From NCBI RefSeq assembly GCF_901875305.1, contig NZ_CABFLY010000001.1, forward strand, positions 124,001 through 188,000: 64,000 nt of DNA. Reading direction: 5' to 3'. Below the pieces are notes generated by a model. That model saw only the letters and a program-made list of their open reading frames with translations, was not told the DNA's origin and searched no databases. Positions within the stretch are counted from its first letter, which is position 1. The number at the start of each line of letters is the position of its first letter. The position numbers and the translations under genes were made by a program. This stretch comes from Rothia mucilaginosa (GTDB lineage Bacteria > Actinomycetota > Actinomycetes > Actinomycetales > Micrococcaceae). Positions 1 to 64,000 of the stretch are shown piece by piece.

Positions 1-68
1 CGTTTGGAAATTTCGCGGAGAAGCTGCTTGAACTGCTCGTCGGTTATGTCCTGCTGTCGTTTACTCAT
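1..68 (-). CDS. 5' fragment of an unrecognised gene
   Basis: A reverse-strand reading frame starts with ATG at 68 and runs off the left edge. Only about 22 residues are visible, beginning MSKRQQDITDEQFKQLLREI, a hydrophilic and probably helical N-terminus. It is too short to assign a family. It is divergent from the acyl-CoA ligase gene, with about 150 bp between them that must hold both promoters. Confidence 0.5.
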   Translation of the reverse strand, partial: MSKRQQDITDEQFKQLLREISK

Positions 69-221
69 GCTTTAAGTATCCCAGAGTTGTGTCGAAGGCA
101 CCTGGGGGAGAGGCGTGATATAGGCTGTGCGGGCTTTGTTAGCTGGGAGCCTGCCGTGAAGATGGCGTGGAAAGGTGCTGGAAGTTGAGCTGAGGGGCTG
201 TCGGCGGGCACAATCGAAGGC

Positions 222-2000
222 ATGACTGAGGCTCAGAAGAACATAAATGCGGGGGATACTACCCCCGGGAGCGCCGCGGTGTTCGGCGTGTCCACTGCCG
301 ATTCCGGCGAGAACCCTCTGGCGCATCGCCCCTGGTTGAAGAACTATACTCCGTGGACTGTACGCGATATTGAGCTGCCCGAGACGTCGTTGAGCCACCT
401 CATTGACGAGGCGGTTCGCACCGTACCGCATAAGGTGGCGTTGGAGTTTTTTGGCGCGACCACGACGTACGCCGAGTTGGGTGACCAGATTGAGCGTGCG
501 GCGGAGGGCCTGCGCGTGGCTGGTGTGCAGGCCGGTGACCGTGTGGCGCTGATTTTGCCGAATTGTCCTCAGCATATTGCGGCGTTTTATGCGATTTTGC
601 GTCTGGGCGCGATTGTGGTGGAGCATAATCCGCTGTATACGGGCGCTGAGTTGCGTCACATGTTCGAGGATCATGGTGCGAAGGTCGCGATTGTGTGGGA
701 CAAGATTGCCTCGCATATTACGGGTCTTCCGGCAGATATCCGCCCGAACCATATTTATTCGGTGAACATGATTTCGGCGATGCCTGCGCTGATGCGTACC
801 GCGTTGAAGTTGCCTTTGAAGAGTACGCGTGCTTCGCGTGAGAAGCTGACTGGTTCCGCTCCGGGGACTATTTCGTGGGCTCAGCTGCTTAAGAGTGAGC
901 GTATTGACCCGTCGCATCGCCGCCCGACGGCGCACGATATTGCGCTGTTGCAGTACACCTCGGGCACGACCGGCCTGCCGAAGGGCGTGATGCTCACGCA
1001 CCGCAACCTGGAGTCGAACGGCCGTATGGGTGAGGCGTGGATTAACCCCGGTGATGATGAGGTGATTTACTCGGTTCTGCCGTTGTTCCACGCGTACGGC
1101 ATGACCCTGGGCGTGACGATTGCGTCGCTGTGCCGTGCCCGTCTGGTGCTATTCCCGACCGTGGACATGGACCTGATTTTGAAGGCGATGAAGAAGACTC
1201 GTCCGACAATTCTGCCTGCGGTTCCGCCGGTGTATCGTCGCCTGATGGATGAGGCGAAGAAGCGCGGCGTGTCCCTGGAAGGTATCCGTTACGCGGTGTC
1301 GGGTGCGATGAACCTGCCGCCCGAACTGGTTGCCGAGTGGGAGGAAGCTTCCGGTGGTTTCATGGTGGAGGGTTACGGCCTGACCGAGTGTGCCCCGCTG
1401 GTTTCGTGTAATCCGTTGAATGATACGCGCCGTGCCGGCTCGATTGGTGTGCCGTTCCCGTCTACCGATATTCGTGTGGTGGATCCGGAGACGAGTGCGG
1501 ATGTGCCCCTTGGCGAGGAGGGCGAGCTGTGGGTGAACGGTCCTCAGCGTTTCATGGGTTATTGGAAGCGTGAGGACGAGACCGCGAAGACTATCACCCC
1601 CGACGGCTGGTTGCGTACCGGCGATATTGTGCGCCTGGATGAGGATTTCTTCATTCAGATCGTGGACCGCATCAAGGAGGTTATTATCACCGGCGGTTTC
1701 AACGTCTCTCCGAGCGAGGTGGAGGTCGCCCTCAAGCAACACGATACGGTTGCGGATGCGGCGGTGGTCGGTATTCCGCTACCCGGCGGTGGCGAAATGG
1801 TCGTGGCCGCGGTGGTGCCCGCCCCCGGGCGTGTGGTGGAGGAGCACACCCTGCGTGAGCATTGTTATTCGAAGGTGACTCGCTATAAGGTGCCGCGCCG
1901 CATCGTGGTTGTGGATGATTTGCCGCGTTCGATGCTGGGCAAGGTGCTACGCCGTAAGGTGCGGGAGCAGCTGATTGCTTCGGGCGAGTTTGAGCAGTAG
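222..2000 (+). CDS. AMP-forming long-chain acyl-CoA ligase (FadD type)
   Basis: This 592-residue ANL-superfamily enzyme probably activates fatty acids to acyl-adenylate and then acyl-CoA, at the inner face of the membrane. The AMP/phosphate-binding signature YTSGTTGLPKGVMLTH lies near residues 245-260. LPLFHAYGMTLG follows, then the adenylation motif GYGLTECAPL, the hinge motif with GWLRTGDI, and the C-terminal lid with the lysine in PRSMLGKVLRRKVRE. Length is normal for bacterial FadD proteins. The roughly 30 residues before the domain are poorly conserved in character. The ATG at 222 is preceded by AAGG at short distance. The gene stands alone and is followed by a strong terminator. Chain-length preference cannot be read from sequence. 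Confidence 0.88.
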   Translation: MTEAQKNINAGDTTPGSAAVFGVSTADSGENPLAHRPWLKNYTPWTVRDIELPETSLSHLIDEAVRTVPHKVALEFFGATTTYAELGDQIERAAEGLRVAGVQAGDRVALILPNCPQHIAAFYAILRLGAIVVEHNPLYTGAELRHMFEDHGAKVAIVWDKIASHITGLPADIRPNHIYSVNMISAMPALMRTALKLPLKSTRASREKLTGSAPGTISWAQLLKSERIDPSHRRPTAHDIALLQYTSGTTGLPKGVMLTHRNLESNGRMGEAWINPGDDEVIYSVLPLFHAYGMTLGVTIASLCRARLVLFPTVDMDLILKAMKKTRPTILPAVPPVYRRLMDEAKKRGVSLEGIRYAVSGAMNLPPELVAEWEEASGGFMVEGYGLTECAPLVSCNPLNDTRRAGSIGVPFPSTDIRVVDPETSADVPLGEEGELWVNGPQRFMGYWKREDETAKTITPDGWLRTGDIVRLDEDFFIQIVDRIKEVIITGGFNVSPSEVEVALKQHDTVADAAVVGIPLPGGGEMVVAAVVPAPGRVVEEHTLREHCYSKVTRYKVPRRIVVVDDLPRSMLGKVLRRKVREQLIASGEFEQ

Positions 2001-2045
2001 TACTGGCTGATGTGCTGCCCGCCCGTAACGTGTGGGTAGATGGGA

Positions 2046-2086
2046 GCGTCGGCCCGGGTTTTAGGCCCGGGCCGACGCTTTTGTTT
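2046..2086 (+). terminator. Rho-independent terminator after the acyl-CoA ligase
   Basis: A perfect 13-bp GC-rich stem (2046-2058 with 2066-2078) with a 7-nt loop is followed by TTTTGTTT. It ends the acyl-CoA ligase transcript and insulates the met operon. Confidence 0.85.
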
Positions 2087-2135
2087 GCGCGGATGGACGG
2101 GTGGCGGGGTGCAGGCTTTTCGAATAATCACAGTG

Positions 2136-2169
2136 TGACGAAATATGACGAAATATGACGAGCTTGACG
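2136..2169 (+). repeat. TGACG iterons upstream of metQ
   Basis: TGACGAAATA occurs twice head to tail (2136-2145, 2146-2155), followed by TGACGAGCT and a further TGACG at 2165-2169. The four TGACG units are spaced 10, 10 and 9 nt, about one helical turn. They sit about 150 bp before metQ. The phasing suggests a protein-binding array or upstream promoter element. No known regulator can be named. Confidence 0.5.
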
Positions 2170-2315
2170 TTCTGTGTCTCATGATTGCCCCTCAACTTCC
2201 ACCGTCGCCCCTGTGCGTGCTGTAATTGTCCCATCGTCATTCGCATCGGCTTGTCGGCGCTCTATGCCCCGTATCCGGTGAAGCACATCATCATTCAACA
2301 GAAAGATTCATAGCC

Positions 2316-3197
2316 GTGAAGAAGTTTGCTGCTGCTCTCGCAGTTGTCCCCATGGTCTTTGGCCTGGCCGCTTGCGGTTCCACCTCGAACTCCTCTTCTT
2401 CCTCCTCCTCGAAGAAGGTCACCATCGGTGTGGTCGGCTCCGAGAAGTTCAACAAGACCCTGAAGGAAGAAGCTAAGAAGCAGGGCATCGACATTGAGTA
2501 CAAGGAGTTCAGCGCATACACCGAGCCGAACCCCGCCCTGGACGCCGGTGACATTGACATGAACCGCTTCCAGCACATCGCGTACCTGTCGAACTACAAC
2601 GTCAGCGCTAATAAGGACCTGCAGATTGTCGGCCCGACCGTGATCTACCCGATGGCCCTGTTCTCTAAGAAGCACACCAAGCTGGCTGACATCCCCCAGG
2701 GCGGCGAAATCGTCATCCCGAACGACACCGTGAACGAGGCACGTGCACTGAAGCTGCTGAAGACCAACGGTCTGGTCACCTTCAAGAAGGCAGACGTGGA
2801 CTCGCCCACCATTGACGATATTGACACCTCCGCTTCTAAGGTGAAGGTCACCCCCGTCGACGCAACCCAGACTGTGGTCGGCATGGAGTCCGCTGACGGC
2901 GCTGTTGTGAACAACGACTTCCTCAAGGACGCAGGCCTGAAGCCCGCAGACGCACTGGCTCAGGACGACCCCAAGAGCGACCCCTCGGCCATCAAGTACG
3001 TGAACCTGTTCGTCGCTCAGAAGGACAAGGCTGACGACGAGACCTACAAGAAGATTGTTGAAATCTTCCACACCAAGCCCGTCATGGATGCTGTTCAGGA
3101 AGAGACCCGCGGCACCGCCGTTGAGGTCAACGTGAGCACCGACGAGCTGCGTCAGTCCCTGGCCAACGAAGAGGCCAAGCTGCGCGCCAAGAAGTAA
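2316..3197 (+). CDS. metQ: MetQ-like substrate-binding lipoprotein of a methionine ABC importer
   Basis: This 293-residue solute-binding lipoprotein of the NlpA/MetQ family is expected to capture D- or L-methionine outside the membrane and deliver it to MetNI. The GTG at 2316 is chosen because it is followed at once by a lipoprotein signal peptide, with lipobox GLAAC at about residues 16-20. An upstream in-frame start would bury this signal. A Ser-rich tether follows the cysteine. The mature part shows family features such as VTIGVVGS near its start and DAGDIDMNRFQHIAYL. It is first in a metQ-metN-metI operon, separated from metN by a long hairpin that may raise its relative dosage. Substrate assignment rests on family and operon. 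Confidence 0.88.
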   Translation: MKKFAAALAVVPMVFGLAACGSTSNSSSSSSSKKVTIGVVGSEKFNKTLKEEAKKQGIDIEYKEFSAYTEPNPALDAGDIDMNRFQHIAYLSNYNVSANKDLQIVGPTVIYPMALFSKKHTKLADIPQGGEIVIPNDTVNEARALKLLKTNGLVTFKKADVDSPTIDDIDTSASKVKVTPVDATQTVVGMESADGAVVNNDFLKDAGLKPADALAQDDPKSDPSAIKYVNLFVAQKDKADDETYKKIVEIFHTKPVMDAVQEETRGTAVEVNVSTDELRQSLANEEAKLRAKK

Positions 3198-3228
3198 TCT
3201 TCTGACAATACGCCTCTCGTAGGCACAC

Positions 3229-3284
3229 GCAAGGCGGTAAGCCCGGGTACCCGATGCGGGTCAGAAGGGCTTACCGTCCTTTGC
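3229..3284 (+). other. Intercistronic hairpin between metQ and metN
   Basis: The left arm 3229-3244 pairs with 3267-3284 over about 16 bp, with one bulge. A small GGGTACCC stem can form inside. It is followed by only a weak T run. It probably acts as a partial terminator or an mRNA 3'-end stabiliser that gives more binding protein than ATPase and permease. Confidence 0.6.
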
Positions 3285-3340
3285 GTACCGGCGCCGAGTC
3301 CCCTGGCGCCCCAACCACGACATTTAACGGATACAAAACT

Positions 3341-4399
3341 ATGAGTGAACAGCTAGAAGAGGTCGTAGAAGGCCTCCCCCAGCCCATGGTGATTCTGGAC
3401 GGCGTGTCTAAGGTCTTCGGCAACGGCCCTAAGGCAGTAACCGCCGTGGATAACGTCTCCCTCACCATTAACCGCGGTGAAATCTTCGCCATTATCGGCT
3501 ACTCCGGTGCCGGTAAGTCCACCCTCGTCCGCCTCATCAATGGTCTCGAAACCACTACCAGCGGCACGCTGATTGTGGACGATTTCGAAATCTCCGGTAA
3601 GCGCGACTCTGAGCTACGTAAAGCCCGCACGAACATCGGCATGATTTTCCAGCAGTTCAACCTCATGAACTCCCGCACCGTGCTCGGTAACGTTGAGTTC
3701 CCGCTGAAGATTGCTGGCTGGTCGAAGAAGAACCGCCGTGCTCGCGCCTTGGAGATGCTTGAGTTCGTGGGCTTGGCAGACCGTGCAGGTCACTACCCGA
3801 ACCAGCTCTCCGGTGGTCAGAAGCAGCGTGTGGGCATTGCTCGTGCGCTCGCAACTAATCCGGCTCTGCTGTTGGCTGATGAGTCGACCAGCGCGCTGGA
3901 CCCCGAGACCACCCATGAAGTGCTCGCGCTGTTGAAGAAGGTCAACCGTGATCTGGGCGTGACCGTCGTGGTCATTACCCACGAGATGGATGTGGTCTCC
4001 ACTATCGCTGACCGCGTGGCGGTCATGGAGTCCGGTCGCGTGGTGGAAGAGGGCAACGTGTACGATGTCTTCTCCAACCCGCAGACCGATGTGGCAAAGC
4101 TCTTCGTAGCAACCACCGTGAAGCTGGCCCCCACTGGCAAGGAAGCAGCTGAGCTGCGCGCAAACCACAGGGGTTACCTCGTCAACGTTGAGATTGTGGA
4201 AGGTAACCAGGAGCTCGGTAAGGTGCTGTCCTACCTGGGTGCCCGTAACGTCCGCTTCAACATTGTGGGCGGCGGTATTGAGACCCTGCAGGGTAAAGCC
4301 TACGGTACCCTCACCCTGGAGTTGCTTGGCGAAATCACCAGCATTGATGCTGCCGTTGCCGAACTGAAGACTGTTGCCCGCGTGCAGGAGGTGCGCTAA
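3341..4399 (+). CDS. metN: Methionine ABC importer ATP-binding protein
   Basis: This 352-residue ATPase powers the MetNI importer. It has Walker A GYSGAGKST near residues 53-61, Q-loop QQFNLMNSRTV, signature LSGGQKQR, Walker B LLLADESTSALD and the switch histidine in VVITHEM. About 100 residues follow the nucleotide-binding domain and match the NIL/ACT-like domain by which MetN senses intracellular methionine and self-inhibits. The ATG at 3341 is chosen because the frame upstream of it runs through the intercistronic hairpin. Its stop codon directly abuts the metI ATG, so the two are translationally coupled. Confidence 0.92.
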   Translation: MSEQLEEVVEGLPQPMVILDGVSKVFGNGPKAVTAVDNVSLTINRGEIFAIIGYSGAGKSTLVRLINGLETTTSGTLIVDDFEISGKRDSELRKARTNIGMIFQQFNLMNSRTVLGNVEFPLKIAGWSKKNRRARALEMLEFVGLADRAGHYPNQLSGGQKQRVGIARALATNPALLLADESTSALDPETTHEVLALLKKVNRDLGVTVVVITHEMDVVSTIADRVAVMESGRVVEEGNVYDVFSNPQTDVAKLFVATTVKLAPTGKEAAELRANHRGYLVNVEIVEGNQELGKVLSYLGARNVRFNIVGGGIETLQGKAYGTLTLELLGEITSIDAAVAELKTVARVQEVR

Positions 4400-5095
4400 A
4401 TGTTTGCTACTACTCTTCCGCTGGCCGCTTCGAAGACCGACTGGAGTGAGTTCCTACCTGAGAAGCTTGTTCCGGCTATCGGTGACACCTTCTACATGGT
4501 GTCTATCACCATGTTGTGCGCCGGCCTGGTCGGCCTGGTGGTGGGTGCTCTGCTGTACACCACCCGTGCAGGTAATATCTTCCAGAACCGCTTCGTCTAC
4601 ACGATTCTGAACATTCTGGTGAACGTGATTCGCCCGATTCCGTTCATTATTTTGATTGCGGCTCTGGGCCCGCTGACTAGTGCAGTGGTGGGCACCCGCC
4701 TGGGCGTGAACGCCGCGGTCTTCGCAATGAGCTTCGGCGCGGCTTTCGCTATTGCCCGTATTGTGGAGCAGAACATGGTCTCCATTGACCCTGGTGTGAT
4801 TGAGGCGGCCCGCGCGATGGGCGCTTCGAAGATGACCATCCTGTTCACCGTGATGATTCCGGAGGCGCTTGGCCCGCTGATCCTGGGTTACACCTTCCTC
4901 GTCATCGGCGTGGTGGACATGTCCGCAATGGCCGGTTACGTGGGTGCTGGCGGTCTGGGTAAGATTGCGATTGTGGACGGCTACCAGCGCTTCAACGACG
5001 AGATCACCTGGGCTGTTGTGGCGATTATTATCGTCCTGGTTCAGCTGGTTCAGTTCATCGGTAACGCACTGGCTAAGAAGGTTATGCGCCGATAG
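4400..5095 (+). CDS. metI: Methionine ABC importer permease
   Basis: This 231-residue inner-membrane permease has about five hydrophobic segments. The transmembrane-domain coupling loop reads EAARAMGASKMTILFTVMIP, the EAA motif that docks on MetN. Length is typical of MetI. The ATG follows the metN TAA with no gap. A strong terminator closes the operon 25 bp downstream. Confidence 0.92.
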   Translation: MFATTLPLAASKTDWSEFLPEKLVPAIGDTFYMVSITMLCAGLVGLVVGALLYTTRAGNIFQNRFVYTILNILVNVIRPIPFIILIAALGPLTSAVVGTRLGVNAAVFAMSFGAAFAIARIVEQNMVSIDPGVIEAARAMGASKMTILFTVMIPEALGPLILGYTFLVIGVVDMSAMAGYVGAGGLGKIAIVDGYQRFNDEITWAVVAIIIVLVQLVQFIGNALAKKVMRR

Positions 5096-5119
5096 GCTAA
5101 CGCTGTTATAGGCGTCAGA

Positions 5120-5164
5120 AGACCCCCGGTCTGCTCTTCAGGAGCGGGCCGGGGGTCTTTCTTT
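5120..5164 (+). terminator. Terminator of metQNI
   Basis: The stem AGACCCCCGG (5120-5129) pairs with CCGGGGGTCT (5149-5158), with extra pairing inside the loop. A TTTCTTTA tract follows. Confidence 0.85.
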
Positions 5165-5198
5165 ATGTTGTCTATGAGACGAGGTGGCGGGGTGCTGT

Positions 5199-5963
5199 TT
5201 AGCCCTGCGCCGCTTCAGACTGTTGCGCCGCCTCAAGCTTGGCAACCCAGGTGCGGGCCGCCTCCCACAGGTGCGGGTCCTTGAACGAATCGAAGCGCCC
5301 AAAACCGGTCGGAGCCTTCTGCAGGTCGGTACCTTCTGGAACGTAAATCATGACCTTCGTGCCGGCGTCACGGGCGGCCTGAGCACCCGCGGGGGAGTCC
5401 TCGAATGCCAGCGCCTCGTGGCCTTCAAAGCCGAGGCGGCGTGCCGCCTCCAGGTACATGTCCGGTGCCGGCTTGCCCGCGGTAACGTCCTCGCTGCTGA
5501 CCCAAGTACGCACCAGAGGAGCGTAGCCGTAATTTTCCATCTTGACGGTGAGGATACCCGAGGTGGAATTGGAGGCTACGGCCACGGGCATGTGCTCGCT
5601 CAAAAAGCCCAGGAACTCCTGTGCACCGTCGATGAGTTCCACACCTGCGGAGATAATCTGGCGCTCGGTGGCCAGCAAATCCTGGGTGATGTGCGCGTGG
5701 TGCTCGGCGTACTCTGCGGAGGCGGTGTCCGGCTTCTGACCGGTCTGCGCCTCGTAGGAGAGCACAGCAAGCTCCCGGGCTACGTCAGCTGCCGCCAGGC
5801 CGGTGAGGCGCTCCTCCACCTCTTCGGTGAAGGGAATAGACCAGCGGGCGAAAAGTTCACGCTGTACGTCATTCCACACGGTCTCGGAGTCGAGCAGAAT
5901 GCCGTCGCAGTCGAAGATGGCGCAGCGGGGGAACCAAGCGGAGGGTACGGTGTGTTCAAACAT
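5199..5963 (-). CDS. HAD-superfamily phosphatase (beta-phosphoglucomutase-like)
   Basis: This 254-residue HAD hydrolase has nucleophile motif FDCDGILLDSE near residues 18-28, a helical cap of about 70 residues, motif II around AVASNSTSG, the lysine in TAGKPAPDMYL, and motif IV FEDSPAGAQAARDAG. All catalytic residues are present. The layout is that of subfamily I hydrolases acting on small phosphosugars, for example beta-phosphoglucomutase or 2-deoxyglucose-6-phosphatase. The substrate cannot be told from sequence. It is convergent with metI and appears to be a single-gene unit. Confidence 0.8.
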   Translation of the reverse strand: MFEHTVPSAWFPRCAIFDCDGILLDSETVWNDVQRELFARWSIPFTEEVEERLTGLAAADVARELAVLSYEAQTGQKPDTASAEYAEHHAHITQDLLATERQIISAGVELIDGAQEFLGFLSEHMPVAVASNSTSGILTVKMENYGYAPLVRTWVSSEDVTAGKPAPDMYLEAARRLGFEGHEALAFEDSPAGAQAARDAGTKVMIYVPEGTDLQKAPTGFGRFDSFKDPHLWEAARTWVAKLEAAQQSEAAQG

Positions 5964-6139
5964 AATGCCAGTCTCTCACAGGGGCATCGGGGAAGGAAGC
6001 ACCAGCCCGGTGCCTGAGGAAACATGCGGAGCCGTGCCTCGCCCACGGAACGAAAGACCGGGCGGGACGGAAGCTCACACAAAAACCCTCCCGCCGCGTC
6101 CAAAAGAGAACGCAACGGGAGGGTAGAAGCTCAAACAGC

Positions 6140-7559
6140 TTAGAGAGCGGAGACCGGCTTATGAGTCACCTGACGCATAAACGGAATGGTCGCCAGCAGA
6201 CCCACATAGACCAGCACCAGACCCAGCGCAATAGCGCCGAAGGTCAGACCGAACATCTTCGCCAGCACCCCACCGGGAAGACCCTGCGCCGCAATCAACG
6301 CCGTCAGCGGCAGACCCAGCAGTGCAGAAATCACGCTGATGAGCACCAGCGGACCGAAGACCACGGTCAGGCGCGAAGCCTGCAGTAGCTTCGTGGGGGT
6401 ACCCATCATGTTCAGCGAAGAGTACAGCGAACCGCGCTCATAAATGGCGGCGCTCTGGTTCAACACCGCGGAGAGGGTGACCAGCAGGTACGAGAAGAAC
6501 AGCATCAGCAGCATGCCCTGGAACATGTCCGCCATGATGGTCATGAAGGGGCCGGCGGCGGGACCGGCTTCCTTCGCCGTCTTGTTCATCTCACCCGCCA
6601 GAATCAGGATGGGGCCGAAGAAGGTCACCAAGAAGGTCGACAGTGCCACACCCGAAAACCTGGCGCCACGCACCACGTGGGGACTCTAGCACCGCACGGT
6701 AACCCAGCAGAACCGACGCCTTCTGGGCCATACGCACACGAATCTTCGCGTACGCCCACACCAGGAAGGTACCGATCAGGTCGATGGCAACCATCATCAG
6801 CACACCCGGCAACGCAATGAAAATCGCCAGGTTCTTAATAGCGCTATCGGCACCGCCGTTCTGGAAGGGCGAGAACATGCTGAAGCCCGTAGAGGTTGAC
6901 GCCAGAATCATCACGGCAATAATCAGAACAACACCGATACCCAGGGCAATGTAACCGGCGGATCCAGCCTTCGCACGGGTACGCACACCCAGCGGGCTGA
7001 TGCTGACCTTCGCCAGACCGAAGAGGGAGCTCAGAGCCGCCAGAACCATACAGCCCAGGAAACAGTAGAAAATCATGCTTACCGGCAGGAGCATATTCTC
7101 AGCCCCCAGCGGGACGTTCATGAAGTGCAGGGCACCGAAGGGGAAAATCAGCACCAGGTAGAGCAGCAGACCAATGATGAAACCCACGAAGGAGTACACT
7201 AGAGCGTCCGCCACCGACAGACCCACAATCAGGGTCGTGGAGGCACCAATCAGGCGCAGGGACGCCAGGCGCTCGTCACGGCGGCGGGCACTCAAACGAG
7301 CCGCTGAAGCACCCAGGGTAAAGAGCGGAACAACCAGGACTAGGGCGGCAACCCACGCCAAACCCATGTAGAGCTTCTGAATACCCATCGTATCGATGAG
7401 CTCATGGTCAACATTGGCGTGCTCAAGCCAAGTGCTCAGCGCCTGAACACCACCGGCAACCGTCAAAAACAGTGCCGAGGAGGCCGCAAAAGCCAACACA
7501 GGAAGAATCGCCTGCGAACTCCATAGGGTTCGCTTGGCGAGCAGAGCATAGATTTGCAT
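6140..7559 (-). pseudogene. FtsX-family ABC permease, frameshifted
   Basis: Two overlapping frames encode one permease. The upstream part (7559 down to about 6660) carries the N-terminal membrane segment, a soluble region and four more membrane segments, ending with LLGYRAVLESPRGAWRQV. The expected continuation SGVALSTFLVTFFGPILIL lies in the next frame and runs to 6140. The break is at AAAA, 6655-6658 on the plus strand (TTTT in the coding strand). Removing one base restores an uninterrupted 472-residue protein, so a single-base insertion in a short homopolymer is the simplest explanation. The start codon overlaps the ATPase stop by one base (TAATG). If the shift is real, the exporter is inactive. 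Confidence 0.8.
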
Positions 7560-8521
7560 TATGCACCTGCCTGAGGCTGAACACCGGGGTTCAGGAAGCT
7601 GTTCTGCGCGGGTACGCCGCCCTGGCTATTGCGCTGATCGCTCACAATCTGACCGTCCTGCAGATACACCACGCGGGAGCACGCCGCCGCCACGTTCGGG
7701 TCGTGAGTGACCACCAGCAGAGTCTTACCCTGCTGCGGAATCATGGTCAGCAGTAGCGCCATCACCTCGCGTGCAGTCTTCGAATCCAGCGCGCCGGTCG
7801 GCTCATCCGCAAAGGTCACGGGCGCGCCGTTCACCTGCGAACGGGCAATCGCCACACGCTGAGCCTGACCGCCGGACATCTCACCCATACGGCGGTCCAG
7901 CATCTGGCCCAGGCCCAGGCGATTCAACAGGTCAGCGGAAATGGCGCGTGCCTGCTGGCGGGGAACACCGGCAATCATCGCGGCGAGAGAAACGTTCTCC
8001 TCCGCAGTCAGCTCGGGAACCAGCAGACCCTGCTGGAACACGAAACCAAACGAGTTAGCGCGCAGGGAGGTGCGCTCGCGCTCACTGAGGGACTCCACCG
8101 CCACCTGGCCGGTAGGGGAGTTGAACAGCACAGAACCGGCATCGAGCTTAATAATGCCCGACAGCGCGTGCAACAGGGTGGTCTTACCCGAACCGGAAGG
8201 ACCCATAATTGCCACGGATTCGCCGGGGAAAATATCGAGGCTCACGTTACGTAGTACCGGGTTATTGCCGTAGGACTTGTGCAGGTTACGGGCAGAAATA
8301 ATCGCGCCGCGTGCGAAGGGTGCCTGCTGCATCTGCTGAGGTGCCTGTGCCGGGTAGCCCTGCTGGGGCTGGCTCTGGTAATAACCCGCCTGGTTCGGCC
8401 GAACGGGCTGACCGGGCTGACCGGAATACTGACCGGCAGGCTGCGCCGTCTGCGGAGGGGTCATTGAGTACGGGTTCTGAGCCTGGAACTGCGGGTTCTG
8501 AGATTGAGGATTCTGCGTCAT
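7559..8521 (-). CDS. ABC exporter ATPase with a Pro/Gln-rich N-terminus (LolD/MacB type)
   Basis: This protein of about 320 residues has an N-terminal region of about 70 residues rich in Gln, Pro, Gly and Tyr, then a standard ATPase domain. Visible motifs are Walker A GPSGSGKTT, Q-loop FQQGLLVPELT, signature MSGGQAQRVAIAR, Walker B VTFADEPTGALD and VVTHDP. Such ATPases pair with FtsX-like permeases in peptide, antibiotic-resistance or lipoprotein-release systems. The ATG at 8521 has GAAGG five bases upstream and is preferred to the ATG at 8533, which overlaps that site. The low-complexity head is unusual for this family and probably disordered. The partner permease immediately downstream is frameshifted. 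Confidence 0.87.
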   Translation of the reverse strand: MTQNPQSQNPQFQAQNPYSMTPPQTAQPAGQYSGQPGQPVRPNQAGYYQSQPQQGYPAQAPQQMQQAPFARGAIISARNLHKSYGNNPVLRNVSLDIFPGESVAIMGPSGSGKTTLLHALSGIIKLDAGSVLFNSPTGQVAVESLSERERTSLRANSFGFVFQQGLLVPELTAEENVSLAAMIAGVPRQQARAISADLLNRLGLGQMLDRRMGEMSGGQAQRVAIARSQVNGAPVTFADEPTGALDSKTAREVMALLLTMIPQQGKTLLVVTHDPNVAAACSRVVYLQDGQIVSDQRNSQGGVPAQNSFLNPGVQPQAGA

Positions 8522-8760
8522 AGCAACCTTCATCGGATATGAACTAACGGAAGTACCCCTCTATCATCTCAGCTTATTGGCGGCTCAACCCTCCCCCTGA
8601 GGGCTGAAAAATATGGGAATACGCTGAGAAAAAGGGCCGAAGCGGCGCGGGATGCAGCCTTTCACTTCATCCTCCGGTATGACACCGGCGCCCTAGACGG
8701 TGCACCGGTAGTATGACCCCAAGCCCTTGAACTCGCGAGGGTGAGTGCGATACTAGAAAG

Positions 8761-10047
8761 ATGACCGACACACAGAACACTCCTATCATTACTCCCGTCG
8801 CGCCCGAACCGCACGGAACCCGCATCATCCTCATGCGCCACGGACAGACCGACTGGAACATCGACCACCGTTTCCAGGGCGGCACCGACATTCCCCTCAA
8901 CGACACCGGCCGCGACCAGGTGCGCACCGCCATCGGCGCGCTCAAACAAGCCCGCAACGAAGGCACCGTCGTTGACCTGGTGCTTTCCTCGCCCCTAAGC
9001 CGCGCAGCCGAAAGCGCCGAAATCGTGGCCGAAGGCCTGAACATACCCTACCGAGGTGCCGTTGACGGCTTCCAAGAACGCTCCTTCGGCGAGCTGGAGG
9101 GGCAGATCGCCACCCGCGAGCTAGTCCTCGCCTCCCGCGAATCCGGTGAGGAATACGGCGTGGAACCCACGGAAGAATTCATCGCCCGTGGCCTAGCGGC
9201 CCTGAACCGTGTGCGCCGCGAGTACAACGGCCAGACCGTGCTGGTGGCAACCCACGGCATGTTCATCGCGCTGATGATGAACGCCCTGCTGGGGGAGCGC
9301 CCCGACTGCCTCACCGAGGAAGGGTTCTACCCGATTCCTGTCAACGCCTCCCTGACCGAAGTGCCCCTGCAATACCTGGACAGCACCATCGACCGCCTGC
9401 TCGTACGTCAGAACGAACCCGACTTGGGGCCCGAACCCCTACCCGCCGGCGCTGAGAACACCACCCTCACCCTGATTCGCCACGGACAGACCGACTGGAA
9501 CAAGACGAACCTCATGCAGGGCGTCACCGACATTCCGCTCAACGACACCGGCCGCGAACAGGCACGCGCCACCGGCCAGAAGCTGGCAGATATGGGCCTG
9601 AACTTTACCGTGCTGGTCTCCTCCCCGCTATCGCGCGCCTTCGAAACCGCACAGCTGGTCGGTGAGCACTTCGACCTGCAGGTGGACAAGACCTACCCCG
9701 AGCTGGTTGAGCGCACCTACGGTGACGGCGAAGGCCTGGATATTCCCGCCCCCGAACGTCGCGCCCCCGAACGCTACTACCCGAACGTGGAATCTGAGCG
9801 TGACCTGTACATCCGCACGGTGCGCGTGCTACGCCAAATTGTGCGGGACTACGCAAATCGAGGCGAAGAACAGAAGATTATTGCCGTCAGCCACGGCAGC
9901 CTGATTCGTCGCGCTCTCTCCGCGGCCGCCGGTGAGGAATGGACGGTAACCGTGCCGAACGCCGAACCGCTGGTGCTAGACGTTCCCGGCCTCTTCGCGT
10001 GGGACTCCTCGCGATACACCGATGAGGCAGGGCGCATTGTCTGGTAA
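8761..10047 (+). CDS. Tandem histidine phosphatase (two phosphoglycerate-mutase-like domains)
   Basis: This 428-residue protein is made of two histidine-phosphatase domains. Domain 1 starts with MRHGQTDWN near residue 21 and has ATHGMF as the second catalytic histidine. Domain 2 starts with IRHGQTDWN near residue 239 and has VSHGSLIRRAL. Both have the RHG phospho-acceptor, the acidic ERSFGE/ERTYGD element and the later histidine, so both look active. The domains share long identical stretches such as TDIPLNDTGR, which points to an internal duplication. Substrates may be phosphosugars, nucleotides or phospholipid head groups; none can be assigned. It overlaps the VanZ-like gene. Confidence 0.85.
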   Translation: MTDTQNTPIITPVAPEPHGTRIILMRHGQTDWNIDHRFQGGTDIPLNDTGRDQVRTAIGALKQARNEGTVVDLVLSSPLSRAAESAEIVAEGLNIPYRGAVDGFQERSFGELEGQIATRELVLASRESGEEYGVEPTEEFIARGLAALNRVRREYNGQTVLVATHGMFIALMMNALLGERPDCLTEEGFYPIPVNASLTEVPLQYLDSTIDRLLVRQNEPDLGPEPLPAGAENTTLTLIRHGQTDWNKTNLMQGVTDIPLNDTGREQARATGQKLADMGLNFTVLVSSPLSRAFETAQLVGEHFDLQVDKTYPELVERTYGDGEGLDIPAPERRAPERYYPNVESERDLYIRTVRVLRQIVRDYANRGEEQKIIAVSHGSLIRRALSAAAGEEWTVTVPNAEPLVLDVPGLFAWDSSRYTDEAGRIVW

Positions 10048-10615
10048 AGCGCACCCCGAAAGCGGAGCGTCTAACCGCTGGATGCATGAGGTATCCGCCG
10101 CCCCCGAGACGGTAGCGGAATCACCCACCTCAGCTCGTCCCCTCTCGAAGGGGATGCGTGTACTCCGCGGCGCCCTTTGGATTCTTACTGCACTGTACTG
10201 CCTGGTTGTGGCGAGTATTGTATTCGCCCCCGTTCACGTGGACGACAACGAAATGGGCGGCGCTCTCGTAACCTGGCTGGACGCGGGCCACGCCGAGGGC
10301 TGGTTGCCACAGTTCGTGACCTACTCCACCATTGAGCAGCTCTCAAACGTCATCATGTTCATGCCCGGCGGCTTCCTCTTCGCGCTGCTGCTGGGCCGCG
10401 CCGCGCGCCGCCACGTGCTGTACGCTGGCTTCGTGGTGAGCGCGTGCATCGAGATAATTCAGTGTTTCATGCCCAACCGCACGGGGGATTTGGTGGATGT
10501 GCTCATGAACGGTACGGGTGCCCTAGTGGGTGCGGCCTGCGCTTTCTGGGTGCACCGGGTACTTCGCAAACGTAGGGAACGTCAAGGTAGGGAGTCTGGC
10601 GCATCGGTCGCTTGA
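10022..10615 (+). CDS. VanZ-like membrane protein
   Basis: This protein of up to 197 residues has about four membrane segments and the VanZ-family core (NVIMFMPGGFLFALLLG, then CIEIIQCFMPNRTGDLVDVLMNGTGALVG, quoted here in parts). VanZ itself gives low-level teicoplanin resistance, but most family members have no known role. The ATG at 10022 overlaps the preceding gene by 26 bp and lacks a clear ribosome site. A second in-frame ATG at 10082 is possible. Either way translation is probably coupled to the phosphatase gene. Confidence 0.75.
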   Translation: MRQGALSGKAHPESGASNRWMHEVSAAPETVAESPTSARPLSKGMRVLRGALWILTALYCLVVASIVFAPVHVDDNEMGGALVTWLDAGHAEGWLPQFVTYSTIEQLSNVIMFMPGGFLFALLLGRAARRHVLYAGFVVSACIEIIQCFMPNRTGDLVDVLMNGTGALVGAACAFWVHRVLRKRRERQGRESGASVA

Positions 10616-10768
10616 CCGGTGTGTGTCTGCGGCCGACCCGTGTGGCCCACAAAACAAAACCCAACGTCTCATCGAGTCAAACAGACATAATCGTTCATAT
10701 TAGATGGCAAATGATGTGGTTTCTGTAGGGAACAAAGGGTGATATTCCCCTAAAAGAGGCGTTTTATA

Positions 10769-10798
10769 TTGACCCGCCCACAAAAACCCACATAAAAT
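10769..10798 (+). promoter_or_regulatory. Candidate promoter of the fructose operon
   Basis: TTGACC (10769-10774) and TAAAAT (10793-10798) are separated by 18 bp, upstream of the fruR leader. A second -10-like TATGAT lies at 10803-10808. The surrounding 10620-10800 region is AT-rich for this genome and contains no gene. Confidence 0.55.
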
Positions 10799-10820
10799 CA
10801 AGTATGATATTGGAGGTTCT

Positions 10821-10861
10821 GCGGGTGCATTGAACTCGCATTCCGCGAAGAATGCACCCGC
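10821..10861 (+). promoter_or_regulatory. Long hairpin in the fru operon leader
   Basis: GCGGGTGCATT (10821-10831) pairs perfectly with AATGCACCCGC (10851-10861) around a 19-nt loop. It lies between the candidate promoter and the fruR start. There is no T run, so it is not a simple terminator. It could be a regulator's operator as DNA or a structured leader as RNA. Confidence 0.55.
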
Positions 10862-10922
10862 GATAAGAACACACCATAGATACGCACAGATTTCCTATCC
10901 ACTACCGAAAGAACACGAATTT

Positions 10923-11714
10923 ATGTTCGCAGAAGAACGCCGTGCCGAAATTGCAAAGCTCGTTGCCTCCGCACGCCGCGTGAACGGCGCAGATCTGGCC
11001 CGCCGATACGATGTGACCATGGAGACCGTGCGCCGTGACCTTGCTGCTTTGGAAGAAGCCGGTAAGCTTCGTCGCGTCCACGGCGGCGCAGTAACCATCG
11101 AGCAGTCCACCTCTCTGGAATCATCCATCTCATCCCGTCAGGGCATGAACACCCCGGAGAAGCGCCGCATCGCCACCAAGGCCTACCAGATGCTCCGCGA
11201 TTCTGAGTCGGGCTCCATTGTCCTGGACGCGGGTTCCACCATCGAGATCCTCGCAGACCACATTGGTGCCGAGAACTTCAGCCTCAAAACCGGCAATGAC
11301 CGCATCATTATCACCCATGCGCTGCACATCGCTGTTAAGCTTGCTGAGGCCGAGGGTGTGACCCTCGAGCTGGTGGGTGGCCAGCTACGCAAGATGACCT
11401 GGGCCGCCGTCGGTGCTCGTGCGGCTGAGCACTTCGGCACGATGCGCCCCGACATCGCGTTCATCGGTGCCAACGGCATCGAAGCACACTTCGGCATCTC
11501 CACCCCCGGCATGAACGAAGCCATTGTCAAGACCGCGATTTGCAAGTCTGCCCGTCGTGTGGTCCTGCTATGCGACTCCGCGAAGTTCGGTCAGGAGTCC
11601 CTGGTCCGCTTCGCTGGATTTGAGGATATTGACACCCTCATTACCGATCGCGAACCCGAAGGTGCCCTTCGCCAGGCGCTCGAGGCCGCCAATGTTGAAA
11701 TTGTGATCGCCTAG
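10923..11714 (+). CDS. fruR: DeoR-family transcriptional regulator of the fructose operon
   Basis: This 263-residue regulator has an N-terminal DeoR helix-turn-helix (about residues 6-58, including VTMETVRRDLAALEEAGKL and the RVHGGA motif that follows) and a C-terminal sugar-phosphate sensing domain. That domain contains LDAGSTIE, VGGQLRK and AFIGANGI. Homologues next to fruK and fruA repress the operon until fructose-1-phosphate accumulates. The ATG at 10923 is chosen because it directly precedes the helix-turn-helix; a longer upstream frame would begin inside the leader hairpin. Its stop overlaps the fruK GTG. Confidence 0.88.
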   Translation: MFAEERRAEIAKLVASARRVNGADLARRYDVTMETVRRDLAALEEAGKLRRVHGGAVTIEQSTSLESSISSRQGMNTPEKRRIATKAYQMLRDSESGSIVLDAGSTIEILADHIGAENFSLKTGNDRIIITHALHIAVKLAEAEGVTLELVGGQLRKMTWAAVGARAAEHFGTMRPDIAFIGANGIEAHFGISTPGMNEAIVKTAICKSARRVVLLCDSAKFGQESLVRFAGFEDIDTLITDREPEGALRQALEAANVEIVIA

Positions 11715-12664
11715 TGATTATTACCCTGACCGCAAACCCCAGCCTGGACCGCACGATTGAGCTCGGCGCGCCTTTGGCCCACGGTGCCGTGCAGCGTGCC
11801 ATCGGCGCCGTGCAGGATCCCGGGGGTAAGGGCGTGAACATTTCGCGTGCTCTGCAGGTTTCCGGTGTCCCGACCCTGGCGATTGTGCCCGGTGAGGCTA
11901 CCGACCTGGTACTGACCGCCCTGTCTGCGGCGGAGGTTGAGTTTGCCCACCTGCCCACCGGTGAGCCGATTCGCTCGAACATCACCGTGGTGGACCCCGA
12001 CGGTACCACCACCAAGCTGAACGCTCCCGGCACCCACTTTGATGCGCAGCTGCGTGAGAGACTGGACGCCCTGGTGATTGAGTGCTCCAAGGGCGCTGAA
12101 TGGGTGGTCCTGGCTGGCTCTCTGCCTCCGGGTCTGGAGCCCACCTACTATTCCGAGCTGGTGGCGGCCCTACGCGCCTCGGGTTATGCGGGCAATATTG
12201 CGATTGATACCTCCGAGGCGCCGCTGATTGCGACTGTTGCGGGTAAGCACAAGCCCACGCTGATTAAGCCCAATTCCGAGGAGCTGGCCCAGCTGACTGG
12301 TAGCGATAACTGGGAGGAGCTGGAGGCCAGCCCGGAGCTGACGGCCCGCACCGCTCAGAAGCTGCTGGGTGGCGGTATTGAGTATGTGCTGGCCACCCTG
12401 GGTGGCGCAGGTGCGGTGCTCGTGACCGAGCAGGGTATCTGGCACGCTGTGCATGAGCCGGTTCAGGTGCGTAGCACGGTGGGTGCCGGTGATTCGTCAC
12501 TGTCCGGTTTCTTGATTGCGCACACTCGCGGTGCGGATGCATCCGGTTGTTTGGTGCAGGCGGTGGCTCATGGTTCTGCGGCGGCGGCTTTGCCGGGTAC
12601 CCGTATGCCTTCGCTGAATCAGACTACCCCTGAGAAGGTTACTATTCGCTCGATTCGGCTCTGA
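11714..12664 (+). CDS. fruK: 1-phosphofructokinase
   Basis: This 316-residue PfkB-family kinase converts fructose-1-phosphate, the product of PTS uptake, into fructose-1,6-bisphosphate. It has N-terminal TANPSLDRTIEL, the first PfkB signature around DPGGKGVNISRAL, and the C-terminal catalytic signature VRSTVGAGDSSLSGF with the catalytic aspartate. Start is GTG, sharing one base with the fruR stop (TAGTG), which shows tight coupling. It lies between its regulator and the transporter, the common actinobacterial order. Confidence 0.92.
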   Translation: MIITLTANPSLDRTIELGAPLAHGAVQRAIGAVQDPGGKGVNISRALQVSGVPTLAIVPGEATDLVLTALSAAEVEFAHLPTGEPIRSNITVVDPDGTTTKLNAPGTHFDAQLRERLDALVIECSKGAEWVVLAGSLPPGLEPTYYSELVAALRASGYAGNIAIDTSEAPLIATVAGKHKPTLIKPNSEELAQLTGSDNWEELEASPELTARTAQKLLGGGIEYVLATLGGAGAVLVTEQGIWHAVHEPVQVRSTVGAGDSSLSGFLIAHTRGADASGCLVQAVAHGSAAAALPGTRMPSLNQTTPEKVTIRSIRL

Positions 12665-12688
12665 TAAGGAGCGAAGCATCACTGACAT

Positions 12689-12712
12689 AAATATTCTAAT
12701 TTGAGAATATTT
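12689..12712 (+). promoter_or_regulatory. Perfect 9-bp palindrome between fruK and fruA
   Basis: AAATATTCT (12689-12697) and AGAATATTT (12704-12712) are exact inverted repeats with a 6-bp spacer. AT-rich arms without a T run argue for an operator rather than a terminator. It sits about 85 bp before the fruA start and could give fruA its own regulated promoter. Confidence 0.6.
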
Positions 12713-12797
12713 AACTTGGGTTCTACACACACTTAAAGCATGGGAGAGGACGTTCCTGCCAGAGCACCTCACCTCCACTCCAACTCGAGGAAATAAC

Positions 12798-14810
12798 ATG
12801 TCCGATTTGATCACCGCAGATCTTGTCCTGCTGGATGAGAATCTCGGCGACACCCGGTTCGACGTCATCGCTAAGCTCGCCGAAGCCGTCGTCAAGGCTG
12901 GCCGCGCGGCCGACTTTGAGCAGCTCTACGCGGCTGCTGAGGCTCGCGAGTCCAAGACCGACACCGGTATTCCCGGCGGTATTGCTATCCCGCACTGCCG
13001 CAGTGCCGCTGTCACCGAGCCGACCCTGGCCATGGCTCGCCCCAACCCCGCCGTATCGTTCGGCGCTAAGGACGGCCCCGCCGACCTGATTTTCTTCATC
13101 GCGGCCCCCGACGGTGCTGACCAGGCTCACCTGAAGCTACTGTCGGCCCTGGCCCGTTCTCTTATGAAGAAGAGCTTCACCGCGTCCCTGCGCGAAGCCT
13201 CCTCGGCTGAAGAGGTTGTTGAGCTGGTCAACGGTGCGCTGGGCGTGGGTGAGAAGAAGGCGGAGGCGATGCCTGCTGAGGCCGTTGCTACCCCGGCTAC
13301 TGCTGAGCAGGAAGCCCCGAAGGCGTCTGAGGGTGCCCCGGCCATGAAGAAGCTTGTTGCTGTGACCGCGTGCCCCACCGGCATTGCTCACACCTACATG
13401 GCCGCGGATGCCCTCAAGTACGCTGCCGAGGAGCTCGGCTACGACCTGAAGGTTGAGACTCAGGGATCCTCGGGTAATGAAACCCTGAGCCAGGCCGATA
13501 TTGATGCCGCCGACGCCGTGATTTTCGCGGTGTCCGTGAATGTGCGTGACCGCAACCGCTTCGCCGGTAAGCCCTTCGTGGAGTCCCCCGTCAAGCGCGG
13601 TATCGACGAGCCGAAGGAAATGATTGCTGAGGCCCTGGCCGAGGCCGAGAACCCGAACGGCGCCCGTGTGGCTGCCGCCGCATCCACCTCTGATGACAGC
13701 GCCGGCGCCTCTGAGGGTGCCTGGGGATCACGCATCTACAAGGCCGTGATGACCGGTATCTCCTACATGATTCCGTTTGTTGCCGCCGGCGGTATTCTGG
13801 TGGCTCTCGGCTTTGTTTTTGAGGCCATCACCATGCCGAACCTGGGCGATGTGGACACCAAGGCGATTCTTGGCTCCGCAACCCTGTTCAATCTGGGTGA
13901 CGTGCACTGGACCCTGTACCTGGGCGCTGTTCTGCAGACCATCGGTGGCTTTGGCCTGAGCCTGATGGTTCCGGCCCTGGCCGCGTACATTGCGTACGGT
14001 TTGGCTCAGCGTCCCGGTATTGCTCCGGGCTTCATCGCCGGTTCGGTGGCTCTTGCGGTGAACGCGGGCTTCCTGGGCGGTATTGTGGGCGGTATTCTTG
14101 CCGGTCTGATTGCGTACGCTCTGGGCACCCTGAAGTTGCCCCGCTGGCTGGGTTCTATGATGCCCGTGGTTGTTACTCCGCTGGTGACTTCTCTGGTGAC
14201 CGGCCTGGTCATGTACCTGTTGCTCGGTGCGCCCCTGGCTTGGGTGATGACCACCCTGCAGGATTGGCTGACCTCGATGTCGGGTGGCTCCGCCCTGGTG
14301 CTCGGCCTGATTCTGGGCGCCATGATGGCCTCCGACCTGGGCGGCCCCATCAACAAGGCTGCTTATCTTTTTGCAACCGCTGGCTTGTCTTCGGGTGCGG
14401 CCGTGAACCAGGAGATTATGGCTGCCGTCATTATTTCCGGTATGGTTCCGCCACTGGCTATGGCTCTGGCAACCACCCTGCGTCCCAAGCTGTTCAACGA
14501 GAACGAGCGTGAGAACGGTAAGGCCGCTTGGTTGCTGGGGGCATCCTTCATTTCTGAGGGTGCTATTCCCTTCGCCTCGGCTGATCCTGCCCGAGTCATT
14601 CCCTCGACCATTGTGGGTGGTGCCCTCGCCGGTGCCATCTCGATGAGCGCTCACGTGGCCTCTCCGGCACCGCACGGCGGCATCTGGATTATTGGCCTGG
14701 CGCAGAACCCGCTGATGTTCTTCGTTGCCGTGCTGGCCGGTACTGTGGTGTCGGCTCTGGTGTACGTTGTGCTGAAGTCCGTGGGTGCCCGCTCTAAGGC
14801 ATCCGCCTAA
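12798..14810 (+). CDS. fruA: Fructose-specific PTS enzyme IIABC
   Basis: This 670-residue three-domain transporter takes up fructose and phosphorylates it to fructose-1-phosphate. EIIA spans about residues 1-150 with the phospho-histidine in GIAIPHCRS (His66). An Ala/Glu-rich linker follows, then EIIB at about 185-285 with its phospho-cysteine in VTACPTGIAHTYMAADAL (Cys192). The EIIC membrane domain spans about 310-665 with about nine or ten hydrophobic segments and the EGAIPF motif. The order A-B-C and length are normal. GAGGAA stands 5-10 bases before the ATG at 12798. All phosphorylation sites are intact. Confidence 0.93.
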   Translation: MSDLITADLVLLDENLGDTRFDVIAKLAEAVVKAGRAADFEQLYAAAEARESKTDTGIPGGIAIPHCRSAAVTEPTLAMARPNPAVSFGAKDGPADLIFFIAAPDGADQAHLKLLSALARSLMKKSFTASLREASSAEEVVELVNGALGVGEKKAEAMPAEAVATPATAEQEAPKASEGAPAMKKLVAVTACPTGIAHTYMAADALKYAAEELGYDLKVETQGSSGNETLSQADIDAADAVIFAVSVNVRDRNRFAGKPFVESPVKRGIDEPKEMIAEALAEAENPNGARVAAAASTSDDSAGASEGAWGSRIYKAVMTGISYMIPFVAAGGILVALGFVFEAITMPNLGDVDTKAILGSATLFNLGDVHWTLYLGAVLQTIGGFGLSLMVPALAAYIAYGLAQRPGIAPGFIAGSVALAVNAGFLGGIVGGILAGLIAYALGTLKLPRWLGSMMPVVVTPLVTSLVTGLVMYLLLGAPLAWVMTTLQDWLTSMSGGSALVLGLILGAMMASDLGGPINKAAYLFATAGLSSGAAVNQEIMAAVIISGMVPPLAMALATTLRPKLFNENERENGKAAWLLGASFISEGAIPFASADPARVIPSTIVGGALAGAISMSAHVASPAPHGGIWIIGLAQNPLMFFVAVLAGTVVSALVYVVLKSVGARSKASA

Positions 14811-14909
14811 ACCGTAGACCTCATCTTCTGATTGACTCATAATCTACAGGGGACAGCGCGGGTAGAACGCGTTACACTGTAGAGAACCCACAGATAGGAT
14901 ATGAATTCC

Positions 14910-16604
14910 ATGACTACCTACAAGGGCGTCGGCGTCTACGCCGGTCGCGTGATTGGCCCGGTTCTTCAGATGCCCAAGCCTATTGAAGAGCCTAAGGATG
15001 GCCTGCGTCTGAGCGGTGAGACCGCCGAGGCAGCCGCACAGCGCATCAAGGACGCTTCGGTCCGCGTGAAGGAAGACCTGCTCGCTCGTGCAGAGCACGC
15101 TAGCCGTGACGGCAAGGCTGTGCTGAAGTCTACCTCTCAGATGGCTACTGACCGTGCTCTTATCAAGAGCGCTGTTAAGCTGGTTGAGACTCAGGAGATG
15201 GCTCCTGAGCGTGCTATTTGGGAGGCTGCAACCTCCTTCGCTGACCAGATGGCTGCCCTGGGCGGCTACATGGCTGAGCGTGTGACTGATATCCACGACG
15301 TGCGTGCCCGCATTGTTGCTGAGCTGACCGGCCAGCAGGCCCCCGGCATCCCCGTTTCGGATGAGCCGTTCATCCTAGCTGCTATCGACCTGGCACCGGC
15401 TGACACCGCGACCTTGGACCCCGAGAAGGTTATCGCTCTGATTACCTCTGACGGTGGCCCCCAGGCACACACCGCTATTCTGGCTCGCGGCCTGGGTCTG
15501 CCCGCTATTGTGGCGGCTAAGGGCGTGACCGAGATTGCTGACGGCACCATCGTCTACGTGGACTCCAACGAGGGCATCGTTGATACCGAGCCGACCGACG
15601 CTGACCGTGAGGCAGCGATTAAGTACGCGAACCGCAAGCCTATCGCTGAGTTTGATGGTGTGGGCGTGCTGGCTGACGGTACCCGCGTTGAGCTGTATGC
15701 AAACGTTGGTGACGGCAAGTCCGCTGAGAAGGCTGCAAGCCTGAAGGCTGAGGGTGTTGGCCTGCTGCGCACCGAGTTCGGCTTCCTGGGCCACGACTCT
15801 GAGCCTTCTATCGAGACTCAGGCTAAGACCTACAAGTCCGTGTTTGACGCATTCCCCGGCAAGCACATCGTGGTTCGTACCCTGGATGCTGGTGCTGATA
15901 AGCCCCTGCCGTTCCTGAACGTGAACCCCGAAGAGAACCCTGCACTGGGTGTTCGTGGCTTCCGTACCGACTGGACCGTTCCGGGCGTTCTGACCCGCCA
16001 GTTGGAGGCTATCAAGGTTGCGTCGGAGGATTCTGACGCTGACATTTGGGTGATGGCTCCGATGATTTCGACCACCTCCGAGGCACGCAACTTCGCGAAC
16101 ATGCTCAAGGAGATTGGCCTGCCCGTTCACGGTGTGATGGTTGAAACCCCCGCAGCTGTGATGAACGCTGAGGCTATCCTGGGCGAGGTCGACTTCGTGT
16201 CCATCGGTACCAACGACCTGACCCAGTACACCATGGCGGCTGACCGTCTGCTGGGCGATTTGGCTCACCTGAACAACCCCTGGCAGCCTGCTGTGCTGAA
16301 GATGATTAAGATGACCGTTGAGGGTGCTCAGCGTGCATCGGTCACCGCGGGTAAGAAGAAGTACGTGAGCGTCTGTGGTGAGGCTGCTGCTGATCCCGCT
16401 CTGGCTGTTGTGCTGATTGGTTTGGGTGTCGACACCCTGTCCATGAACGCTGGTGCTATTCCCGCTGTGGCTGCCGTGCTGAAGTCTGTCACTAAGGAAA
16501 AGGCACAGCAGATTGCTGCTATTGCTCTGCAGCAGATTTCTTCTGCTGAGGCGAAGGACACTGCACGTGCGGCTCTGCCGATTCTGGACGAGCTGGGCCT
16601 CTAA
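14910..16604 (+). CDS. ptsI: PTS enzyme I (phosphoenolpyruvate-protein phosphotransferase)
   Basis: This enzyme takes phosphate from PEP and passes it to HPr. It has about 564 residues with the HPr-binding N-domain, the swivelling phospho-histidine domain with GGPQAHTAILARGLG (active His near residue 187), and the C-terminal PEP-binding barrel with LLRTEFGFLG, VMVETPAAV and the SVCGEAA segment. An ATG at 14901 lies only two bases from AGGAT. The ATG at 14910, giving MTTYKGVG, is at proper spacing and is preferred. It follows fruA with its own leader and is separated from ptsH by a terminator. Confidence 0.92.
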   Translation: MTTYKGVGVYAGRVIGPVLQMPKPIEEPKDGLRLSGETAEAAAQRIKDASVRVKEDLLARAEHASRDGKAVLKSTSQMATDRALIKSAVKLVETQEMAPERAIWEAATSFADQMAALGGYMAERVTDIHDVRARIVAELTGQQAPGIPVSDEPFILAAIDLAPADTATLDPEKVIALITSDGGPQAHTAILARGLGLPAIVAAKGVTEIADGTIVYVDSNEGIVDTEPTDADREAAIKYANRKPIAEFDGVGVLADGTRVELYANVGDGKSAEKAASLKAEGVGLLRTEFGFLGHDSEPSIETQAKTYKSVFDAFPGKHIVVRTLDAGADKPLPFLNVNPEENPALGVRGFRTDWTVPGVLTRQLEAIKVASEDSDADIWVMAPMISTTSEARNFANMLKEIGLPVHGVMVETPAAVMNAEAILGEVDFVSIGTNDLTQYTMAADRLLGDLAHLNNPWQPAVLKMIKMTVEGAQRASVTAGKKKYVSVCGEAAADPALAVVLIGLGVDTLSMNAGAIPAVAAVLKSVTKEKAQQIAAIALQQISSAEAKDTARAALPILDELGL

Positions 16605-16690
16605 TCTGAGAGCTACTGAGGTTCAGGCTTCCCCTGCGTCGGGTAGGGAGGGCTGCTGAGCTGGCCGGCTGGTGGGCCGGAATATTCACG

Positions 16691-16730
16691 ATGCCGGGTG
16701 TAGTGATTATTTCTACACCCGGCATTTTTA
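16691..16730 (+). terminator. Terminator of ptsI
   Basis: A perfect 13-bp stem (16691-16703 with 16713-16725), a 9-nt loop and a following TTTTTAT. It separates ptsI from the ptsH promoter. Confidence 0.9.
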
Positions 16731-16733
16731 TGT

Positions 16734-16761
16734 TTGTTGGCGCGGGGCTAAACGGTACAAT
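16734..16761 (+). promoter_or_regulatory. Candidate ptsH promoter
   Basis: TTGTTG (16734-16739) and TACAAT (16756-16761) are spaced by 16 bp, just after the ptsI terminator. This would let HPr be made independently of enzyme I. Confidence 0.5.
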
Positions 16762-16849
16762 TTATAGGGTAAGGGCGGGTCCTGAAGCGCCCCGTTCATT
16801 TAGAATAGGGACTGATATATTTCGGTTCCTTGATCAAAGGAGAAACATA

Positions 16850-17128
16850 ATGGCAGAGCGCGAAGCCACTATCGCAAGCCGTGTCGGCCTGCACGCACGT
16901 CCGGCAGCAATTTTCGCTGAGGCAGCTGGCGACCTTCCCGTCGAGGTCACCATCGCAGCTAAGGGCGAGCCCGCCGATGAGGCTATGGATGCAGCATCCA
17001 TTCTGTCCCTGATGTCCCTGGGCGCAAAGCACGGCGATGTTGTCGTTCTGCGCGCTGAGGGTGAGGGCGCTGAAGAGGCTCTGGACTCGCTGGTTAAGAT
17101 CCTCGAGACCGACCACGACGCTGAGTAA
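16850..17128 (+). CDS. ptsH: PTS phosphocarrier HPr
   Basis: This 92-residue HPr shuttles phosphate from enzyme I to EIIA. The phospho-histidine is His15 in GLHARPA. Ser50 in AASILSLMSLG aligns with the regulatory serine of low-GC Gram-positive HPr; HPr kinase is not usual in actinobacteria, so it may be unused. AAAGGAG lies seven bases before the ATG at 16850, which decides the start over upstream in-frame codons. The C-terminus is acidic. It has its own promoter and terminator, so it is probably monocistronic. Confidence 0.93.
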   Translation: MAEREATIASRVGLHARPAAIFAEAAGDLPVEVTIAAKGEPADEAMDAASILSLMSLGAKHGDVVVLRAEGEGAEEALDSLVKILETDHDAE

Positions 17129-17201
17129 GTAATCTCGGTCTTCGGGCCGGGCCGCCGTATTCCGTCACCTACGGGTGCGGGAACGAGCACACAATACGTA
17201 G

Positions 17202-17234
17202 ATATCCCGTCACTGAGGTGGCGGGATATTTTGT
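17202..17234 (+). terminator. Terminator of ptsH
   Basis: ATATCCCG (17202-17209) pairs with CGGGATAT (17222-17229). Pairing continues inward through CAC/GTG, and TTTTG follows the stem. Confidence 0.8.
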
Positions 17235-17396
17235 TGCCTGTGTTTCTTCACTGAGGGGGGCCGGCCACCAAGAGCGGGGAGAAACGGGTTGCGTGAAGGG
17301 GATGGGGAATTTGATGAGGAACCTAGTCACGGAGGCGTACCTCTCGCATCGCTCCCTTGTTAGACTATAGAGGCACTGTCTAAATGGGAGGGGACA

Positions 17397-19637
17397 TTGG
17401 CAGAATCGAGGAACACTCCCGCGCCTTCGGAGGCACAATCTGGAGCGCGGAACGCGTCGCATGCAGGCGAGGCGCAGGCTCACCCGGGAGAGCCGAAGAA
17501 CACCCGGAATAACACGCGGAACAGCACTGAGAGCGGGGTGCCGGTTTGCACCTCGGAGGAGGCTGTCCCTACGGTGACGGCCGGTTACGCCACCGGGAAG
17601 GGCGGGTTTCCTCTAGTGTCTCTCGACCAGGTGGCTGACGAGCGTCTGCGCCGCATTCTGGCGCAGCAGAAAACGTCCGAAGAGGCGCGCGATAAGACCG
17701 TGAAGGCGCGCACTGTGAGCGATGTTCTGCACGATGTAGCCGCTCAGGTTGGTATCGCCACTGCTGGTCCGGCTGAGGTGCCTGCTCAGCAGGAGGAAGC
17801 CTCCGAGCTTGACCACGCTGCCCGCACTGTTATCGACCCGTCCCTCACGCCCGATGATGAGCTGGACGCCTACCGTGATGAAACGAACCCCGTGACGTCC
17901 AGCAATGTGGTGACCGAGGCGGCTCTGACGCGCCCTTCCCAGCCGGTTCCCATGACCGGTATGATTCCTCAGGTTCCGAATTCCCACGCCGCGCAGCGTT
18001 ATGGCCTTGATGCGGCCTCCACAACAGCGGCTAAGACCGGCCCTGTCTCGGTGGCGACGACCGCCGTGCCGCTCGTGGGCCGGAACGTGCGAGGACTACG
18101 AGGCCGCGGTACGGGCGGTCGCTGGGGTTCGCGCCGCCTCCGCTCCTTTGTGCGTACTGAGGAGGCGGCACCCGCCGCCCCGCGTGGTGCTCAGCGTATT
18201 GCTCAGCGTCAGTTCGTGCCGACTATTCGCACCGAAGAGCATGAGCGTCGCGAGGCGTTCCGCCGGGAGAAGGAGTATGCCCGTGACACACTGAACTTTA
18301 CCCTGCGCCTGGCGGAGGCGATGTTCCACTACGGCGCGGACGCAATGGACGTGGACTCGGCGATTATTGCGGTCTCTTCGGCGTATGGTCTGGACTCGGT
18401 TGAAGTGGATATTACAAACCAGTCGGTGACCATCAACTACACGTCGGACCCGGATATTTATATGGAGTCCCGCATCGCTAAGCGTAATGTGAACGCTGAT
18501 GAGCGCTTTACGCACACCCTGGTGCGTGTGGTGCGTTCCTCCACAGAGAACTATGAGGCGCTTTCTGAGGTGTACGGCCTGATCTACAAGATCACTCGCG
18601 GCGGTATGACTCTGGAAATGGCTGATTTGCAACTGAACCAGATTACGCACCGCCCCAAGCCGTTCCCGCCTCTGGTGGTGTGGCTGGCTAACCTTGCCTG
18701 TGCCTCCACGTTGACGGCGGCGTTGGGTGCGAGTTTTGTGACGGCGTTGAGCGCGGCCATTATTTTTATCCCGGTGTATTTGCTGATTCAATGGCTGAGC
18801 TCCATTGGTATTCCGGCGTTCTTCCGCATGGCTGCTAGTGCGGGTCTGATGACCTTTTTGGCGATTTGGCTGGGTAGTGAAGGTTCGATTCTTCAGCGTC
18901 CGGGTGAGCAGATTTCAGCGCCTCTGGTGGTGGCTGCCGGCATGATTATGTTCTTGCCAACTCCGCGTCTGGTGGGTGCTGTACAGGATGCGATTAATGG
19001 TTTTCCGGTGACGGCGGCAGGCCGTTTCGTGTCGACCGGTATGAGCTTCTTGGGTCTTGTGGTTGGTATTGCAGCCGCCGTGAGCGCGATTGGTATTTTC
19101 AATGGTCCGACTTTGGATATTGAACAGTTGCGTTTTGATTCGACGACTCCGTTGGTGGCGTCGTTCTTCTTTCTGATTGCGACTGCGACCTTCGCAATTA
19201 CCTTGCAGACGAAGCTGGTGAAGGTCGGCTGGCTGATGTTCATTACTGCTTGCGGTTTGGCGGCGTATTACAGTTATGAGTTGCTGGCTGGTCCGAGTAC
19301 GGGTCGTGGCCCGACGGCGTGTGCGGCGGTTGTGATTGGTGCGTTGAGCACGTATTTTGCGTACCGTCTGCATGTGCCTCAGGCAATTTTCTCGATTCCG
19401 GCGATTACGTTCTTGCTGCCGGGTCTGTCGTTCTTCCGCGGCATGTATTTGTTGACGGTTGAGACGGATGTGATTCTGGGTATGCACAATATGATTACGG
19501 CGGTTTCGATTGTGGTGGCGATGGCTTCGGGTGTTGCGTTGGGTAATTACACGATGCAGTATGCGCTGCAGCGTTTCACGAAGCCGCGTAACGTTGAGCC
19601 CGTGGATGCTGCGACCCCCGAAACAGCAGATATTTAA
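17397..19637 (+). CDS. ThrE-type threonine/serine exporter with a long disordered N-terminus
   Basis: This 746-residue membrane protein has about 290 residues of polar, low-complexity sequence followed by the conserved ThrE core. The core begins with a cytosolic hydrolase-like domain (RLAEAMFHYGADAMDVDSAI, VSSAYGLDSVEVDIT) and continues with about ten membrane segments in two groups (DUF1212 and DUF3815). ThrE of Corynebacterium exports threonine and serine using the proton gradient and is near 490 residues, so the extension here is long. Start is TTG at 17397 with GGGAGGGG just upstream. Substrate is inferred from family. Confidence 0.8.
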   Translation: MAESRNTPAPSEAQSGARNASHAGEAQAHPGEPKNTRNNTRNSTESGVPVCTSEEAVPTVTAGYATGKGGFPLVSLDQVADERLRRILAQQKTSEEARDKTVKARTVSDVLHDVAAQVGIATAGPAEVPAQQEEASELDHAARTVIDPSLTPDDELDAYRDETNPVTSSNVVTEAALTRPSQPVPMTGMIPQVPNSHAAQRYGLDAASTTAAKTGPVSVATTAVPLVGRNVRGLRGRGTGGRWGSRRLRSFVRTEEAAPAAPRGAQRIAQRQFVPTIRTEEHERREAFRREKEYARDTLNFTLRLAEAMFHYGADAMDVDSAIIAVSSAYGLDSVEVDITNQSVTINYTSDPDIYMESRIAKRNVNADERFTHTLVRVVRSSTENYEALSEVYGLIYKITRGGMTLEMADLQLNQITHRPKPFPPLVVWLANLACASTLTAALGASFVTALSAAIIFIPVYLLIQWLSSIGIPAFFRMAASAGLMTFLAIWLGSEGSILQRPGEQISAPLVVAAGMIMFLPTPRLVGAVQDAINGFPVTAAGRFVSTGMSFLGLVVGIAAAVSAIGIFNGPTLDIEQLRFDSTTPLVASFFFLIATATFAITLQTKLVKVGWLMFITACGLAAYYSYELLAGPSTGRGPTACAAVVIGALSTYFAYRLHVPQAIFSIPAITFLLPGLSFFRGMYLLTVETDVILGMHNMITAVSIVVAMASGVALGNYTMQYALQRFTKPRNVEPVDAATPETADI

Positions 19638-19675
19638 CGTATCTGACAGGTTTATATAGCCAATATGGAATAAAG

Positions 19676-19720
19676 GTGGCGGTCTGTGAACCTTAGCTCA
19701 CGGGCCGCCACCCTATCTTT
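19676..19720 (+). terminator. Convergent terminator between the exporter gene and ung
   Basis: GGTGGCGG (19676-19683) pairs with CCGCCACC (19706-19713), and the stem continues inward to about 15 bp with G-T pairs. CTATCTTT follows. It can serve both converging genes. Confidence 0.75.
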
Positions 19721-19727
19721 GAAGTCT

Positions 19728-20399
19728 CTAACGCACGGTCCAGTCCACTAGCTCGGCTCCCTGCTGCACGAGCAGGGAATTCACCGTGGAGAACGGTCGG
19801 GAACCGAAGAAACCGCGTCGTGCCGAGAGAGGTGAGGGATGCGCCGACTCCACGCTCGGGTAGGGCAGTAGCATCGGCGCGCACTTGCGTGCATCGGCGC
19901 CCCAGAGCAGGCCTACCAGCGGCTGATTGCGGGCCACTAGGGCGCGGATTGCGCATTCGGTGATCTCTTCCCAACCTTTGCCGCGGTGCGATCCGGCATC
20001 GGACTCGCGTACGGTCAGCACCCTGTTCATGAGCATGACGCCCTCGTCGGCCCAGCAGGACAGGTCGCCGTGCTCGGCAGGGGCGATGCCCAAATCGTCC
20101 TGCAGCTCTTGGTAGATGTTGACGAGGGAACGGGGCACGGGCATACCGCGATGCACCGAAAAGGACAGGCCCATAGCGTTGCCGGGGGTGGGGTAGGGGT
20201 CCTGCCCAATGATAAGAACCTTCACCTTGCTCATCGGGCGGCGGAAAGCGTTGAAGATATCACCGGAGGGCGGGAAGGTTCGGTAGCCGGCGGCGTGCTC
20301 GGCGCGCAGGAAATCCCCCATGGCGTGAATCTGCTCTTCGACCGGGGCGAGGGCGGCGGCCCAGTCCTCGCTCATGATGGTGTTCAGGGGCTGGTTCAA
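19728..20399 (-). CDS. ung: Uracil-DNA glycosylase, family 1
   Basis: This 223-residue base-excision repair enzyme removes uracil from DNA. It carries the water-activating motif [18 protein letters not shown] near residues 65-82, the [14 protein letters not shown] strand ([18 protein letters not shown]), and the DNA-intercalation loop HPSPLS near the C-terminus. Length is typical. It is convergent with the exporter gene and divergent from the DUF3263 gene. Confidence 0.93.
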
Positions 20400-20564
20400 G
20401 CGTACTCCTTGGGCTGGTGCGGCTCGGCTGGTCTTCAGCGCCGGGCACGCGATGATTGCTTCTCCTCTAGGCTGAGGCTCTCCTCTAGACTAAGGGAAGA
20501 TGAATACTTGCGGTAGGCGGTGGCTGACCGTGAGGGTACGCTGCAGACAGATTGAGGAGGGAAT

Positions 20565-20927
20565 ATGCCGGAGCAGGAACACACCGCCGTGCAGTCTGAA
20601 ACCCCGGAGAACAAAGTTCTGGGCGAAACCGAAGACTCGGCTGAGACCTCAGCCGAAATGCCGGGGGAGAGGCCCGAGGCCCTCGTCCGTGACGAGGTCC
20701 AGACTGACGGGTTGAACGACGGGCTGAACTCGCTTGAGCGGCGCATCCTGGCTTTGGAACGCCGTGGATTCAAGCACCAGGGTTCCAAGGAGAAGGCCAT
20801 TAAAGCCCTAGGATTCACTCCGATAGCCTACTATCAGATGCTGAACGTCATGCTGGACGACGACCGTGTACGTGAGGCAGCTCCGCAGCTTGTGGATGCG
20901 CTGCGCGCCCGTCGTGACGCCGACTAG
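20565..20927 (+). CDS. DUF3263 protein
   Basis: This 120-residue protein has an acidic N-terminus of about 45 residues and a C-terminal segment matching DUF3263 (SLERRILALERRGFKHQGSKE, then IKALGFTPIAYYQMLN, quoted in parts). The family is found in actinobacteria, is helical and looks like a small DNA-binding fold, but has no established function. GGAGGGAAT precedes the ATG. It is followed by the LytR_C protein gene on the same strand, the usual neighbour in this phylum. Confidence 0.78.
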   Translation: MPEQEHTAVQSETPENKVLGETEDSAETSAEMPGERPEALVRDEVQTDGLNDGLNSLERRILALERRGFKHQGSKEKAIKALGFTPIAYYQMLNVMLDDDRVREAAPQLVDALRARRDAD

Positions 20928-21084
20928 GTAACTTTGGTGTGACTGTTTGTGGCGCGTACTCGCGTTGGTTCCCTCTGCCTGAGACGGTACTCTAGGTACA
21001 GGGAGCGCCGAGTCATCCGCCGCGCGACCTTGAAGAAGCACCGCGCGGATTACCGCGATGAAGTACCCGTGAATTGAGGAGACC

Positions 21085-21675
21085 ATGAGCTATCCCCGCG
21101 ACGAGTTTGACGAGGTGGACGAGCAGACTGCGCGCCGCGGAACCTACCGCGCGGTCGATGCCGATCCTGCAAAGAGCGTGAAGGGTGCTATCCCGCTGGT
21201 GGCGGCCGGAGTGGTCGGTCTGCTGGTGGGTGCCACCATGTACATTTACGCCCCGCGTACGGCTTCGCCGGGTTATTCGGCGCAGAGTTACGCGTCGAGT
21301 TCGGCTTCGGCCCGTTCTTCGGCATCTGCTTCTTCCGCTCCTGCGGCTACTTCGGCATCTGCCTCTGCTTCGGCTAATCCTTCGAAGACGGGTTTGGTGG
21401 ATAGTATTTCGGTGGGTGTGTTTAACGCTTCGGCGCCGGCCGGTAGCGCGTCGAATGCTGCGGCTCAGCTGCATAATTACACGGTTAATGAGACGGCTAA
21501 CTATACCGGTGCAGCCCCGGCGACCAGCGTGGTCTACTATGCGGAGGGCTACCAGGCGCAGGCGCAGAGTATCGCCTCGGCCTTGGACATTTCCCAGGTG
21601 CGTCAGGCGACGTCCGCCGTGCCGATGGGCAACCACGAGGTAATTGTGGTTTTGGCCTCCGATTACACCGGCTAG
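21085..21675 (+). CDS. Membrane-anchored LytR C-terminal-domain protein
   Basis: This 196-residue protein has an N-terminal cytosolic stretch, one membrane segment (about residues 36-57, IPLVAAGVVGLLVGATMYIY), a Ser/Ala-rich linker, and a LytR_C domain (VDSISVGVFNASAPAGSASNA to the end). LytR_C domains occur at the ends of LytR-CpsA-Psr cell-wall glycopolymer ligases, but here there is no catalytic domain. A role at the cell envelope is inferred. GAGGAGA precedes the ATG. Confidence 0.8.
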   Translation: MSYPRDEFDEVDEQTARRGTYRAVDADPAKSVKGAIPLVAAGVVGLLVGATMYIYAPRTASPGYSAQSYASSSASARSSASASSAPAATSASASASANPSKTGLVDSISVGVFNASAPAGSASNAAAQLHNYTVNETANYTGAAPATSVVYYAEGYQAQAQSIASALDISQVRQATSAVPMGNHEVIVVLASDYTG

Positions 21676-21711
21676 GCCCCCGCGTACGCCGCTTTGCCAT
21701 GCAAACTTTCC

Positions 21712-21763
21712 TCAACCCCACTCGTGCAGCCCCAATCGTGCGCCGGGTGGGGTTGATGCTTTT
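21712..21763 (+). terminator. Terminator after the LytR_C gene
   Basis: TCAACCCCAC (21712-21721) pairs with GTGGGGTTGA (21747-21756); TGCTTTT follows. It separates the LytR_C gene from the groEL leader. Confidence 0.75.
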
Positions 21764-23653
<1,890 letters not shown>

Positions 23654-23654
<1 letters not shown>

Positions 23655-23687
23655 TAACTTTTTGTCCCTGATGGGGCAAAAAGTTAT
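23654..23687 (+). terminator. Hairpin at the groEL stop
   Basis: A 15-bp inverted repeat (23654-23668 with 23673-23687) with a 4-nt loop starts at the last base of the groEL stop codon. It has no T run after it, but A and T runs are inside the stem. Confidence 0.6.
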
Positions 23688-23770
23688 GGAATCCGTGGCG
23701 CGCGAAGCGTAACACGGTGGTGACCTAACGCTGGTACTTTAGCTGGCGCAGGTCCACGCATCCGTATGAG

Positions 23771-23813
23771 GCGGGGGCGGCTACCCATGAAGGGTGGCCG
23801 CCCCTGCTTTTGT
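23771..23813 (+). terminator. GC-rich terminator upstream of rlmC
   Basis: A 16-bp stem with one or two wobbles (23771-23786 with 23792-23807), a 5-nt loop and TTTTGTG after it. It stops groEL read-through just before the rlmC start region. Confidence 0.8.
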
Positions 23814-23862
23814 GTGCCCATGCATCCTGTCCCGGCGGTGGAGGCGGTAAAATGGTTCCCCT

Positions 23863-24996
23863 ATGGAATGTGCCTATTTTCGTGATGACCTCTGCTCCTC
23901 CTGCCCCAGCATTGAGACCGCCTACACCGCGCAGGTGCAGGCGAAGCAGGAGCACGCCCGCGCCCTGCTCGCTAACTACCCGCAGCTGCAGTGGCTGGAC
24001 CCGGTAACCAGTGCGGAGGCGGGCTTCCGCAATAAGGCGAAGCTCGTGGTGGGTGGTTCGGCGAAGAACCCGACCCTCGGCATCGTGGATTACCGGACGG
24101 GCGCCTCCACGGATCTTGGCGAATGCCCGCTCTATATGGAGCCGATTCAGGCGGCTATTCCGGTGCTGCGTGAGCTGATTCAGCGCGCGGACTTGACCCC
24201 TTATGACATTCCGAATCGTCGCGGTGAGCTGAAGAATATTCTGGTGACTGCTTCGGCGGCGGGTGAGCTGATGGTGCGTTTCGTGTTGCGTTCGAAGAAG
24301 CTGCTGGTGCCGATTCGCCGTCAGATGGGCTGGCTGCAGGAGCGGTTGCCGAATCTGGCGGTGCTGTCGGTGAACCTGCTGCGTGAACCGGTGGCGCGTG
24401 TGGAGGGTGATGAGGAGATTATCCTTTCGGAGCGTCAGACTCTGCCGATGCAGGTGAATGACCTGACCCTGCACCTGCGTCCGCAGAGCTTCTTCCAGAC
24501 GAATACGAAGGTCGCTGAGGTGATGTACGCGCAGGGCCGCGAGTGGGTGCGTGAGGTGGCTCCGCGCTCGCTGTGGGACCTGTACTGTGGCGTGGGTGGT
24601 TTTGCTCTGCATGCCGCTTCGGTGATGGGCGGTGGCTCGGTGACGGGCATTGAGATTAGTGCGGAGGCGGTCGCTTCGGCGCAGCGCACGGTCGCTGAGT
24701 ATGGGCTTGAGGGCGTGAACTTTTCGGCTCAGGACGCGCCGGAGTTCGCGGTATCTTCGGGCACGGTGCCGCAGATGCTGGTGGTGAACCCGCCGCGCCG
24801 CGGTATTGGTGAGAGCTTGTGCGCGTGGATTGAGGGTTCGGGTATTGACCGTGTGGTGTATTCGAGCTGTAATGCGGTGACTTTGGCGAAGGATTTGGAG
24901 CGCATGCCCTCGTATGCGCCGGTGCAGGGCCGCGTGCTGGACATGTTCCCGCATACGGATCACTATGAGGTCATGGTGCTACTGCAGAGGCAGTAG
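23863..24996 (+). CDS. rlmC: 23S rRNA (uracil-C5)-methyltransferase RlmC
   Basis: This 377-residue SAM-dependent enzyme belongs to the RumA/RumB/TrmA group and is expected to make m5U in 23S rRNA. The N-terminus has the iron-sulfur cysteines of RlmC (MECAYFRDDLCSSCPSIE plus GECPLY). The SAM motif LYCGVGGFALHAA and the catalytic cysteine in YSSCNAVTLAKDL are present. RlmC members lack the TRAM domain of RlmD, as here. The start ATG has no close Shine-Dalgarno; TAAAAT at 23848 lies only 9 bases before it, so the message may have a very short leader. Confidence 0.88.
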   Translation: MECAYFRDDLCSSCPSIETAYTAQVQAKQEHARALLANYPQLQWLDPVTSAEAGFRNKAKLVVGGSAKNPTLGIVDYRTGASTDLGECPLYMEPIQAAIPVLRELIQRADLTPYDIPNRRGELKNILVTASAAGELMVRFVLRSKKLLVPIRRQMGWLQERLPNLAVLSVNLLREPVARVEGDEEIILSERQTLPMQVNDLTLHLRPQSFFQTNTKVAEVMYAQGREWVREVAPRSLWDLYCGVGGFALHAASVMGGGSVTGIEISAEAVASAQRTVAEYGLEGVNFSAQDAPEFAVSSGTVPQMLVVNPPRRGIGESLCAWIEGSGIDRVVYSSCNAVTLAKDLERMPSYAPVQGRVLDMFPHTDHYEVMVLLQRQ

Positions 24997-25014
24997 CGGT
25001 TTTTATGCGTGTAG

Positions 25015-25060
25015 GCGGTGGCCTCTCGGACGGTTGTGTCCGAGGCGCCACCGCTTTTTT
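25015..25060 (+). terminator. Terminator of rlmC
   Basis: GCGGTGGC (25015-25022) pairs with GCCACCGC (25047-25054), and CTCGGAC pairs with GTCCGAG inside. Six T's follow. Confidence 0.9.
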
Positions 25061-25121
25061 GTGCCCCTCTAGCGGGCGTGAAATTCTAACCCAGCGCTGT
25101 GAAATCCTGCGCCGCGAAATT

Positions 25122-25628
25122 CTATGCGGCGAGAATACCCGCCGCATACGCTGCCTGACCCACGTGCTGCGCCGCGTCGTCAATCAGACTGACCAGACGC
25201 ACACCGCGAGTCACCGGCGGAGTCCACGAACGATCAATAATCTCACTCAAATCAGCCTCGCTCAGCGTCTCCGCATAGGCCGCGAGCGCCTCGCCGGTCG
25301 CCACAAGGTACTCCACCAGCAGCGCAGAATCTTCAACCACGATGGAGCGTGCCTGCTCAGCGGTGTGGCCGTAGCCCATGGTGTCGCCCAGCTCGCCCAA
25401 GTTGAAACGCTCCCTGAAACCCTGAGCCTCCCAGACCTGCGGCTGACCGTTGAGGGCGGAGAGCTGCATGTCCATTTGTCGCCCGGCGTGCCAGAGCAGC
25501 CAGGCGATAGAGTTCGGGTGCCCGCCCGGGTGGGCGTTGAGCGCCTCAGCTGATAGTCCCTTGACGGCTACGGCGGCTTCGGTGCCGGGGCGGCTGGCGG
25601 CGTCACGCAGAATATCGTGGGTTTTCAC
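25122..25628 (-). CDS. DinB-family protein (mycothiol-dependent type)
   Basis: This 168-residue four-helix-bundle protein has the metal-binding histidines expected in DinB/MST proteins (WLLWHAGRQMD near residue 45, HVGQAAYAAG near the C-terminus, and one in the middle). Actinobacterial members use mycothiol as thiol cofactor for conjugation or isomerisation. The substrate is unknown. Single gene, divergent from the flavoprotein gene. Confidence 0.75.
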   Translation of the reverse strand: MKTHDILRDAASRPGTEAAVAVKGLSAEALNAHPGGHPNSIAWLLWHAGRQMDMQLSALNGQPQVWEAQGFRERFNLGELGDTMGYGHTAEQARSIVVEDSALLVEYLVATGEALAAYAETLSEADLSEIIDRSWTPPVTRGVRLVSLIDDAAQHVGQAAYAAGILAA

Positions 25629-25871
25629 GGAATCCTCCTGATTGTGCTGGCTTCTCGTAGGCTGGCTTCTTGTAGGGAGCCGGGTAGTTTCAGTCTACGC
25701 CCGCGCGGGCTGAGGGGTGGCTATGGAAGAGGGGATAGGGGCTTCGCTCACTTCCTAACGGTGGGGGCGTGAATTGGGGTCAAGAAAAAATATGGCGCGC
25801 GGGAATAATACTCATTTCTTCCCGTTGAACTCTGCGAAGACATCATCATCTATGTTTCACAGGAGAATATT

Positions 25872-27281
25872 ATGACCACCCCCGCTCAGCTACACTTTGA
25901 CATGGTCGTCATCGGCTTCGGCAAGGGCGGCAAGACCCTCGCCGGCGCCTACGCCAAGACCGGCAAGAACGTTGCCCTCATCGAACAGTCCACCAGCATG
26001 TACGGCGGCACCTGCATCAACATCGGTTGCGTACCCACCAAGGCACTCGTACACCGCGCCGACGAGTTCCGCGCCCGCGGTGAGCACAGCCTTGAAGAAG
26101 CAAATGCTGCCTACGAATCCGCTGTGGTCTTCCGTGACAAGCTGACCGGCATGATGCGCGCCAAGAACCGCGAAATCCTGCTATCCAACGAGACCGCCAA
26201 GCTCATTGACGGTCACGCACGCTTCATCTCCGACACCGAGGTAGAGGTCACCGCAGGCGAAGACACCCTACGCGTCACCGCCGACTACTTCATCATCAAC
26301 ACCGGTGCTGTGCCGTCCATCCCGCCGATTGAGGGTATCCGCGAGTCTGAGCGTGTACTCACCTCCACCGAGCTGCAGAAGCTCACCCCGCGCCCCAAGC
26401 GCCTGGGTATTATCGGTGGTGGCCCCATCGGTGTTGAGTTTGCCGGTATTTTTGCTTCCTACGGCACTGAGGTGACCCTGCTAGATGGTGTACCGGCATT
26501 CTTTGGCCGCTACGATGCGGACGTCGCCCAGGTGGCCCGCGAAATCATCGCTGACCAGGATATTGCTACGCGTGCCGGAGTTCGTATCCAGTCCATTCAG
26601 GATGGCGCTGACTCTGTGACCGTGACCTACCTCGACTCCGAGGGCGCCACCCAGCAGTTGGAGGTGGACTACGTCATGGTCGCCACCGGCCGCAAGCCCG
26701 CCACCGAGGGTCTGGGCCTGGAGAACACCAGCATCGAAACCACTGACCGCGGCGCAATTGTTGTGGATGAGCACCTGCGCAGCACCGTGCCGAACATTTT
26801 TGCGCTCGGTGACGTGAACGGCGGCCCGCAGTTCACCTACATCTCCCTGGATGACTACCGTGTGGTGCTTTCCCAGCTGGTCGGCGACGGTTCCCGCTCC
26901 ACTAAGGACCGTAAGGCAGTGGCTTCGACCATTTACATGAACCCGCCGCTGTCCTCGGTTGGTCTGACCGAGCGTGAGGCCATCGAGGCTGGCCACAAGG
27001 TGAAGGTTGCTTCGAAGCCGGTTGCCGCAATTGCTGCGATGCCGCGTGCTAAGACTATGGAGAACCCGCGTGGCATCATGAAGTTCGTGATTGACGCGCA
27101 GACCGACCAGATTCTGGGTGCCCAGCTACTCGTGGTGGAGTCCATGGAGGTTATTAACCTGGTGGCTCTGGCGATGCGTCACGGTATTACTGCTTCGCAG
27201 CTGCGCGATGAGATTTACACTCACCCCTCAATCACTGAGGGTCTGAATGAGGTGCTGGCTGTCGCCGCACCGGTGAACTAG
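25872..27281 (+). CDS. RclA-like pyridine nucleotide-disulfide oxidoreductase
   Basis: This 469-residue FAD enzyme of the class I disulfide reductase family has an FAD motif near the N-terminus (VVIGFGKGGKTLAGAYA), the redox dicysteine GGTCINIGCVPTKALVH near residues 42-58, an NAD(P)H motif IGGGPIGVEFAG, the second FAD motif FALGDVNGG, and a dimerisation domain ending with HPSITEGLNEV. The C-terminal histidine is present but the usual His-x-x-x-x-Glu of lipoamide dehydrogenase is replaced by HPSITE. RclA of E. coli is a copper(II) reductase protecting against reactive chlorine. Mercuric reductase is less likely, as there is no mer context. AGGAGAA precedes the ATG. Confidence 0.78.
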   Translation: MTTPAQLHFDMVVIGFGKGGKTLAGAYAKTGKNVALIEQSTSMYGGTCINIGCVPTKALVHRADEFRARGEHSLEEANAAYESAVVFRDKLTGMMRAKNREILLSNETAKLIDGHARFISDTEVEVTAGEDTLRVTADYFIINTGAVPSIPPIEGIRESERVLTSTELQKLTPRPKRLGIIGGGPIGVEFAGIFASYGTEVTLLDGVPAFFGRYDADVAQVAREIIADQDIATRAGVRIQSIQDGADSVTVTYLDSEGATQQLEVDYVMVATGRKPATEGLGLENTSIETTDRGAIVVDEHLRSTVPNIFALGDVNGGPQFTYISLDDYRVVLSQLVGDGSRSTKDRKAVASTIYMNPPLSSVGLTEREAIEAGHKVKVASKPVAAIAAMPRAKTMENPRGIMKFVIDAQTDQILGAQLLVVESMEVINLVALAMRHGITASQLRDEIYTHPSITEGLNEVLAVAAPVN

Positions 27282-27327
27282 TTCGCGACTGAAATCGCGC
27301 CCTAAGCAGTATTTTTGCTTGTCGGAG

Positions 27328-27389
27328 TGCTTCCCTGCCCGTTCCACCCGTTGTGCTGTCAACGGGGGCGCGGGTGGGGAAGCATTTTT
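27328..27389 (+). terminator. Terminator after the RclA-like gene
   Basis: A 14-bp stem with two wobbles (27328-27341 with 27371-27384), with CCCGTTG/CAACGGG pairing inside, is followed by a T run. The remaining 190 bp to the isochorismatase gene hold its promoter and a leader of unknown structure. TTAGGTAGCC at 27461-27470 resembles half a DtxR box. Confidence 0.75.
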
Positions 27390-27578
27390 GTTAAGGCTCA
27401 TATATACCTAGTAGTTAAGCATGCCCTAAGATGGTTATGAGATAAGCGCAAGCTCACTGATTAGGTAGCCAGTGTGAGAGGGCTCGGAAGAGAACGCCCA
27501 CTCGCTACTACACCCGCAACAGTGCACCGCCTGCGCCGCGCACACAACCGAAAACCATAGGCACGACCCGGGAGAATC

Positions 27579-28280
27579 ATGGCACTGCCCAAAATCAAGC
27601 CCTACACCTACGTTGACCGTGAACACAGCAACCGCGTCAGCTGGCCCGTAGACCCCAGCCGCGCTGTACTACTCGTCCACGACATGCAGGTACACTTCGT
27701 GCAGGCCTTCGAAGGAGCTGACCTGGGTGAGGGCAACGCCAACCCGGACGCCCAAATCAACATCGCCATTCAGAACCTGCGCCGCCTCATTGACGCCGCC
27801 CACGCTGCCGGAATCCCGGTCTACTACACCGCACAGCCGCCGCGCCAAAACCCCGAAGACCGCCGCCTGCTTATCGACTTCTGGGGTGACGGCCTGCAGA
27901 ATGACGAATCCGCCCGCATCCTCGACGAAATCGCACCCACCGACCGCGATACCGTGCTGACCAAGTGGCGCTACTCCGCGTTCGTGCGCAGCCCCTTTGA
28001 GGATCTGCTCAAGGAATCCGGCCGCGACCAGCTCATCATTGGCGGCGTGTATGCGCACATCGGCTGCCTAACCACCGCGCTGGAGGCGTTCATGCGTGAC
28101 ATTCAGCCGTTCATGGTGGCGGACGCACTCGCTGACTTCTCTGAGGAGGAGCACCGCATGGCCTGCGAGTACGCTTCGGGCCGCTGCGCCCGCGTGCTGA
28201 ACACCGCGGATGTGCTCGCCGAGTTGAAGGCCACAGAAAAGGCAGAAAAGACCGAGGAAGCAGAGGAGGCTCGCGCATGA
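27579..28280 (+). CDS. entB: Isochorismatase (2,3-dihydro-2,3-dihydroxybenzoate synthase)
   Basis: This 233-residue hydrolase removes pyruvate from isochorismate in catechol siderophore synthesis. Family features are [11 protein letters not shown] (with the catalytic aspartate), [26 protein letters not shown] (catalytic lysine), and [19 protein letters not shown]. coli EntB is 285 residues because it ends in an aryl carrier domain. Here the catalytic domain ends in a short Lys/Glu/Ala-rich tail and no carrier domain is visible. GGGAGAA lies before the ATG. The stop overlaps the dehydrogenase ATG by four bases. The first gene of the operon. Confidence 0.88.
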
Positions 28281-29044
28281 GCTGGGTTATTGTGACCGGT
28301 GCTAACGGTGGTATTGGTGAGGCTACGGTCCACCAGCTAATTAAGAACGGTTATTCGGTATTTGCGGCCGATCTGGGCGATGCGCCCGTCGCCTCCTTCA
28401 CCACCTACGGCGATGCGCTCTTCCGTTACCGTCCCGTAGACGTCACCAGCGAAGAGTCCGTCATTGCCCTCGCCAACGCCGTGGCCGCACTCGACGAACC
28501 CGTCACCGGCGCTGTACTCGCCGCGGGTATCGCCCACAGCCAACCCCTTCTGGAAACCAGCTTTGACACCTGGAAGCGCCTGCACGCGGTCAACTCCGAC
28601 GGCGTGTTCCTGTGCCTGCGCGAGTTCGCCCGCCTCATGATTGACCAGCAGGAGAGCGACCCGACCAACAGCCGCTCGCTGGTGACGGTCGCCTCCAACG
28701 CGGCTCGCGTGCCCCGTGCCGAGTTCGGTGCCTACGGCGCGTCCAAGGCGTCGGCGGCGCGCGTGACCTCCAGCTTCGGCCTGCAGCTGGCCGCGCACGG
28801 TATTCGCGTGAACTCGGTCTGCCCCGGCACCACCCGAACCCCCATGGTGACCGACGCCTGGGAGGGGGAGGACCGCTCCGCCCTGCCGGTTGCCGGTAAC
28901 CCGCGGACCTTCCGCCTGGGCATTCCGCTGGGCCGCATCGCCGACCCGGCAGATATTGCGGCGGTCAACGCTTTCCTCATTTCTGAGGCTGCCCGCCACA
29001 TCACGATGCAGGAGATTGTCGCCGACGGCGGCGCCACCCTCTAA
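28277..29044 (+). CDS. entA: 2,3-dihydro-2,3-dihydroxybenzoate dehydrogenase
   Basis: This 255-residue short-chain dehydrogenase oxidises dihydro-dihydroxybenzoate to 2,3-dihydroxybenzoate with NAD. It has the cofactor motif VTGANGGIGEATV at the N-terminus, the structural AAGIAH, and the catalytic Ser plus YGASKASAARV. The C-terminus reads ITMQEIVADGGATL, which fits the EntA subgroup. The ATGA overlap with the isochorismatase gene and the pathway neighbours support the assignment over a generic reductase. Confidence 0.88.
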   Translation: MSWVIVTGANGGIGEATVHQLIKNGYSVFAADLGDAPVASFTTYGDALFRYRPVDVTSEESVIALANAVAALDEPVTGAVLAAGIAHSQPLLETSFDTWKRLHAVNSDGVFLCLREFARLMIDQQESDPTNSRSLVTVASNAARVPRAEFGAYGASKASAARVTSSFGLQLAAHGIRVNSVCPGTTRTPMVTDAWEGEDRSALPVAGNPRTFRLGIPLGRIADPADIAAVNAFLISEAARHITMQEIVADGGATL

Positions 29045-29108
29045 ACTGCAGCTCGCCCCCCTTGCCTCTGTGCGCCGGGTGCGAGCCTACACCACTGACA
29101 GAAGTACA

Positions 29109-30212
29109 ATGACGAACCTTCCCGACTTTATCTTTGCCACCGGAACCCGCGTCCTCCGCGCCGCCGGGACCATGACCCCCGTAACTTTCGATAATGCCCT
29201 GGACGAGGCAAAACGTGCCGGTAGCGCCGTCGTGGGCCTCATCCCCTTCGACCCGGAGGCTCCCGCCTACCTCTTCGTACCCGAACGTTTCGAGGAAGAG
29301 GAGGTGCCGGTCCCCGAGCGCACCGCGAAGCTGGCCGAACCGGTATCGGTGACCGGCCGCCAGAACAACCGGTTCCGTGCTGCCGTGGCGACCGCCGTGG
29401 ATCGCATGAAAGCGGGCGAGCTGAGCAAAATCGTGCTCTCACGCGTGCTCACCGCCCGCTACGCACCCGGCGCCCTCAACCTGGACGCGCTGTACAACAA
29501 CCTGCGCGCCCAGCAGCGTACCGCATTCAACTTTGCGGTGCGCCTGCCCGAGGGCGAGCGCGGCATGAGCGGAAGCTACCTGATGGGCGCCTCCCCCGAG
29601 CTGGTGTTCCGCACCGAGGGCCGCACCTTCAAGACCCACCCGCTGGCCGGTAGCGCCCCGCGCATCGCAGAGCCCGGTAGCGCCGAGGACGAGGCGATTC
29701 GCGACCGCCTGTTCGCCTCGCCGAAGGACCGCCACGAGCACGCCTACGTCATCAACGACATTGCTGAGCGCCTGGCGCCCATCGCCGAGGAGCTGAACGT
29801 GCCGCAGGTGCCCTCGCTGCTCAAGACCCCGCAGCTCTGGCACCTGGCGACCCCCATCGACGGCGTGCTGAAGGAGGGGCTGACCTGCCTGGACGGTGCC
29901 CGCGCGATTCACCCGACCCCCGCAATCTGTGGCGCACCCACCGAGAAGGCGCTGGAGATGATTCGTGAGCTGGAGTCCTTTGAGCGCCGCTATTTTGGTG
30001 GCCTGGTCGGCTACATGGACGCCGAGGGTAACGGCGAGTGGGCGCTGGTGCTGCGTTGCGCCCAGGTGAGCCCGGACGAGGCGGTGCTGTACGCCGGCGC
30101 GGGCATTGTGGCCGAATCCGACCCGGAACTGGAGCACACTGAGACCGGTACGAAGCTCGGCAGTTTCGGCCGTGCCCTGGGTGTTGAAACCCTGGGTGAG
30201 GATACCCCCTAA
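29109..30212 (+). CDS. entC: Isochorismate synthase
   Basis: This 367-residue chorismate-utilising enzyme makes isochorismate, the first committed step to 2,3-dihydroxybenzoate. It shows KIVLSRVLTA, GASPELVFRTEG, HPLAGSAPR, DRHEHAYVINDIAERLAP and IHPTPAICGAPTEKA, and the C-terminal YAGAGIV with the metal-binding glutamates. Length is that of EntC/DhbC rather than of TrpE or PabB. The ATG at 29109 is used because the frame upstream reads into the entA region. The gap to entA is 64 bp. Menaquinone-specific MenF is an alternative, made unlikely by its neighbours. Confidence 0.88.
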   Translation: MTNLPDFIFATGTRVLRAAGTMTPVTFDNALDEAKRAGSAVVGLIPFDPEAPAYLFVPERFEEEEVPVPERTAKLAEPVSVTGRQNNRFRAAVATAVDRMKAGELSKIVLSRVLTARYAPGALNLDALYNNLRAQQRTAFNFAVRLPEGERGMSGSYLMGASPELVFRTEGRTFKTHPLAGSAPRIAEPGSAEDEAIRDRLFASPKDRHEHAYVINDIAERLAPIAEELNVPQVPSLLKTPQLWHLATPIDGVLKEGLTCLDGARAIHPTPAICGAPTEKALEMIRELESFERRYFGGLVGYMDAEGNGEWALVLRCAQVSPDEAVLYAGAGIVAESDPELEHTETGTKLGSFGRALGVETLGEDTP

Positions 30213-30252
30213 AACTATTTTTCGAACCGCTCCGTGCTGGGTAGAAAAGACG

Positions 30253-30290
30253 GAACGCGCTCGCTGTCATGGCGGGCGCGTTCAGTTGTA
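30253..30290 (+). terminator. Convergent terminator between entC and the PPTase gene
   Basis: A 12-bp stem with one wobble (30253-30264 with 30272-30283) and a 7-nt loop. There are weak T stretches on both sides, so it could serve both strands. Confidence 0.6.
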
Positions 30291-30328
30291 TAGGGCGTTT
30301 GCGACACTCGTTATTCGTTGCGGCGCGG

Positions 30329-31369
30329 CTAGTCGGTCAGCAGGCGCTTGAGCTCCAGGGGAGTGGCCACGGGCAGGAGCTCAACCTCAACCTGCACGGG
30401 CTCACCCTGGGTTGGCTCACTATGGGCGGGGTTCTCAACCGCCAGGGCGATGAGCATCTTCTGCGCGCCTTCGGGGTTCTCCGCGTCGGGGAGCGCCACG
30501 GGAACCCAGCGCAGGGCGAAAGTGCGTTCGGGATTATCCTCGGTATCGTCACCGGGTGCGCGGAAGACGGCGCTTGCCCGTAGCGTCTCGCCGGTGAGGT
30601 TCTTTAGGAGCTCTTCGTTCGAGCCGGTGTTTTCCGACGCCTCTGTTCCCGAGTCCTCGGGGCCATGGGCGGGGTCCTCGGAGGTTTCGGCACCGAGGGT
30701 AGCCTCGAGGGCGTCCAGCAGCTGTTCGCTAAATTGCACCCGGACCAGGGAGGGCACCACGCTCAGGCCGTGGCCGGTCGCCTTCAGCACAGCCTCCTTC
30801 GCGGTCCACAGGGCCAGCGACAGCAGGCGCAGGGCGGAGGCGGGGCGCTCCTGAGCCACACGTTCGTAGAACGCGCGTTCTTCATCGGAGAGTGCCAAGC
30901 GCGCAAAACCCGAGAACAGGCGCGCATCCATGGTCTCGACGTCCACACCGAGCACCGCCGAGGGGTTACGGCTAAAAGCGCCCACGACCAGCGGGTTCAC
31001 CTGCGACATATTGAAATTCACGCCCGCGATGCGCGGCTTGCCGTGCTTCTTGCCGCTGGTGCACAGGGTGCAGGAGCGGTCCACCTCAATCTCAGAAGCG
31101 GCGCTTGAGGGCACATCCAGGCGTGCCGCCGCCATGGCGCGCATGAGCGCCTGCGTGCTCAGGTAGCTAACCGCCGCTGCGGGGGTCGGTAGCTGCGCCG
31201 CGTGTTGCTGCTCGGCGAGGCCCAGGTAGCTGAGCCAGCTGAAACGCAGGGGACCGTACATGGTGCGGGTTGGCAGAGCAAAAATCTGCACGCGCTCGCC
31301 CCGCGAGGCGTCAGGGCGGGCCGTGCGGGGGTACCGGTTACCGGCGGTTTCGGGGGCGGAGTAGCTCAT
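30329..31369 (-). CDS. 4'-phosphopantetheinyl transferase (Sfp/EntD type)
   Basis: This 346-residue enzyme is expected to load phosphopantetheine on carrier domains, such as those of a siderophore NRPS. The Sfp signature is clear: VNFNMSQ, GVDVETMD (metal-binding Asp/Glu), then WTAKEAVLKATGHGLS. An insert rich in Glu/Ser/Thr lies between this core and the last strands, which makes it longer than the roughly 230 residues of Sfp. The ATG at 31369 is chosen; the frame continues upstream but runs into the opposite gene's promoter. It is convergent with entC, which supports a link to the siderophore pathway. Confidence 0.82.
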   Translation of the reverse strand: MSYSAPETAGNRYPRTARPDASRGERVQIFALPTRTMYGPLRFSWLSYLGLAEQQHAAQLPTPAAAVSYLSTQALMRAMAAARLDVPSSAASEIEVDRSCTLCTSGKKHGKPRIAGVNFNMSQVNPLVVGAFSRNPSAVLGVDVETMDARLFSGFARLALSDEERAFYERVAQERPASALRLLSLALWTAKEAVLKATGHGLSVVPSLVRVQFSEQLLDALEATLGAETSEDPAHGPEDSGTEASENTGSNEELLKNLTGETLRASAVFRAPGDDTEDNPERTFALRWVPVALPDAENPEGAQKMLIALAVENPAHSEPTQGEPVQVEVELLPVATPLELKRLLTD

Positions 31370-31523
31370 GGAACCAGTGTACCCGCCCCGTACCGTCGTA
31401 CCCCGCTCAGTTATCCACAGTCGCAACCGCGCGCTACGTGCGCACCTCGCCGGTGCGGTAAAGTCATCACAGACGAAACGATAGAACGGCCCCGCGCACC
31501 GGGCGGCGCAGAAAGAAGGAATC

Positions 31524-32951
31524 GTGAACAGCACGCAGGAAATCATCGCCGCGGCGGATGGATCGGCGCTGGGCAACCCCGGACCGGCCGGCTGGGCATG
31601 GTATATCGACGACGACCATTGGGCCTGCGGCGGCTGGGAACACGGCACCAACAACATGGGCGAGCTCAAGGCGGTGCTTGACCTCTTTGAGGCCACCGCT
31701 TCGCGCCCGGAGGCGAAGCTACGCGTGTACTGCGATAGCCAGTACGTTATTAACTCGTTGACCAAGTGGATGCCCGGCTGGAAGAAGAAGGGTTGGAAGA
31801 AATCCGATGGTAAGCCCGTGCTCAACCGCGACCTGCTAGAGGCGCTGGATAACGCCCTGACCGGCCGCGACTACGAGTTCATCTGGGTTAAGGGCCACGC
31901 GGGTCACGAGCTCAACGAGAAGGCGGACTCCCTGGCGAACGGCGCGGCGCGCACCTACCAGGAGGGCCGCACACCCGATGGTGGCCCCGGCTTCGGTGCG
32001 TCTGCCGCTGCCCGTGAAGGCGCCCCTGCCCAGGGCGAGGCGGCCTCTGAGGCTCCCGCAACCCCGGCTCCTGAGGGCGAGCCCGCCTCCTCCGCTGATG
32101 CCCACCTGCCCGTGGAGGATTTCACCGCCGCCGAGATTGAGAACGCCCAGCGTGGTGTGAAGAGCCTGCGGCTGTCCGGTCTGCTGCGCCCCGCCTCCGC
32201 GGTGAACGCCCCCGACCCGGAGGCGGTCCGCACCCGCAAGGAGCAACTGGCACTCGCCGCCGAGCGTGCCGCCGAGCGTGATGCGCAGGCCCTGGCTCGC
32301 CAGCAGGAGACCGCCGGCCAGGTTGCTGCCGCGCAGGCTGAGGAGGAGGACGACCTGGCCGGTCTGGAAGAGTTTGCCGGGCTCGACCCGAACGATGTGG
32401 ATCCCGCCGAACTGCTGGGTGAGGGCGCAGAGCTCCCGGAGCCCGCAGAAGCCCCTGCGCCTGCGGAAACCCTCGCCGCCGCGCGGGTCGCATCGCAGGC
32501 CGCCGCACCCACTGTTATCAAGCCGACTGTTGCCAAGCCCGCTATTCCCGCACCTGCTGAGCCCTCCGTGTCTTCTGTGCCTTCCGTGCGGCAGGCTTCC
32601 GCGTCGCTGCGTCCCGAGGATGCCGCCGCCGCTGAACAGCTGCTGGAAAGCCGAGGCGCCGTCATGGACCCGGCTCAGCTGGACACCCTGCTCCACGAGC
32701 GCCTGGTGTGGGTGACCGCCACCGGCAAGTCTGTTTCGCGTTCCTCGGTGTTGCAGTATCGCGAGCGCGCCTTCACTCAGCAGGGTGCACCGGCCAAGCA
32801 GGGAGTTCAGCAGATTGACGCCTCGAGTGTTCTGGTCATGGCGGCGATTGCCACCGCGCGCGGCCGCGTGAGCCGTTCGAGCATTTGGCATTACGATGCC
32901 GAGCGCGGCCTGTGGCGTCTGCGTTTCCGTCAGGAGACCCCCGCCTCGTAG
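31524..32951 (+). CDS. RNase HI fused to a long linker and a C-terminal DUF4440-like domain
   Basis: This protein has 475 residues. Residues 1-150 are a complete RNase HI that cuts RNA in RNA-DNA hybrids, with catalytic residues in AADGSALGNPGPAGW, NNMGELKAVLD, YCDSQYVINSL and ELNEKADSLANGAA. The basic handle (GWKKKGWKKSDG) is present. About 210 residues of Ala/Pro/Glu-rich linker follow. The last 115 residues (RPEDAAAAEQLLESRGAVMD to the end) resemble a SnoaL/DUF4440-type alpha+beta fold with LVWVTATGKSVSRS and SSIWHYD. Ordinary RNase HI is about 155 residues. The role of the tail is unknown. Confidence 0.83.
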   Translation: MNSTQEIIAAADGSALGNPGPAGWAWYIDDDHWACGGWEHGTNNMGELKAVLDLFEATASRPEAKLRVYCDSQYVINSLTKWMPGWKKKGWKKSDGKPVLNRDLLEALDNALTGRDYEFIWVKGHAGHELNEKADSLANGAARTYQEGRTPDGGPGFGASAAAREGAPAQGEAASEAPATPAPEGEPASSADAHLPVEDFTAAEIENAQRGVKSLRLSGLLRPASAVNAPDPEAVRTRKEQLALAAERAAERDAQALARQQETAGQVAAAQAEEEDDLAGLEEFAGLDPNDVDPAELLGEGAELPEPAEAPAPAETLAAARVASQAAAPTVIKPTVAKPAIPAPAEPSVSSVPSVRQASASLRPEDAAAAEQLLESRGAVMDPAQLDTLLHERLVWVTATGKSVSRSSVLQYRERAFTQQGAPAKQGVQQIDASSVLVMAAIATARGRVSRSSIWHYDAERGLWRLRFRQETPAS

Positions 32952-33052
32952 CGCCCATGCGCTCCCGGTAGCTCCCGGTGGGTTCGCCGCCCGCGGCCCG
33001 AGAAGAACCACTGGGAAAAATCTCTGGGAAGAACCGGGGAAGAAAACGTGTG

Positions 33053-33097
33053 AAACCCGCCGCCCCTCAACCAGTGAGGTGCGGCGGGTTTATTGTT
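33053..33097 (+). terminator. Terminator of the RNase HI fusion gene
   Basis: AAACCCGCCGC (33053-33063) pairs with GCGGCGGGTTT (33081-33091), with CCTCA/TGAGG pairing inside; TATTGTT follows. Confidence 0.85.
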
Positions 33098-33167
33098 GGT
33101 ACGTCACGCGTACGGGGCCCATCCATTGGTGGCGGGGCGTACCGGGTGCGGGCTGTTTAGCCCACGT

Positions 33168-33458
33168 CTAGCCCACGAACATCGAGGCGTTGGCCTGCTC
33201 GGTGTCGGCGTAGTTCACACCGGCGCGGGAGAGGGCCTCGTTGATCTGGGTAATGGATTCTTCGACCTGGCGCTGGGTGGCGTGCCAGTGATCCAGTACG
33301 CCCTGGAAGTTGGCCGAGGCCGAGCCCGTCCAGGAGCTCTGCAGGTCGTGCAGGGAGGCGGTCATGCCGTTGACGTCCGCGGTGATGGATGCGACGTAGG
33401 ACTTGGCCTGGGCGCTCTTAGCTGCGATGACTTCGGAGTCGACGTTGAACTGTGCCAT
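33168..33458 (-). CDS. WXG100-family (ESAT-6-like) protein
   Basis: This 96-residue protein has the two-helix hairpin architecture with the turn motif SWTGSASANF near residues 42-51. There is no signal peptide, as expected for a substrate of a type VII (Esx) secretion system. AAGGAGAAAC precedes the ATG. The C-terminus lacks an obvious YxxxD/E signal except YADTE near residue 83, which fits it. No EccC, EccD or other Esx machinery gene is in the window, so it is an orphan here. Confidence 0.87.
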   Translation of the reverse strand: MAQFNVDSEVIAAKSAQAKSYVASITADVNGMTASLHDLQSSWTGSASANFQGVLDHWHATQRQVEESITQINEALSRAGVNYADTEQANASMFVG

Positions 33459-33757
33459 GGGTTTCTCCTTTGAGAGTGGTGGGCGGCGGGTTGCCGCGGG
33501 GATGGTTTGCCTCGGGTTCTGAACTATCCCGAGTGCATGACACCACTATATGCTCTCAAAATGTATTAAATTACCTAAAATAACCTTATTGGGGGAATCT
33601 GTGGATAAATCCCTCTCATTATTCCGGTCGCATCGAAAATTTCGAACGGCTCCTCTAGAATTCGGCAGAATATTGCGTCGCGCCCTTCCCGCGGCGGTAC
33701 ATCGTATACCCTCCCCACGGGGGCAACCGGAGTCAACCGATTGAATTTCCAAATACG
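33459..33757. other. Intergenic region upstream of the WXG100 gene
   Basis: About 300 bp without a convincing gene. The part from 33540 to 33620 is AT-rich and probably holds the reverse-strand promoter of the WXG100 gene. A plus-strand frame of 64 codons (33550-33744) has no ribosome site and unusual composition, and is not called. Confidence 0.5.
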
Positions 33758-33760
33758 CCG

Positions 33761-33795
33761 AAGCCCCCGAACCGTGAGGCTCGGGGGCTTTCGTT
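33761..33795 (-). terminator. Terminator near the histidine kinase 3' end
   Basis: AGCCCCCGA (33762-33770) pairs with TCGGGGGCT (33781-33789). It lies 40 bp past the kinase stop on the reverse strand. The T run is better on the plus strand (TTTCGTT), so direction is uncertain. Confidence 0.6.
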
Positions 33796-33835
33796 GGGGC
33801 TTCGGAACATTGGCCTCTACCGGGTGCGTAGCTCG

Positions 33836-35335
33836 CTAATTCGGTAGCTGCTCATCCGAGATGGGCGGCGGGTAGTAGGGCAGCGAGATGACAAAGGTTG
33901 CGCCTCCGCCGGGGGTCTCCTCAATGTGGATTCGCCCGTCGTGCTGTTCGATAATGGCGGCCACGATGGACAGGCCCAGGCCGGTACCGCCGGTCTCGCG
34001 GGAACGCGAGGTGTCGGTGCGGTAGAAGCGCTCGAATACGCGCTCGCGGTCCTCGCCGTGAATACCGGGGCCGTGGTCGCGCACCTCAAGAGTGGCCAGC
34101 GGGAATCCCGCTACTTCCTCGCGCACGCCCACCGCAATCTCTAGGGGCGTGCCGTCGGGGGTGTAGCGCATTGCGTTGGTTAGTAGGTTCGCCACAACCT
34201 GACGCATACGGGATTCATCACCGAGCACCGGCGCGGAGGTGGGGGCAACATCGTCGCTGAGGCCCACAAGCGAAACCTCACGGTCGGGGGCCGTAGCGTA
34301 GGCGTCGTTGCTGGCATCCACCGCCAGGTTGAACAGGTCGAAGGGTGCCAGCTTGGACTCCCGACGCTCGTCGATGCGAGCCAGGGTCAGCAGGTCCTCG
34401 ACCAGCTGGCCCATGCGTTTGGACTCCGACTCGATGCGGCTCATGGCGGTGCCGACCGCTTCCTCGGTAGGGAGCGCGCCCTGACGGTAGAGCTCCGAGT
34501 AACCGCGGATACTCACCAGCGGGGTACGCAACTCGTGCGAGGCGTCGCCTACGAAGCGCCGCATCTTCGCCTCGCTCTTCTCACGGGCTTTAAAGAGCGC
34601 CTCAATCTGAGCGAGCATGGTGTTCAGCGAGATGGCGAGGTTACCAATCTCGTTGTTCGGGTTGTAGTCCTCGATGCGCTGGGAAAGGTCGCCGGCGGCA
34701 ATCTTGGCGGCGGTCTGTTCAACGCGCGCGAGCGGCTCGAAGGTACGCGTCACAATCACCCACGTCATGGCGATAGCCGCGGCTAGGGTGGCGAGTCCAA
34801 ACGCGAAGGTGAGCACGCCGACCAGGGCGACCACCTGGTTGGTCTGTTTGAGCGGCATCGCGATGATGAGGGAGCTCGCCTCGGTCAATCCCGAGGAGTC
34901 GTTCACCTCAATCGGCACGGCGAGTAGACGCCAATCGGCGGAGCCGCTGGAGGAACCAACGGTCACGCCGTCCTCGTTCTGCTTGCGCACCTTCTCGGCG
35001 GTCCAACCGCTCAGGGTGGGTTCGCCGGCCTGCTCATCGTGCTCGGAGCTGAGCGAGTACAGCACCTTGCCGTCTTTATCGAGCAGGTAGACACGGTAGG
35101 TGCTGAGCGACCCCTCCTGCTTGCCGGAGGGTCGCACGGTGGCCAGCTGCACCAGGGCCGGTGCGCTGGTTTTCATCTCTTCATCCAGCTGGTGCACCAT
35201 TTGGGCACGCAGGGCTGAGATGGCCACGAGGCTGGTGACGGCAATCGCCAGGGCGATGAGCATGGAGGTCACCAGCACCAGCTGCGTGCGTAGGGAAAGC
35301 GAGAGGGGGATGCGATCGAGGGGTTTGAGCGCCAC
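33836..35335 (-). CDS. Sensor histidine kinase, OmpR-partner type
   Basis: This 499-residue membrane kinase has membrane segments at about residues 17-40 and 169-195 flanking an extracytoplasmic sensor domain. A HAMP domain follows (about 196-250), then the H-box FVGDASHELRTPLVSIRGYS with phospho-acceptor His267. The ATP-binding domain has N-box VANLLTNAMRYT, G1 DHGPGIHGED, F-box ERFYRTD and G2 GTGLGLSIVAAI. All catalytic motifs are intact. The gene starts one base after the regulator's stop. The signal is unknown; the arrangement resembles TrcS or MprB-type actinobacterial kinases. Confidence 0.9.
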   Translation of the reverse strand: MALKPLDRIPLSLSLRTQLVLVTSMLIALAIAVTSLVAISALRAQMVHQLDEEMKTSAPALVQLATVRPSGKQEGSLSTYRVYLLDKDGKVLYSLSSEHDEQAGEPTLSGWTAEKVRKQNEDGVTVGSSSGSADWRLLAVPIEVNDSSGLTEASSLIIAMPLKQTNQVVALVGVLTFAFGLATLAAAIAMTWVIVTRTFEPLARVEQTAAKIAAGDLSQRIEDYNPNNEIGNLAISLNTMLAQIEALFKAREKSEAKMRRFVGDASHELRTPLVSIRGYSELYRQGALPTEEAVGTAMSRIESESKRMGQLVEDLLTLARIDERRESKLAPFDLFNLAVDASNDAYATAPDREVSLVGLSDDVAPTSAPVLGDESRMRQVVANLLTNAMRYTPDGTPLEIAVGVREEVAGFPLATLEVRDHGPGIHGEDRERVFERFYRTDTSRSRETGGTGLGLSIVAAIIEQHDGRIHIEETPGGGATFVISLPYYPPPISDEQLPN

Positions 35336-35336
35336 G

Positions 35337-36041
35337 TTAGCCTCGAGAACCGCGAATCATGTAGCCCACACCGCGCTTGGTGTGGATGAGCGGCTCGTGG
35401 TTTTCGCGGTTGTTGTCAATCTTGCGGCGCAGGTACGAGATGTAGGACTCGACGATGGAGGAGTCGCCGTTGAAGTCGTACTCCCACACGTGGTCGAGAA
35501 TCTGCGCCTTGGACAGCACACGGTTGGCGTTGAGCATCAGGTAGTGTAGCAGGTTGAACTCGGTGGGGGAGAGGTCAATCTCTTCCTCGCCGAGGAATAC
35601 TTCGTGGGTATCCACATTCAGGCTCAGGTCGTCGACGCGCAGTACCGCGTCGTCTTCGTCCTGGACGGAGCGGCTGCGGCGCAGGATGGCGCGGATGCGA
35701 GCGATCACCTCGTCGAGGGAGAAGGGCTTGGTGACGTAGTCATCACCGCCAGCACCCAGACCGGTGACCTTGTCTTCGGTGGCGTCCTTCGCGGTGAGGA
35801 AGAGAACGGGAACGGTGCTTCCGAGCTCACGCAGACGGCGGGTGACTTCGAAGCCGTCCATGCCGGGCATCATGACGTCGAGGACAATCAGATCGGGGGA
35901 CTCGGTGTTGGCCTTCTCGAGGGCGTCGCGGCCGTTGCCGGCGGTGACGACCTCGAAACCGGCGAAGCGCAGGGAGGTGGCGAGTAGCTCAAGAATGTTG
36001 AATTCGTCATCGACGACGAGGAGCTTGGCTTCAGCAGACAT
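35337..36041 (-). CDS. OmpR-family response regulator
   Basis: This 234-residue regulator has a receiver domain with acidic pocket DDE near residues 11-13, phospho-acceptor Asp55 in LIVLDVMMPGMDG, the conserved Thr in FLTAKD, and Lys105 in VTKPF. A winged-helix DNA-binding domain of OmpR type follows (about 130-230), ending in HTKRGVGYMIRG. The ATG at 36041 is the start supported by the domain boundary; a much longer upstream frame is not plausible. It is transcribed just before its kinase. Confidence 0.92.
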   Translation of the reverse strand: MSAEAKLLVVDDEFNILELLATSLRFAGFEVVTAGNGRDALEKANTESPDLIVLDVMMPGMDGFEVTRRLRELGSTVPVLFLTAKDATEDKVTGLGAGGDDYVTKPFSLDEVIARIRAILRRSRSVQDEDDAVLRVDDLSLNVDTHEVFLGEEEIDLSPTEFNLLHYLMLNANRVLSKAQILDHVWEYDFNGDSSIVESYISYLRRKIDNNRENHEPLIHTKRGVGYMIRGSRG

Positions 36042-36118
36042 ACTCTTTATCTTTCGTGAAGGGCAGGAAGGTGATTTGTCGGTGAGTAGAGAAATGCAGC
36101 GTGTGCGACAGTGTGTGG

Positions 36119-36391
36119 TTAGGCCTGGGAGCGCCGCAGAACTGCTAGTCCGAGTGCAATCATCAGTGCGATGAATGCGACGGGCAGTAGCACGAGCGGA
36201 ATCTGGCTCATGACGGCGGGTGGGGTGACCCCAGCCCACTTCATAATGAGCATGACGATTCCGCTGAACAGGCAGAGGAGGGCGAGGATACCGCCGCCTA
36301 CGCCTAGCCAACGAATGGCACGGGTGTAGGGCAGAGGTGCGGACGCCCGGTCTGAACTGCTGCGCTGGGTCTCTACGGAGGTGTTACTCAT
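36119..36391 (-). CDS. Small two-segment membrane protein
   Basis: This 90-residue protein has a polar N-terminus of about 28 residues and two hydrophobic segments (about residues 30-51 and 63-84) joined by a short loop containing PPAV. It ends in RRSQA. I recognise no family. It lies 77 bp upstream of the response regulator on the same strand and may share its transcript. Confidence 0.6.
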   Translation of the reverse strand: MSNTSVETQRSSSDRASAPLPYTRAIRWLGVGGGILALLCLFSGIVMLIMKWAGVTPPAVMSQIPLVLLPVAFIALMIALGLAVLRRSQA

Positions 36392-36545
36392 AAAATTAAC
36401 CGTATCAGCTTGTACCCAGCTCTCTGTTAGCAAAGCCCCAGAATAGGGGGTTTGAGCCCCAAATTCACAGCGTTTGTGAAGCTTAGGAGGCCCCCGGAGC
36501 GTTCGTGTACGCGGGATGCTTTAATCGAGATGCTTTAATAGGGGT

Positions 36546-37373
36546 ATGTCTGAACAGGTAAATGAACTGCTCCCCGAAATCATGCCCGCCCCCGATGCCT
36601 CCGCAGATGGCGCCGTGCCCTCTGCCGCCTCGGAGGAGGTCGCTACGTCGGTGGATAGTGCTGTACCTGAGAAAGTAGAGACCGCCCAGAAGATTGCGGA
36701 TGAAGCCGCTGAGGAGAAGACCGAAAAGGTTGTCGAGGCCACCGTGGAGGCAGCCCTCACCGAAGCCGCTGAAGAAGCCGAATCTTCTCGGACTCCCGCT
36801 GATACTTCTACCGACCCTTTCTCCGCGCCGGCTGAGGAGCCGGGTGAACCTTCCCTGGGTGTTCCACACAAGGCCCGCCGCACCTCCAAGGTGGATGAGA
36901 TTCTGGAGGCGGCCAAGGACGTGGCCCTGCAGGGTGTTCGCGAGATTACCCCCGACCATAACATTGGCCTGGTGCACCACGTGCGCCCCGAGGAAGAGCG
37001 CCTGAGCACCCATCTCTTCGAGTGCACGATGCCCGGGTACCGCGGCTGGTTTTGGTTTGCGACCCTTTCCCGCGCCCCGCGTTCGAAGGTTGCCACGATT
37101 TGTGAGGTGGGCCTGCTGCCCGGTGATGATGCGCTCATTGCCCCGGATTGGGTGCCGTGGGCTGACCGCGTGCGTCCCGAGGACCTTGAACAGGAATCCT
37201 CCGCCGATTCTTCGGAAGCGAATGCCGAGGAGAAGGTAGAAGAGAAGACCGAGGAGCCAGAAGCCTCCGCTGAAGCCTCTGAGGAGAACACCGCAGAGAA
37301 CGGTGTGGAATCCGCTGAGGCTACTGAGGTCTCCGAGGAATCCGAGGTTTCTGAGGCCCTCGCCGCCGAGTAG
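36546..37373 (+). CDS. DUF3027 protein with acidic low-complexity arms
   Basis: This 275-residue protein has a central conserved block of about 110 residues (DEILEAAKDVALQGV, GLVHHVRPEEERLSTHLFEC, GYRGWFWFATLSRAPRS, LPGDDALIAPDWVPWADRV, quoted in parts), matching actinobacterial DUF3027. Both flanks are rich in Glu, Ala and Ser and probably disordered. Function is unknown. A TTTAAT sequence ends only six bases before the ATG, so this message may be leaderless. GATGCTTTAAT is repeated just upstream. Confidence 0.78.
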   Translation: MSEQVNELLPEIMPAPDASADGAVPSAASEEVATSVDSAVPEKVETAQKIADEAAEEKTEKVVEATVEAALTEAAEEAESSRTPADTSTDPFSAPAEEPGEPSLGVPHKARRTSKVDEILEAAKDVALQGVREITPDHNIGLVHHVRPEEERLSTHLFECTMPGYRGWFWFATLSRAPRSKVATICEVGLLPGDDALIAPDWVPWADRVRPEDLEQESSADSSEANAEEKVEEKTEEPEASAEASEENTAENGVESAEATEVSEESEVSEALAAE

Positions 37374-37397
37374 AGTCACCACCATAGAGAATTAAGG

Positions 37398-37444
37398 AGC
37401 CCCGCGGGGTGCTCGGCTGTTCGCGCTGGGCAACTCGCGGGGCT
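37398..37444 (+). terminator. Hairpin after the DUF3027 gene
   Basis: AGCCCCGCG (37398-37406) pairs with CGCGGGGCT (37436-37444) around a long loop. There is no T run, so termination is uncertain. Confidence 0.45.
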
Positions 37445-37502
37445 GTCTCGTGGCAAAAACCGTCCAAAGGGTACATAATGGTCTATTGAGTAAACTAACG
37501 AC

Positions 37503-37521
37503 TTAGGCAGGGCTACCTACG
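37503..37521 (+). promoter_or_regulatory. Candidate DtxR/IdeR box in front of the DtxR-family gene
   Basis: TTAGGCAGGGCTACCTACG agrees with the iron-box consensus (TWAGGTWAGSCTWACCTWA) at about 12 of 19 positions, with the strongest match in the left half. It lies about 30 bp before the start codon, which would suit autoregulation. Confidence 0.4.
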
Positions 37522-37549
37522 CACTGTCGTGCTGATGGCTGGAGAGATA

Positions 37550-38254
37550 ATGACTGACCTTATCGACACCACAGAGATGTACTTGCGCACTATTCTCGAA
37601 CTGGAGGAAGAGGGCATCGTCCCCATGCGTGCGCGCATCGCCGAGCGTCTGGAGCACTCCGGCCCGACCGTTTCCCAGACGGTGGCTCGCATGGAGAAGC
37701 ACGGACTGCTCACCGTTGAGCCCGACCGCCACCTGGAGCTGACCGACGAGGGTCGCCAGAAGGCCGTCGAGGTGATGCGTAAGCACCGTCTGGCCGAGCG
37801 TCTGCTCTCCGATATTATCGGCCTGGACCTCGAGTACGTGCACGAAGAGGCATGTCGCTGGGAGCACGTTATGAGCGATAAGGTCGAGAAGCGCATCCTG
37901 GAAATGCTCAAGGAACCGAAGTTCTCCCCGTATGGTAACGCCATTCCCGGCCTGGAAGAGCTGGGTATCGCAAGCGAGAAGAACGACGAGCGCACTGTGC
38001 CGATGTCTCTGGCTGCTCGCGATTCGGGCCCCGAGGATCGTTTTACGATTTCCCGTTTCCCTGAATCCATCCAGACTGACGTTGAGCTGCTGAAGCTTCT
38101 GGCGGATGCGGGCATCGTCTACGGTGCCTCGGTGTCGGTTGTGGCGGGCCAGAATGATGACGTGATCGTTCACGCCGACGGCGAGGACGATACTCTGTCC
38201 CTGGATATGGACGTGGCAAATGCAATCGTTGTGAAGCGCGCCAGCGCTCTGTAG
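37550..38254 (+). CDS. DtxR/IdeR-family metal-dependent repressor
   Basis: This 234-residue regulator has an N-terminal winged helix (LIDTTEMYLRTILELEEEG, HSGPTVSQTVARMEKHGLL), a metal-binding and dimerisation domain with EVMRKHRLAERLL and YVHEEACRWEHVMS (the His, Glu and Cys ligands of DtxR), and a C-terminal SH3-like domain. The layout matches IdeR/DtxR, which represses iron uptake and siderophore genes when Fe(II) is plentiful, rather than the shorter MntR type. GGAGAGATA precedes the ATG at 37550. The siderophore, Dps and MbfA genes in this window are plausible targets. Confidence 0.9.
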   Translation: MTDLIDTTEMYLRTILELEEEGIVPMRARIAERLEHSGPTVSQTVARMEKHGLLTVEPDRHLELTDEGRQKAVEVMRKHRLAERLLSDIIGLDLEYVHEEACRWEHVMSDKVEKRILEMLKEPKFSPYGNAIPGLEELGIASEKNDERTVPMSLAARDSGPEDRFTISRFPESIQTDVELLKLLADAGIVYGASVSVVAGQNDDVIVHADGEDDTLSLDMDVANAIVVKRASAL

Positions 38255-38276
38255 ACGTATATAACGCTAGATAGTT

Positions 38277-38325
38277 GCGGAGGCGGTGCCTTCCCCGGGT
38301 GGGGGAGGTGCCGCCTCCGCCGTTT
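38277..38325 (+). terminator. Terminator of the DtxR-family gene
   Basis: GCGGAGGCGG (38277-38286) pairs with CCGCCTCCGC (38311-38320), with more pairing in the loop; CGTTTAT follows. The next 400 bp hold no clear gene. Confidence 0.75.
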
Positions 38326-38724
38326 ATCGCCTATGCGGTGCGCTATGTTACGCGTCTGCGCTACAGGCCTGGGTCATGGGTCTGTGTCGCACACAGAATT
38401 GTGCGGGTGCTTATACTCCTCCGCCTAAGGTGTTGGCAACTGCAGAGGAGTGTATTTTTTCGTGTTTTTTGAATGTGCGGGGGCCTCTGGGGGCACAGGA
38501 TGCCGTCTTCTGGGATGTTTGCTTAAGAGATAAGGCTCATTTTTAAGAGTTTTGAATCCTGTTCTTAAGGGAGGGAAGTTCCCGTAAAAGGAATGTGCAT
38601 CCTTATGAAACACCTAGTCGGAGGCGTTAAAAGGGTGATGGGGCCTCTGTTGGCTAAGGTTTAGATGCTTGCATTGTCAAGTATTCGCCCAGGGGTGAAA
38701 CGCCAAAATTTAAACCAGAGAGAG

Positions 38725-38754
38725 ATGACAACTGGGAGTTTTCTGTGTATTCTC
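38725..38754 (+). promoter_or_regulatory. Candidate promoter of the riboswitch-controlled NlpC/P60 gene
   Basis: ATGACA (38725-38730) and TATTCT (38749-38754) are 18 bp apart, just upstream of the riboswitch. The 38330-38720 stretch upstream has no recognised feature. Confidence 0.45.
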
Positions 38755-38779
38755 GTCTTGTGTCCAAATCCTCAACGTA

Positions 38780-38969
38780 AGAGGGCACCGTCGAAGCGGT
38801 TCCGCTGAGTTCTGCCAACGCTTCGATGAACGTCTACCCGGAATGGCAGAAGCGGGGGACCCAATCCCCAAGCTGGGATACGGCTTCTCACTCGAGAAGC
38901 CTTGGGGCTAAGTCACTTCGGTGGCCGAGCGAATCCATGCTCGAGCCCGACAGCTCACCTCGTCAGGCA
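38780..38969 (+). ncRNA. ydaO/yuaA c-di-AMP riboswitch
   Basis: The leader carries the conserved blocks of the ydaO class: GGGGGACCCAA (about 38854-38864), CTTGGGGCTAAGTC (about 38901-38914), and the 3' block CCCGACAGCTCACCTCGTCA (38946-38965). TTCTGCCA and TGGCAGAA can form one of the central stems, and CGTCGAAGCG/CGCTTCGATG another. The element ends only a few bases before the ribosome site of an NlpC/P60 gene, a typical actinobacterial target. When c-di-AMP is bound, expression of the cell-wall hydrolase is expected to fall. Exact 5' boundary is uncertain. Confidence 0.85.
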
Positions 38970-38982
38970 ATGGAGGAAACCA

Positions 38983-39618
38983 ATGGCTAAGAAGATTGTA
39001 CGTACCGCAGGTGCAGCCATCGCAGCAGGTGCTGTTCTGCTCGGTTCGACCGTTCCGGCAAACGCATTCGCACAGATCCCCGCCGCAGCTGATCTGTCCT
39101 ACGACTACACCAACTACGAGTTCGACTACACCAGCTACACCACCCCCGCAACCACCTACGTTGCACCCCAGGCTGAGACCCAGCAGGCCTACACTGCACC
39201 CCAGGCTGAGACTCAGCAGGCTCCCGTTGCTCCCGTAGCAACCCAGGAGCAGGCAGCGCCCGCCGCTTCCTCCGGTAACGCTTCTCGCGATGCAATCGTC
39301 GCAACCGCAATGAGCGGTCTCGGCGGCTCCTACGTTTGGGGTGGCAAGAGCTACCGTGCATGGGACTGCTCCGGCTTCACCTCGTGGGTTTTCGCTCAGC
39401 ACGGCATCAAGCTGACCGCTTACACCTACGCAATGAAGGACGAGCTGCGCCCCACCTCTAACCCCCAGCCCGGCGACATCGTCTTCCAGAACGGCTACAG
39501 CCACGTTGGTATCTACCTGGGCGACGGCAAGATGATCTCCGCTCTGAACCCCACCAACGGCACCCTGGTGCACCCCACCTCCTGGATGTCCGTTGACGGC
39601 TACTACACCGCTCTCTAA
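38983..39618 (+). CDS. Secreted NlpC/P60 peptidoglycan endopeptidase
   Basis: This 211-residue exported protein has a signal peptide of about 27 residues ending near PANAFAQ. A low-complexity region with two copies of an 11-residue APQAETQQ-type repeat follows. The C40 peptidase domain covers about residues 105-211, with catalytic Cys in WDCSGFTSWVFAQHG and His in YSHVGIYLGDG. It should cut peptide stems in the cell wall. GGAGGAAA precedes the ATG at 38983. The gene lies under a c-di-AMP riboswitch, linking wall turnover to turgor or potassium signalling. Confidence 0.92.
   Translation: MAKKIVRTAGAAIAAGAVLLGSTVPANAFAQIPAAADLSYDYTNYEFDYTSYTTPATTYVAPQAETQQAYTAPQAETQQAPVAPVATQEQAAPAASSGNASRDAIVATAMSGLGGSYVWGGKSYRAWDCSGFTSWVFAQHGIKLTAYTYAMKDELRPTSNPQPGDIVFQNGYSHVGIYLGDGKMISALNPTNGTLVHPTSWMSVDGYYTAL
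39163..39228 (+). repeat. Two 33-bp tandem repeats in the NlpC/P60 gene
   Basis: Units at 39163-39195 and 39196-39228 share their first 25 bases apart from one change. They encode an 11-residue Gln/Thr/Ala/Pro spacer, a likely site of length variation between strains. Confidence 0.8.
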
Positions 39619-39661
39619 GCCTTAGCGCATAAGAGCTGGCTCCCTAGCCCAATAACCTCGC

Positions 39662-39696
39662 AAAGGCGCCTACCCCGCACGGGGTGGGCGCCTTTT
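39662..39696 (+). terminator. Terminator of the NlpC/P60 gene
   Basis: AAAGGCGCC (39662-39670) pairs with GGCGCCTTT (39687-39695), with TACCCCG/CGGGGTG-type pairing inside and a T run. Confidence 0.88.
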
Positions 39697-39717
39697 GTGT
39701 ACCCGATAGATACACAA

Positions 39718-39762
39718 AATACTGCCGAGAGTGCGCATGCATTCTCGGCGGTATTTTTTTAG
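39718..39762 (-). terminator. Second convergent terminator, for the DUF4031-HD gene
   Basis: AAATACTGCCGAGA (39718-39731) pairs with TCTCGGCGGTATTT (39743-39756). T runs occur on both strands, so it works for the reverse gene that ends at 39759 and backs up the forward terminator. Confidence 0.8.
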
Positions 39763-40754
39763 GAGGCGAGAGCCCGCAGGAGCTTCTGCGGGTTGCGCTC
39801 CCACTCGGTGAGCTCCGCACGCAGATTGGTCCGTGCGGGCTCCTCCCAAAGCTGGCGAGCCTGATGAGAGAGGAAGATGTGCTCGCGCTCCAGGATGGAA
39901 CGCAGGAAGCTCGTGCGGCCGGTGCGGAACGCCTTATCGTCGAAGTGGGAGTACTCGTTACGCACCCCGCGCAGGTAGCGACGGTAGCGCGCCGGTTTGG
40001 CCGCCAGGATAGCCATGTCGGCATCGAGGAAGAGCTCAATATCAGCCGCTTCGTAGCCTGTCGGCAGGTTGGTAGGTTCGTGCAACTCGTGGGTAGCCGT
40101 GGCGCTCACCAGAAGGCACACCATCTGCAGCTCGTCACCGCTCAGCAGGCCCGCGGCGACCAGTGGCTCCAGGGAGACGGTTGCCAGCAGCTCGCTGCGG
40201 CGCTCGTCCTCGCCCGGTGCGTCCTCGTACACTGCGTCGTGGAACCATGCCGCCAAGGTCGAAACGAGGGGTGTGCGGCCCGAATATAGTCGGTCCAGAT
40301 CGGCGAGTATCTGCGAAAGGTGTGCGCTGTGGTGGTAGGCGCGGTGCAGCTGTTCCCACGCCTGCAGCAGGCTCTCACCCAGTTCCGCCACCTGTTCCGT
40401 GAGTTGAACCTGGATCGCGGCAGGAGCCTTCTCGAGGCGGGGCGCAAACGTCGCCTCCCAGGCACGCAGCAGGCGCGGGCGAATCTTCTCGGGACGCTCC
40501 TTCAGAGGAATGCGCAGACCGCTTGCAATGAGCGTGCGGGTCAGCTCCGCGCCGCTGAGCTCAACCGCGCCTGCCTGAACCAGCTCCTCGTAGCGGTGCG
40601 CCGGCACATCGTAGTGGTCGCGATCAAAGGCGCGCTCGCTGATGCCCGCTGAGGCGGCAAACTTGTGCAGTTCCGCCAGGGATACATCCGAGATGAGGTG
40701 CGAGAAGACGGTGCCGTGTGCGGGCCAGGTGGGTGGGTCAATGTAGATGCTCAT
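39759..40754 (-). CDS. DUF4031 domain fused to an HD-type phosphohydrolase domain
   Basis: This 331-residue protein begins with a DUF4031 module (MSIYIDPPTWPAHGTVFSHL, then DRDHYDVPAHRYEELVQAGA), usually found as a small free protein of about 90 residues. Its C-terminal half (about 130-331) is an HD-superfamily domain, with YHHSAHLSQILADL, AAWFHDAVYED and LFLDADMAILA giving the metal-binding His/Asp set. The partner domain often appears beside DUF4031 genes in actinobacteria. Substrate is unknown; nucleotides or signalling nucleotides are possible. The ATG at 40754 is fixed by the DUF4031 N-terminus. Confidence 0.78.
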   Translation of the reverse strand: MSIYIDPPTWPAHGTVFSHLISDVSLAELHKFAASAGISERAFDRDHYDVPAHRYEELVQAGAVELSGAELTRTLIASGLRIPLKERPEKIRPRLLRAWEATFAPRLEKAPAAIQVQLTEQVAELGESLLQAWEQLHRAYHHSAHLSQILADLDRLYSGRTPLVSTLAAWFHDAVYEDAPGEDERRSELLATVSLEPLVAAGLLSGDELQMVCLLVSATATHELHEPTNLPTGYEAADIELFLDADMAILAAKPARYRRYLRGVRNEYSHFDDKAFRTGRTSFLRSILEREHIFLSHQARQLWEEPARTNLRAELTEWERNPQKLLRALAS

Positions 40755-40905
40755 TCGTACATTGTAGGAGCGGTTCTGCCGCAAGGAACGGGTGTCTTCG
40801 GGCGGTGAACGCGGGTCACATGCAGGCCGGCAACTGTATGGATGGCGGAGATTTCTGAACACTGTGTCGGCCCGTGGCGTGCGGTGCTTTATACTGGATA
40901 GGTAC

Positions 40906-40978
40906 GCCCTCGTAGCTCAGGGGATAGAGCACTTCTCTCCTAAAGAAGGTGTCGGACGTTCGAATCGTCTCGGGGGCA
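40906..40978 (+). tRNA. tRNA-Arg (anticodon CCU)
   Basis: The acceptor stem GCCCTCG (40906-40912) pairs with CGGGGGC (40971-40977). The D arm has GCTC/GAGC, the anticodon arm CTTCT-CTCCTAA-AGAAG places CCT at positions 34-36, and the T arm has TTCGAAT. It reads the rare AGG codon. No CCA is encoded. Confidence 0.95.
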
Positions 40979-41002
40979 CATAGAACCGACAGCGTGCCGG
41001 TA

Positions 41003-41053
41003 CGAGAAACCGCCCGTTGCTTGCGTTAGCAGGCGCGGGCGGTTTCTCGTTCC
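41003..41053 (+). terminator. Terminator of the tRNA-Arg gene
   Basis: A perfect 14-bp inverted repeat (41003-41016 with 41036-41049) with a TTCC tail. Confidence 0.75.
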
Positions 41054-41156
41054 CGAATGAGCTGAGGGGCGACCGGGTGACCGAACGGGTGGGAGCGGCG
41101 GAACAAATGCGGTAGCATGGAATATCGAACGTGTATTCTAGGCAGCGAGGTAGACG

Positions 41157-44120
41157 ATGAGTGATAAGCCCGAACAGCAGAAGCAACCCTTCACCGAGCA
41201 GGAAGGCCTCTTCGCCGCCGAACTCGTCACCCCCGCAGAACCCGCACCGGCTGACCTTGCACTGGCTGACGAGCCGCCCTTCGACCCCTACTACGACGTA
41301 CCCCCTGCCGAGGACGACTACTACGCCCCTCCCACGGACGCCGCAGTGATGGACGCCCCGATGATGGAGGCGCCCGCACAGGACGTACCCGCCGCCCTGT
41401 CTACCGCCCTGCCCACCGGCATGCCCGCCTACGGTACCCCTGCCACCAGCGCGCCCGTTCCTGAACCCGGCGCACCCGTAGCCTTCACCGCCGCAGACCC
41501 GCTCGGCGACTTCATGCCGCCCGCCTACCGCGTCGGCGGTTACGGCGAGGACTTCGACCCCTCCGACCCCTACGGCGAACGCACCCACAGCCTCAACGCC
41601 GTGGACCCCGCATCCCTCACTGCCGGGCTCAACGACCGCCAGGAAGAAGCGGTACTGCACTCCGGCTCGCCCCTGCTCATCGTCGCGGGTGCGGGATCCG
41701 GTAAGACCCGCGTGCTGACCCACCGCATCGCCTACCTGCTCGCCACGCACCGTGCGACCCCCGGCCAGATTCTCGCCATCACCTTCACAAATAAGGCAGC
41801 TGCCGAGATGCGCGAACGTATCGAGGCGCTGGTCGGCCCGCGCGCCAAGCACATGTGGATCTCGACCTTCCACAGCTTCTGCGTGCGCGTGTTGCGCCGT
41901 GAGGCCGCCGCGCTGGGCCTGAAGTCCACCTTCACGATATATGACTCCACCGACTCGCAGCGCCTGCTGAGCCTGATTATTAAAGAGCTCAACCTGGACC
42001 CTAAGAAGTTCACCGCCAAGGCCGTGGGTAACCGCATTTCCGGGCTGAAGAACGAGCTGGTTAGTGCCGAGGCGTTCGCCTCCCGCGTGGCAAGCGATAA
42101 CCCGTACGAGAAGACCGTCGCGCAGATTTACACCGTCTACACACAGCGTCTGCGCGCCGCCAACTCCCTCGACTTTGACGACCTGATTGGCCGCACCGTC
42201 TTCCTGCTGAAGAAGTTCCCCGAAATCGCAAACTACTACCGCCGCAAGTTCCGCCACATCCTCGTGGACGAATACCAGGACACCAACCACGCCCAGTACC
42301 AGCTGGTGCGTGAACTGGTCGGCGCCCACGCGAAGGCACCGGCGGACCGCGGCCCCTACCCGGACGCCGTACCCCCTGCTGAGCTGACCGTGGTGGGTGA
42401 CTCCGACCAGTCCATTTATGCCTTCCGTGGCGCGGATATCCGCAATATTACGGACTTCGAGAAGGACTACCCGAACGCCCACACAATCCTGCTGGAGCAG
42501 AACTACCGCTCCACGCAGAACATCCTTTCGGCGGCGAACGCGGTCATTGAACGCAACCCTGACCGTCGCCCCAAGAAGCTGTGGACCGCCTCTGGCGCGG
42601 GCGCGAAGATTATCGGTTACGTTGCCGAATCTGAGCACGCCGAGGCACGCTACATCACCCGCGAAATTGACCGCCTGGCGGACGAGTACGGCGTGCAGCC
42701 CGGTGACGTTGCGATTTTCTACCGTACCAACGCGCAGTCCCGAACCCTCGAGGACATGCTCATGCGTGCCGGCTTGCCGTACCGCGTGGTCGGTGGCACT
42801 CGCTTCTACGAGCGCAAGGAAATCAAGGATGCGCTCGCCTACTTGCGCGCCCTGAGCAACCCCGATGACGATGTGAACGTGCGCCGCATTCTGAACGAGC
42901 CCAAGCGTGGTATCGGTGCCAAGTCCGAGTCTGTGGTGGCTGATTACGCAACGGCCCACAGCATCTCGTTCTTTGCCGCCGCCCGCCAGGCTGCCGACAT
43001 TCCGGGTCTGGGTGCCGCTGCGGTGAAGAAGTACGGCGAGTTCGTGCGCCTCATGGACGATTTGGCGCAGATTGCCCGCACCGAACCGGCCGCAACCTGC
43101 CTGGAGGCGGTCCTGGAGCAGACCGGCTACCTGGCGGCTCTACGCGCCTCCAAGGACATTCAGGACGAGTCACGCGTGGAGAACCTCTCCGAGTTGCTCG
43201 ACGCCATGGTCGAGTTCGAGACTGAGAACCCCGGCGCTGACCTCGAGCAGTTTTTGGAGCACGTGGCCCTGGTGGCCGATGCCGATTCAATCCCGAACCG
43301 CCCCGCCAGCGCGGAGGGTGAGAACGCCTCCGCAGCGCAGATTGCCGCCGAGGCGGCTGAGGCGAAGGCGCAGGGTATGGTCACCCTCATGACTCTGCAC
43401 ACCGCCAAGGGTCTGGAGTTCCCCGTGGTGTTCCTGACCGGTATGGAGCACGGCCTGTTCCCGCACCAGCGCGCTCTGACCGACGAGAAGGAGATGAGCG
43501 AGGAGCGCCGCCTGGCGTACGTGGGTCTGACCCGCGCCATGGAGCGCCTGTACCTGACCCGCTCGGAGACCCGCACGATGTGGGGTAAGAGCCAGTTCAA
43601 TCCGCCCTCGCCCTTCCTGGAGGAGATTCCGGAGGAGCTGATCGAGTGGAAGCGCACCGCGGGCTTCTCGGGCTTCGGCGCTTCCGGTATGGGTGCGTAT
43701 GGCGCTCGCGGCGGCAGCTCTTATGGCGGCGGTTCGTACGGTCGTTCCTACGGCGGCGGCTACTCGGGCGGTTCGCGCTCCGGATACAGCTCCGGTAGCT
43801 CGCGTGGCTCCTATTCTGACCCTTACGAGTCTCGCTCCTCGCGCCGTTCTGAGCCGTCCACCGCGGATATCAACGGTTCGGCGAGCTACGGGCTGGCGGC
43901 GGCTACCGCCTCCTCAAAGGTGTCGAACCGTTCCCGCGTGCATCAGAGCAAGGAAATTCCGACCCTGGCGGTTGGCGATACGGTGCGCCACACCAAGTTT
44001 GGCGAGGGCCGTGTGCTGGCCGTTGAGGGCAGCGGTGATAAGACTGTGGCGAAGGTCCGCTTCGGCTCCGAGGAGAAGCGCCTGCTGTTGCGTTACGCGC
44101 CGCTGGAGAAGGTTTCCTAG
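41157..44120 (+). CDS. pcrA: ATP-dependent 3'-5' DNA helicase PcrA/UvrD
   Basis: This 987-residue superfamily 1A helicase unwinds DNA in nucleotide-excision repair and replication conflict. About 155 disordered acidic/Pro-rich residues precede the core. Core motifs are Q-motif LNDRQEEAV, motif I AGAGSGKTRVLTHRI, Ia ITFTNKAAAEMRERI, II VDEYQDTN, III VGDSDQSIYAFRGAD, IV EQNYRST, V MTLHTAKGLEFPVVFL and VI EERRLAYVGLTRAMERL. The C-terminal tail is Gly/Ser/Tyr-rich and ends in a small tudor-like domain (VGDTVRHTKFGEGRVLAVEG) that binds RNA polymerase in PcrA. GGTAGACG precedes the ATG. The N-terminal arm is longer than usual. Confidence 0.95.
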   Translation: MSDKPEQQKQPFTEQEGLFAAELVTPAEPAPADLALADEPPFDPYYDVPPAEDDYYAPPTDAAVMDAPMMEAPAQDVPAALSTALPTGMPAYGTPATSAPVPEPGAPVAFTAADPLGDFMPPAYRVGGYGEDFDPSDPYGERTHSLNAVDPASLTAGLNDRQEEAVLHSGSPLLIVAGAGSGKTRVLTHRIAYLLATHRATPGQILAITFTNKAAAEMRERIEALVGPRAKHMWISTFHSFCVRVLRREAAALGLKSTFTIYDSTDSQRLLSLIIKELNLDPKKFTAKAVGNRISGLKNELVSAEAFASRVASDNPYEKTVAQIYTVYTQRLRAANSLDFDDLIGRTVFLLKKFPEIANYYRRKFRHILVDEYQDTNHAQYQLVRELVGAHAKAPADRGPYPDAVPPAELTVVGDSDQSIYAFRGADIRNITDFEKDYPNAHTILLEQNYRSTQNILSAANAVIERNPDRRPKKLWTASGAGAKIIGYVAESEHAEARYITREIDRLADEYGVQPGDVAIFYRTNAQSRTLEDMLMRAGLPYRVVGGTRFYERKEIKDALAYLRALSNPDDDVNVRRILNEPKRGIGAKSESVVADYATAHSISFFAAARQAADIPGLGAAAVKKYGEFVRLMDDLAQIARTEPAATCLEAVLEQTGYLAALRASKDIQDESRVENLSELLDAMVEFETENPGADLEQFLEHVALVADADSIPNRPASAEGENASAAQIAAEAAEAKAQGMVTLMTLHTAKGLEFPVVFLTGMEHGLFPHQRALTDEKEMSEERRLAYVGLTRAMERLYLTRSETRTMWGKSQFNPPSPFLEEIPEELIEWKRTAGFSGFGASGMGAYGARGGSSYGGGSYGRSYGGGYSGGSRSGYSSGSSRGSYSDPYESRSSRRSEPSTADINGSASYGLAAATASSKVSNRSRVHQSKEIPTLAVGDTVRHTKFGEGRVLAVEGSGDKTVAKVRFGSEEKRLLLRYAPLEKVS

Positions 44121-44140
44121 GGTTGCGGATGTATACGTGC

Positions 44141-44170
44141 AGGGGCGGGTGCCTGAGAGCACCCGTCCCT
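44141..44170 (+). terminator. Hairpin after pcrA
   Basis: A 12-bp stem (44141-44152 with 44159-44170) with a 6-nt loop but no T run. It may be a weak or Rho-assisted terminator. Confidence 0.5.
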
Positions 44171-44470
44171 CCAAAGCGCGCGTTCCACCTGTGTTGTTCT
44201 GCGTGTTTCCCGGCATGCGATACGTGGTTATTTCCACCCCGCAGTATTTGTGACCTAAGTCGCTAAAATCCCATATTTTGGGCTCCGTGAGTGCGAGCTC
44301 ACGCCGAATCCGATAGAGTAGAAATAAGAGAAATTCCCCGCGTCAATGGTGCGCGTGCGCTGGGTGCGAGAGACCCCTATCGCACCGTAGCGGGTACACT
44401 GGGGAACCTCCTCTAATGACCAGGCCGTGTGCACTAGTACTCGGCACCACTTCGAAGAAGAAGGACACCT
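44171..44470 (+). promoter_or_regulatory. sucC upstream region
   Basis: About 300 bp without a gene. TGTGACCTAAGTCGCT (44249-44264) resembles the CRP/GlxR consensus TGTGANNTANNTCACA, matching fully in the left half. A short GTGAG/CTCAC inverted repeat lies at about 44287-44302. GAAGAAGGACA near 44456 is the sucC ribosome site. Confidence 0.4.
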
Positions 44471-45637
44471 GTGGACCTTTTCGAATACCAGGCGCGCGAG
44501 CTCTTCGCTAAGCACGGCGTTCCCGTGCTCAAGGGCATTGTTGCGACCACCCCTGAAGAAGCAAAGGCAGCAGCTGAGGAAATCGGCGGCCTGACCGTCA
44601 TCAAGGCTCAGGTTAAGACCGGCGGCCGCGGTAAGGCTGGCGGCGTGAAGCTCGCCAAGTCCCCCGAAGAGGCTTACGAGCACGCTAAGGCAATTCTTGG
44701 CATGGACATTAAGGGCCACACCGTCCACCGCGTGCTGGTTGCTGACGGCGCAGATATCGCCGAGGAGTACTACTTCTCCCTGCTGCTGGACCGCGCAAAC
44801 CGCTCCTACCTGGCAATGTGCTCGGTTGAAGGCGGTATGGAGATTGAGCAGCTGGCAGCTGAGCGTCCCGAGGCACTGGCTAAGGTTGAGGTTGACCCGC
44901 TGGTCGGTCTGGACCAGGCAAAGGCTAAGGAAATCGCAAAGGCGGCAGGTTTCTCTGCAGAACTGCAGGAGAAGGTTGTTCCTGTCCTCGTCAAGCTGGG
45001 CGAGGTCTTCAGCAAGGAAGACGCAACCCTGGTTGAGGTTAACCCCCTCGTGCTGACCCCCGAGGGCACCATCCTGGCCCTGGACGGCAAGGTCTCCCTG
45101 GACGACAACGCAGAATTCCGCCAGCCCGAGCACGAGGCTCTCGTGGACAAGTCCGCAGAGAACCCGCTGGAAGCTAAGGCAAAGCAGTTCGACCTGAACT
45201 ACGTGAAGCTGGACGGCGAGGTTGGCATCGTTGGTAACGGTGCTGGTCTGGTGATGTCTACCCTGGACGTCGTTGCTTACGCTGGTGAGAACCACGGCAA
45301 CGTCAAGCCCGCTAACTTCCTTGATATTGGTGGCGGCGCATCCGCAGAGGTTATGGCTGCTGGCCTGGAAATCATTCTGGGCGACGAGCAGGTCAAGAGC
45401 GTTTTCGTGAACGTCTTCGGCGGCATCACCGCATGTGACGCAGTGGCAGACGGCATTGTGAAGGCTCTGGAGATCCTGGGCGACGCAGCAACCAAGCCCC
45501 TGGTTGTGCGCCTGGACGGCAACAACGTTGCTGAGGGCCGCCGCATCCTCTCCGAGGCGAACCACCCGCTGGTTGTTCTGGCTGAGACCATGGACTCCGG
45601 CGCTGACAAGGCAGCAGAGCTCGCTCACAAGGCGTAA
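44471..45637 (+). CDS. sucC: Succinyl-CoA synthetase (ADP-forming) beta subunit
   Basis: This 388-residue ATP-grasp subunit couples succinyl-CoA cleavage to nucleotide triphosphate formation in the TCA cycle. It begins [19 protein letters not shown], has [18 protein letters not shown], the metal-binding [19 protein letters not shown], and [18 protein letters not shown]. Length is normal. Start is GTG at 44471 with AAGGACA upstream. It forms an operon with sucD. Confidence 0.95.
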
Positions 45638-45666
45638 TCGCCAGCAAAGGATTTCAAGGAAGTAAT

Positions 45667-46584
45667 ATGTCTATCTTTGTGAACAAGGACTCCAAGGTCA
45701 TCGTTCAGGGTATCACCGGTGGCGAGGGTACCAAGCACACCGCACGCATGCTCGCAGCTGGCACCAACATTGTGGGTGGCGTGAACGCCCGCAAGGCCGG
45801 CACCACCGTCACCCACAAGGCAAAGGACGGCTCCGATGTTGAGCTGACCGTGTTCGGTACCGTGGCCGAGGCCATGGAGAAGACCGGCGCAAACGTCTCC
45901 ATCGTGTTCGTTCCCCCGGCCTTCACCAAGGCGGCAGTTCTCGAGGCTATCGAGGCTAAGATCGGCCTCGTCGTCGTTATCACCGAGGGTGTTCCGGTTC
46001 AGGATTCCGCAGAGTTCTGGGCAGCTGCTAAGGCATCCGTGGACGAGAACGGCAAGCAGATTACCCGTATCATCGGCCCCAACTGCCCCGGCATCATCTC
46101 CCCCGAGGAGTGCCTGGTCGGTATTATCCCGGCGAACATCACCGGCAAGGGCAAGATCGGCCTGGTTTCCAAGTCCGGTACCCTGACCTACCAGCTGATG
46201 TACGAGCTGGCTGACATTGGTTTCACCACCGCTATCGGTATCGGTGGCGACCCCATTATCGGCACCACCCACATCGACGCTCTGGAAGCCTTCGAGGCTG
46301 ACCCCGAGACCGAGGCAATCGTCATGATTGGTGAGATTGGTGGTGACGCTGAGGAGCGTGCCGCTGAGTACATCAAGGCAAACGTGACCAAGCCTGTCGT
46401 CGGTTACATTGCAGGCTTCACCGCTCCCGAGGGTAAGACCATGGGCCACGCAGGCGCTATTGTCTCCGGTTCCTCCGGTACCGCTCAGGCGAAGAAGGAA
46501 GCTCTGGAAGCAGTAGGTGTGAAGGTCGGTAAGACCCCCTCCGAGGCTGCAAACCTGATGCGCGAAATCTTCGCAGCGAAGTAA
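45667..46584 (+). CDS. sucD: Succinyl-CoA synthetase alpha subunit
   Basis: This 305-residue subunit carries the CoA site and the phospho-histidine. It has [17 protein letters not shown] at the N-terminus, [21 protein letters not shown]-like [12 protein letters not shown], and the active histidine in [22 protein letters not shown] stands before the ATG, 29 bp after sucC. Together the two make the standard TCA-cycle heterodimer or heterotetramer. Confidence 0.95.
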
Positions 46585-46601
46585 ACAACATAGTATTGCG
46601 G

Positions 46602-46642
46602 CAGATGCCGGTAGTCGTCGAGACTATCGGCATCTGTGCTTT
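46602..46642 (+). terminator. Terminator of sucCD
   Basis: A 15-bp stem with one wobble (46602-46616 with 46622-46636) and a 5-nt loop; TGCTTTAA follows. Confidence 0.75.
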
Positions 46643-46862
46643 AATCGAAAACAGACGTGGATTCCTGCTCGCATGAGCCGCCTATCTGGCATCTGTGTTT
46701 GGGATATATATCGTGCATTAGAAAGAAATTTTATGCACAATATATAAAAATATGCATTAATGAGTGTTTAATTCTTATATACTTGAGGGCATTGAAGCTA
46801 ATCAGAAGTGTATTTGATTAGTCTTCAATAAAACTCATCGTATAAAAGGAGAATATTCACTC
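46643..46862 (+). promoter_or_regulatory. AT-rich leader of the Tat-secreted protein gene
   Basis: This stretch is clearly richer in A and T than its surroundings. GTGCAT (46713-46718) and ATGCAC (46733-46738) form an inverted repeat, and a third TGCATTA occurs nearby. AAAGGAGAA precedes the ATG. The base composition suggests a foreign or strongly regulated promoter. Confidence 0.45.
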
Positions 46863-47786
46863 ATGACACAGCCCATTTCTCGCCGTGCCGTAGCTAAGGC
46901 CGGCATCTGGTCTGCGCCTGTTGTCGCAGCTTCCGCAGCAGTGCCCGCCTACGCCGCATCCAAGGAAGTTACCATCCAGCACGGCTTGTTCGTTAGCGCT
47001 CAGTACGGTGGTGGCTTTATTGGTTATACTTCGTCCACCAGCACCGGCCCCGTCCACCCGACCAGCCCTGATGCCTACTTCGCATCTAACTATGAATCTG
47101 ACCTGAACTGGGACGACAACGCATCCAAGCCCACCAACCCTGATTTGTACGTTAACGGTGAAGGCAAATTTACCCCGGTCAATAACTCCCAGACTGCTTC
47201 TCCTGGTTCCTATGTGGCTGCCAGCGGTTTCTGGTGGTCGGTGCCGACCACTAAGGAAGCAAGCGGTAGTGCATACATCGCTAACTCCACTGCAACCTTG
47301 TCTAAAGGGGCAACCTTCGTGACCGAGGTTGAGTTCACTGTGCCTGCTGGGGCGGTAAACTCTGCTAAGACCGGCAAGATTAACGGTAAGGTATGGGGTC
47401 CGAACAACCGTTCCGCATTGACTGGTATCAACGTTGAGCTAATTGCATCGGCAGGCCAGTCAAAGTACCTGTCCATTGCACAGACCGCAGGTAACTGGTC
47501 TGCAGGGGTGCCCACTGTCACCAAGAACTCCGATGGTACCTACACCTTCAAGGGCCGTATCACCTTTACCACCACTAAGGCGTATACCCTGAAGCAATCT
47601 GGTAGCAAGTACTATGGACAGGTTGTTATTATGCCCGCACAGGTTAGCTTTTCTCCGGCGCTGGGATGGATCTCCTACAAGCAGACCTCCAGCATCCAGA
47701 ACGCTACTATTAGCTACACTGGTAACGGATACAGCGACACCCTTGTGCTGTCTGGCGAAGCAACCACCTCCCAGATTAATCCCTAA
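46863..47786 (+). CDS. Tat-exported protein of unknown function
   Basis: This 307-residue protein starts with a twin-arginine signal (SRRAVAKAG, then a hydrophobic stretch and AYAAS as cleavage site at about residue 32). The mature part is rich in Ser, Thr, Gly, Tyr and Asn and looks mostly beta-stranded, like a secreted adhesin or matrix protein. There is no sorting signal or membrane anchor and no cysteine. I recognise no family. It sits alone between terminators, and its codon use is a little less GC-biased than that of sucCD. It may belong to a genus-specific family. Confidence 0.72.
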   Translation: MTQPISRRAVAKAGIWSAPVVAASAAVPAYAASKEVTIQHGLFVSAQYGGGFIGYTSSTSTGPVHPTSPDAYFASNYESDLNWDDNASKPTNPDLYVNGEGKFTPVNNSQTASPGSYVAASGFWWSVPTTKEASGSAYIANSTATLSKGATFVTEVEFTVPAGAVNSAKTGKINGKVWGPNNRSALTGINVELIASAGQSKYLSIAQTAGNWSAGVPTVTKNSDGTYTFKGRITFTTTKAYTLKQSGSKYYGQVVIMPAQVSFSPALGWISYKQTSSIQNATISYTGNGYSDTLVLSGEATTSQINP

Positions 47787-47885
47787 TCTGATTTTTCTTG
47801 GGGCCTCAGCTTAATGCCCTGTGAGGTTGAACCCTCGCAGCTGCCTGTATCGTGCTGAGCGGTGAAGGTGTAGTAGAGAGTGATG

Positions 47886-47930
47886 AACCCCCGGTGAGTG
47901 AGTTCAACTCATTTGCCGGGGGTTTCCGTC
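47886..47930 (+). terminator. Terminator between the Tat-secreted protein and mbfA genes
   Basis: AACCCCCGG (47886-47894) pairs with CCGGGGGTT (47916-47924), with TGAGT/ACTCA pairing inside. It lies between convergent genes. Confidence 0.75.
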
Positions 47931-48015
47931 TGCTCAGAATGAAGCGCCCACGGGGGAGTGCAGGGCATACTTGAGCGGCTATATACACTTGTCGAAAGCT
48001 TATAAGGGAGTCAGA

Positions 48016-49170
48016 TTAGCCAGCCGTCGTACCAAATGCCAGACCCAGTAGGTAGGTCACGAACGCCGCACCGTAGCCAATTAGAATCTGGCGAATACCG
48101 CGCTTGAGCGGGGACGCACCCGAGAGCAGGCCCACCACGCCGCCGGTGAAGCCCAGCGCCGCACCCACAAACAGCAGAGAAAGCACCATCGCACCCAGAC
48201 CCGACATACCGAAGATATAGGGCAGAATCGGAATCAGTGCGCCCGAGGCAAAGAACGCAAAGGACGCCGCGGCGGCACCAATATCGGTGCCCAGAGCCAC
48301 GTTCTCTTCATGCTCATCATCGTCACGGTGCGACAGTGACGGATCACAATCGCAATCCAGATAGCCGAAACGCTCCATCGCGCGGTGATGCGCAGCCTCC
48401 GGATCCATGCCACGGGCACGGTAGATAAGCTCCAGCTCGTTCGCATCCAGGTCCAGGTCGCCCGCCACGCGCAAGGTCACCTGGGTCGGTAGGGAGGCGT
48501 CCAGCAGCTCACGCTGAGAACGCACCGAGACGAACTCGCCCGCCGCCATTGACAGCGCACCCGCCAGCAGGCCGGCAACACCCGAGAGCAGAACCATCGA
48601 GCTGGATGTGCCCGAGGCGGTAATACCCATAGTTAGCGCGAGGTTCGAGACCAAACCGTCATTGGCGCCAAAGACCGCCGCACGGAAATTACCCGAGAGT
48701 TTCTCGCGGCCGCTAGTCGCCAGTGCGCGAATAATTTCCTCGTGAATTGCCTCGTCAGCGGCCATCTCCTCGGTAGCGTCCGGATCCTCAGCGTAAGGGG
48801 AGCGGGACTCCGCACGCTGCGCCATCGCCAGAATAAACACCGAACCGAAGTTCTTCGCCAAGAACTGCAGGAGTAGGGACTGCATGGACGGGCGCACGTG
48901 AACATCCGCGTGTTCACCGAGCATGTCACGCCAATGCTGCTGGTGGCGCTTCTCAGCCTCGGCAACCTGCAACAAGATTTCGCGGTCGGTGCCCTCAGCA
49001 CGGCGCGCCAGGTAACGGTAGATGCGCGCCTCCGACTCTTCATCGGCCAGGTAGCGGCGCCATCGCTTAATCTGGGCGGGGGAGGGGTCGTTGACCGCCC
49101 GATGGCGTGCCGGCTCGTTCTGGAGCATCTCGGCTTCAGTGCCGTGCTCATAGGGTGCGTGCGTACTCAT
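48016..49170 (-). CDS. MbfA-like ferritin-VIT1 fusion (iron/manganese exporter)
   Basis: This 384-residue protein has an N-terminal rubrerythrin-like ferritin domain (about residues 25-155, with YRYLARRAEGTDREILLQVAE and EKRHQQHW, giving the Glu/His di-iron ligands). A VIT1/CCC1 membrane domain follows (about 165-384, with AAVFGANDGLVSNLALTMGI and AAGEFVSVRSQREL, and five hydrophobic segments). Membrane-bound ferritin MbfA in rhizobia exports iron and protects against peroxide. GGAAGGG precedes the ATG at 49170, which is preferred to two upstream in-frame starts. Dps lies directly upstream on the same strand. Confidence 0.85.
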   Translation of the reverse strand: MSTHAPYEHGTEAEMLQNEPARHRAVNDPSPAQIKRWRRYLADEESEARIYRYLARRAEGTDREILLQVAEAEKRHQQHWRDMLGEHADVHVRPSMQSLLLQFLAKNFGSVFILAMAQRAESRSPYAEDPDATEEMAADEAIHEEIIRALATSGREKLSGNFRAAVFGANDGLVSNLALTMGITASGTSSSMVLLSGVAGLLAGALSMAAGEFVSVRSQRELLDASLPTQVTLRVAGDLDLDANELELIYRARGMDPEAAHHRAMERFGYLDCDCDPSLSHRDDDEHEENVALGTDIGAAAASFAFFASGALIPILPYIFGMSGLGAMVLSLLFVGAALGFTGGVVGLLSGASPLKRGIRQILIGYGAAFVTYLLGLAFGTTAG

Positions 49171-49575
49171 AAATCCCTTCCGCATGATGCGGTGCGTGCG
49201 GGGTATCTGGCCCCGCATACGTTGATAATGCGTTCAAATCTGTGTTGACCAGTGAACCACTGTAAAGCACTTGGAATCGGAAATCTAGGACGGCTCCACC
49301 GGGTGTTGAACTTCGCCGTAACGTACTTTTAGGTGCCCCTGCATCAAGGAATCTGCCCAAGTCGAGGCGCCGGAGCAGCACCTTGAGAGACTTCGAGGGA
49401 GAGGGGGCAGTGGCACGGGTACGCAAACGGGCGGGTGTCCCCACATGGTGCGTGGGGACGCCCGCCCGAAGGTAAGCACCTACACCCCGGATAGCGGGCC
49501 GGGGCGCCCAATCAGCCGGTAGCGGCCGGGATAAATCTGGCGATGACCGGCCGATTGGCTTGAATTGGTTCGGAT
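49171..49575 (-). promoter_or_regulatory. Intergenic region between dps and mbfA
   Basis: About 400 bp. Just past the dps stop an interrupted inverted repeat spans 49509-49558 (CCAATC...GATTGG arms plus GCCGGT/ACCGGC). A stronger hairpin pairs 49429-49443 with 49453-49467 over 15 bp. Both may end dps transcription. The segment nearest mbfA is more AT-rich and should hold its promoter. No gene is seen. Confidence 0.5.
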
Positions 49576-50079
49576 TTACTCGGAAATCTCGCCTGCGCTG
49601 TTCTCAAGGAATGCGCGGATGAACCACTGGAACTTCTCCAGCTCGGCGATCTGGCCAATCAGCAGGTCCTCGGTGATGGGGTCGGTCTCGCCAGCGAAGG
49701 CCCGTGCCTTGCGGTGAGCCTCAATCACGCGGGTGTACACGTCGTTCAGGGCATGCAGGTGGTCGGCAACGCGTGCACGATTAACGGGGTAGTCCTCAAC
49801 GGTGCGCTGTGCGACCAGGGCACCAGCCAGGCCGTTGGGGGTTGCACCCAGGGTGGCCATACGCTCTGCGATGGCATCGACGAACTCGCGAACGGTGTCG
49901 ACCTGGGGGTCAATCATTTCGTGAACTGCGATGAAGCCGGGGCCGGTCACGTTCCAGTGAGCGTGCTTCAGAATCAGGTGCAGGTCGTTCAGGTCGTGCA
50001 GGCGAGCCTGGAGGACGTTGGAGAGTTCCTTACCGGTCTCGAGGGTCAGGCCGGGAGCGGTGTACTTTGCGAATGCCAT
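49576..50079 (-). CDS. dps: Dps-family DNA-protecting ferritin
   Basis: This 167-residue protein forms a 12-mer that oxidises and stores iron with peroxide, and can shield DNA. The ferroxidase ligands are visible in HLILKHAHWNVTGPGFIAVHEMID and in the following DEFVDAIAERM-type helix (VREFVDAIAERMATLG). AAGGAGAAC precedes the ATG at 50079, so the longer frame upstream is not used. The promoter region carries a Fur/PerR-like palindrome. The neighbouring MbfA-like gene suggests joint iron detoxification. Confidence 0.9.
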   Translation of the reverse strand: MAFAKYTAPGLTLETGKELSNVLQARLHDLNDLHLILKHAHWNVTGPGFIAVHEMIDPQVDTVREFVDAIAERMATLGATPNGLAGALVAQRTVEDYPVNRARVADHLHALNDVYTRVIEAHRKARAFAGETDPITEDLLIGQIAELEKFQWFIRAFLENSAGEISE

Positions 50080-50205
50080 AGTGTTCTCCTTTGGGGTGTT
50101 GCGTTGTGCTGTTGCGGTTCGTTTCGGCCCGTGGTGGGTTGCTTTGGTGGTCACTGCTGCCCGGGTCGAATCGTCACTATCGAGTTAATCACTTGGTGGA
50201 CCCAA

Positions 50206-50234
50206 TGTCAATCACTATTATGAGTAATTCGTAA
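50206..50234 (-). promoter_or_regulatory. dps promoter -35 with adjacent 17-bp palindrome
   Basis: On the reverse strand TTGACA (50206-50211) is a perfect -35 element. Seven bases upstream of it lies TTATGAGTAATTCGTAA (50218-50234), an interrupted palindrome of 17 bp whose arms differ only by transitions. The form resembles Fur/PerR boxes. PerR, FurA or another peroxide/iron sensor is inferred. Confidence 0.5.
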
Positions 50235-50268
50235 TAAATCGTCATGGGGTGGGTCGGTTGCAAACTGT

Positions 50269-50931
50269 CTAACGGTCCGCCAGGGCGCGAACCGCATCCA
50301 GATTCAGCTCCTCGTGGTTCATGCGCACGGTACCCAGCTCCGCCGGGACCTCCAGCTCACCCGGCACCACAATCACGCGCATACCCGCCGCGGTTGCACT
50401 GCGCACACCCGAGGGGGAGTCCTCAATCGCCACGCACTGAGTCGGATCAACACCCAGACGCTCCGCGGCCAGCAGATAGGGCTGCGGGTTGGGCTTGGGG
50501 TGGGTGGTCTCGTCGTTGCCAATAATCACCGAGAAGGTACCCTCGGGGGCGGCGTCGGCAGTGCGGCGTGCAATGGAAGTGGTTGCATTTGTAACGATGG
50601 CTGCGGGGATGTGCGCGTCGCGGACCTCGCGCAGGAAAGGTTCGATGCCGTGCAGAAATTCAACCTCGCAATGCGAGAGGGCCTCACGTACCTTGCCCAC
50701 GAGCAAATCGTTAATCTGCTCGTCGGGCAGGTTTACGCCGCGCTCACGCAGGCGGTCCAGGGTGAACTGCATGGATAGGCCCAGGCAGTCGAGAGTGTCT
50801 TGTTCGGTCCAGGTGCCGCCGAAGTCTGCGGCGAGTTCCTGTTTGGCAGCTGCCCAGACGGGTTCGGTGTCGACCAGGGTTCCGTCGTGGTCGAAGAGGA
50901 TGGCGGCGGGAAAGGTGTTTGTAGTCGTCAT
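50269..50931 (-). CDS. HAD-superfamily phosphatase (beta-phosphoglucomutase-like)
   Basis: This 220-residue subfamily I HAD hydrolase has the nucleophile motif LFDHDGTLVDTE near residues 12-23, a small helical cap, motif II IVTNATTS, the lysine in THPKPNPQPYL, and motif IV AIEDSPSGVRSA. It is shorter than, and clearly different from, the other HAD protein at 5199-5963. Substrate is unknown. It ends a two-gene unit with the NAD(P)-binding protein gene, which lies 18 bp upstream on the same strand. Confidence 0.82.
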   Translation of the reverse strand: MTTTNTFPAAILFDHDGTLVDTEPVWAAAKQELAADFGGTWTEQDTLDCLGLSMQFTLDRLRERGVNLPDEQINDLLVGKVREALSHCEVEFLHGIEPFLREVRDAHIPAAIVTNATTSIARRTADAAPEGTFSVIIGNDETTHPKPNPQPYLLAAERLGVDPTQCVAIEDSPSGVRSATAAGMRVIVVPGELEVPAELGTVRMNHEELNLDAVRALADR

Positions 50932-50949
50932 GCTTTTAAGCCTACCGGT

Positions 50950-51621
50950 TTATTTCTGAGGTGCTCGTAGGGCGACATTGTCGGTTGTGACCAAAAAATC
51001 TGTGCCCGCGTTCCGGGGGTCTTCTGCAATGGTGAGCAGGGCGTCGGCAACGTCCTCGCGGGCAATGGTTGGGATGCCCGCAGTTCGCTCGACACTCGCC
51101 ATACCAAACAACTTCACCCCGCCCTTGCCGGGCTTGTCGGTCAGCCTGCCCGGATGCGCACGTGAAATATACGACTGATATTCGGCGACCAAGGCGTCCG
51201 CCTTAATCTTGTCGGTGAAAATGCCGCGCATGATGACCTTGCAGACCAGGCGCATGGGCAGGGACGCGGTCCGCACCGTATCGCCCACGCCGTAGGCGCT
51301 CATCAGAACGCAGTGCTTCATGCCTGCGCCTGTGACCGCTTCCATAATGAGCGGCAGGCGTTCCTGCATGAAGGTGGTATGCAGAAACTCCCGTACCGTG
51401 GCTTTCTGGCCCAGGGTGCCCACCATGACATCCTGCCCGGAAGAAGCTGCGGCGAGTCGCTCGGCATCATCTAGAGTGCCGGGAATAATCGTGAGGTTCG
51501 GGTGGGTTCCCAGTAGCGTTCGCGCCTTATGGGGGTTGCGCACATAGGCGGTGACGTCTAGTGCTTTGCGGGTGAAATGGCGACCGGTGCGGCCGGTTGC
51601 GCCTAGAACCAGTATTTTCAT
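50950..51621 (-). CDS. NAD(P)-binding atypical SDR (NmrA/SDR-like)
   Basis: This 223-residue Rossmann protein starts MKILVLGATGRTGRHFTRKAL, the atypical SDR glycine motif. It continues with VTAYVRNPHKA and later MSAYGVGD, placing it with NAD(P)H-binding proteins such as BlvrB/YwnB types. The usual YxxxK catalytic pair is not clear, so it may sense redox cofactor or reduce flavin or quinone. GGGGA precedes the ATG at 51621. It lies just left of the repeat-bounded MerR cassette. Confidence 0.72.
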   Translation of the reverse strand: MKILVLGATGRTGRHFTRKALDVTAYVRNPHKARTLLGTHPNLTIIPGTLDDAERLAAASSGQDVMVGTLGQKATVREFLHTTFMQERLPLIMEAVTGAGMKHCVLMSAYGVGDTVRTASLPMRLVCKVIMRGIFTDKIKADALVAEYQSYISRAHPGRLTDKPGKGGVKLFGMASVERTAGIPTIAREDVADALLTIAEDPRNAGTDFLVTTDNVALRAPQK

Positions 51622-51679
51622 GTGGGTCCCCATTCTGAGTTGCGCTTGTGGGAGCCTGTAGGCATCCAATGCGGTCAGT

Positions 51680-51711
51680 ATAACAATGCAGTTTTGACTG
51701 GGGCTTTTGTT
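51680..51711 (+). repeat. Left copy of a 32-bp direct repeat
   Basis: This copy, starting ATAACAATGCAGTTTTGACT, is identical to 54699-54730 in the same orientation. Weaker similarity continues for about 15 bases beyond it. The two copies bracket the aldo/keto reductase-MerR-MFS cassette. Confidence 0.9.
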
Positions 51712-51876
51712 CGGGAGGCAGGGGCTTGCGGTGCGTGGCGAAGATGTAGCAATCGACCCGAATGCGGCCGAACCTGAAGTAACCCCCGAAACAAGCCAAA
51801 CTGTTAACCAGTGGGTGAATACCTTGAGTGTTCAACCTAGGTGAATGCGGCGTCACATCTTACGAAGCAAGCCATA

Positions 51877-53205
51877 TTAGTTCTCGAGCTTGCGTGTTGC
51901 GGCGAGCATGACGAGCAGTGCTACGACCATGAGGATGGCCGAAACAGTCAATGGCGTCGAATAGTGCGGACTAAACGCGAGAAGACTGGTAAGTCCGGCA
52001 ACTCCCGTAGTAGCACCCATTTGGTGGCCGGTGTTGACGATGCCGGAAGCAGCTCCCGCCTCGCTGGGGCTGCTTTGCCAGATTCCCACCGAGGTGATTG
52101 GGCCAAAGGACGCACCCTGCCCAAGTCCAGCGAGGACCATGCCAAGTAGGAGAATTGGGAGGGAGCCGTGCATGCCCCAGGCGATCAAGCCGAGCCCCGC
52201 GGCAGTGCTCGCAAGTCCAGTTAGGAGCAGGCGCCGGAGCCCGAAACGAGTGACAAGGGAACTGACCATAATCCCGGTGGCACCATGCGGGACGCAATTG
52301 ACGAGCATGAGCAAACCGGCGGTCAGGGCAGAGTATCCCAGGGTGAGCTCAAAGTATTGGGCGGTCATGAAGAGCATGCCGAAAAGGGACGCGGCAAACA
52401 GGAGTCGGGCAATTAGTGTCAGGCCACGAACCCGGTGACGCCACAGGTGCTCGGGAAGAATTGGCACAGAAGCTTTACGCTCCCATGCGACTGCCATGAC
52501 AAGAACGATTGCCCCAATTATTCCTGGCAGAACACTGCGTTCCACTAGGGCTAGGGTGATCAGAAACATGGAACCGGTCAGCAGGACCGCACCCAGCACG
52601 TCGAACCGGCCCGGCCGTGGAGGTAAAGCAGGTAAAAACCGCACGGCAAGCACGAGTACTACCACCGCGATGGGGACATTAATCCAGAACCCGAACCGCC
52701 AAGATAAGAAAGTAGTGATCAACCCGCCGATCAGCATGCCGCCAGAGGATCCCAGACCGGCCATTGTGCCGTAGGCAGCTGTGGCTCGGGTCCGTTTGAC
52801 CGTGTCATGAAAGACGGCCGTAATGAGCGTCAGGGACGTGGGCGCAACTACAGCAGCGCCAAGGCCCTGCAGGGCACGTGCAGCGATTAGGATATGAGCG
52901 GTTGAGGCCATTCCCACGATCAGGGAAGCCACCGCGAAGACGATCAGACCGCCCAAGAAAACACGGGTACGGCCCCACACTTCACCCAATTGTGCGCCCA
53001 GTAAGAGTGCCCCGCCAAAGGCCAGAGTGTAAGCATCTTGCACCCAGGACATTTCGGCAGCACTAAGACCAAGATCTGCCTTCATCACCGGTATGGAAGT
53101 AAAGACTATGGAAGAATCCAGTAGGATCATGAAATACGTTAATAGAATCAGAATGAGGACCGGCTTTTCCTGGGGCGTGAACCGGACACTGTCGTTTATT
53201 GACAA
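51877..53205 (-). CDS. MFS drug:proton antiporter (DHA2, 14-TM type)
   Basis: This exporter of about 442 residues has 12 to 14 hydrophobic segments. Motif A appears as AQLGEVWGRTRVFLGG, motif C-like sequence follows in segment 5 (GLGSSGGMLIGGLIT), and LDSSIVFTSIPVMKADLGLS marks segment 1 of the DHA2 family (D1 motif). It should pump a hydrophobic toxic compound out of the cell. TTG at 53205 has AAAGGAAG nine bases upstream and is preferred; a GTG at 53253 in the same frame is the alternative. It is the last gene of the MerR-controlled cassette. Confidence 0.82.
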   Translation of the reverse strand: MSINDSVRFTPQEKPVLILILLTYFMILLDSSIVFTSIPVMKADLGLSAAEMSWVQDAYTLAFGGALLLGAQLGEVWGRTRVFLGGLIVFAVASLIVGMASTAHILIAARALQGLGAAVVAPTSLTLITAVFHDTVKRTRATAAYGTMAGLGSSGGMLIGGLITTFLSWRFGFWINVPIAVVVLVLAVRFLPALPPRPGRFDVLGAVLLTGSMFLITLALVERSVLPGIIGAIVLVMAVAWERKASVPILPEHLWRHRVRGLTLIARLLFAASLFGMLFMTAQYFELTLGYSALTAGLLMLVNCVPHGATGIMVSSLVTRFGLRRLLLTGLASTAAGLGLIAWGMHGSLPILLLGMVLAGLGQGASFGPITSVGIWQSSPSEAGAASGIVNTGHQMGATTGVAGLTSLLAFSPHYSTPLTVSAILMVVALLVMLAATRKLEN

Positions 53206-53283
53206 AAGAACGTTCTTCCTTTGAGTAGAATGTGGGGTCGTTTTTGGGCGCACGAAATCCAGGTAGGCTGGGAATCGTCCTGC

Positions 53284-53736
53284 CTACCTGCGGTTAGTGT
53301 TCTGAAGAAGGCTAATCCAGGCAATCTTAGATGACACTGGGGCCGACAGATTCGATTGGTATTCAATCTCGCCGGAACGCACTCCGGCATAGAACTCCAT
53401 CTTCGAATCAATAAACTCCAGCTTCTCCTTAAGTAGTGCGATTTTGTCCTCAACAACCTGGCGTTGCGCAATCAGCATGACTTCGCGCTCCGGGATGCTC
53501 TCTTCTCCCTGGAGACAAAGTTCCATGTAATGGCGCATTTGCTCGATACCCATGCCGCATTCGCGCAGGCAGTGCAGGCCCTTGAGCCAGGCGATGTCGT
53601 GGTCGTCAAAGACACGGTAGTTGTTCTCATCTCGCACTACTCGGGGGACTAAACCGATTTTGCAGTAGTAGCGCACGGTTTCAACCGCGATACCACTGGC
53701 CTCAGCTGCTTCCTTCGTTGAATACAACCTGTTCAT
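53284..53736 (-). CDS. MerR-family transcriptional regulator
   Basis: This 150-residue regulator has the MerR winged helix at its start (YSTKEAAEASGIAVETVRYY, then NNYRVFDDHDIAWLKGLHCLRECGM), the dimerisation coiled coil (REVMLIAQRQVVEDKIALLKEKLEFID), and a short effector tail. There is no cysteine cluster for metal binding in the tail, so an organic or redox signal is more likely than a metal. The ATG at 53736 is at the domain start. It lies seven bases downstream of the aldo/keto reductase gene. A matching operator stands at 54646-54676. Confidence 0.9.
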   Translation of the reverse strand: MNRLYSTKEAAEASGIAVETVRYYCKIGLVPRVVRDENNYRVFDDHDIAWLKGLHCLRECGMGIEQMRHYMELCLQGEESIPEREVMLIAQRQVVEDKIALLKEKLEFIDSKMEFYAGVRSGEIEYQSNLSAPVSSKIAWISLLQNTNRR

Positions 53737-53743
53737 GAGTGCC

Positions 53744-54607
53744 TTAGCTGTTGTTACGTCGCTGAGCAATCAGATTGGTGAAGAAATCTACCGTGCCGGT
53801 TGCATCGTGATCAAAGAACAATGACGCCCCGGCGTCCAAACTTGCGATAGTGGCCATATCCGCCTCAGTCAGAGCGAAATCATCAATCGCGAAGTTCTGC
53901 TGCATCCGCTCCGGGTGTACTGACTTGGACAGTGCTACAATCCCACGCTGATACAGCCAGCGCAACACCACTTGCGCCACTGACTTACCGTACTGCTGGC
54001 CAATACCAGCCAACACTGGATTGTCGAACAAGCCTGAGCGGCCTTCACCAAAGGGCGCCCACGCTTCAACGGTAACTCCGAGCTTTTGCAGCTCAGCAAT
54101 CCGCTCCACCTGCTGATGGAAGGGGTTAATCTCAATCTGGTTAACCACCGGATAGACGGCGTTGAACGAACCCAGATCGTGCAGGCGAGCTGGAGTGAAG
54201 TTAGCGACCCCGATGGAGTGAATCAGCCCATCCGCCTGGGCTTGCTCCAGTGCCCGCCAGGAACCGTAAACATCATTGAACGGCTGATGCAACAGCATCA
54301 AATCCACATATTCAAGCCCCAGCTTCTCCAGAGAAGCCTTCACGCTGGCATAGGTGGCATCCTCACCGTAGTTGTCCAACCAGACCTTCGTGGTGAGGAA
54401 CAGTTCGCTGCGGTTGATCCCGCTGTGACGGATACCCTCACCTACGGCCTCCTCGTTGAAGTAAGCCTGTGCGGTATCGATATGGCGGTAGCCGACTTCA
54501 ATAGCCTGAGCCACCGCGTCAGCAGTCTGCTCGGCTGGAATCTGGAAAACTCCGAAACCCTGAGTGGGGATGGAACGACCGTCAGACATGGTCAACGCGT
54601 CAAGCAT
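53744..54607 (-). CDS. Aldo/keto reductase
   Basis: This 287-residue NADPH-dependent reductase has the AKR signature GYRHIDTAQAYFNEEAVGEG with catalytic Asp and Tyr, the lysine in TTKVW, and His in LMLLHQPFND. NADPH-binding residues lie in VALSKSVHPERMQQNF. It resembles AKR5-type 2,5-diketogluconate or methylglyoxal reductases. First gene of the cassette, under a MerR promoter, it may detoxify the aldehyde or quinone that the regulator senses. GAAGGAGAGTG precedes the ATG. Confidence 0.87.
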   Translation of the reverse strand: MLDALTMSDGRSIPTQGFGVFQIPAEQTADAVAQAIEVGYRHIDTAQAYFNEEAVGEGIRHSGINRSELFLTTKVWLDNYGEDATYASVKASLEKLGLEYVDLMLLHQPFNDVYGSWRALEQAQADGLIHSIGVANFTPARLHDLGSFNAVYPVVNQIEINPFHQQVERIAELQKLGVTVEAWAPFGEGRSGLFDNPVLAGIGQQYGKSVAQVVLRWLYQRGIVALSKSVHPERMQQNFAIDDFALTEADMATIASLDAGASLFFDHDATGTVDFFTNLIAQRRNNS

Positions 54608-54645
54608 GACACTCTCCTTCTTCAGTCAATGAATGGAACATAATC

Positions 54646-54676
54646 ATCTAACAACTTGGGAGCGACTCCCAAGCAA
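54646..54676 (-). promoter_or_regulatory. MerR-type promoter and operator of the AKR-MerR-MFS cassette
   Basis: On the reverse strand TTGCTT (54671-54676) and TTAGAT (54646-54651) are separated by 19 bp, the long spacer typical of MerR-activated promoters. CTTGGGAG-CGA-CTCCCAAG (54655-54673) is a perfect palindrome within the spacer, like the sites of the NmlR/AdhR group. Confidence 0.85.
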
Positions 54677-54698
54677 ATCCAGCGAGAGTCTGCTCCGC

Positions 54699-54730
54699 AT
54701 AACAATGCAGTTTTGACTGGGGCTTTTGTT
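54699..54730 (+). repeat. Right copy of the 32-bp direct repeat
   Basis: Identical to 51680-51711. It lies between the MerR promoter and the HspR box of clpB and marks the right edge of the cassette of about 3 kb. Confidence 0.9.
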
Positions 54731-54800
54731 TGGGGGTCAGGGGGGTGTGAGGTGGGGTGAAAAATACGAAAATTTTTTTGCAGGGGGCTTGCGAAACATA

Positions 54801-54821
54801 GTTGAGTTGAGTAGACTCAAG
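54801..54821 (+). promoter_or_regulatory. HAIR element (HspR box) of clpB
   Basis: GTTGAGT (54801-54807), 7 bp, ACTCAAG (54815-54821) matches the HspR inverted repeat CTTGAGT-N7-ACTCAAG except the first base. It is 59 bp before the clpB start. HspR with DnaK represses clpB and dnaK in many actinobacteria. The hspR gene is not in this window. Confidence 0.88.
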
Positions 54822-54879
54822 TTATGTAATGCGAGGGGACATAGGATAGGCCCCAGAAGGCACAACACGAAAGGACATT

Positions 54880-57489
<2,610 letters not shown>

Positions 57490-57574
57490 GCTCAACCGGT
57501 TAGCCGGGTGAATTCGATTAGCTGGGTGGGCTTAGCCTGTGGCTGAGTTTGCACATTCGAAACCATCAGAAATA

Positions 57575-57614
57575 GGCTGTGGGGTACCCTCGAAAAGGGT
57601 GCCCCACAGCCGTT
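57575..57614 (+). terminator. Terminator of clpB
   Basis: GGCTGTGGGGTACCCTC (57575-57591) pairs with the segment ending at 57611 over about 16 bp with wobble pairs; GTTTAA follows. Confidence 0.78.
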
Positions 57615-57657
57615 TAACGCACTAGAACAGCACTAGAGCGCAGAGCATAGGAGAAAA

Positions 57658-58626
57658 ATGGACCGCTGGACTGACCACCAGAACTTTGTCGCCGCCGGTG
57701 AACAGCGTGAAGAAATCGCCTCCGTGCACAGGGCTGCGATTCGCTCTATTCAGCGCGTTGTGGCGGATACCGCCGAACCTCACGATGAGGGGTACGCCGC
57801 CGAGGGCATTGCGCGCCTGCTCGGGGCGGGTAAGGTTCTTGTGCTGACCGGCGCCGGTGTAAGCACCGAATCCGGCATCCCCGACTACCGCGGCCCCGGC
57901 GGCTCTCTGCACGACCACCGCCCCATGACCTACCAGGAATTCCGCTACGATGACGCCGCCCGTCAGCGTTACTGGGCGCGCTCCTATGTGGGTTGGCGCC
58001 GCATGCGCCGCGCCCAGCCGAACCGCGCCCACTATGCGCTCGCCGAGCTGGAGCAGTTGGGTGCTATTAGCGGCGTGATTACGCAGAATGTGGATGGGTT
58101 GCATGCCCGCGCCGGAAGCCGCAATCTGCTGGCACTGCACGGCGACCTTTCGCGCATCGTCTGCCTGGACTGCGGTCAGGATGAGGGCCGCGAGAGCCTG
58201 GACGCGCGCCTGGATGCCGCGAACCCGGGTTACCTGGACCGCTTGGAAGGTCGGGATTTGCGCGTGAACCCCGATGGTGACGTGGAGCTGGATCAACGGT
58301 ACATCCAAGACTTTCAGATGGTGCCCTGCCTCGCCTGCGGTTCGACCAAGCTCAAGCCGGACGTGGTGTACTTTGGCGAGTCCGTGCCCGCCGAACGTAA
58401 GGCCCGTAAGGATGCCATGCTCGCCGAGTGCTCGGCGCTGCTGGTGGTGGGCTCGTCGGTGGCGGTGATGAGTAGCTACAAGATTGTGCTGGAGGCTCTG
58501 CGTGCCGGTAAGCCGGTTGCCGTGATCAACGGCGGCCCGGGCCGTGCGGATGTGAAGGCCACCTACCTGTGGCGTACCGGGGTGGGGGAGGCTTTGGAGC
58601 TCATGATTGATGAGGTTGATGGCTAG
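57658..58626 (+). CDS. NAD-dependent protein deacylase (sirtuin)
   Basis: This 322-residue Sir2 protein removes acetyl or other acyl groups from lysine using NAD. It has the NAD motif GAGVSTESGIPDYRG near residues 62-76, TQNVDGLHARAG, the catalytic histidine in LLALHGDLSRIVC, and two Cys-x-x-Cys pairs (CLDCGQ and CLACGS). VVYFGESVP and VGSSVAVMSSY follow. The 60-residue N-terminal arm is longer than usual and the insertion between the zinc pairs is large (about 60 residues), a feature of class II bacterial sirtuins. AGGAGAAAA precedes the ATG. Confidence 0.9.
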   Translation: MDRWTDHQNFVAAGEQREEIASVHRAAIRSIQRVVADTAEPHDEGYAAEGIARLLGAGKVLVLTGAGVSTESGIPDYRGPGGSLHDHRPMTYQEFRYDDAARQRYWARSYVGWRRMRRAQPNRAHYALAELEQLGAISGVITQNVDGLHARAGSRNLLALHGDLSRIVCLDCGQDEGRESLDARLDAANPGYLDRLEGRDLRVNPDGDVELDQRYIQDFQMVPCLACGSTKLKPDVVYFGESVPAERKARKDAMLAECSALLVVGSSVAVMSSYKIVLEALRAGKPVAVINGGPGRADVKATYLWRTGVGEALELMIDEVDG

Positions 58627-58738
58627 GCTCTTGATGGCTTGTCTGTGGTGATTACCGGCCTACGGTTGTGTTGCATGTCATTGCAAATACGTGCTGGACT
58701 GGTGAAGATACCTTGGAAACCGGGGCTAAAATGGGGGA

Positions 58739-59986
58739 ATGGACATTCGAAACACTATCACTCGCTTCGGTGCCACGGCCCTCATTGGTTGCGGTTTGGT
58801 TGTTACTGCCATTCCCGCCACTTTTGCGCAGAACGGTGAGGAAACCGTTACTCACGAATATCAGGACCGTGCCGCCTCCCACATTTCCGAGGTCTGGTAT
58901 AAGGGCGAAACCCTTAAGATTTCCGGTGAGGGTTTCCTGACTCAGGACCGTGCCTCTGGCTCGACTATCGCGATTAAGCTGAACAAGGGCGCTGTCAAGA
59001 TTGACGGCAAGGATTACCTTGAGGTTACTGCTAACGATAAGGGCGAATTTACCGTCTCGATTCCTTGGCAGAATGATTTGGAGGATCGCGTCTCCGTTGA
59101 CGTGTACCTGCTCTCTGGTTCTTTGAAGGATAACGATACTTCCCGTGGCGGTAAGGCTGCGACTGTGAAGATTGAGGCTCGTTCCGTTGCCCCCGAGAGC
59201 CCCAGTGCCTCGGCGAGCGCTGAGCCTTCTGTATCCGCTTCTGCTAGCGCTACCGCTGAGCTGAAGAAGGACTCTGCCGAGGAGCCTAAGGCCGACGCTT
59301 CGGCTAGCCCCTCGGCTTCGGCTACCGCAGCTGACGAGACTGTCGCTTCGGTGGACGCCCAGGTGAAGAACCGCGCCGATGAGAAGGCCTCCGCCTCGGC
59401 TTCGGTGAGCCCTTCGGCTACCGCATCGGCTTCGGCTTCTACCCTTGTTTCTTCTTCTGCTGCTTCCACTGAGGCGAAGAAGGAAAACGAGAAGAAGGTT
59501 GGTGACCAGAAGAACGGTTCCCAGCAGGCTCCCGTTGCGCAGGATCAGTTGGGCGGTTCTTCGAACGTTCAGGCTTCGGCAACCGAGCAGCCTTCGGCTG
59601 AGAGCACTCGCTTCGCGAACTGCACCGAGGTTGCCGCCGCCGGCTTGGCTCCTATTCCGTCGAGCCACCCGGACTTCCGTAAGAAGTTTGACGCTGATAA
59701 TAACGGCCTCGGTTGCGAGGTTGTTGACAACGGTTCCTCTTCGGATGGAAGCTCCTCCTCGAACGGTGGCTCTTCTTCGCAGGATGGTCTTGACTCGGGC
59801 GCATCGGGTACCCAGGATCGTCTTGATTCTTCTTCGTCGAACGCCTCTCTTTCGAGCCGTGCGCAGCGTTCCTCGCTGGCTAACACCGGTGCTTCGAACG
59901 TGTTTACCGTGTCCGGTCTGGGCTTGGTAGCTCTGGGTCTGGGCGTGGCGGGTGTGACTGCTGTGCTGCGTCGTAAGAATTCTTAA
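58739..59986 (+). CDS. LAxTG-anchored surface protein with Excalibur domain (paralogue 1)
   Basis: This 415-residue protein has a signal peptide (to about residue 30), a conserved beta-rich domain of about 120 residues (ISEVWYKGETLKISGEGFL, IAIKLNKGAVKIDGKDYLEV), a long Ala/Ser-rich stalk, an Excalibur calcium-binding domain (FANCTEVAAAG and DFRKKFDADNNGLGCE) and a sorting signal SLANTGASN, followed by a membrane segment and RRKNS. LAxTG rather than LPxTG suggests sortase E. The ATG is only 6 bases after TAAAAT, so the message may be leaderless. It is probably displayed on the cell wall; ligand unknown. Confidence 0.85.
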   Translation: MDIRNTITRFGATALIGCGLVVTAIPATFAQNGEETVTHEYQDRAASHISEVWYKGETLKISGEGFLTQDRASGSTIAIKLNKGAVKIDGKDYLEVTANDKGEFTVSIPWQNDLEDRVSVDVYLLSGSLKDNDTSRGGKAATVKIEARSVAPESPSASASAEPSVSASASATAELKKDSAEEPKADASASPSASATAADETVASVDAQVKNRADEKASASASVSPSATASASASTLVSSSAASTEAKKENEKKVGDQKNGSQQAPVAQDQLGGSSNVQASATEQPSAESTRFANCTEVAAAGLAPIPSSHPDFRKKFDADNNGLGCEVVDNGSSSDGSSSSNGGSSSQDGLDSGASGTQDRLDSSSSNASLSSRAQRSSLANTGASNVFTVSGLGLVALGLGVAGVTAVLRRKNS

Positions 59987-60020
59987 GTTAGTGTTACCGC
60001 GTGATGCGGTATGCGAGGGT

Positions 60021-60072
60021 CCCCTCTGCCGGGCTGTTCAATCGTGGACATCCCGGTAGAGGGGATTTTTTG
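60021..60072 (+). terminator. Terminator of surface-protein gene 1
   Basis: CCCCTCTGCCGGG (60021-60033) pairs with CCCGGTAGAGGGG (60052-60064), followed by ATTTTTTG. Confidence 0.9.
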
Positions 60073-60324
60073 TGTGTGATGGGTCGGGTTGGTGCTTTAG
60101 CGGGGTGAAGGTGCGTGTAGGTTCGCTCGTTTGGGTGCTATTTCACATAAGTTTTTGCATGTGGGTGCTGAATTATGTGGCTAGAAGGGGGTAATATTGC
60201 TTGCCCTATAGTTCAACTCTGGCTTTAAAGAACCTTCAAGAAAACCCTATTTTGTAAGTTAGGTCATATTATTTTCATGGTTTAAGGGCCGGCATCCCAA
60301 GCTTTGCTCGTTAGAATGGGGGGC

Positions 60325-61365
60325 ATGAGCATTCGAAACAACATCGCACGCATCGGCGCCACCGCCCTGATTAGCTGTGGCCTGGTTGCTACTACTGTCC
60401 CCGCTACCTTCGCTGACGAAGCTGCGCAGGAAATCTCTCACACTTACGCGGATTCCGCCCGCCTCATCACTCCCGACACCTGGGTTGAGGGTCAGGGTCT
60501 GATTATCGCGGGTGAGGGCTTCAAGACTGCTGACGGCACTTCCGGTTCCGTGCTGGCTCTGAAGCTGAACAAGGGTGCCGTGAAGATTGACGGCCAGGAT
60601 TACATGGAGATTCACGCTGATGAGTCCGGCAACTTCACTGTCACCGTTCCTTGGCAGAGCGAGCTGAAGGGCCAGGTCTCTGTTGACCTCTACCTGCTGT
60701 CCGGCTCCATGAAGGATGGCGACGTTCCTCGCGGCGGTAAGGCTGCGACCGTGACCATTCAGGCTGTCAAGGACTCGTTGCCCGCTCCCGCACCGAGCGC
60801 TTCTACCGAGCCGACTCCCGCACCGAGCGCTTCTACCGAGCCCACCCCTGAGCCGAGCAAGTCTGCTGAGCCTACTCCTGCACCGTCGGAGGCTTCTCCC
60901 TCTGCTAGCGCCTCCGAGGAGCCTTCCGCTCCGGCCGTTGAGGACGCTAAGGAAACCAAGCCTGCCGAGGACCAGAAGTCTGACGAGGCTTCCGACTCCT
61001 CCGCAAAGGACGAGAAGGCCTACAAGTACCAGAACTGCGCTGACGTATGGGCAGACCGCGGTGGCCCCATTTACAAGGGTGACCCGGACTTCCGTGATAA
61101 GTTCGATGCCAACAACAACAATGTGGGTTGCGAAGAGCAGCCGAACTACGAGAACTCCACGTCTGACAACGACAACCTGGGCTCCAGCTCCTCCAACGAC
61201 AACTTGGATTCCGGCTCCGGTTCCTCCAACGCATCCTCCAAGAGCTCCGCATCCCTGGCTAAGACCGGTGCATCCGGTGCGATGACCGCTGCTGGCCTGG
61301 GTCTGATTGCTCTGGGTGCCGGCGGTGCTGTCGTGGTGGCAACCCGCATGCGTAAGAAGGCATAA
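60325..61365 (+). CDS. LAxTG-anchored surface protein with Excalibur domain (paralogue 2)
   Basis: This 346-residue paralogue of the preceding gene has the same order: signal peptide, beta-rich head (VEGQGLIIAGEGF, LALKLNKGAVKIDGQDYMEI), Pro/Ser/Glu repeats, Excalibur domain (YQNCADVWADRGGP, DFRDKFDANNNNVGCEE) and sorting signal SLAKTGASG with membrane segment and RMRKKA. The start may be ATG 60325 or the in-frame ATG 60316. TAGAAT ends just before 60316, so translation may be leaderless as in paralogue 1. The linker differs in composition from the Ala/Ser stalk of its partner. Confidence 0.85.
   Translation: MSIRNNIARIGATALISCGLVATTVPATFADEAAQEISHTYADSARLITPDTWVEGQGLIIAGEGFKTADGTSGSVLALKLNKGAVKIDGQDYMEIHADESGNFTVTVPWQSELKGQVSVDLYLLSGSMKDGDVPRGGKAATVTIQAVKDSLPAPAPSASTEPTPAPSASTEPTPEPSKSAEPTPAPSEASPSASASEEPSAPAVEDAKETKPAEDQKSDEASDSSAKDEKAYKYQNCADVWADRGGPIYKGDPDFRDKFDANNNNVGCEEQPNYENSTSDNDNLGSSSSNDNLDSGSGSSNASSKSSASLAKTGASGAMTAAGLGLIALGAGGAVVVATRMRKKA
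60781..60900 (+). repeat. 30-bp tandem repeats in surface-protein gene 2
   Basis: Units begin at 60781, 60811, 60841 and 60871. The first two are nearly identical and the rest degenerate. They encode a 10-residue Pro/Ala/Ser/Thr/Glu stalk and could vary in copy number among strains. Confidence 0.85.
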
Positions 61366-61405
61366 GTACATACTGAATTCTAGGGTTACTCCCTAGAAAC
61401 CCGAG

Positions 61406-61442
61406 TGGGGCTCCCTCTGATGTAGAGGGGGCCCCATTTGTT
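61406..61442 (+). terminator. Terminator of surface-protein gene 2
   Basis: TGGGGCTCCCTCT (61406-61418) pairs with AGAGGGGGCCCCA (61424-61436) with one wobble; TTTGTTG follows. Confidence 0.88.
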
Positions 61443-61686
61443 GTATCCGGGCGCGGCTGACCGCCTCACTGCGCCCCGGTAATTGAAAAAACCTTAAAGG
61501 TAAAACGCTCTGACCAGTCATTTAATCGGTGTTCGCGAAGACATAAGTGAGAATTACAGAGAGCACAGGCGTGACACAGCTTCGGACGGGATTCTAGAAA
61601 CCAAGCAGAAAACGTAGGTACCCAACCGGAGCTGAGAACGGACGGGCCGGAAGATCAGGAACCTACCCGACGACCTGGAGCATCCC

Positions 61687-62385
61687 ATGACAATCCTGAC
61701 CATGGCGATTGCAGACGCCCTCGCGATCGCAAGCCTATGCACCCTTTACCTGGTGCGTCACCGCAACCGCGAATTGATGATTTCTTACGCGGTCATCAAC
61801 GCCGGTATCTTCACCGTTTCGGTCGCCCTGGTCTCGGCGGGCTCGAACGCCTCGGCCATGGGCATGGGCCTCTTCGGTGTCCTGTCGATTATTCGACTGC
61901 GCTCCACCGCGCTGAGCCAGCGGGAGGTTGGCTACTACTTCGTAGCCCTCTCAGTCGGCATGATCGCGGGTGTGAACATTAGCCCGGCGTACATCGCCTT
62001 CGGCCTCATGGCTACCCTGATCGCCCTGATCGCGGTCCTCGACTCGCGCGGCGCCCCGATCTCTACTGAAAAGACTCAGGACGTTACCGCCGACCGCGCG
62101 ATTAGTGATGAAGAAGAGCTCAAGGCCTACCTGGGCGCTCGCCTGGGCTACACCATCACCGCGGTCAAGGTGACCGAGCTGGACCTGGTGAACGCCCTGA
62201 CCCGCGCCACCATCACCTACCAGCCCAAGGACATTGCCGAAGGCAACGCCCCCGCAGCGGTATCCCAGATTTCTGCGACTCAGCCCGTGGCCGCGTCGCA
62301 TCGAGCGGTGGCACCCACCGCCGAGGCGCACACCACCTTGGACACCCGGATGATGCCGCTACAGCGCACCCTGGTAGGTAAGTAA
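61687..62385 (+). CDS. DUF4956 membrane protein
   Basis: This 232-residue protein has about four membrane segments in its first 115 residues, including MGLFGVLSIIRLRSTALSQREVGYYF, which is the DUF4956 hallmark (quoted in parts, with IRLRS conserved). A cytosolic C-terminal part of about 115 residues follows. The family commonly neighbours VTC-domain genes, as here, and may be a channel or partner for the polymerase. Function is unproven. CTGGAGC lies before the ATG. It is first in a cluster of at least three genes. Confidence 0.82.
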   Translation: MTILTMAIADALAIASLCTLYLVRHRNRELMISYAVINAGIFTVSVALVSAGSNASAMGMGLFGVLSIIRLRSTALSQREVGYYFVALSVGMIAGVNISPAYIAFGLMATLIALIAVLDSRGAPISTEKTQDVTADRAISDEEELKAYLGARLGYTITAVKVTELDLVNALTRATITYQPKDIAEGNAPAAVSQISATQPVAASHRAVAPTAEAHTTLDTRMMPLQRTLVGK

Positions 62386-62503
62386 GAGCAGCCGGTATAA
62401 AAGCCTCCGATTCACTCCAACTGCACAAACATCTCCGATACCCACGACACGCCGCCCCCAGCGCACAGCACGCAGGGACGGCACCCCAGAAGGACGAAGA
62501 CCC

Positions 62504-63424
62504 ATGACGAACGCAGCCGCAAATATCATCCCCGCAGAGTGGAAGAGCATCAGCCTCGAAGCCATGAACGAGAAGGCAGCCATGCAGACCCGCGTGGACC
62601 GCAAGTACATCGTCGATGCAGAAACCGCCGCCAAGGTGCTCTCCGCGCTCGACGCAGATGCCTCCGTCATGGACATCAACGGCCAGCGCGACTTCGCCTA
62701 CGACTCGGTCTACTTCGACACCCCGCAGATGCAGAGCTACCACTCGGCAGCCTACAGCCGCGACGATACCTTCAAGATTCGTACCCGCAGCTACCTGGAC
62801 TCGGAGCTGACCTTCCTGGAGGTCAAGACCGACGGTGAGCAGGACATGACCGTCAAGAAGCGTACCCCGTACACCTTCGAGAACCGCGATACGCTCACCG
62901 CGGGAGGTCGAGAGTACATCACCGCGGCACTCGGCGACATCCTCGCGGGTCCCGTGCACAAGCTGGAGGCGGTCCTGACCACCGGCTACCGCCGTACCAC
63001 GGTCTTCCTACCGCAGAGCGAGAAGAACCCGGCTGCCTCCCGCATGACGGTGGATACCAACCTGACCTGGACTCCTTTGTCCGAGAACATCCTCATGGCG
63101 GGCGTGAACTACCGCAACTTCCACGGCAACCTGGTTGGCACCGTCTACGGCCTGTCGAATGCGGTCATCATCGAAACCAAGTCCGGTGTGGAGCCCTCTG
63201 TGGCGGACCGGCACCTCTGGGATGCGGGTATTACCCCCTCGAAGATTTCCAAGTTTGCAACCGGTATGGCGGCGCTGAACCCGCAGCTGGCAAGCAACAA
63301 GTGGAAAGAAACCCTGGAGAACTGGATGCACCTGGAACCGGTCAACGGCACCCGCCTGAACGTGGGTGCACTGACCGAGGAAGACTACCGCAAGCTCCTG
63401 ACCGAACACTACGCAGCCGCCTAA
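62504..63424 (+). CDS. VTC-domain protein (putative polyphosphate polymerase)
   Basis: This 306-residue protein is a triphosphate-tunnel-type VTC domain. Tunnel residues appear in TRVDRKYIVD near residues 29-38, YDSVYFDTPQMQSYH, FKIRTRSYLDS, LEVKTDGEQDMTVKKR and IIETKSGV. In yeast Vtc4 this domain makes polyphosphate from ATP, using basic residues and a metal bound by glutamates, all of which have counterparts here. Bacterial homologues are small, soluble and often paired with DUF4956 proteins. Actual product in bacteria is not settled. GAAGGACGAAG precedes the ATG. Confidence 0.85.
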   Translation: MTNAAANIIPAEWKSISLEAMNEKAAMQTRVDRKYIVDAETAAKVLSALDADASVMDINGQRDFAYDSVYFDTPQMQSYHSAAYSRDDTFKIRTRSYLDSELTFLEVKTDGEQDMTVKKRTPYTFENRDTLTAGGREYITAALGDILAGPVHKLEAVLTTGYRRTTVFLPQSEKNPAASRMTVDTNLTWTPLSENILMAGVNYRNFHGNLVGTVYGLSNAVIIETKSGVEPSVADRHLWDAGITPSKISKFATGMAALNPQLASNKWKETLENWMHLEPVNGTRLNVGALTEEDYRKLLTEHYAAA

Positions 63425-63635
63425 AACGGCAACCCGTCTAAAGGCAATCTGGGATGCGCGGGTGGGGCCACAAATCCTACTCGCGCAGACATAAAATCAG
63501 GCCCTGACCAGGTATAACCCTGTTCAGACGCAGGCACCAGCAGGATTCGCCAAGACTATGCCTGACTCCCAAAGACTTACCCGAAAAAAGCAGTGGCACT
63601 ACATAGTGCTTGTGAACCACGAAGAAGGAAAACCC

Positions 63636-64000
63636 GTGAAAAAGAGCAATATGATCAAGAGTGCAACCTCCATTACCCTTCTGGCGGCCCTGGCGTTGAC
63701 CGGCTGCTCGGCAACCTCCACCTCGAACACCAGCGCGGCGAGCGCCATCAGCACCTCCGCTTCGAGTAGCTCCGGCACCAAGTCGAAGACCGCCGATTCA
63801 TTCTCCACCGATGTGAAGAACGGCGCGAAGCTCGCCGAGGACACCCACTATTCCGCCAAGGATCTGACCTGGGATTCCTCCAGCGAAGTCACTATCGATC
63901 TTTCGAACCCGACCGCGACCGATGGCGTGACCGTCAGTGACGGCGTCATTACCATCACCAAGGCGGGTAACTACCGCTTGAGCGGCACCTACGCGGGCCA
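63636..64000 (+). CDS. Lipoprotein with a Cthe_2159-like carbohydrate-binding domain (3' end outside window)
   Basis: Start is GTG at 63636 with AAGGAAAA upstream. The signal peptide ends with lipobox LTGC at about residue 23, then comes a Ser/Thr-rich tether. The visible start of the next domain (DLTWDSSSEVTIDLSNPTA, VTVSDGVITITKAGNYRLSGTYAG) looks like the right-handed beta-helix family of Cthe_2159, a polysaccharide/calcium-binding lipoprotein. Such proteins often follow VTC and DUF4956 genes. The gene runs off the window; 121 codons are visible. Confidence 0.75.
   Translation, partial: MKKSNMIKSATSITLLAALALTGCSATSTSNTSAASAISTSASSSSGTKSKTADSFSTDVKNGAKLAEDTHYSAKDLTWDSSSEVTIDLSNPTATDGVTVSDGVITITKAGNYRLSGTYAG

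Follow-up and report, generated by a model that had tools for sequence, protein, structure and literature searches.

The yeast VTC complex (Vtc1/Vtc3/Vtc4) is reported to translocate polyphosphate as it is made, by way of a basic channel whose basic residues are needed for the transfer, and to be inactivated by alteration of R264, R266 and E426 (PMC9911596). Among bacteria, a CotH-PPP-DUF4956 set, in some cases with DUF4832, has been described beside pel operons (PMC7112168) and corresponds to SIR_1591–1594 of S. intermedius (PMC12345266). The accessible parts of the latter study report no effect on Pel or aggregation for deletion of the VTC gene SIR_1593, more Pel and less aggregation for deletion of SIR_1592, and a changed amount of Pel for deletion of the CotH-like SIR_1594. 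By its order and description SIR_1592 would be the DUF4956 gene; its predicted domains, according to the same study, are MgtC and ACT, and the authors, as far as the available text extends, failed to find this three-gene synteny outside the pel locus (PMC12345266). A further set, NELoc-2 of C. perfringens, reads VTC-‘tubulin’-VTC-‘tubulin’-CotH-HEAT-chitin-synthase-like in the section at hand (PMC2879425), where the 222–226 aa membrane ‘tubulin’ genes are probably DUF4956. Cthe_2159 proteins are reported, in the part of the source available, to bind celluloses and polygalacturonic acid (PMC6712302).

The locus analyzed here lies at the end of the window, a stretch of 64,000 nt from Rothia mucilaginosa, and consists of three genes preceded by a hairpin:

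61402..61440, + strand: stable RNA hairpin (18 pairs, lacking a T-run) that separates the module from the Excalibur gene upstream of it
61687..62385, + strand: DUF4956 membrane protein, 232 aa (PF16316, E 1.7e-46)
62504..63424, + strand: VTC-domain enzyme, 306 aa, a Vtc4-type triphosphate tunnel protein (PF09359, E 6.3e-25)
63636..64000 (window end), + strand: 5' part of a Cthe_2159-type beta-helix lipoprotein with lipobox LTGC (L001 orthologue with PF14262 and 4peu matches)

An earlier note on this DNA had placed a DUF4956, a VTC and a lipoprotein gene in one direction with short gaps, and the arrangement was confirmed, with intergenic gaps of 118 nt (DUF4956-VTC) and 211 nt (VTC-lipoprotein), a DUF4956 domain score of 158.4 bits (Pfam cut-off, 30.6) and a VTC domain match that spans positions 2–234 of the 235-position Pfam profile. 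The assignment of the third gene as a lipoprotein with a Cthe_2159 domain also stood. A start at GTG 63636, with the lipobox LTGC, is better than one at ATG 63558, and only the first part of the frame lies inside the window, where it has no Pfam match. The full-length orthologue in R. mucilaginosa (L001:11117-12820, 567 aa; 92.6% identity across the 121 common codons) is a Cthe_2159 protein (PF14262, E 1e-74) that matches structure 4peu/4phb (E 8e-35), and the orthologue in region L002 likewise has a PF14262 match. The window VTC protein is 93% identical to that of L001 and 90% identical to that of L002. Against L001, substitutions at codon positions 1/2/3 numbered 28/17/67 for DUF4956, 11/11/44 for VTC and 9/5/23 for the lipoprotein, and this excess at third positions supports coding by all three genes and fits purifying selection.

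Compared to the yeast complex, the locus shares a VTC catalytic domain with nearly all of the Vtc4 tunnel residues and a membrane partner with basic residues, here DUF4956, that would sit at the cytosolic mouth. It differs in having no SPX match, in the addition of an exported partner, in its presumed location in the bacterial plasma membrane, and in its membrane gene, which is DUF4956, with no Vtc1-type protein among the genes scanned (window end and L001). The pel-linked set, as described in the available text, has the same VTC and DUF4956 pair and an exported third gene, whereas Rothia possesses Cthe_2159 in place of CotH and no VTC genome surveyed has a PelG match. The lipoprotein resembles Clostridium thermocellum Cthe_2159 (4peu/4phb) in its beta-helix domain, by sequence, and its lipoprotein-like N-terminus, though the L001 protein has a glycine-rich region towards the C-terminus.

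The absence of co-conservation in related genomes had been named beforehand as evidence against the grouping; co-conservation was strongly present. A single draw of 296 Actinomycetota genomes around G001 (the genome of L001, included) was searched for four families. VTC was found in 32 genomes and DUF4956 in 33 (E ≤ 0.001; 31 above the Pfam cut-off, with G226, which has VTC, at 29.0 vs 30.6 bits and G276, which lacks VTC, below it), such that a DUF4956 match occurred in 32/32 VTC genomes compared to one weak match in the 264 genomes without VTC. Cthe_2159 was present in 16 genomes (15 with VTC) and CotH in 21 (20 with VTC). Fisher tests of VTC against DUF4956 (p = 4e-42), Cthe_2159 (p = 1e-15) and CotH (p = 8e-22) are over-optimistic, the genomes being related. 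A same-strand DUF4956 stood at 34 of 35 VTC places, with domain matches ≤360 bp apart; only G206 (L076) departs from this, with one VTC copy out of its three that has CotH but no DUF4956 nearby. The pairing of VTC and DUF4956 is near-obligate, and the module is almost certainly real and functional as a unit. Within 14 named control genomes, VTC and DUF4956 each matched the genomes of Bacteroides ihuae, C. glutamicum and Methanosarcina acetivorans and neither matched the others; CotH matched two of these three as well as B. subtilis, itself without a VTC match, and Cthe_2159 matched only B. ihuae. In one surveyed genome, G101 (L064), the VTC and DUF4956 matches carry in-frame stops (TAG and TGA, respectively), either decay or sequencing error.

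Within the genus of G001 (35 genomes), VTC was present in 17, and 17/17 also carry DUF4956 and Cthe_2159 (Fisher p = 4e-9 and 4e-8, with independence overstated for related genomes). Each partner lay on the VTC contig within 0.9 kb in 16/17 genomes, the exceptions, G327 and G313, each having one family member placed on a different contig from VTC. Among the 18 genomes without VTC, one had a partial DUF4956 match (G302) and two a 34-position Cthe_2159 match (G314, G315), which are perhaps remnants of the module. Because the three families co-occur in 17 genomes and VTC is found in no others, the module is present or absent nearly as a unit. One member of the genus has several Cthe_2159 matches in a row beside the module (G298:C1:77578-82531), of which some are fragments and one is interrupted by a stop codon.

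The identity of the third gene is the variable part. The 32 VTC genomes contained CotH only (n = 16), Cthe_2159 only (n = 11), both (n = 4) or neither (n = 1), a mutual avoidance (p = 1.3e-4) that kinship of the genomes inflates. A partner occurred within 2.3 kb at 32/35 VTC places, with 19 CotH only, 12 Cthe_2159 only and one with both (G188); the three places without an adjacent partner were in G110 and G149 (CotH on another contig) and G226 (contig end). Both partner families also occur outside the module, CotH in G159 and Bacillus subtilis (no VTC match) and Cthe_2159 in G014, with copies distant from VTC in G033 and G115. On a maximum likelihood tree of 36 VTC sequences (32 labelled with a partner, four not), four changes between CotH and Cthe_2159 were required, compared to a mean of 10.3 after shuffling, and all four are forced by well-supported branches. 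The tree requires at least four exchanges of partner, and the third gene is replaceable. The partners likely carry export signals: in a crude scan with uncertain starts, 26/32 copies had a hydrophobic segment ahead of the partner domain and 31/32 had either a segment or a lipobox-like pattern, though in at least two the pattern was far from the likely N-terminus. In G296 (L087:4010-6382, − strand), VTC and CotH share one 848-codon open frame with a hydrophobic segment and a lipobox between them, possibly a natural membrane-spanning fusion; an internal start is also possible.

Plasmids extend the range of partners. Searches by tblastn returned 4, 16 and 3 records (21 distinct), and 11 stretches from 11 records were examined, with eight Aminobacter, one Shinella and one Streptomyces record and a second Nonomuraea place left aside. 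VTC and DUF4956 were adjacent in 11/11 loci from four phyla (by our own profiles in all, by annotation in seven), with a 23-nt overlap of the two genes in Aminobacter and Shinella. The partner was CotH in five (Planococcus, Pseudobutyrivibrio, Nonomuraea, Deinococcus taeanensis and Enterococcus, the last with a two-component system in between), Cthe_2159 in one (Paenibacillus), and a phytase-like PF13449 protein in three alphaproteobacterial plasmids, one of which adds a PHO4 phosphate transporter. Two loci had no CotH, Cthe_2159 or PF13449 match; Deinococcus QL22 has an annotated acid phosphatase on the opposite strand and Acetoanaerobium a PLD-like protein. The Planococcus plasmid order, VTC-DUF4956-CotH-hypothetical-HEAT-glycosyltransferase, resembles that of NELoc-2, a likeness in the described gene order (PMC2879425, from the available part).

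To characterize the VTC protein, a profile was built from 32 aligned sequences (the window protein, 12 database proteins and copies from 19 of the 36 regions). Its top match was to the catalytic Vtc4 structures (3g3q, E 1.9e-24), with weaker matches to the Vtc2 and Vtc3 subunits (2.4e-12 and 9e-9). In Vtc4 numbering, R196, K200, R264, R266, K281, K294, R361, R373, E426, K428 and K458 were invariant in 32/32 and S457 was kept in 31/32, while Y359 was Tyr in 27/32 and K455 was variable (8/32 Lys, 10 Arg); the window protein itself keeps the tunnel residues R264, R266, K281, K294, R361, R373, E426 and K458. The other 17 VTC copies, from the survey and L001/L002 and including the divergent G188, were checked after this alignment and agree at the tunnel residues; the only departures are a gap (G262) and a truncated end (G101). 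None of the 32 VTC proteins scanned, the window protein among them, had an SPX match. Since it matches Vtc4 over the whole domain and keeps almost every tunnel residue, the VTC protein is, as a best guess, a polyphosphate polymerase, and it probably makes polyphosphate, as far as sequence can indicate. PPK1 occurs in 25/33 VTC genomes, including both Rothia tested, and was not found in 8/33; as both Rothia carry PPK1, VTC is not the sole possible source of polyphosphate there.

At positions where basic residues of Vtc4 guide the chain, hydrolytic relatives are acidic, according to the section available (PMC4641920). The window protein has R30 and K226 as in Vtc4 and D32 where Vtc4 has T198, and these three positions would be equivalent to the acidic positions of hydrolytic enzymes such as AtTTM3. 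The T198 position is Asp or Glu in 31/32 aligned sequences and in 16/17 of the further copies (one gap). In hydrolytic tunnel enzymes the second-metal site presumably lies near this position, and with such a residue the VTC protein could still be a hydrolase.

An alignment of 49 DUF4956 sequences (the window protein, 17 database proteins and 31 survey copies, excluding G226, G101 [internal stop] and the L001/L002 copies) identified Y21, R70 and R72 as invariant in 49/49, the two arginines forming an RxR motif. The AF2 model of the protein (mean pLDDT 78.7) has five helices (3–25, 28–51, 55–72, 78–95 and 101–120), followed by a C-terminal beta-alpha-beta-beta domain that is ACT/ferredoxin-like. 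If the five helices cross the membrane and the C-terminus is cytosolic, R70 and R72 would be at the cytoplasmic end of helix 3, a placement that fits the positive-inside rule. Searches against PDB chains, Vtc1 included, gave no sequence match for the protein, and its model had no significant fold match in the PDB. The window protein has no MgtC match at E values up to 1; among the 49 aligned sequences MgtC matches 11 weakly (best E 2.5e-4) and ACT_4 matches one. Passage of the product out of the cell by way of DUF4956 is reasonably likely.

Upstream, window positions 58739-61365 encode a pair of LAxTG surface paralogues that carry Excalibur domains. The earlier note had pointed to these as calcium-binding proteins directly upstream; the domain matches are real (Pfam), but relatives beside the module were found in L001 and L002 only and in none of the other 34 regions at the blastp threshold used, and the Excalibur proteins are outside the module. 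The L001 orthologue of the second protein has no Excalibur match, while the L002 orthologue has one. The hairpin at 61402–61440 separates the Excalibur genes from DUF4956, and the fold of 61365–61450 has a minimum free energy of −45.5 kcal/mol (z of the whole fold, −5.66). The hairpin was not among the terminators listed by a consensus terminator scan, and is a possible transcription boundary. Downstream of the lipoprotein in L001 are a DUF3073 ORF, a NAGPA phosphodiester glycosidase and a GT2-GtrA protein, followed by an opposite-strand subtilase. GT2-GtrA relatives occur beside the module in L001 and L002 only, and NAGPA relatives in one further region, that of G188. A CotH-type kinase, which the earlier note had proposed to look for downstream, was found neither in the L001 and L002 loci nor elsewhere in the L001 genome, unlike in other genomes, where CotH occupies the place of the third gene. 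S8 peptidases lie a few kb from the module in Aminobacter, Nitratireductor (L093, L095) and Rothia (L001), possibly by chance.

We propose, with a probability of roughly 55%, that the module couples polyphosphate synthesis to export, with the exported protein serving to bind or use the polymer. The cytosolic VTC protein would polymerize phosphate from ATP into polyphosphate, like yeast Vtc4. DUF4956 would be the membrane component, its ACT-like domain reaching into the cytosol and its invariant arginines lining the mouth on the cytoplasmic side, and would act as docking site, regulator and conduit through which the growing chain is passed outside, a role comparable to that of yeast Vtc1, the transmembrane helices and the SPX domains. 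The exported third protein would then hold or use the polymer at the surface, the Cthe_2159 lipoprotein in Rothia and CotH kinase-like or phytase-like proteins elsewhere. Several observations weigh against the proposal: deletion of SIR_1593 had no reported effect in S. intermedius (PMC12345266), the T198 position is acidic and K455 poorly conserved, DUF4956 matches neither Vtc1 nor a known fold, both partner families also occur away from the module, one G206 copy lacks a nearby DUF4956, and most VTC genomes have PPK1.

Each of the other explanations accounts for a part of these observations. The module could be a regulator of phosphate status, with an MgtC-like DUF4956 and a VTC protein that synthesizes or breaks down a small triphosphate or polyphosphate signal in the cytosol, with no polymer exported. 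The weak MgtC and ACT_4 matches, the domains predicted for SIR_1592 in the available text (PMC12345266) and the Asp/Glu at the T198 position all point in this direction, as do the histidine kinase and OmpR-type regulator in the flanks examined of 11/36 regions (L057, L058, L061, L066, L069, L072, L078, L082, L084, L085 and L086; domains confirmed for one pair) and near the module in two plasmid loci. Six of the 11 systems are divergently oriented and lie no more than 0.4 kb from the VTC match, and none is in L001/L002. A regulator leaves unexplained, however, both the nearly constant, exchangeable exported third gene and the basic R30 and K226 where hydrolytic relatives are taken to be acidic, and we consider it unlikely. 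Storage of VTC polyphosphate inside the cell, with DUF4956 merely an anchor and the lipoprotein an unrelated neighbour, would suit the VTC genomes in which PPK1 was not found, where VTC could be the main polymerase; as most VTC genomes already have PPK1 and Cthe_2159 is co-inherited with VTC throughout the genus, this seems very improbable.

The module might instead be an accessory to exopolysaccharide export that modifies, charges or regulates a polysaccharide made nearby, on which the exported partner acts. The pel-linked sets (PMC7112168), the altered Pel amounts of the SIR_1592 and SIR_1594 deletions (PMC12345266) and the ligands of Cthe_2159 proteins (PMC6712302), each as given in the available portions of the sources, are consistent with such a role, and glycosyltransferases occur near two plasmid modules, beside the L056/G021 module, to which three further regions add related ORFs, and, in L001, 3.8 kb beyond VTC. 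Against this, PelG was found in 0/33 VTC genomes, G001 and G002 included (the control search matched in Thermotoga maritima), no glycosyltransferase cluster is common to most of the 36 regions, and the neighbours in alphaproteobacteria and one Deinococcus are phosphate-related. We regard this explanation, too, as unlikely. CotH, VTC and DUF4956 occur together in surveyed genomes without a PelG match, in contrast to the failure, in the accessible text of PMC12345266, to find such synteny outside the pel locus.

While CotH-VTC-DUF4956 genes beside pel were already described, the present analysis adds that the pairing is near-obligate, that the partner is swappable, that the genes occur in the absence of pel and that the active site is of Vtc4 type. 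It suggests that the pel-linked genes belong to a module able to stand without Pel. If synthesis is coupled to export, VTC/DUF4956 could conceivably be the bacterial counterpart of the synthesis-coupled polyphosphate translocator of yeast. The polyphosphate that it exports would then serve the extracytoplasmic partner as ligand or phosphate donor: a source of phosphoryl groups for CotH kinases where ATP is unavailable, a substrate for the phytase-like proteins and a calcium-bridged polyanion held by the Cthe_2159 lipoproteins of Rothia, a tentative extension that we hold to be improbable as a whole. The laboratory species Corynebacterium glutamicum, in which VTC, DUF4956 and CotH matches are present in the genome (adjacency aside) and a PPK1 match is absent, may serve as a safe model. 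To our knowledge, there is no established route for the display of bacterial polyphosphate at the cell surface, and no phosphate donor is established for extracytoplasmic kinases such as CotH. A polymerase and membrane protein pair with a swappable exported protein would be a genetically simple candidate for both.
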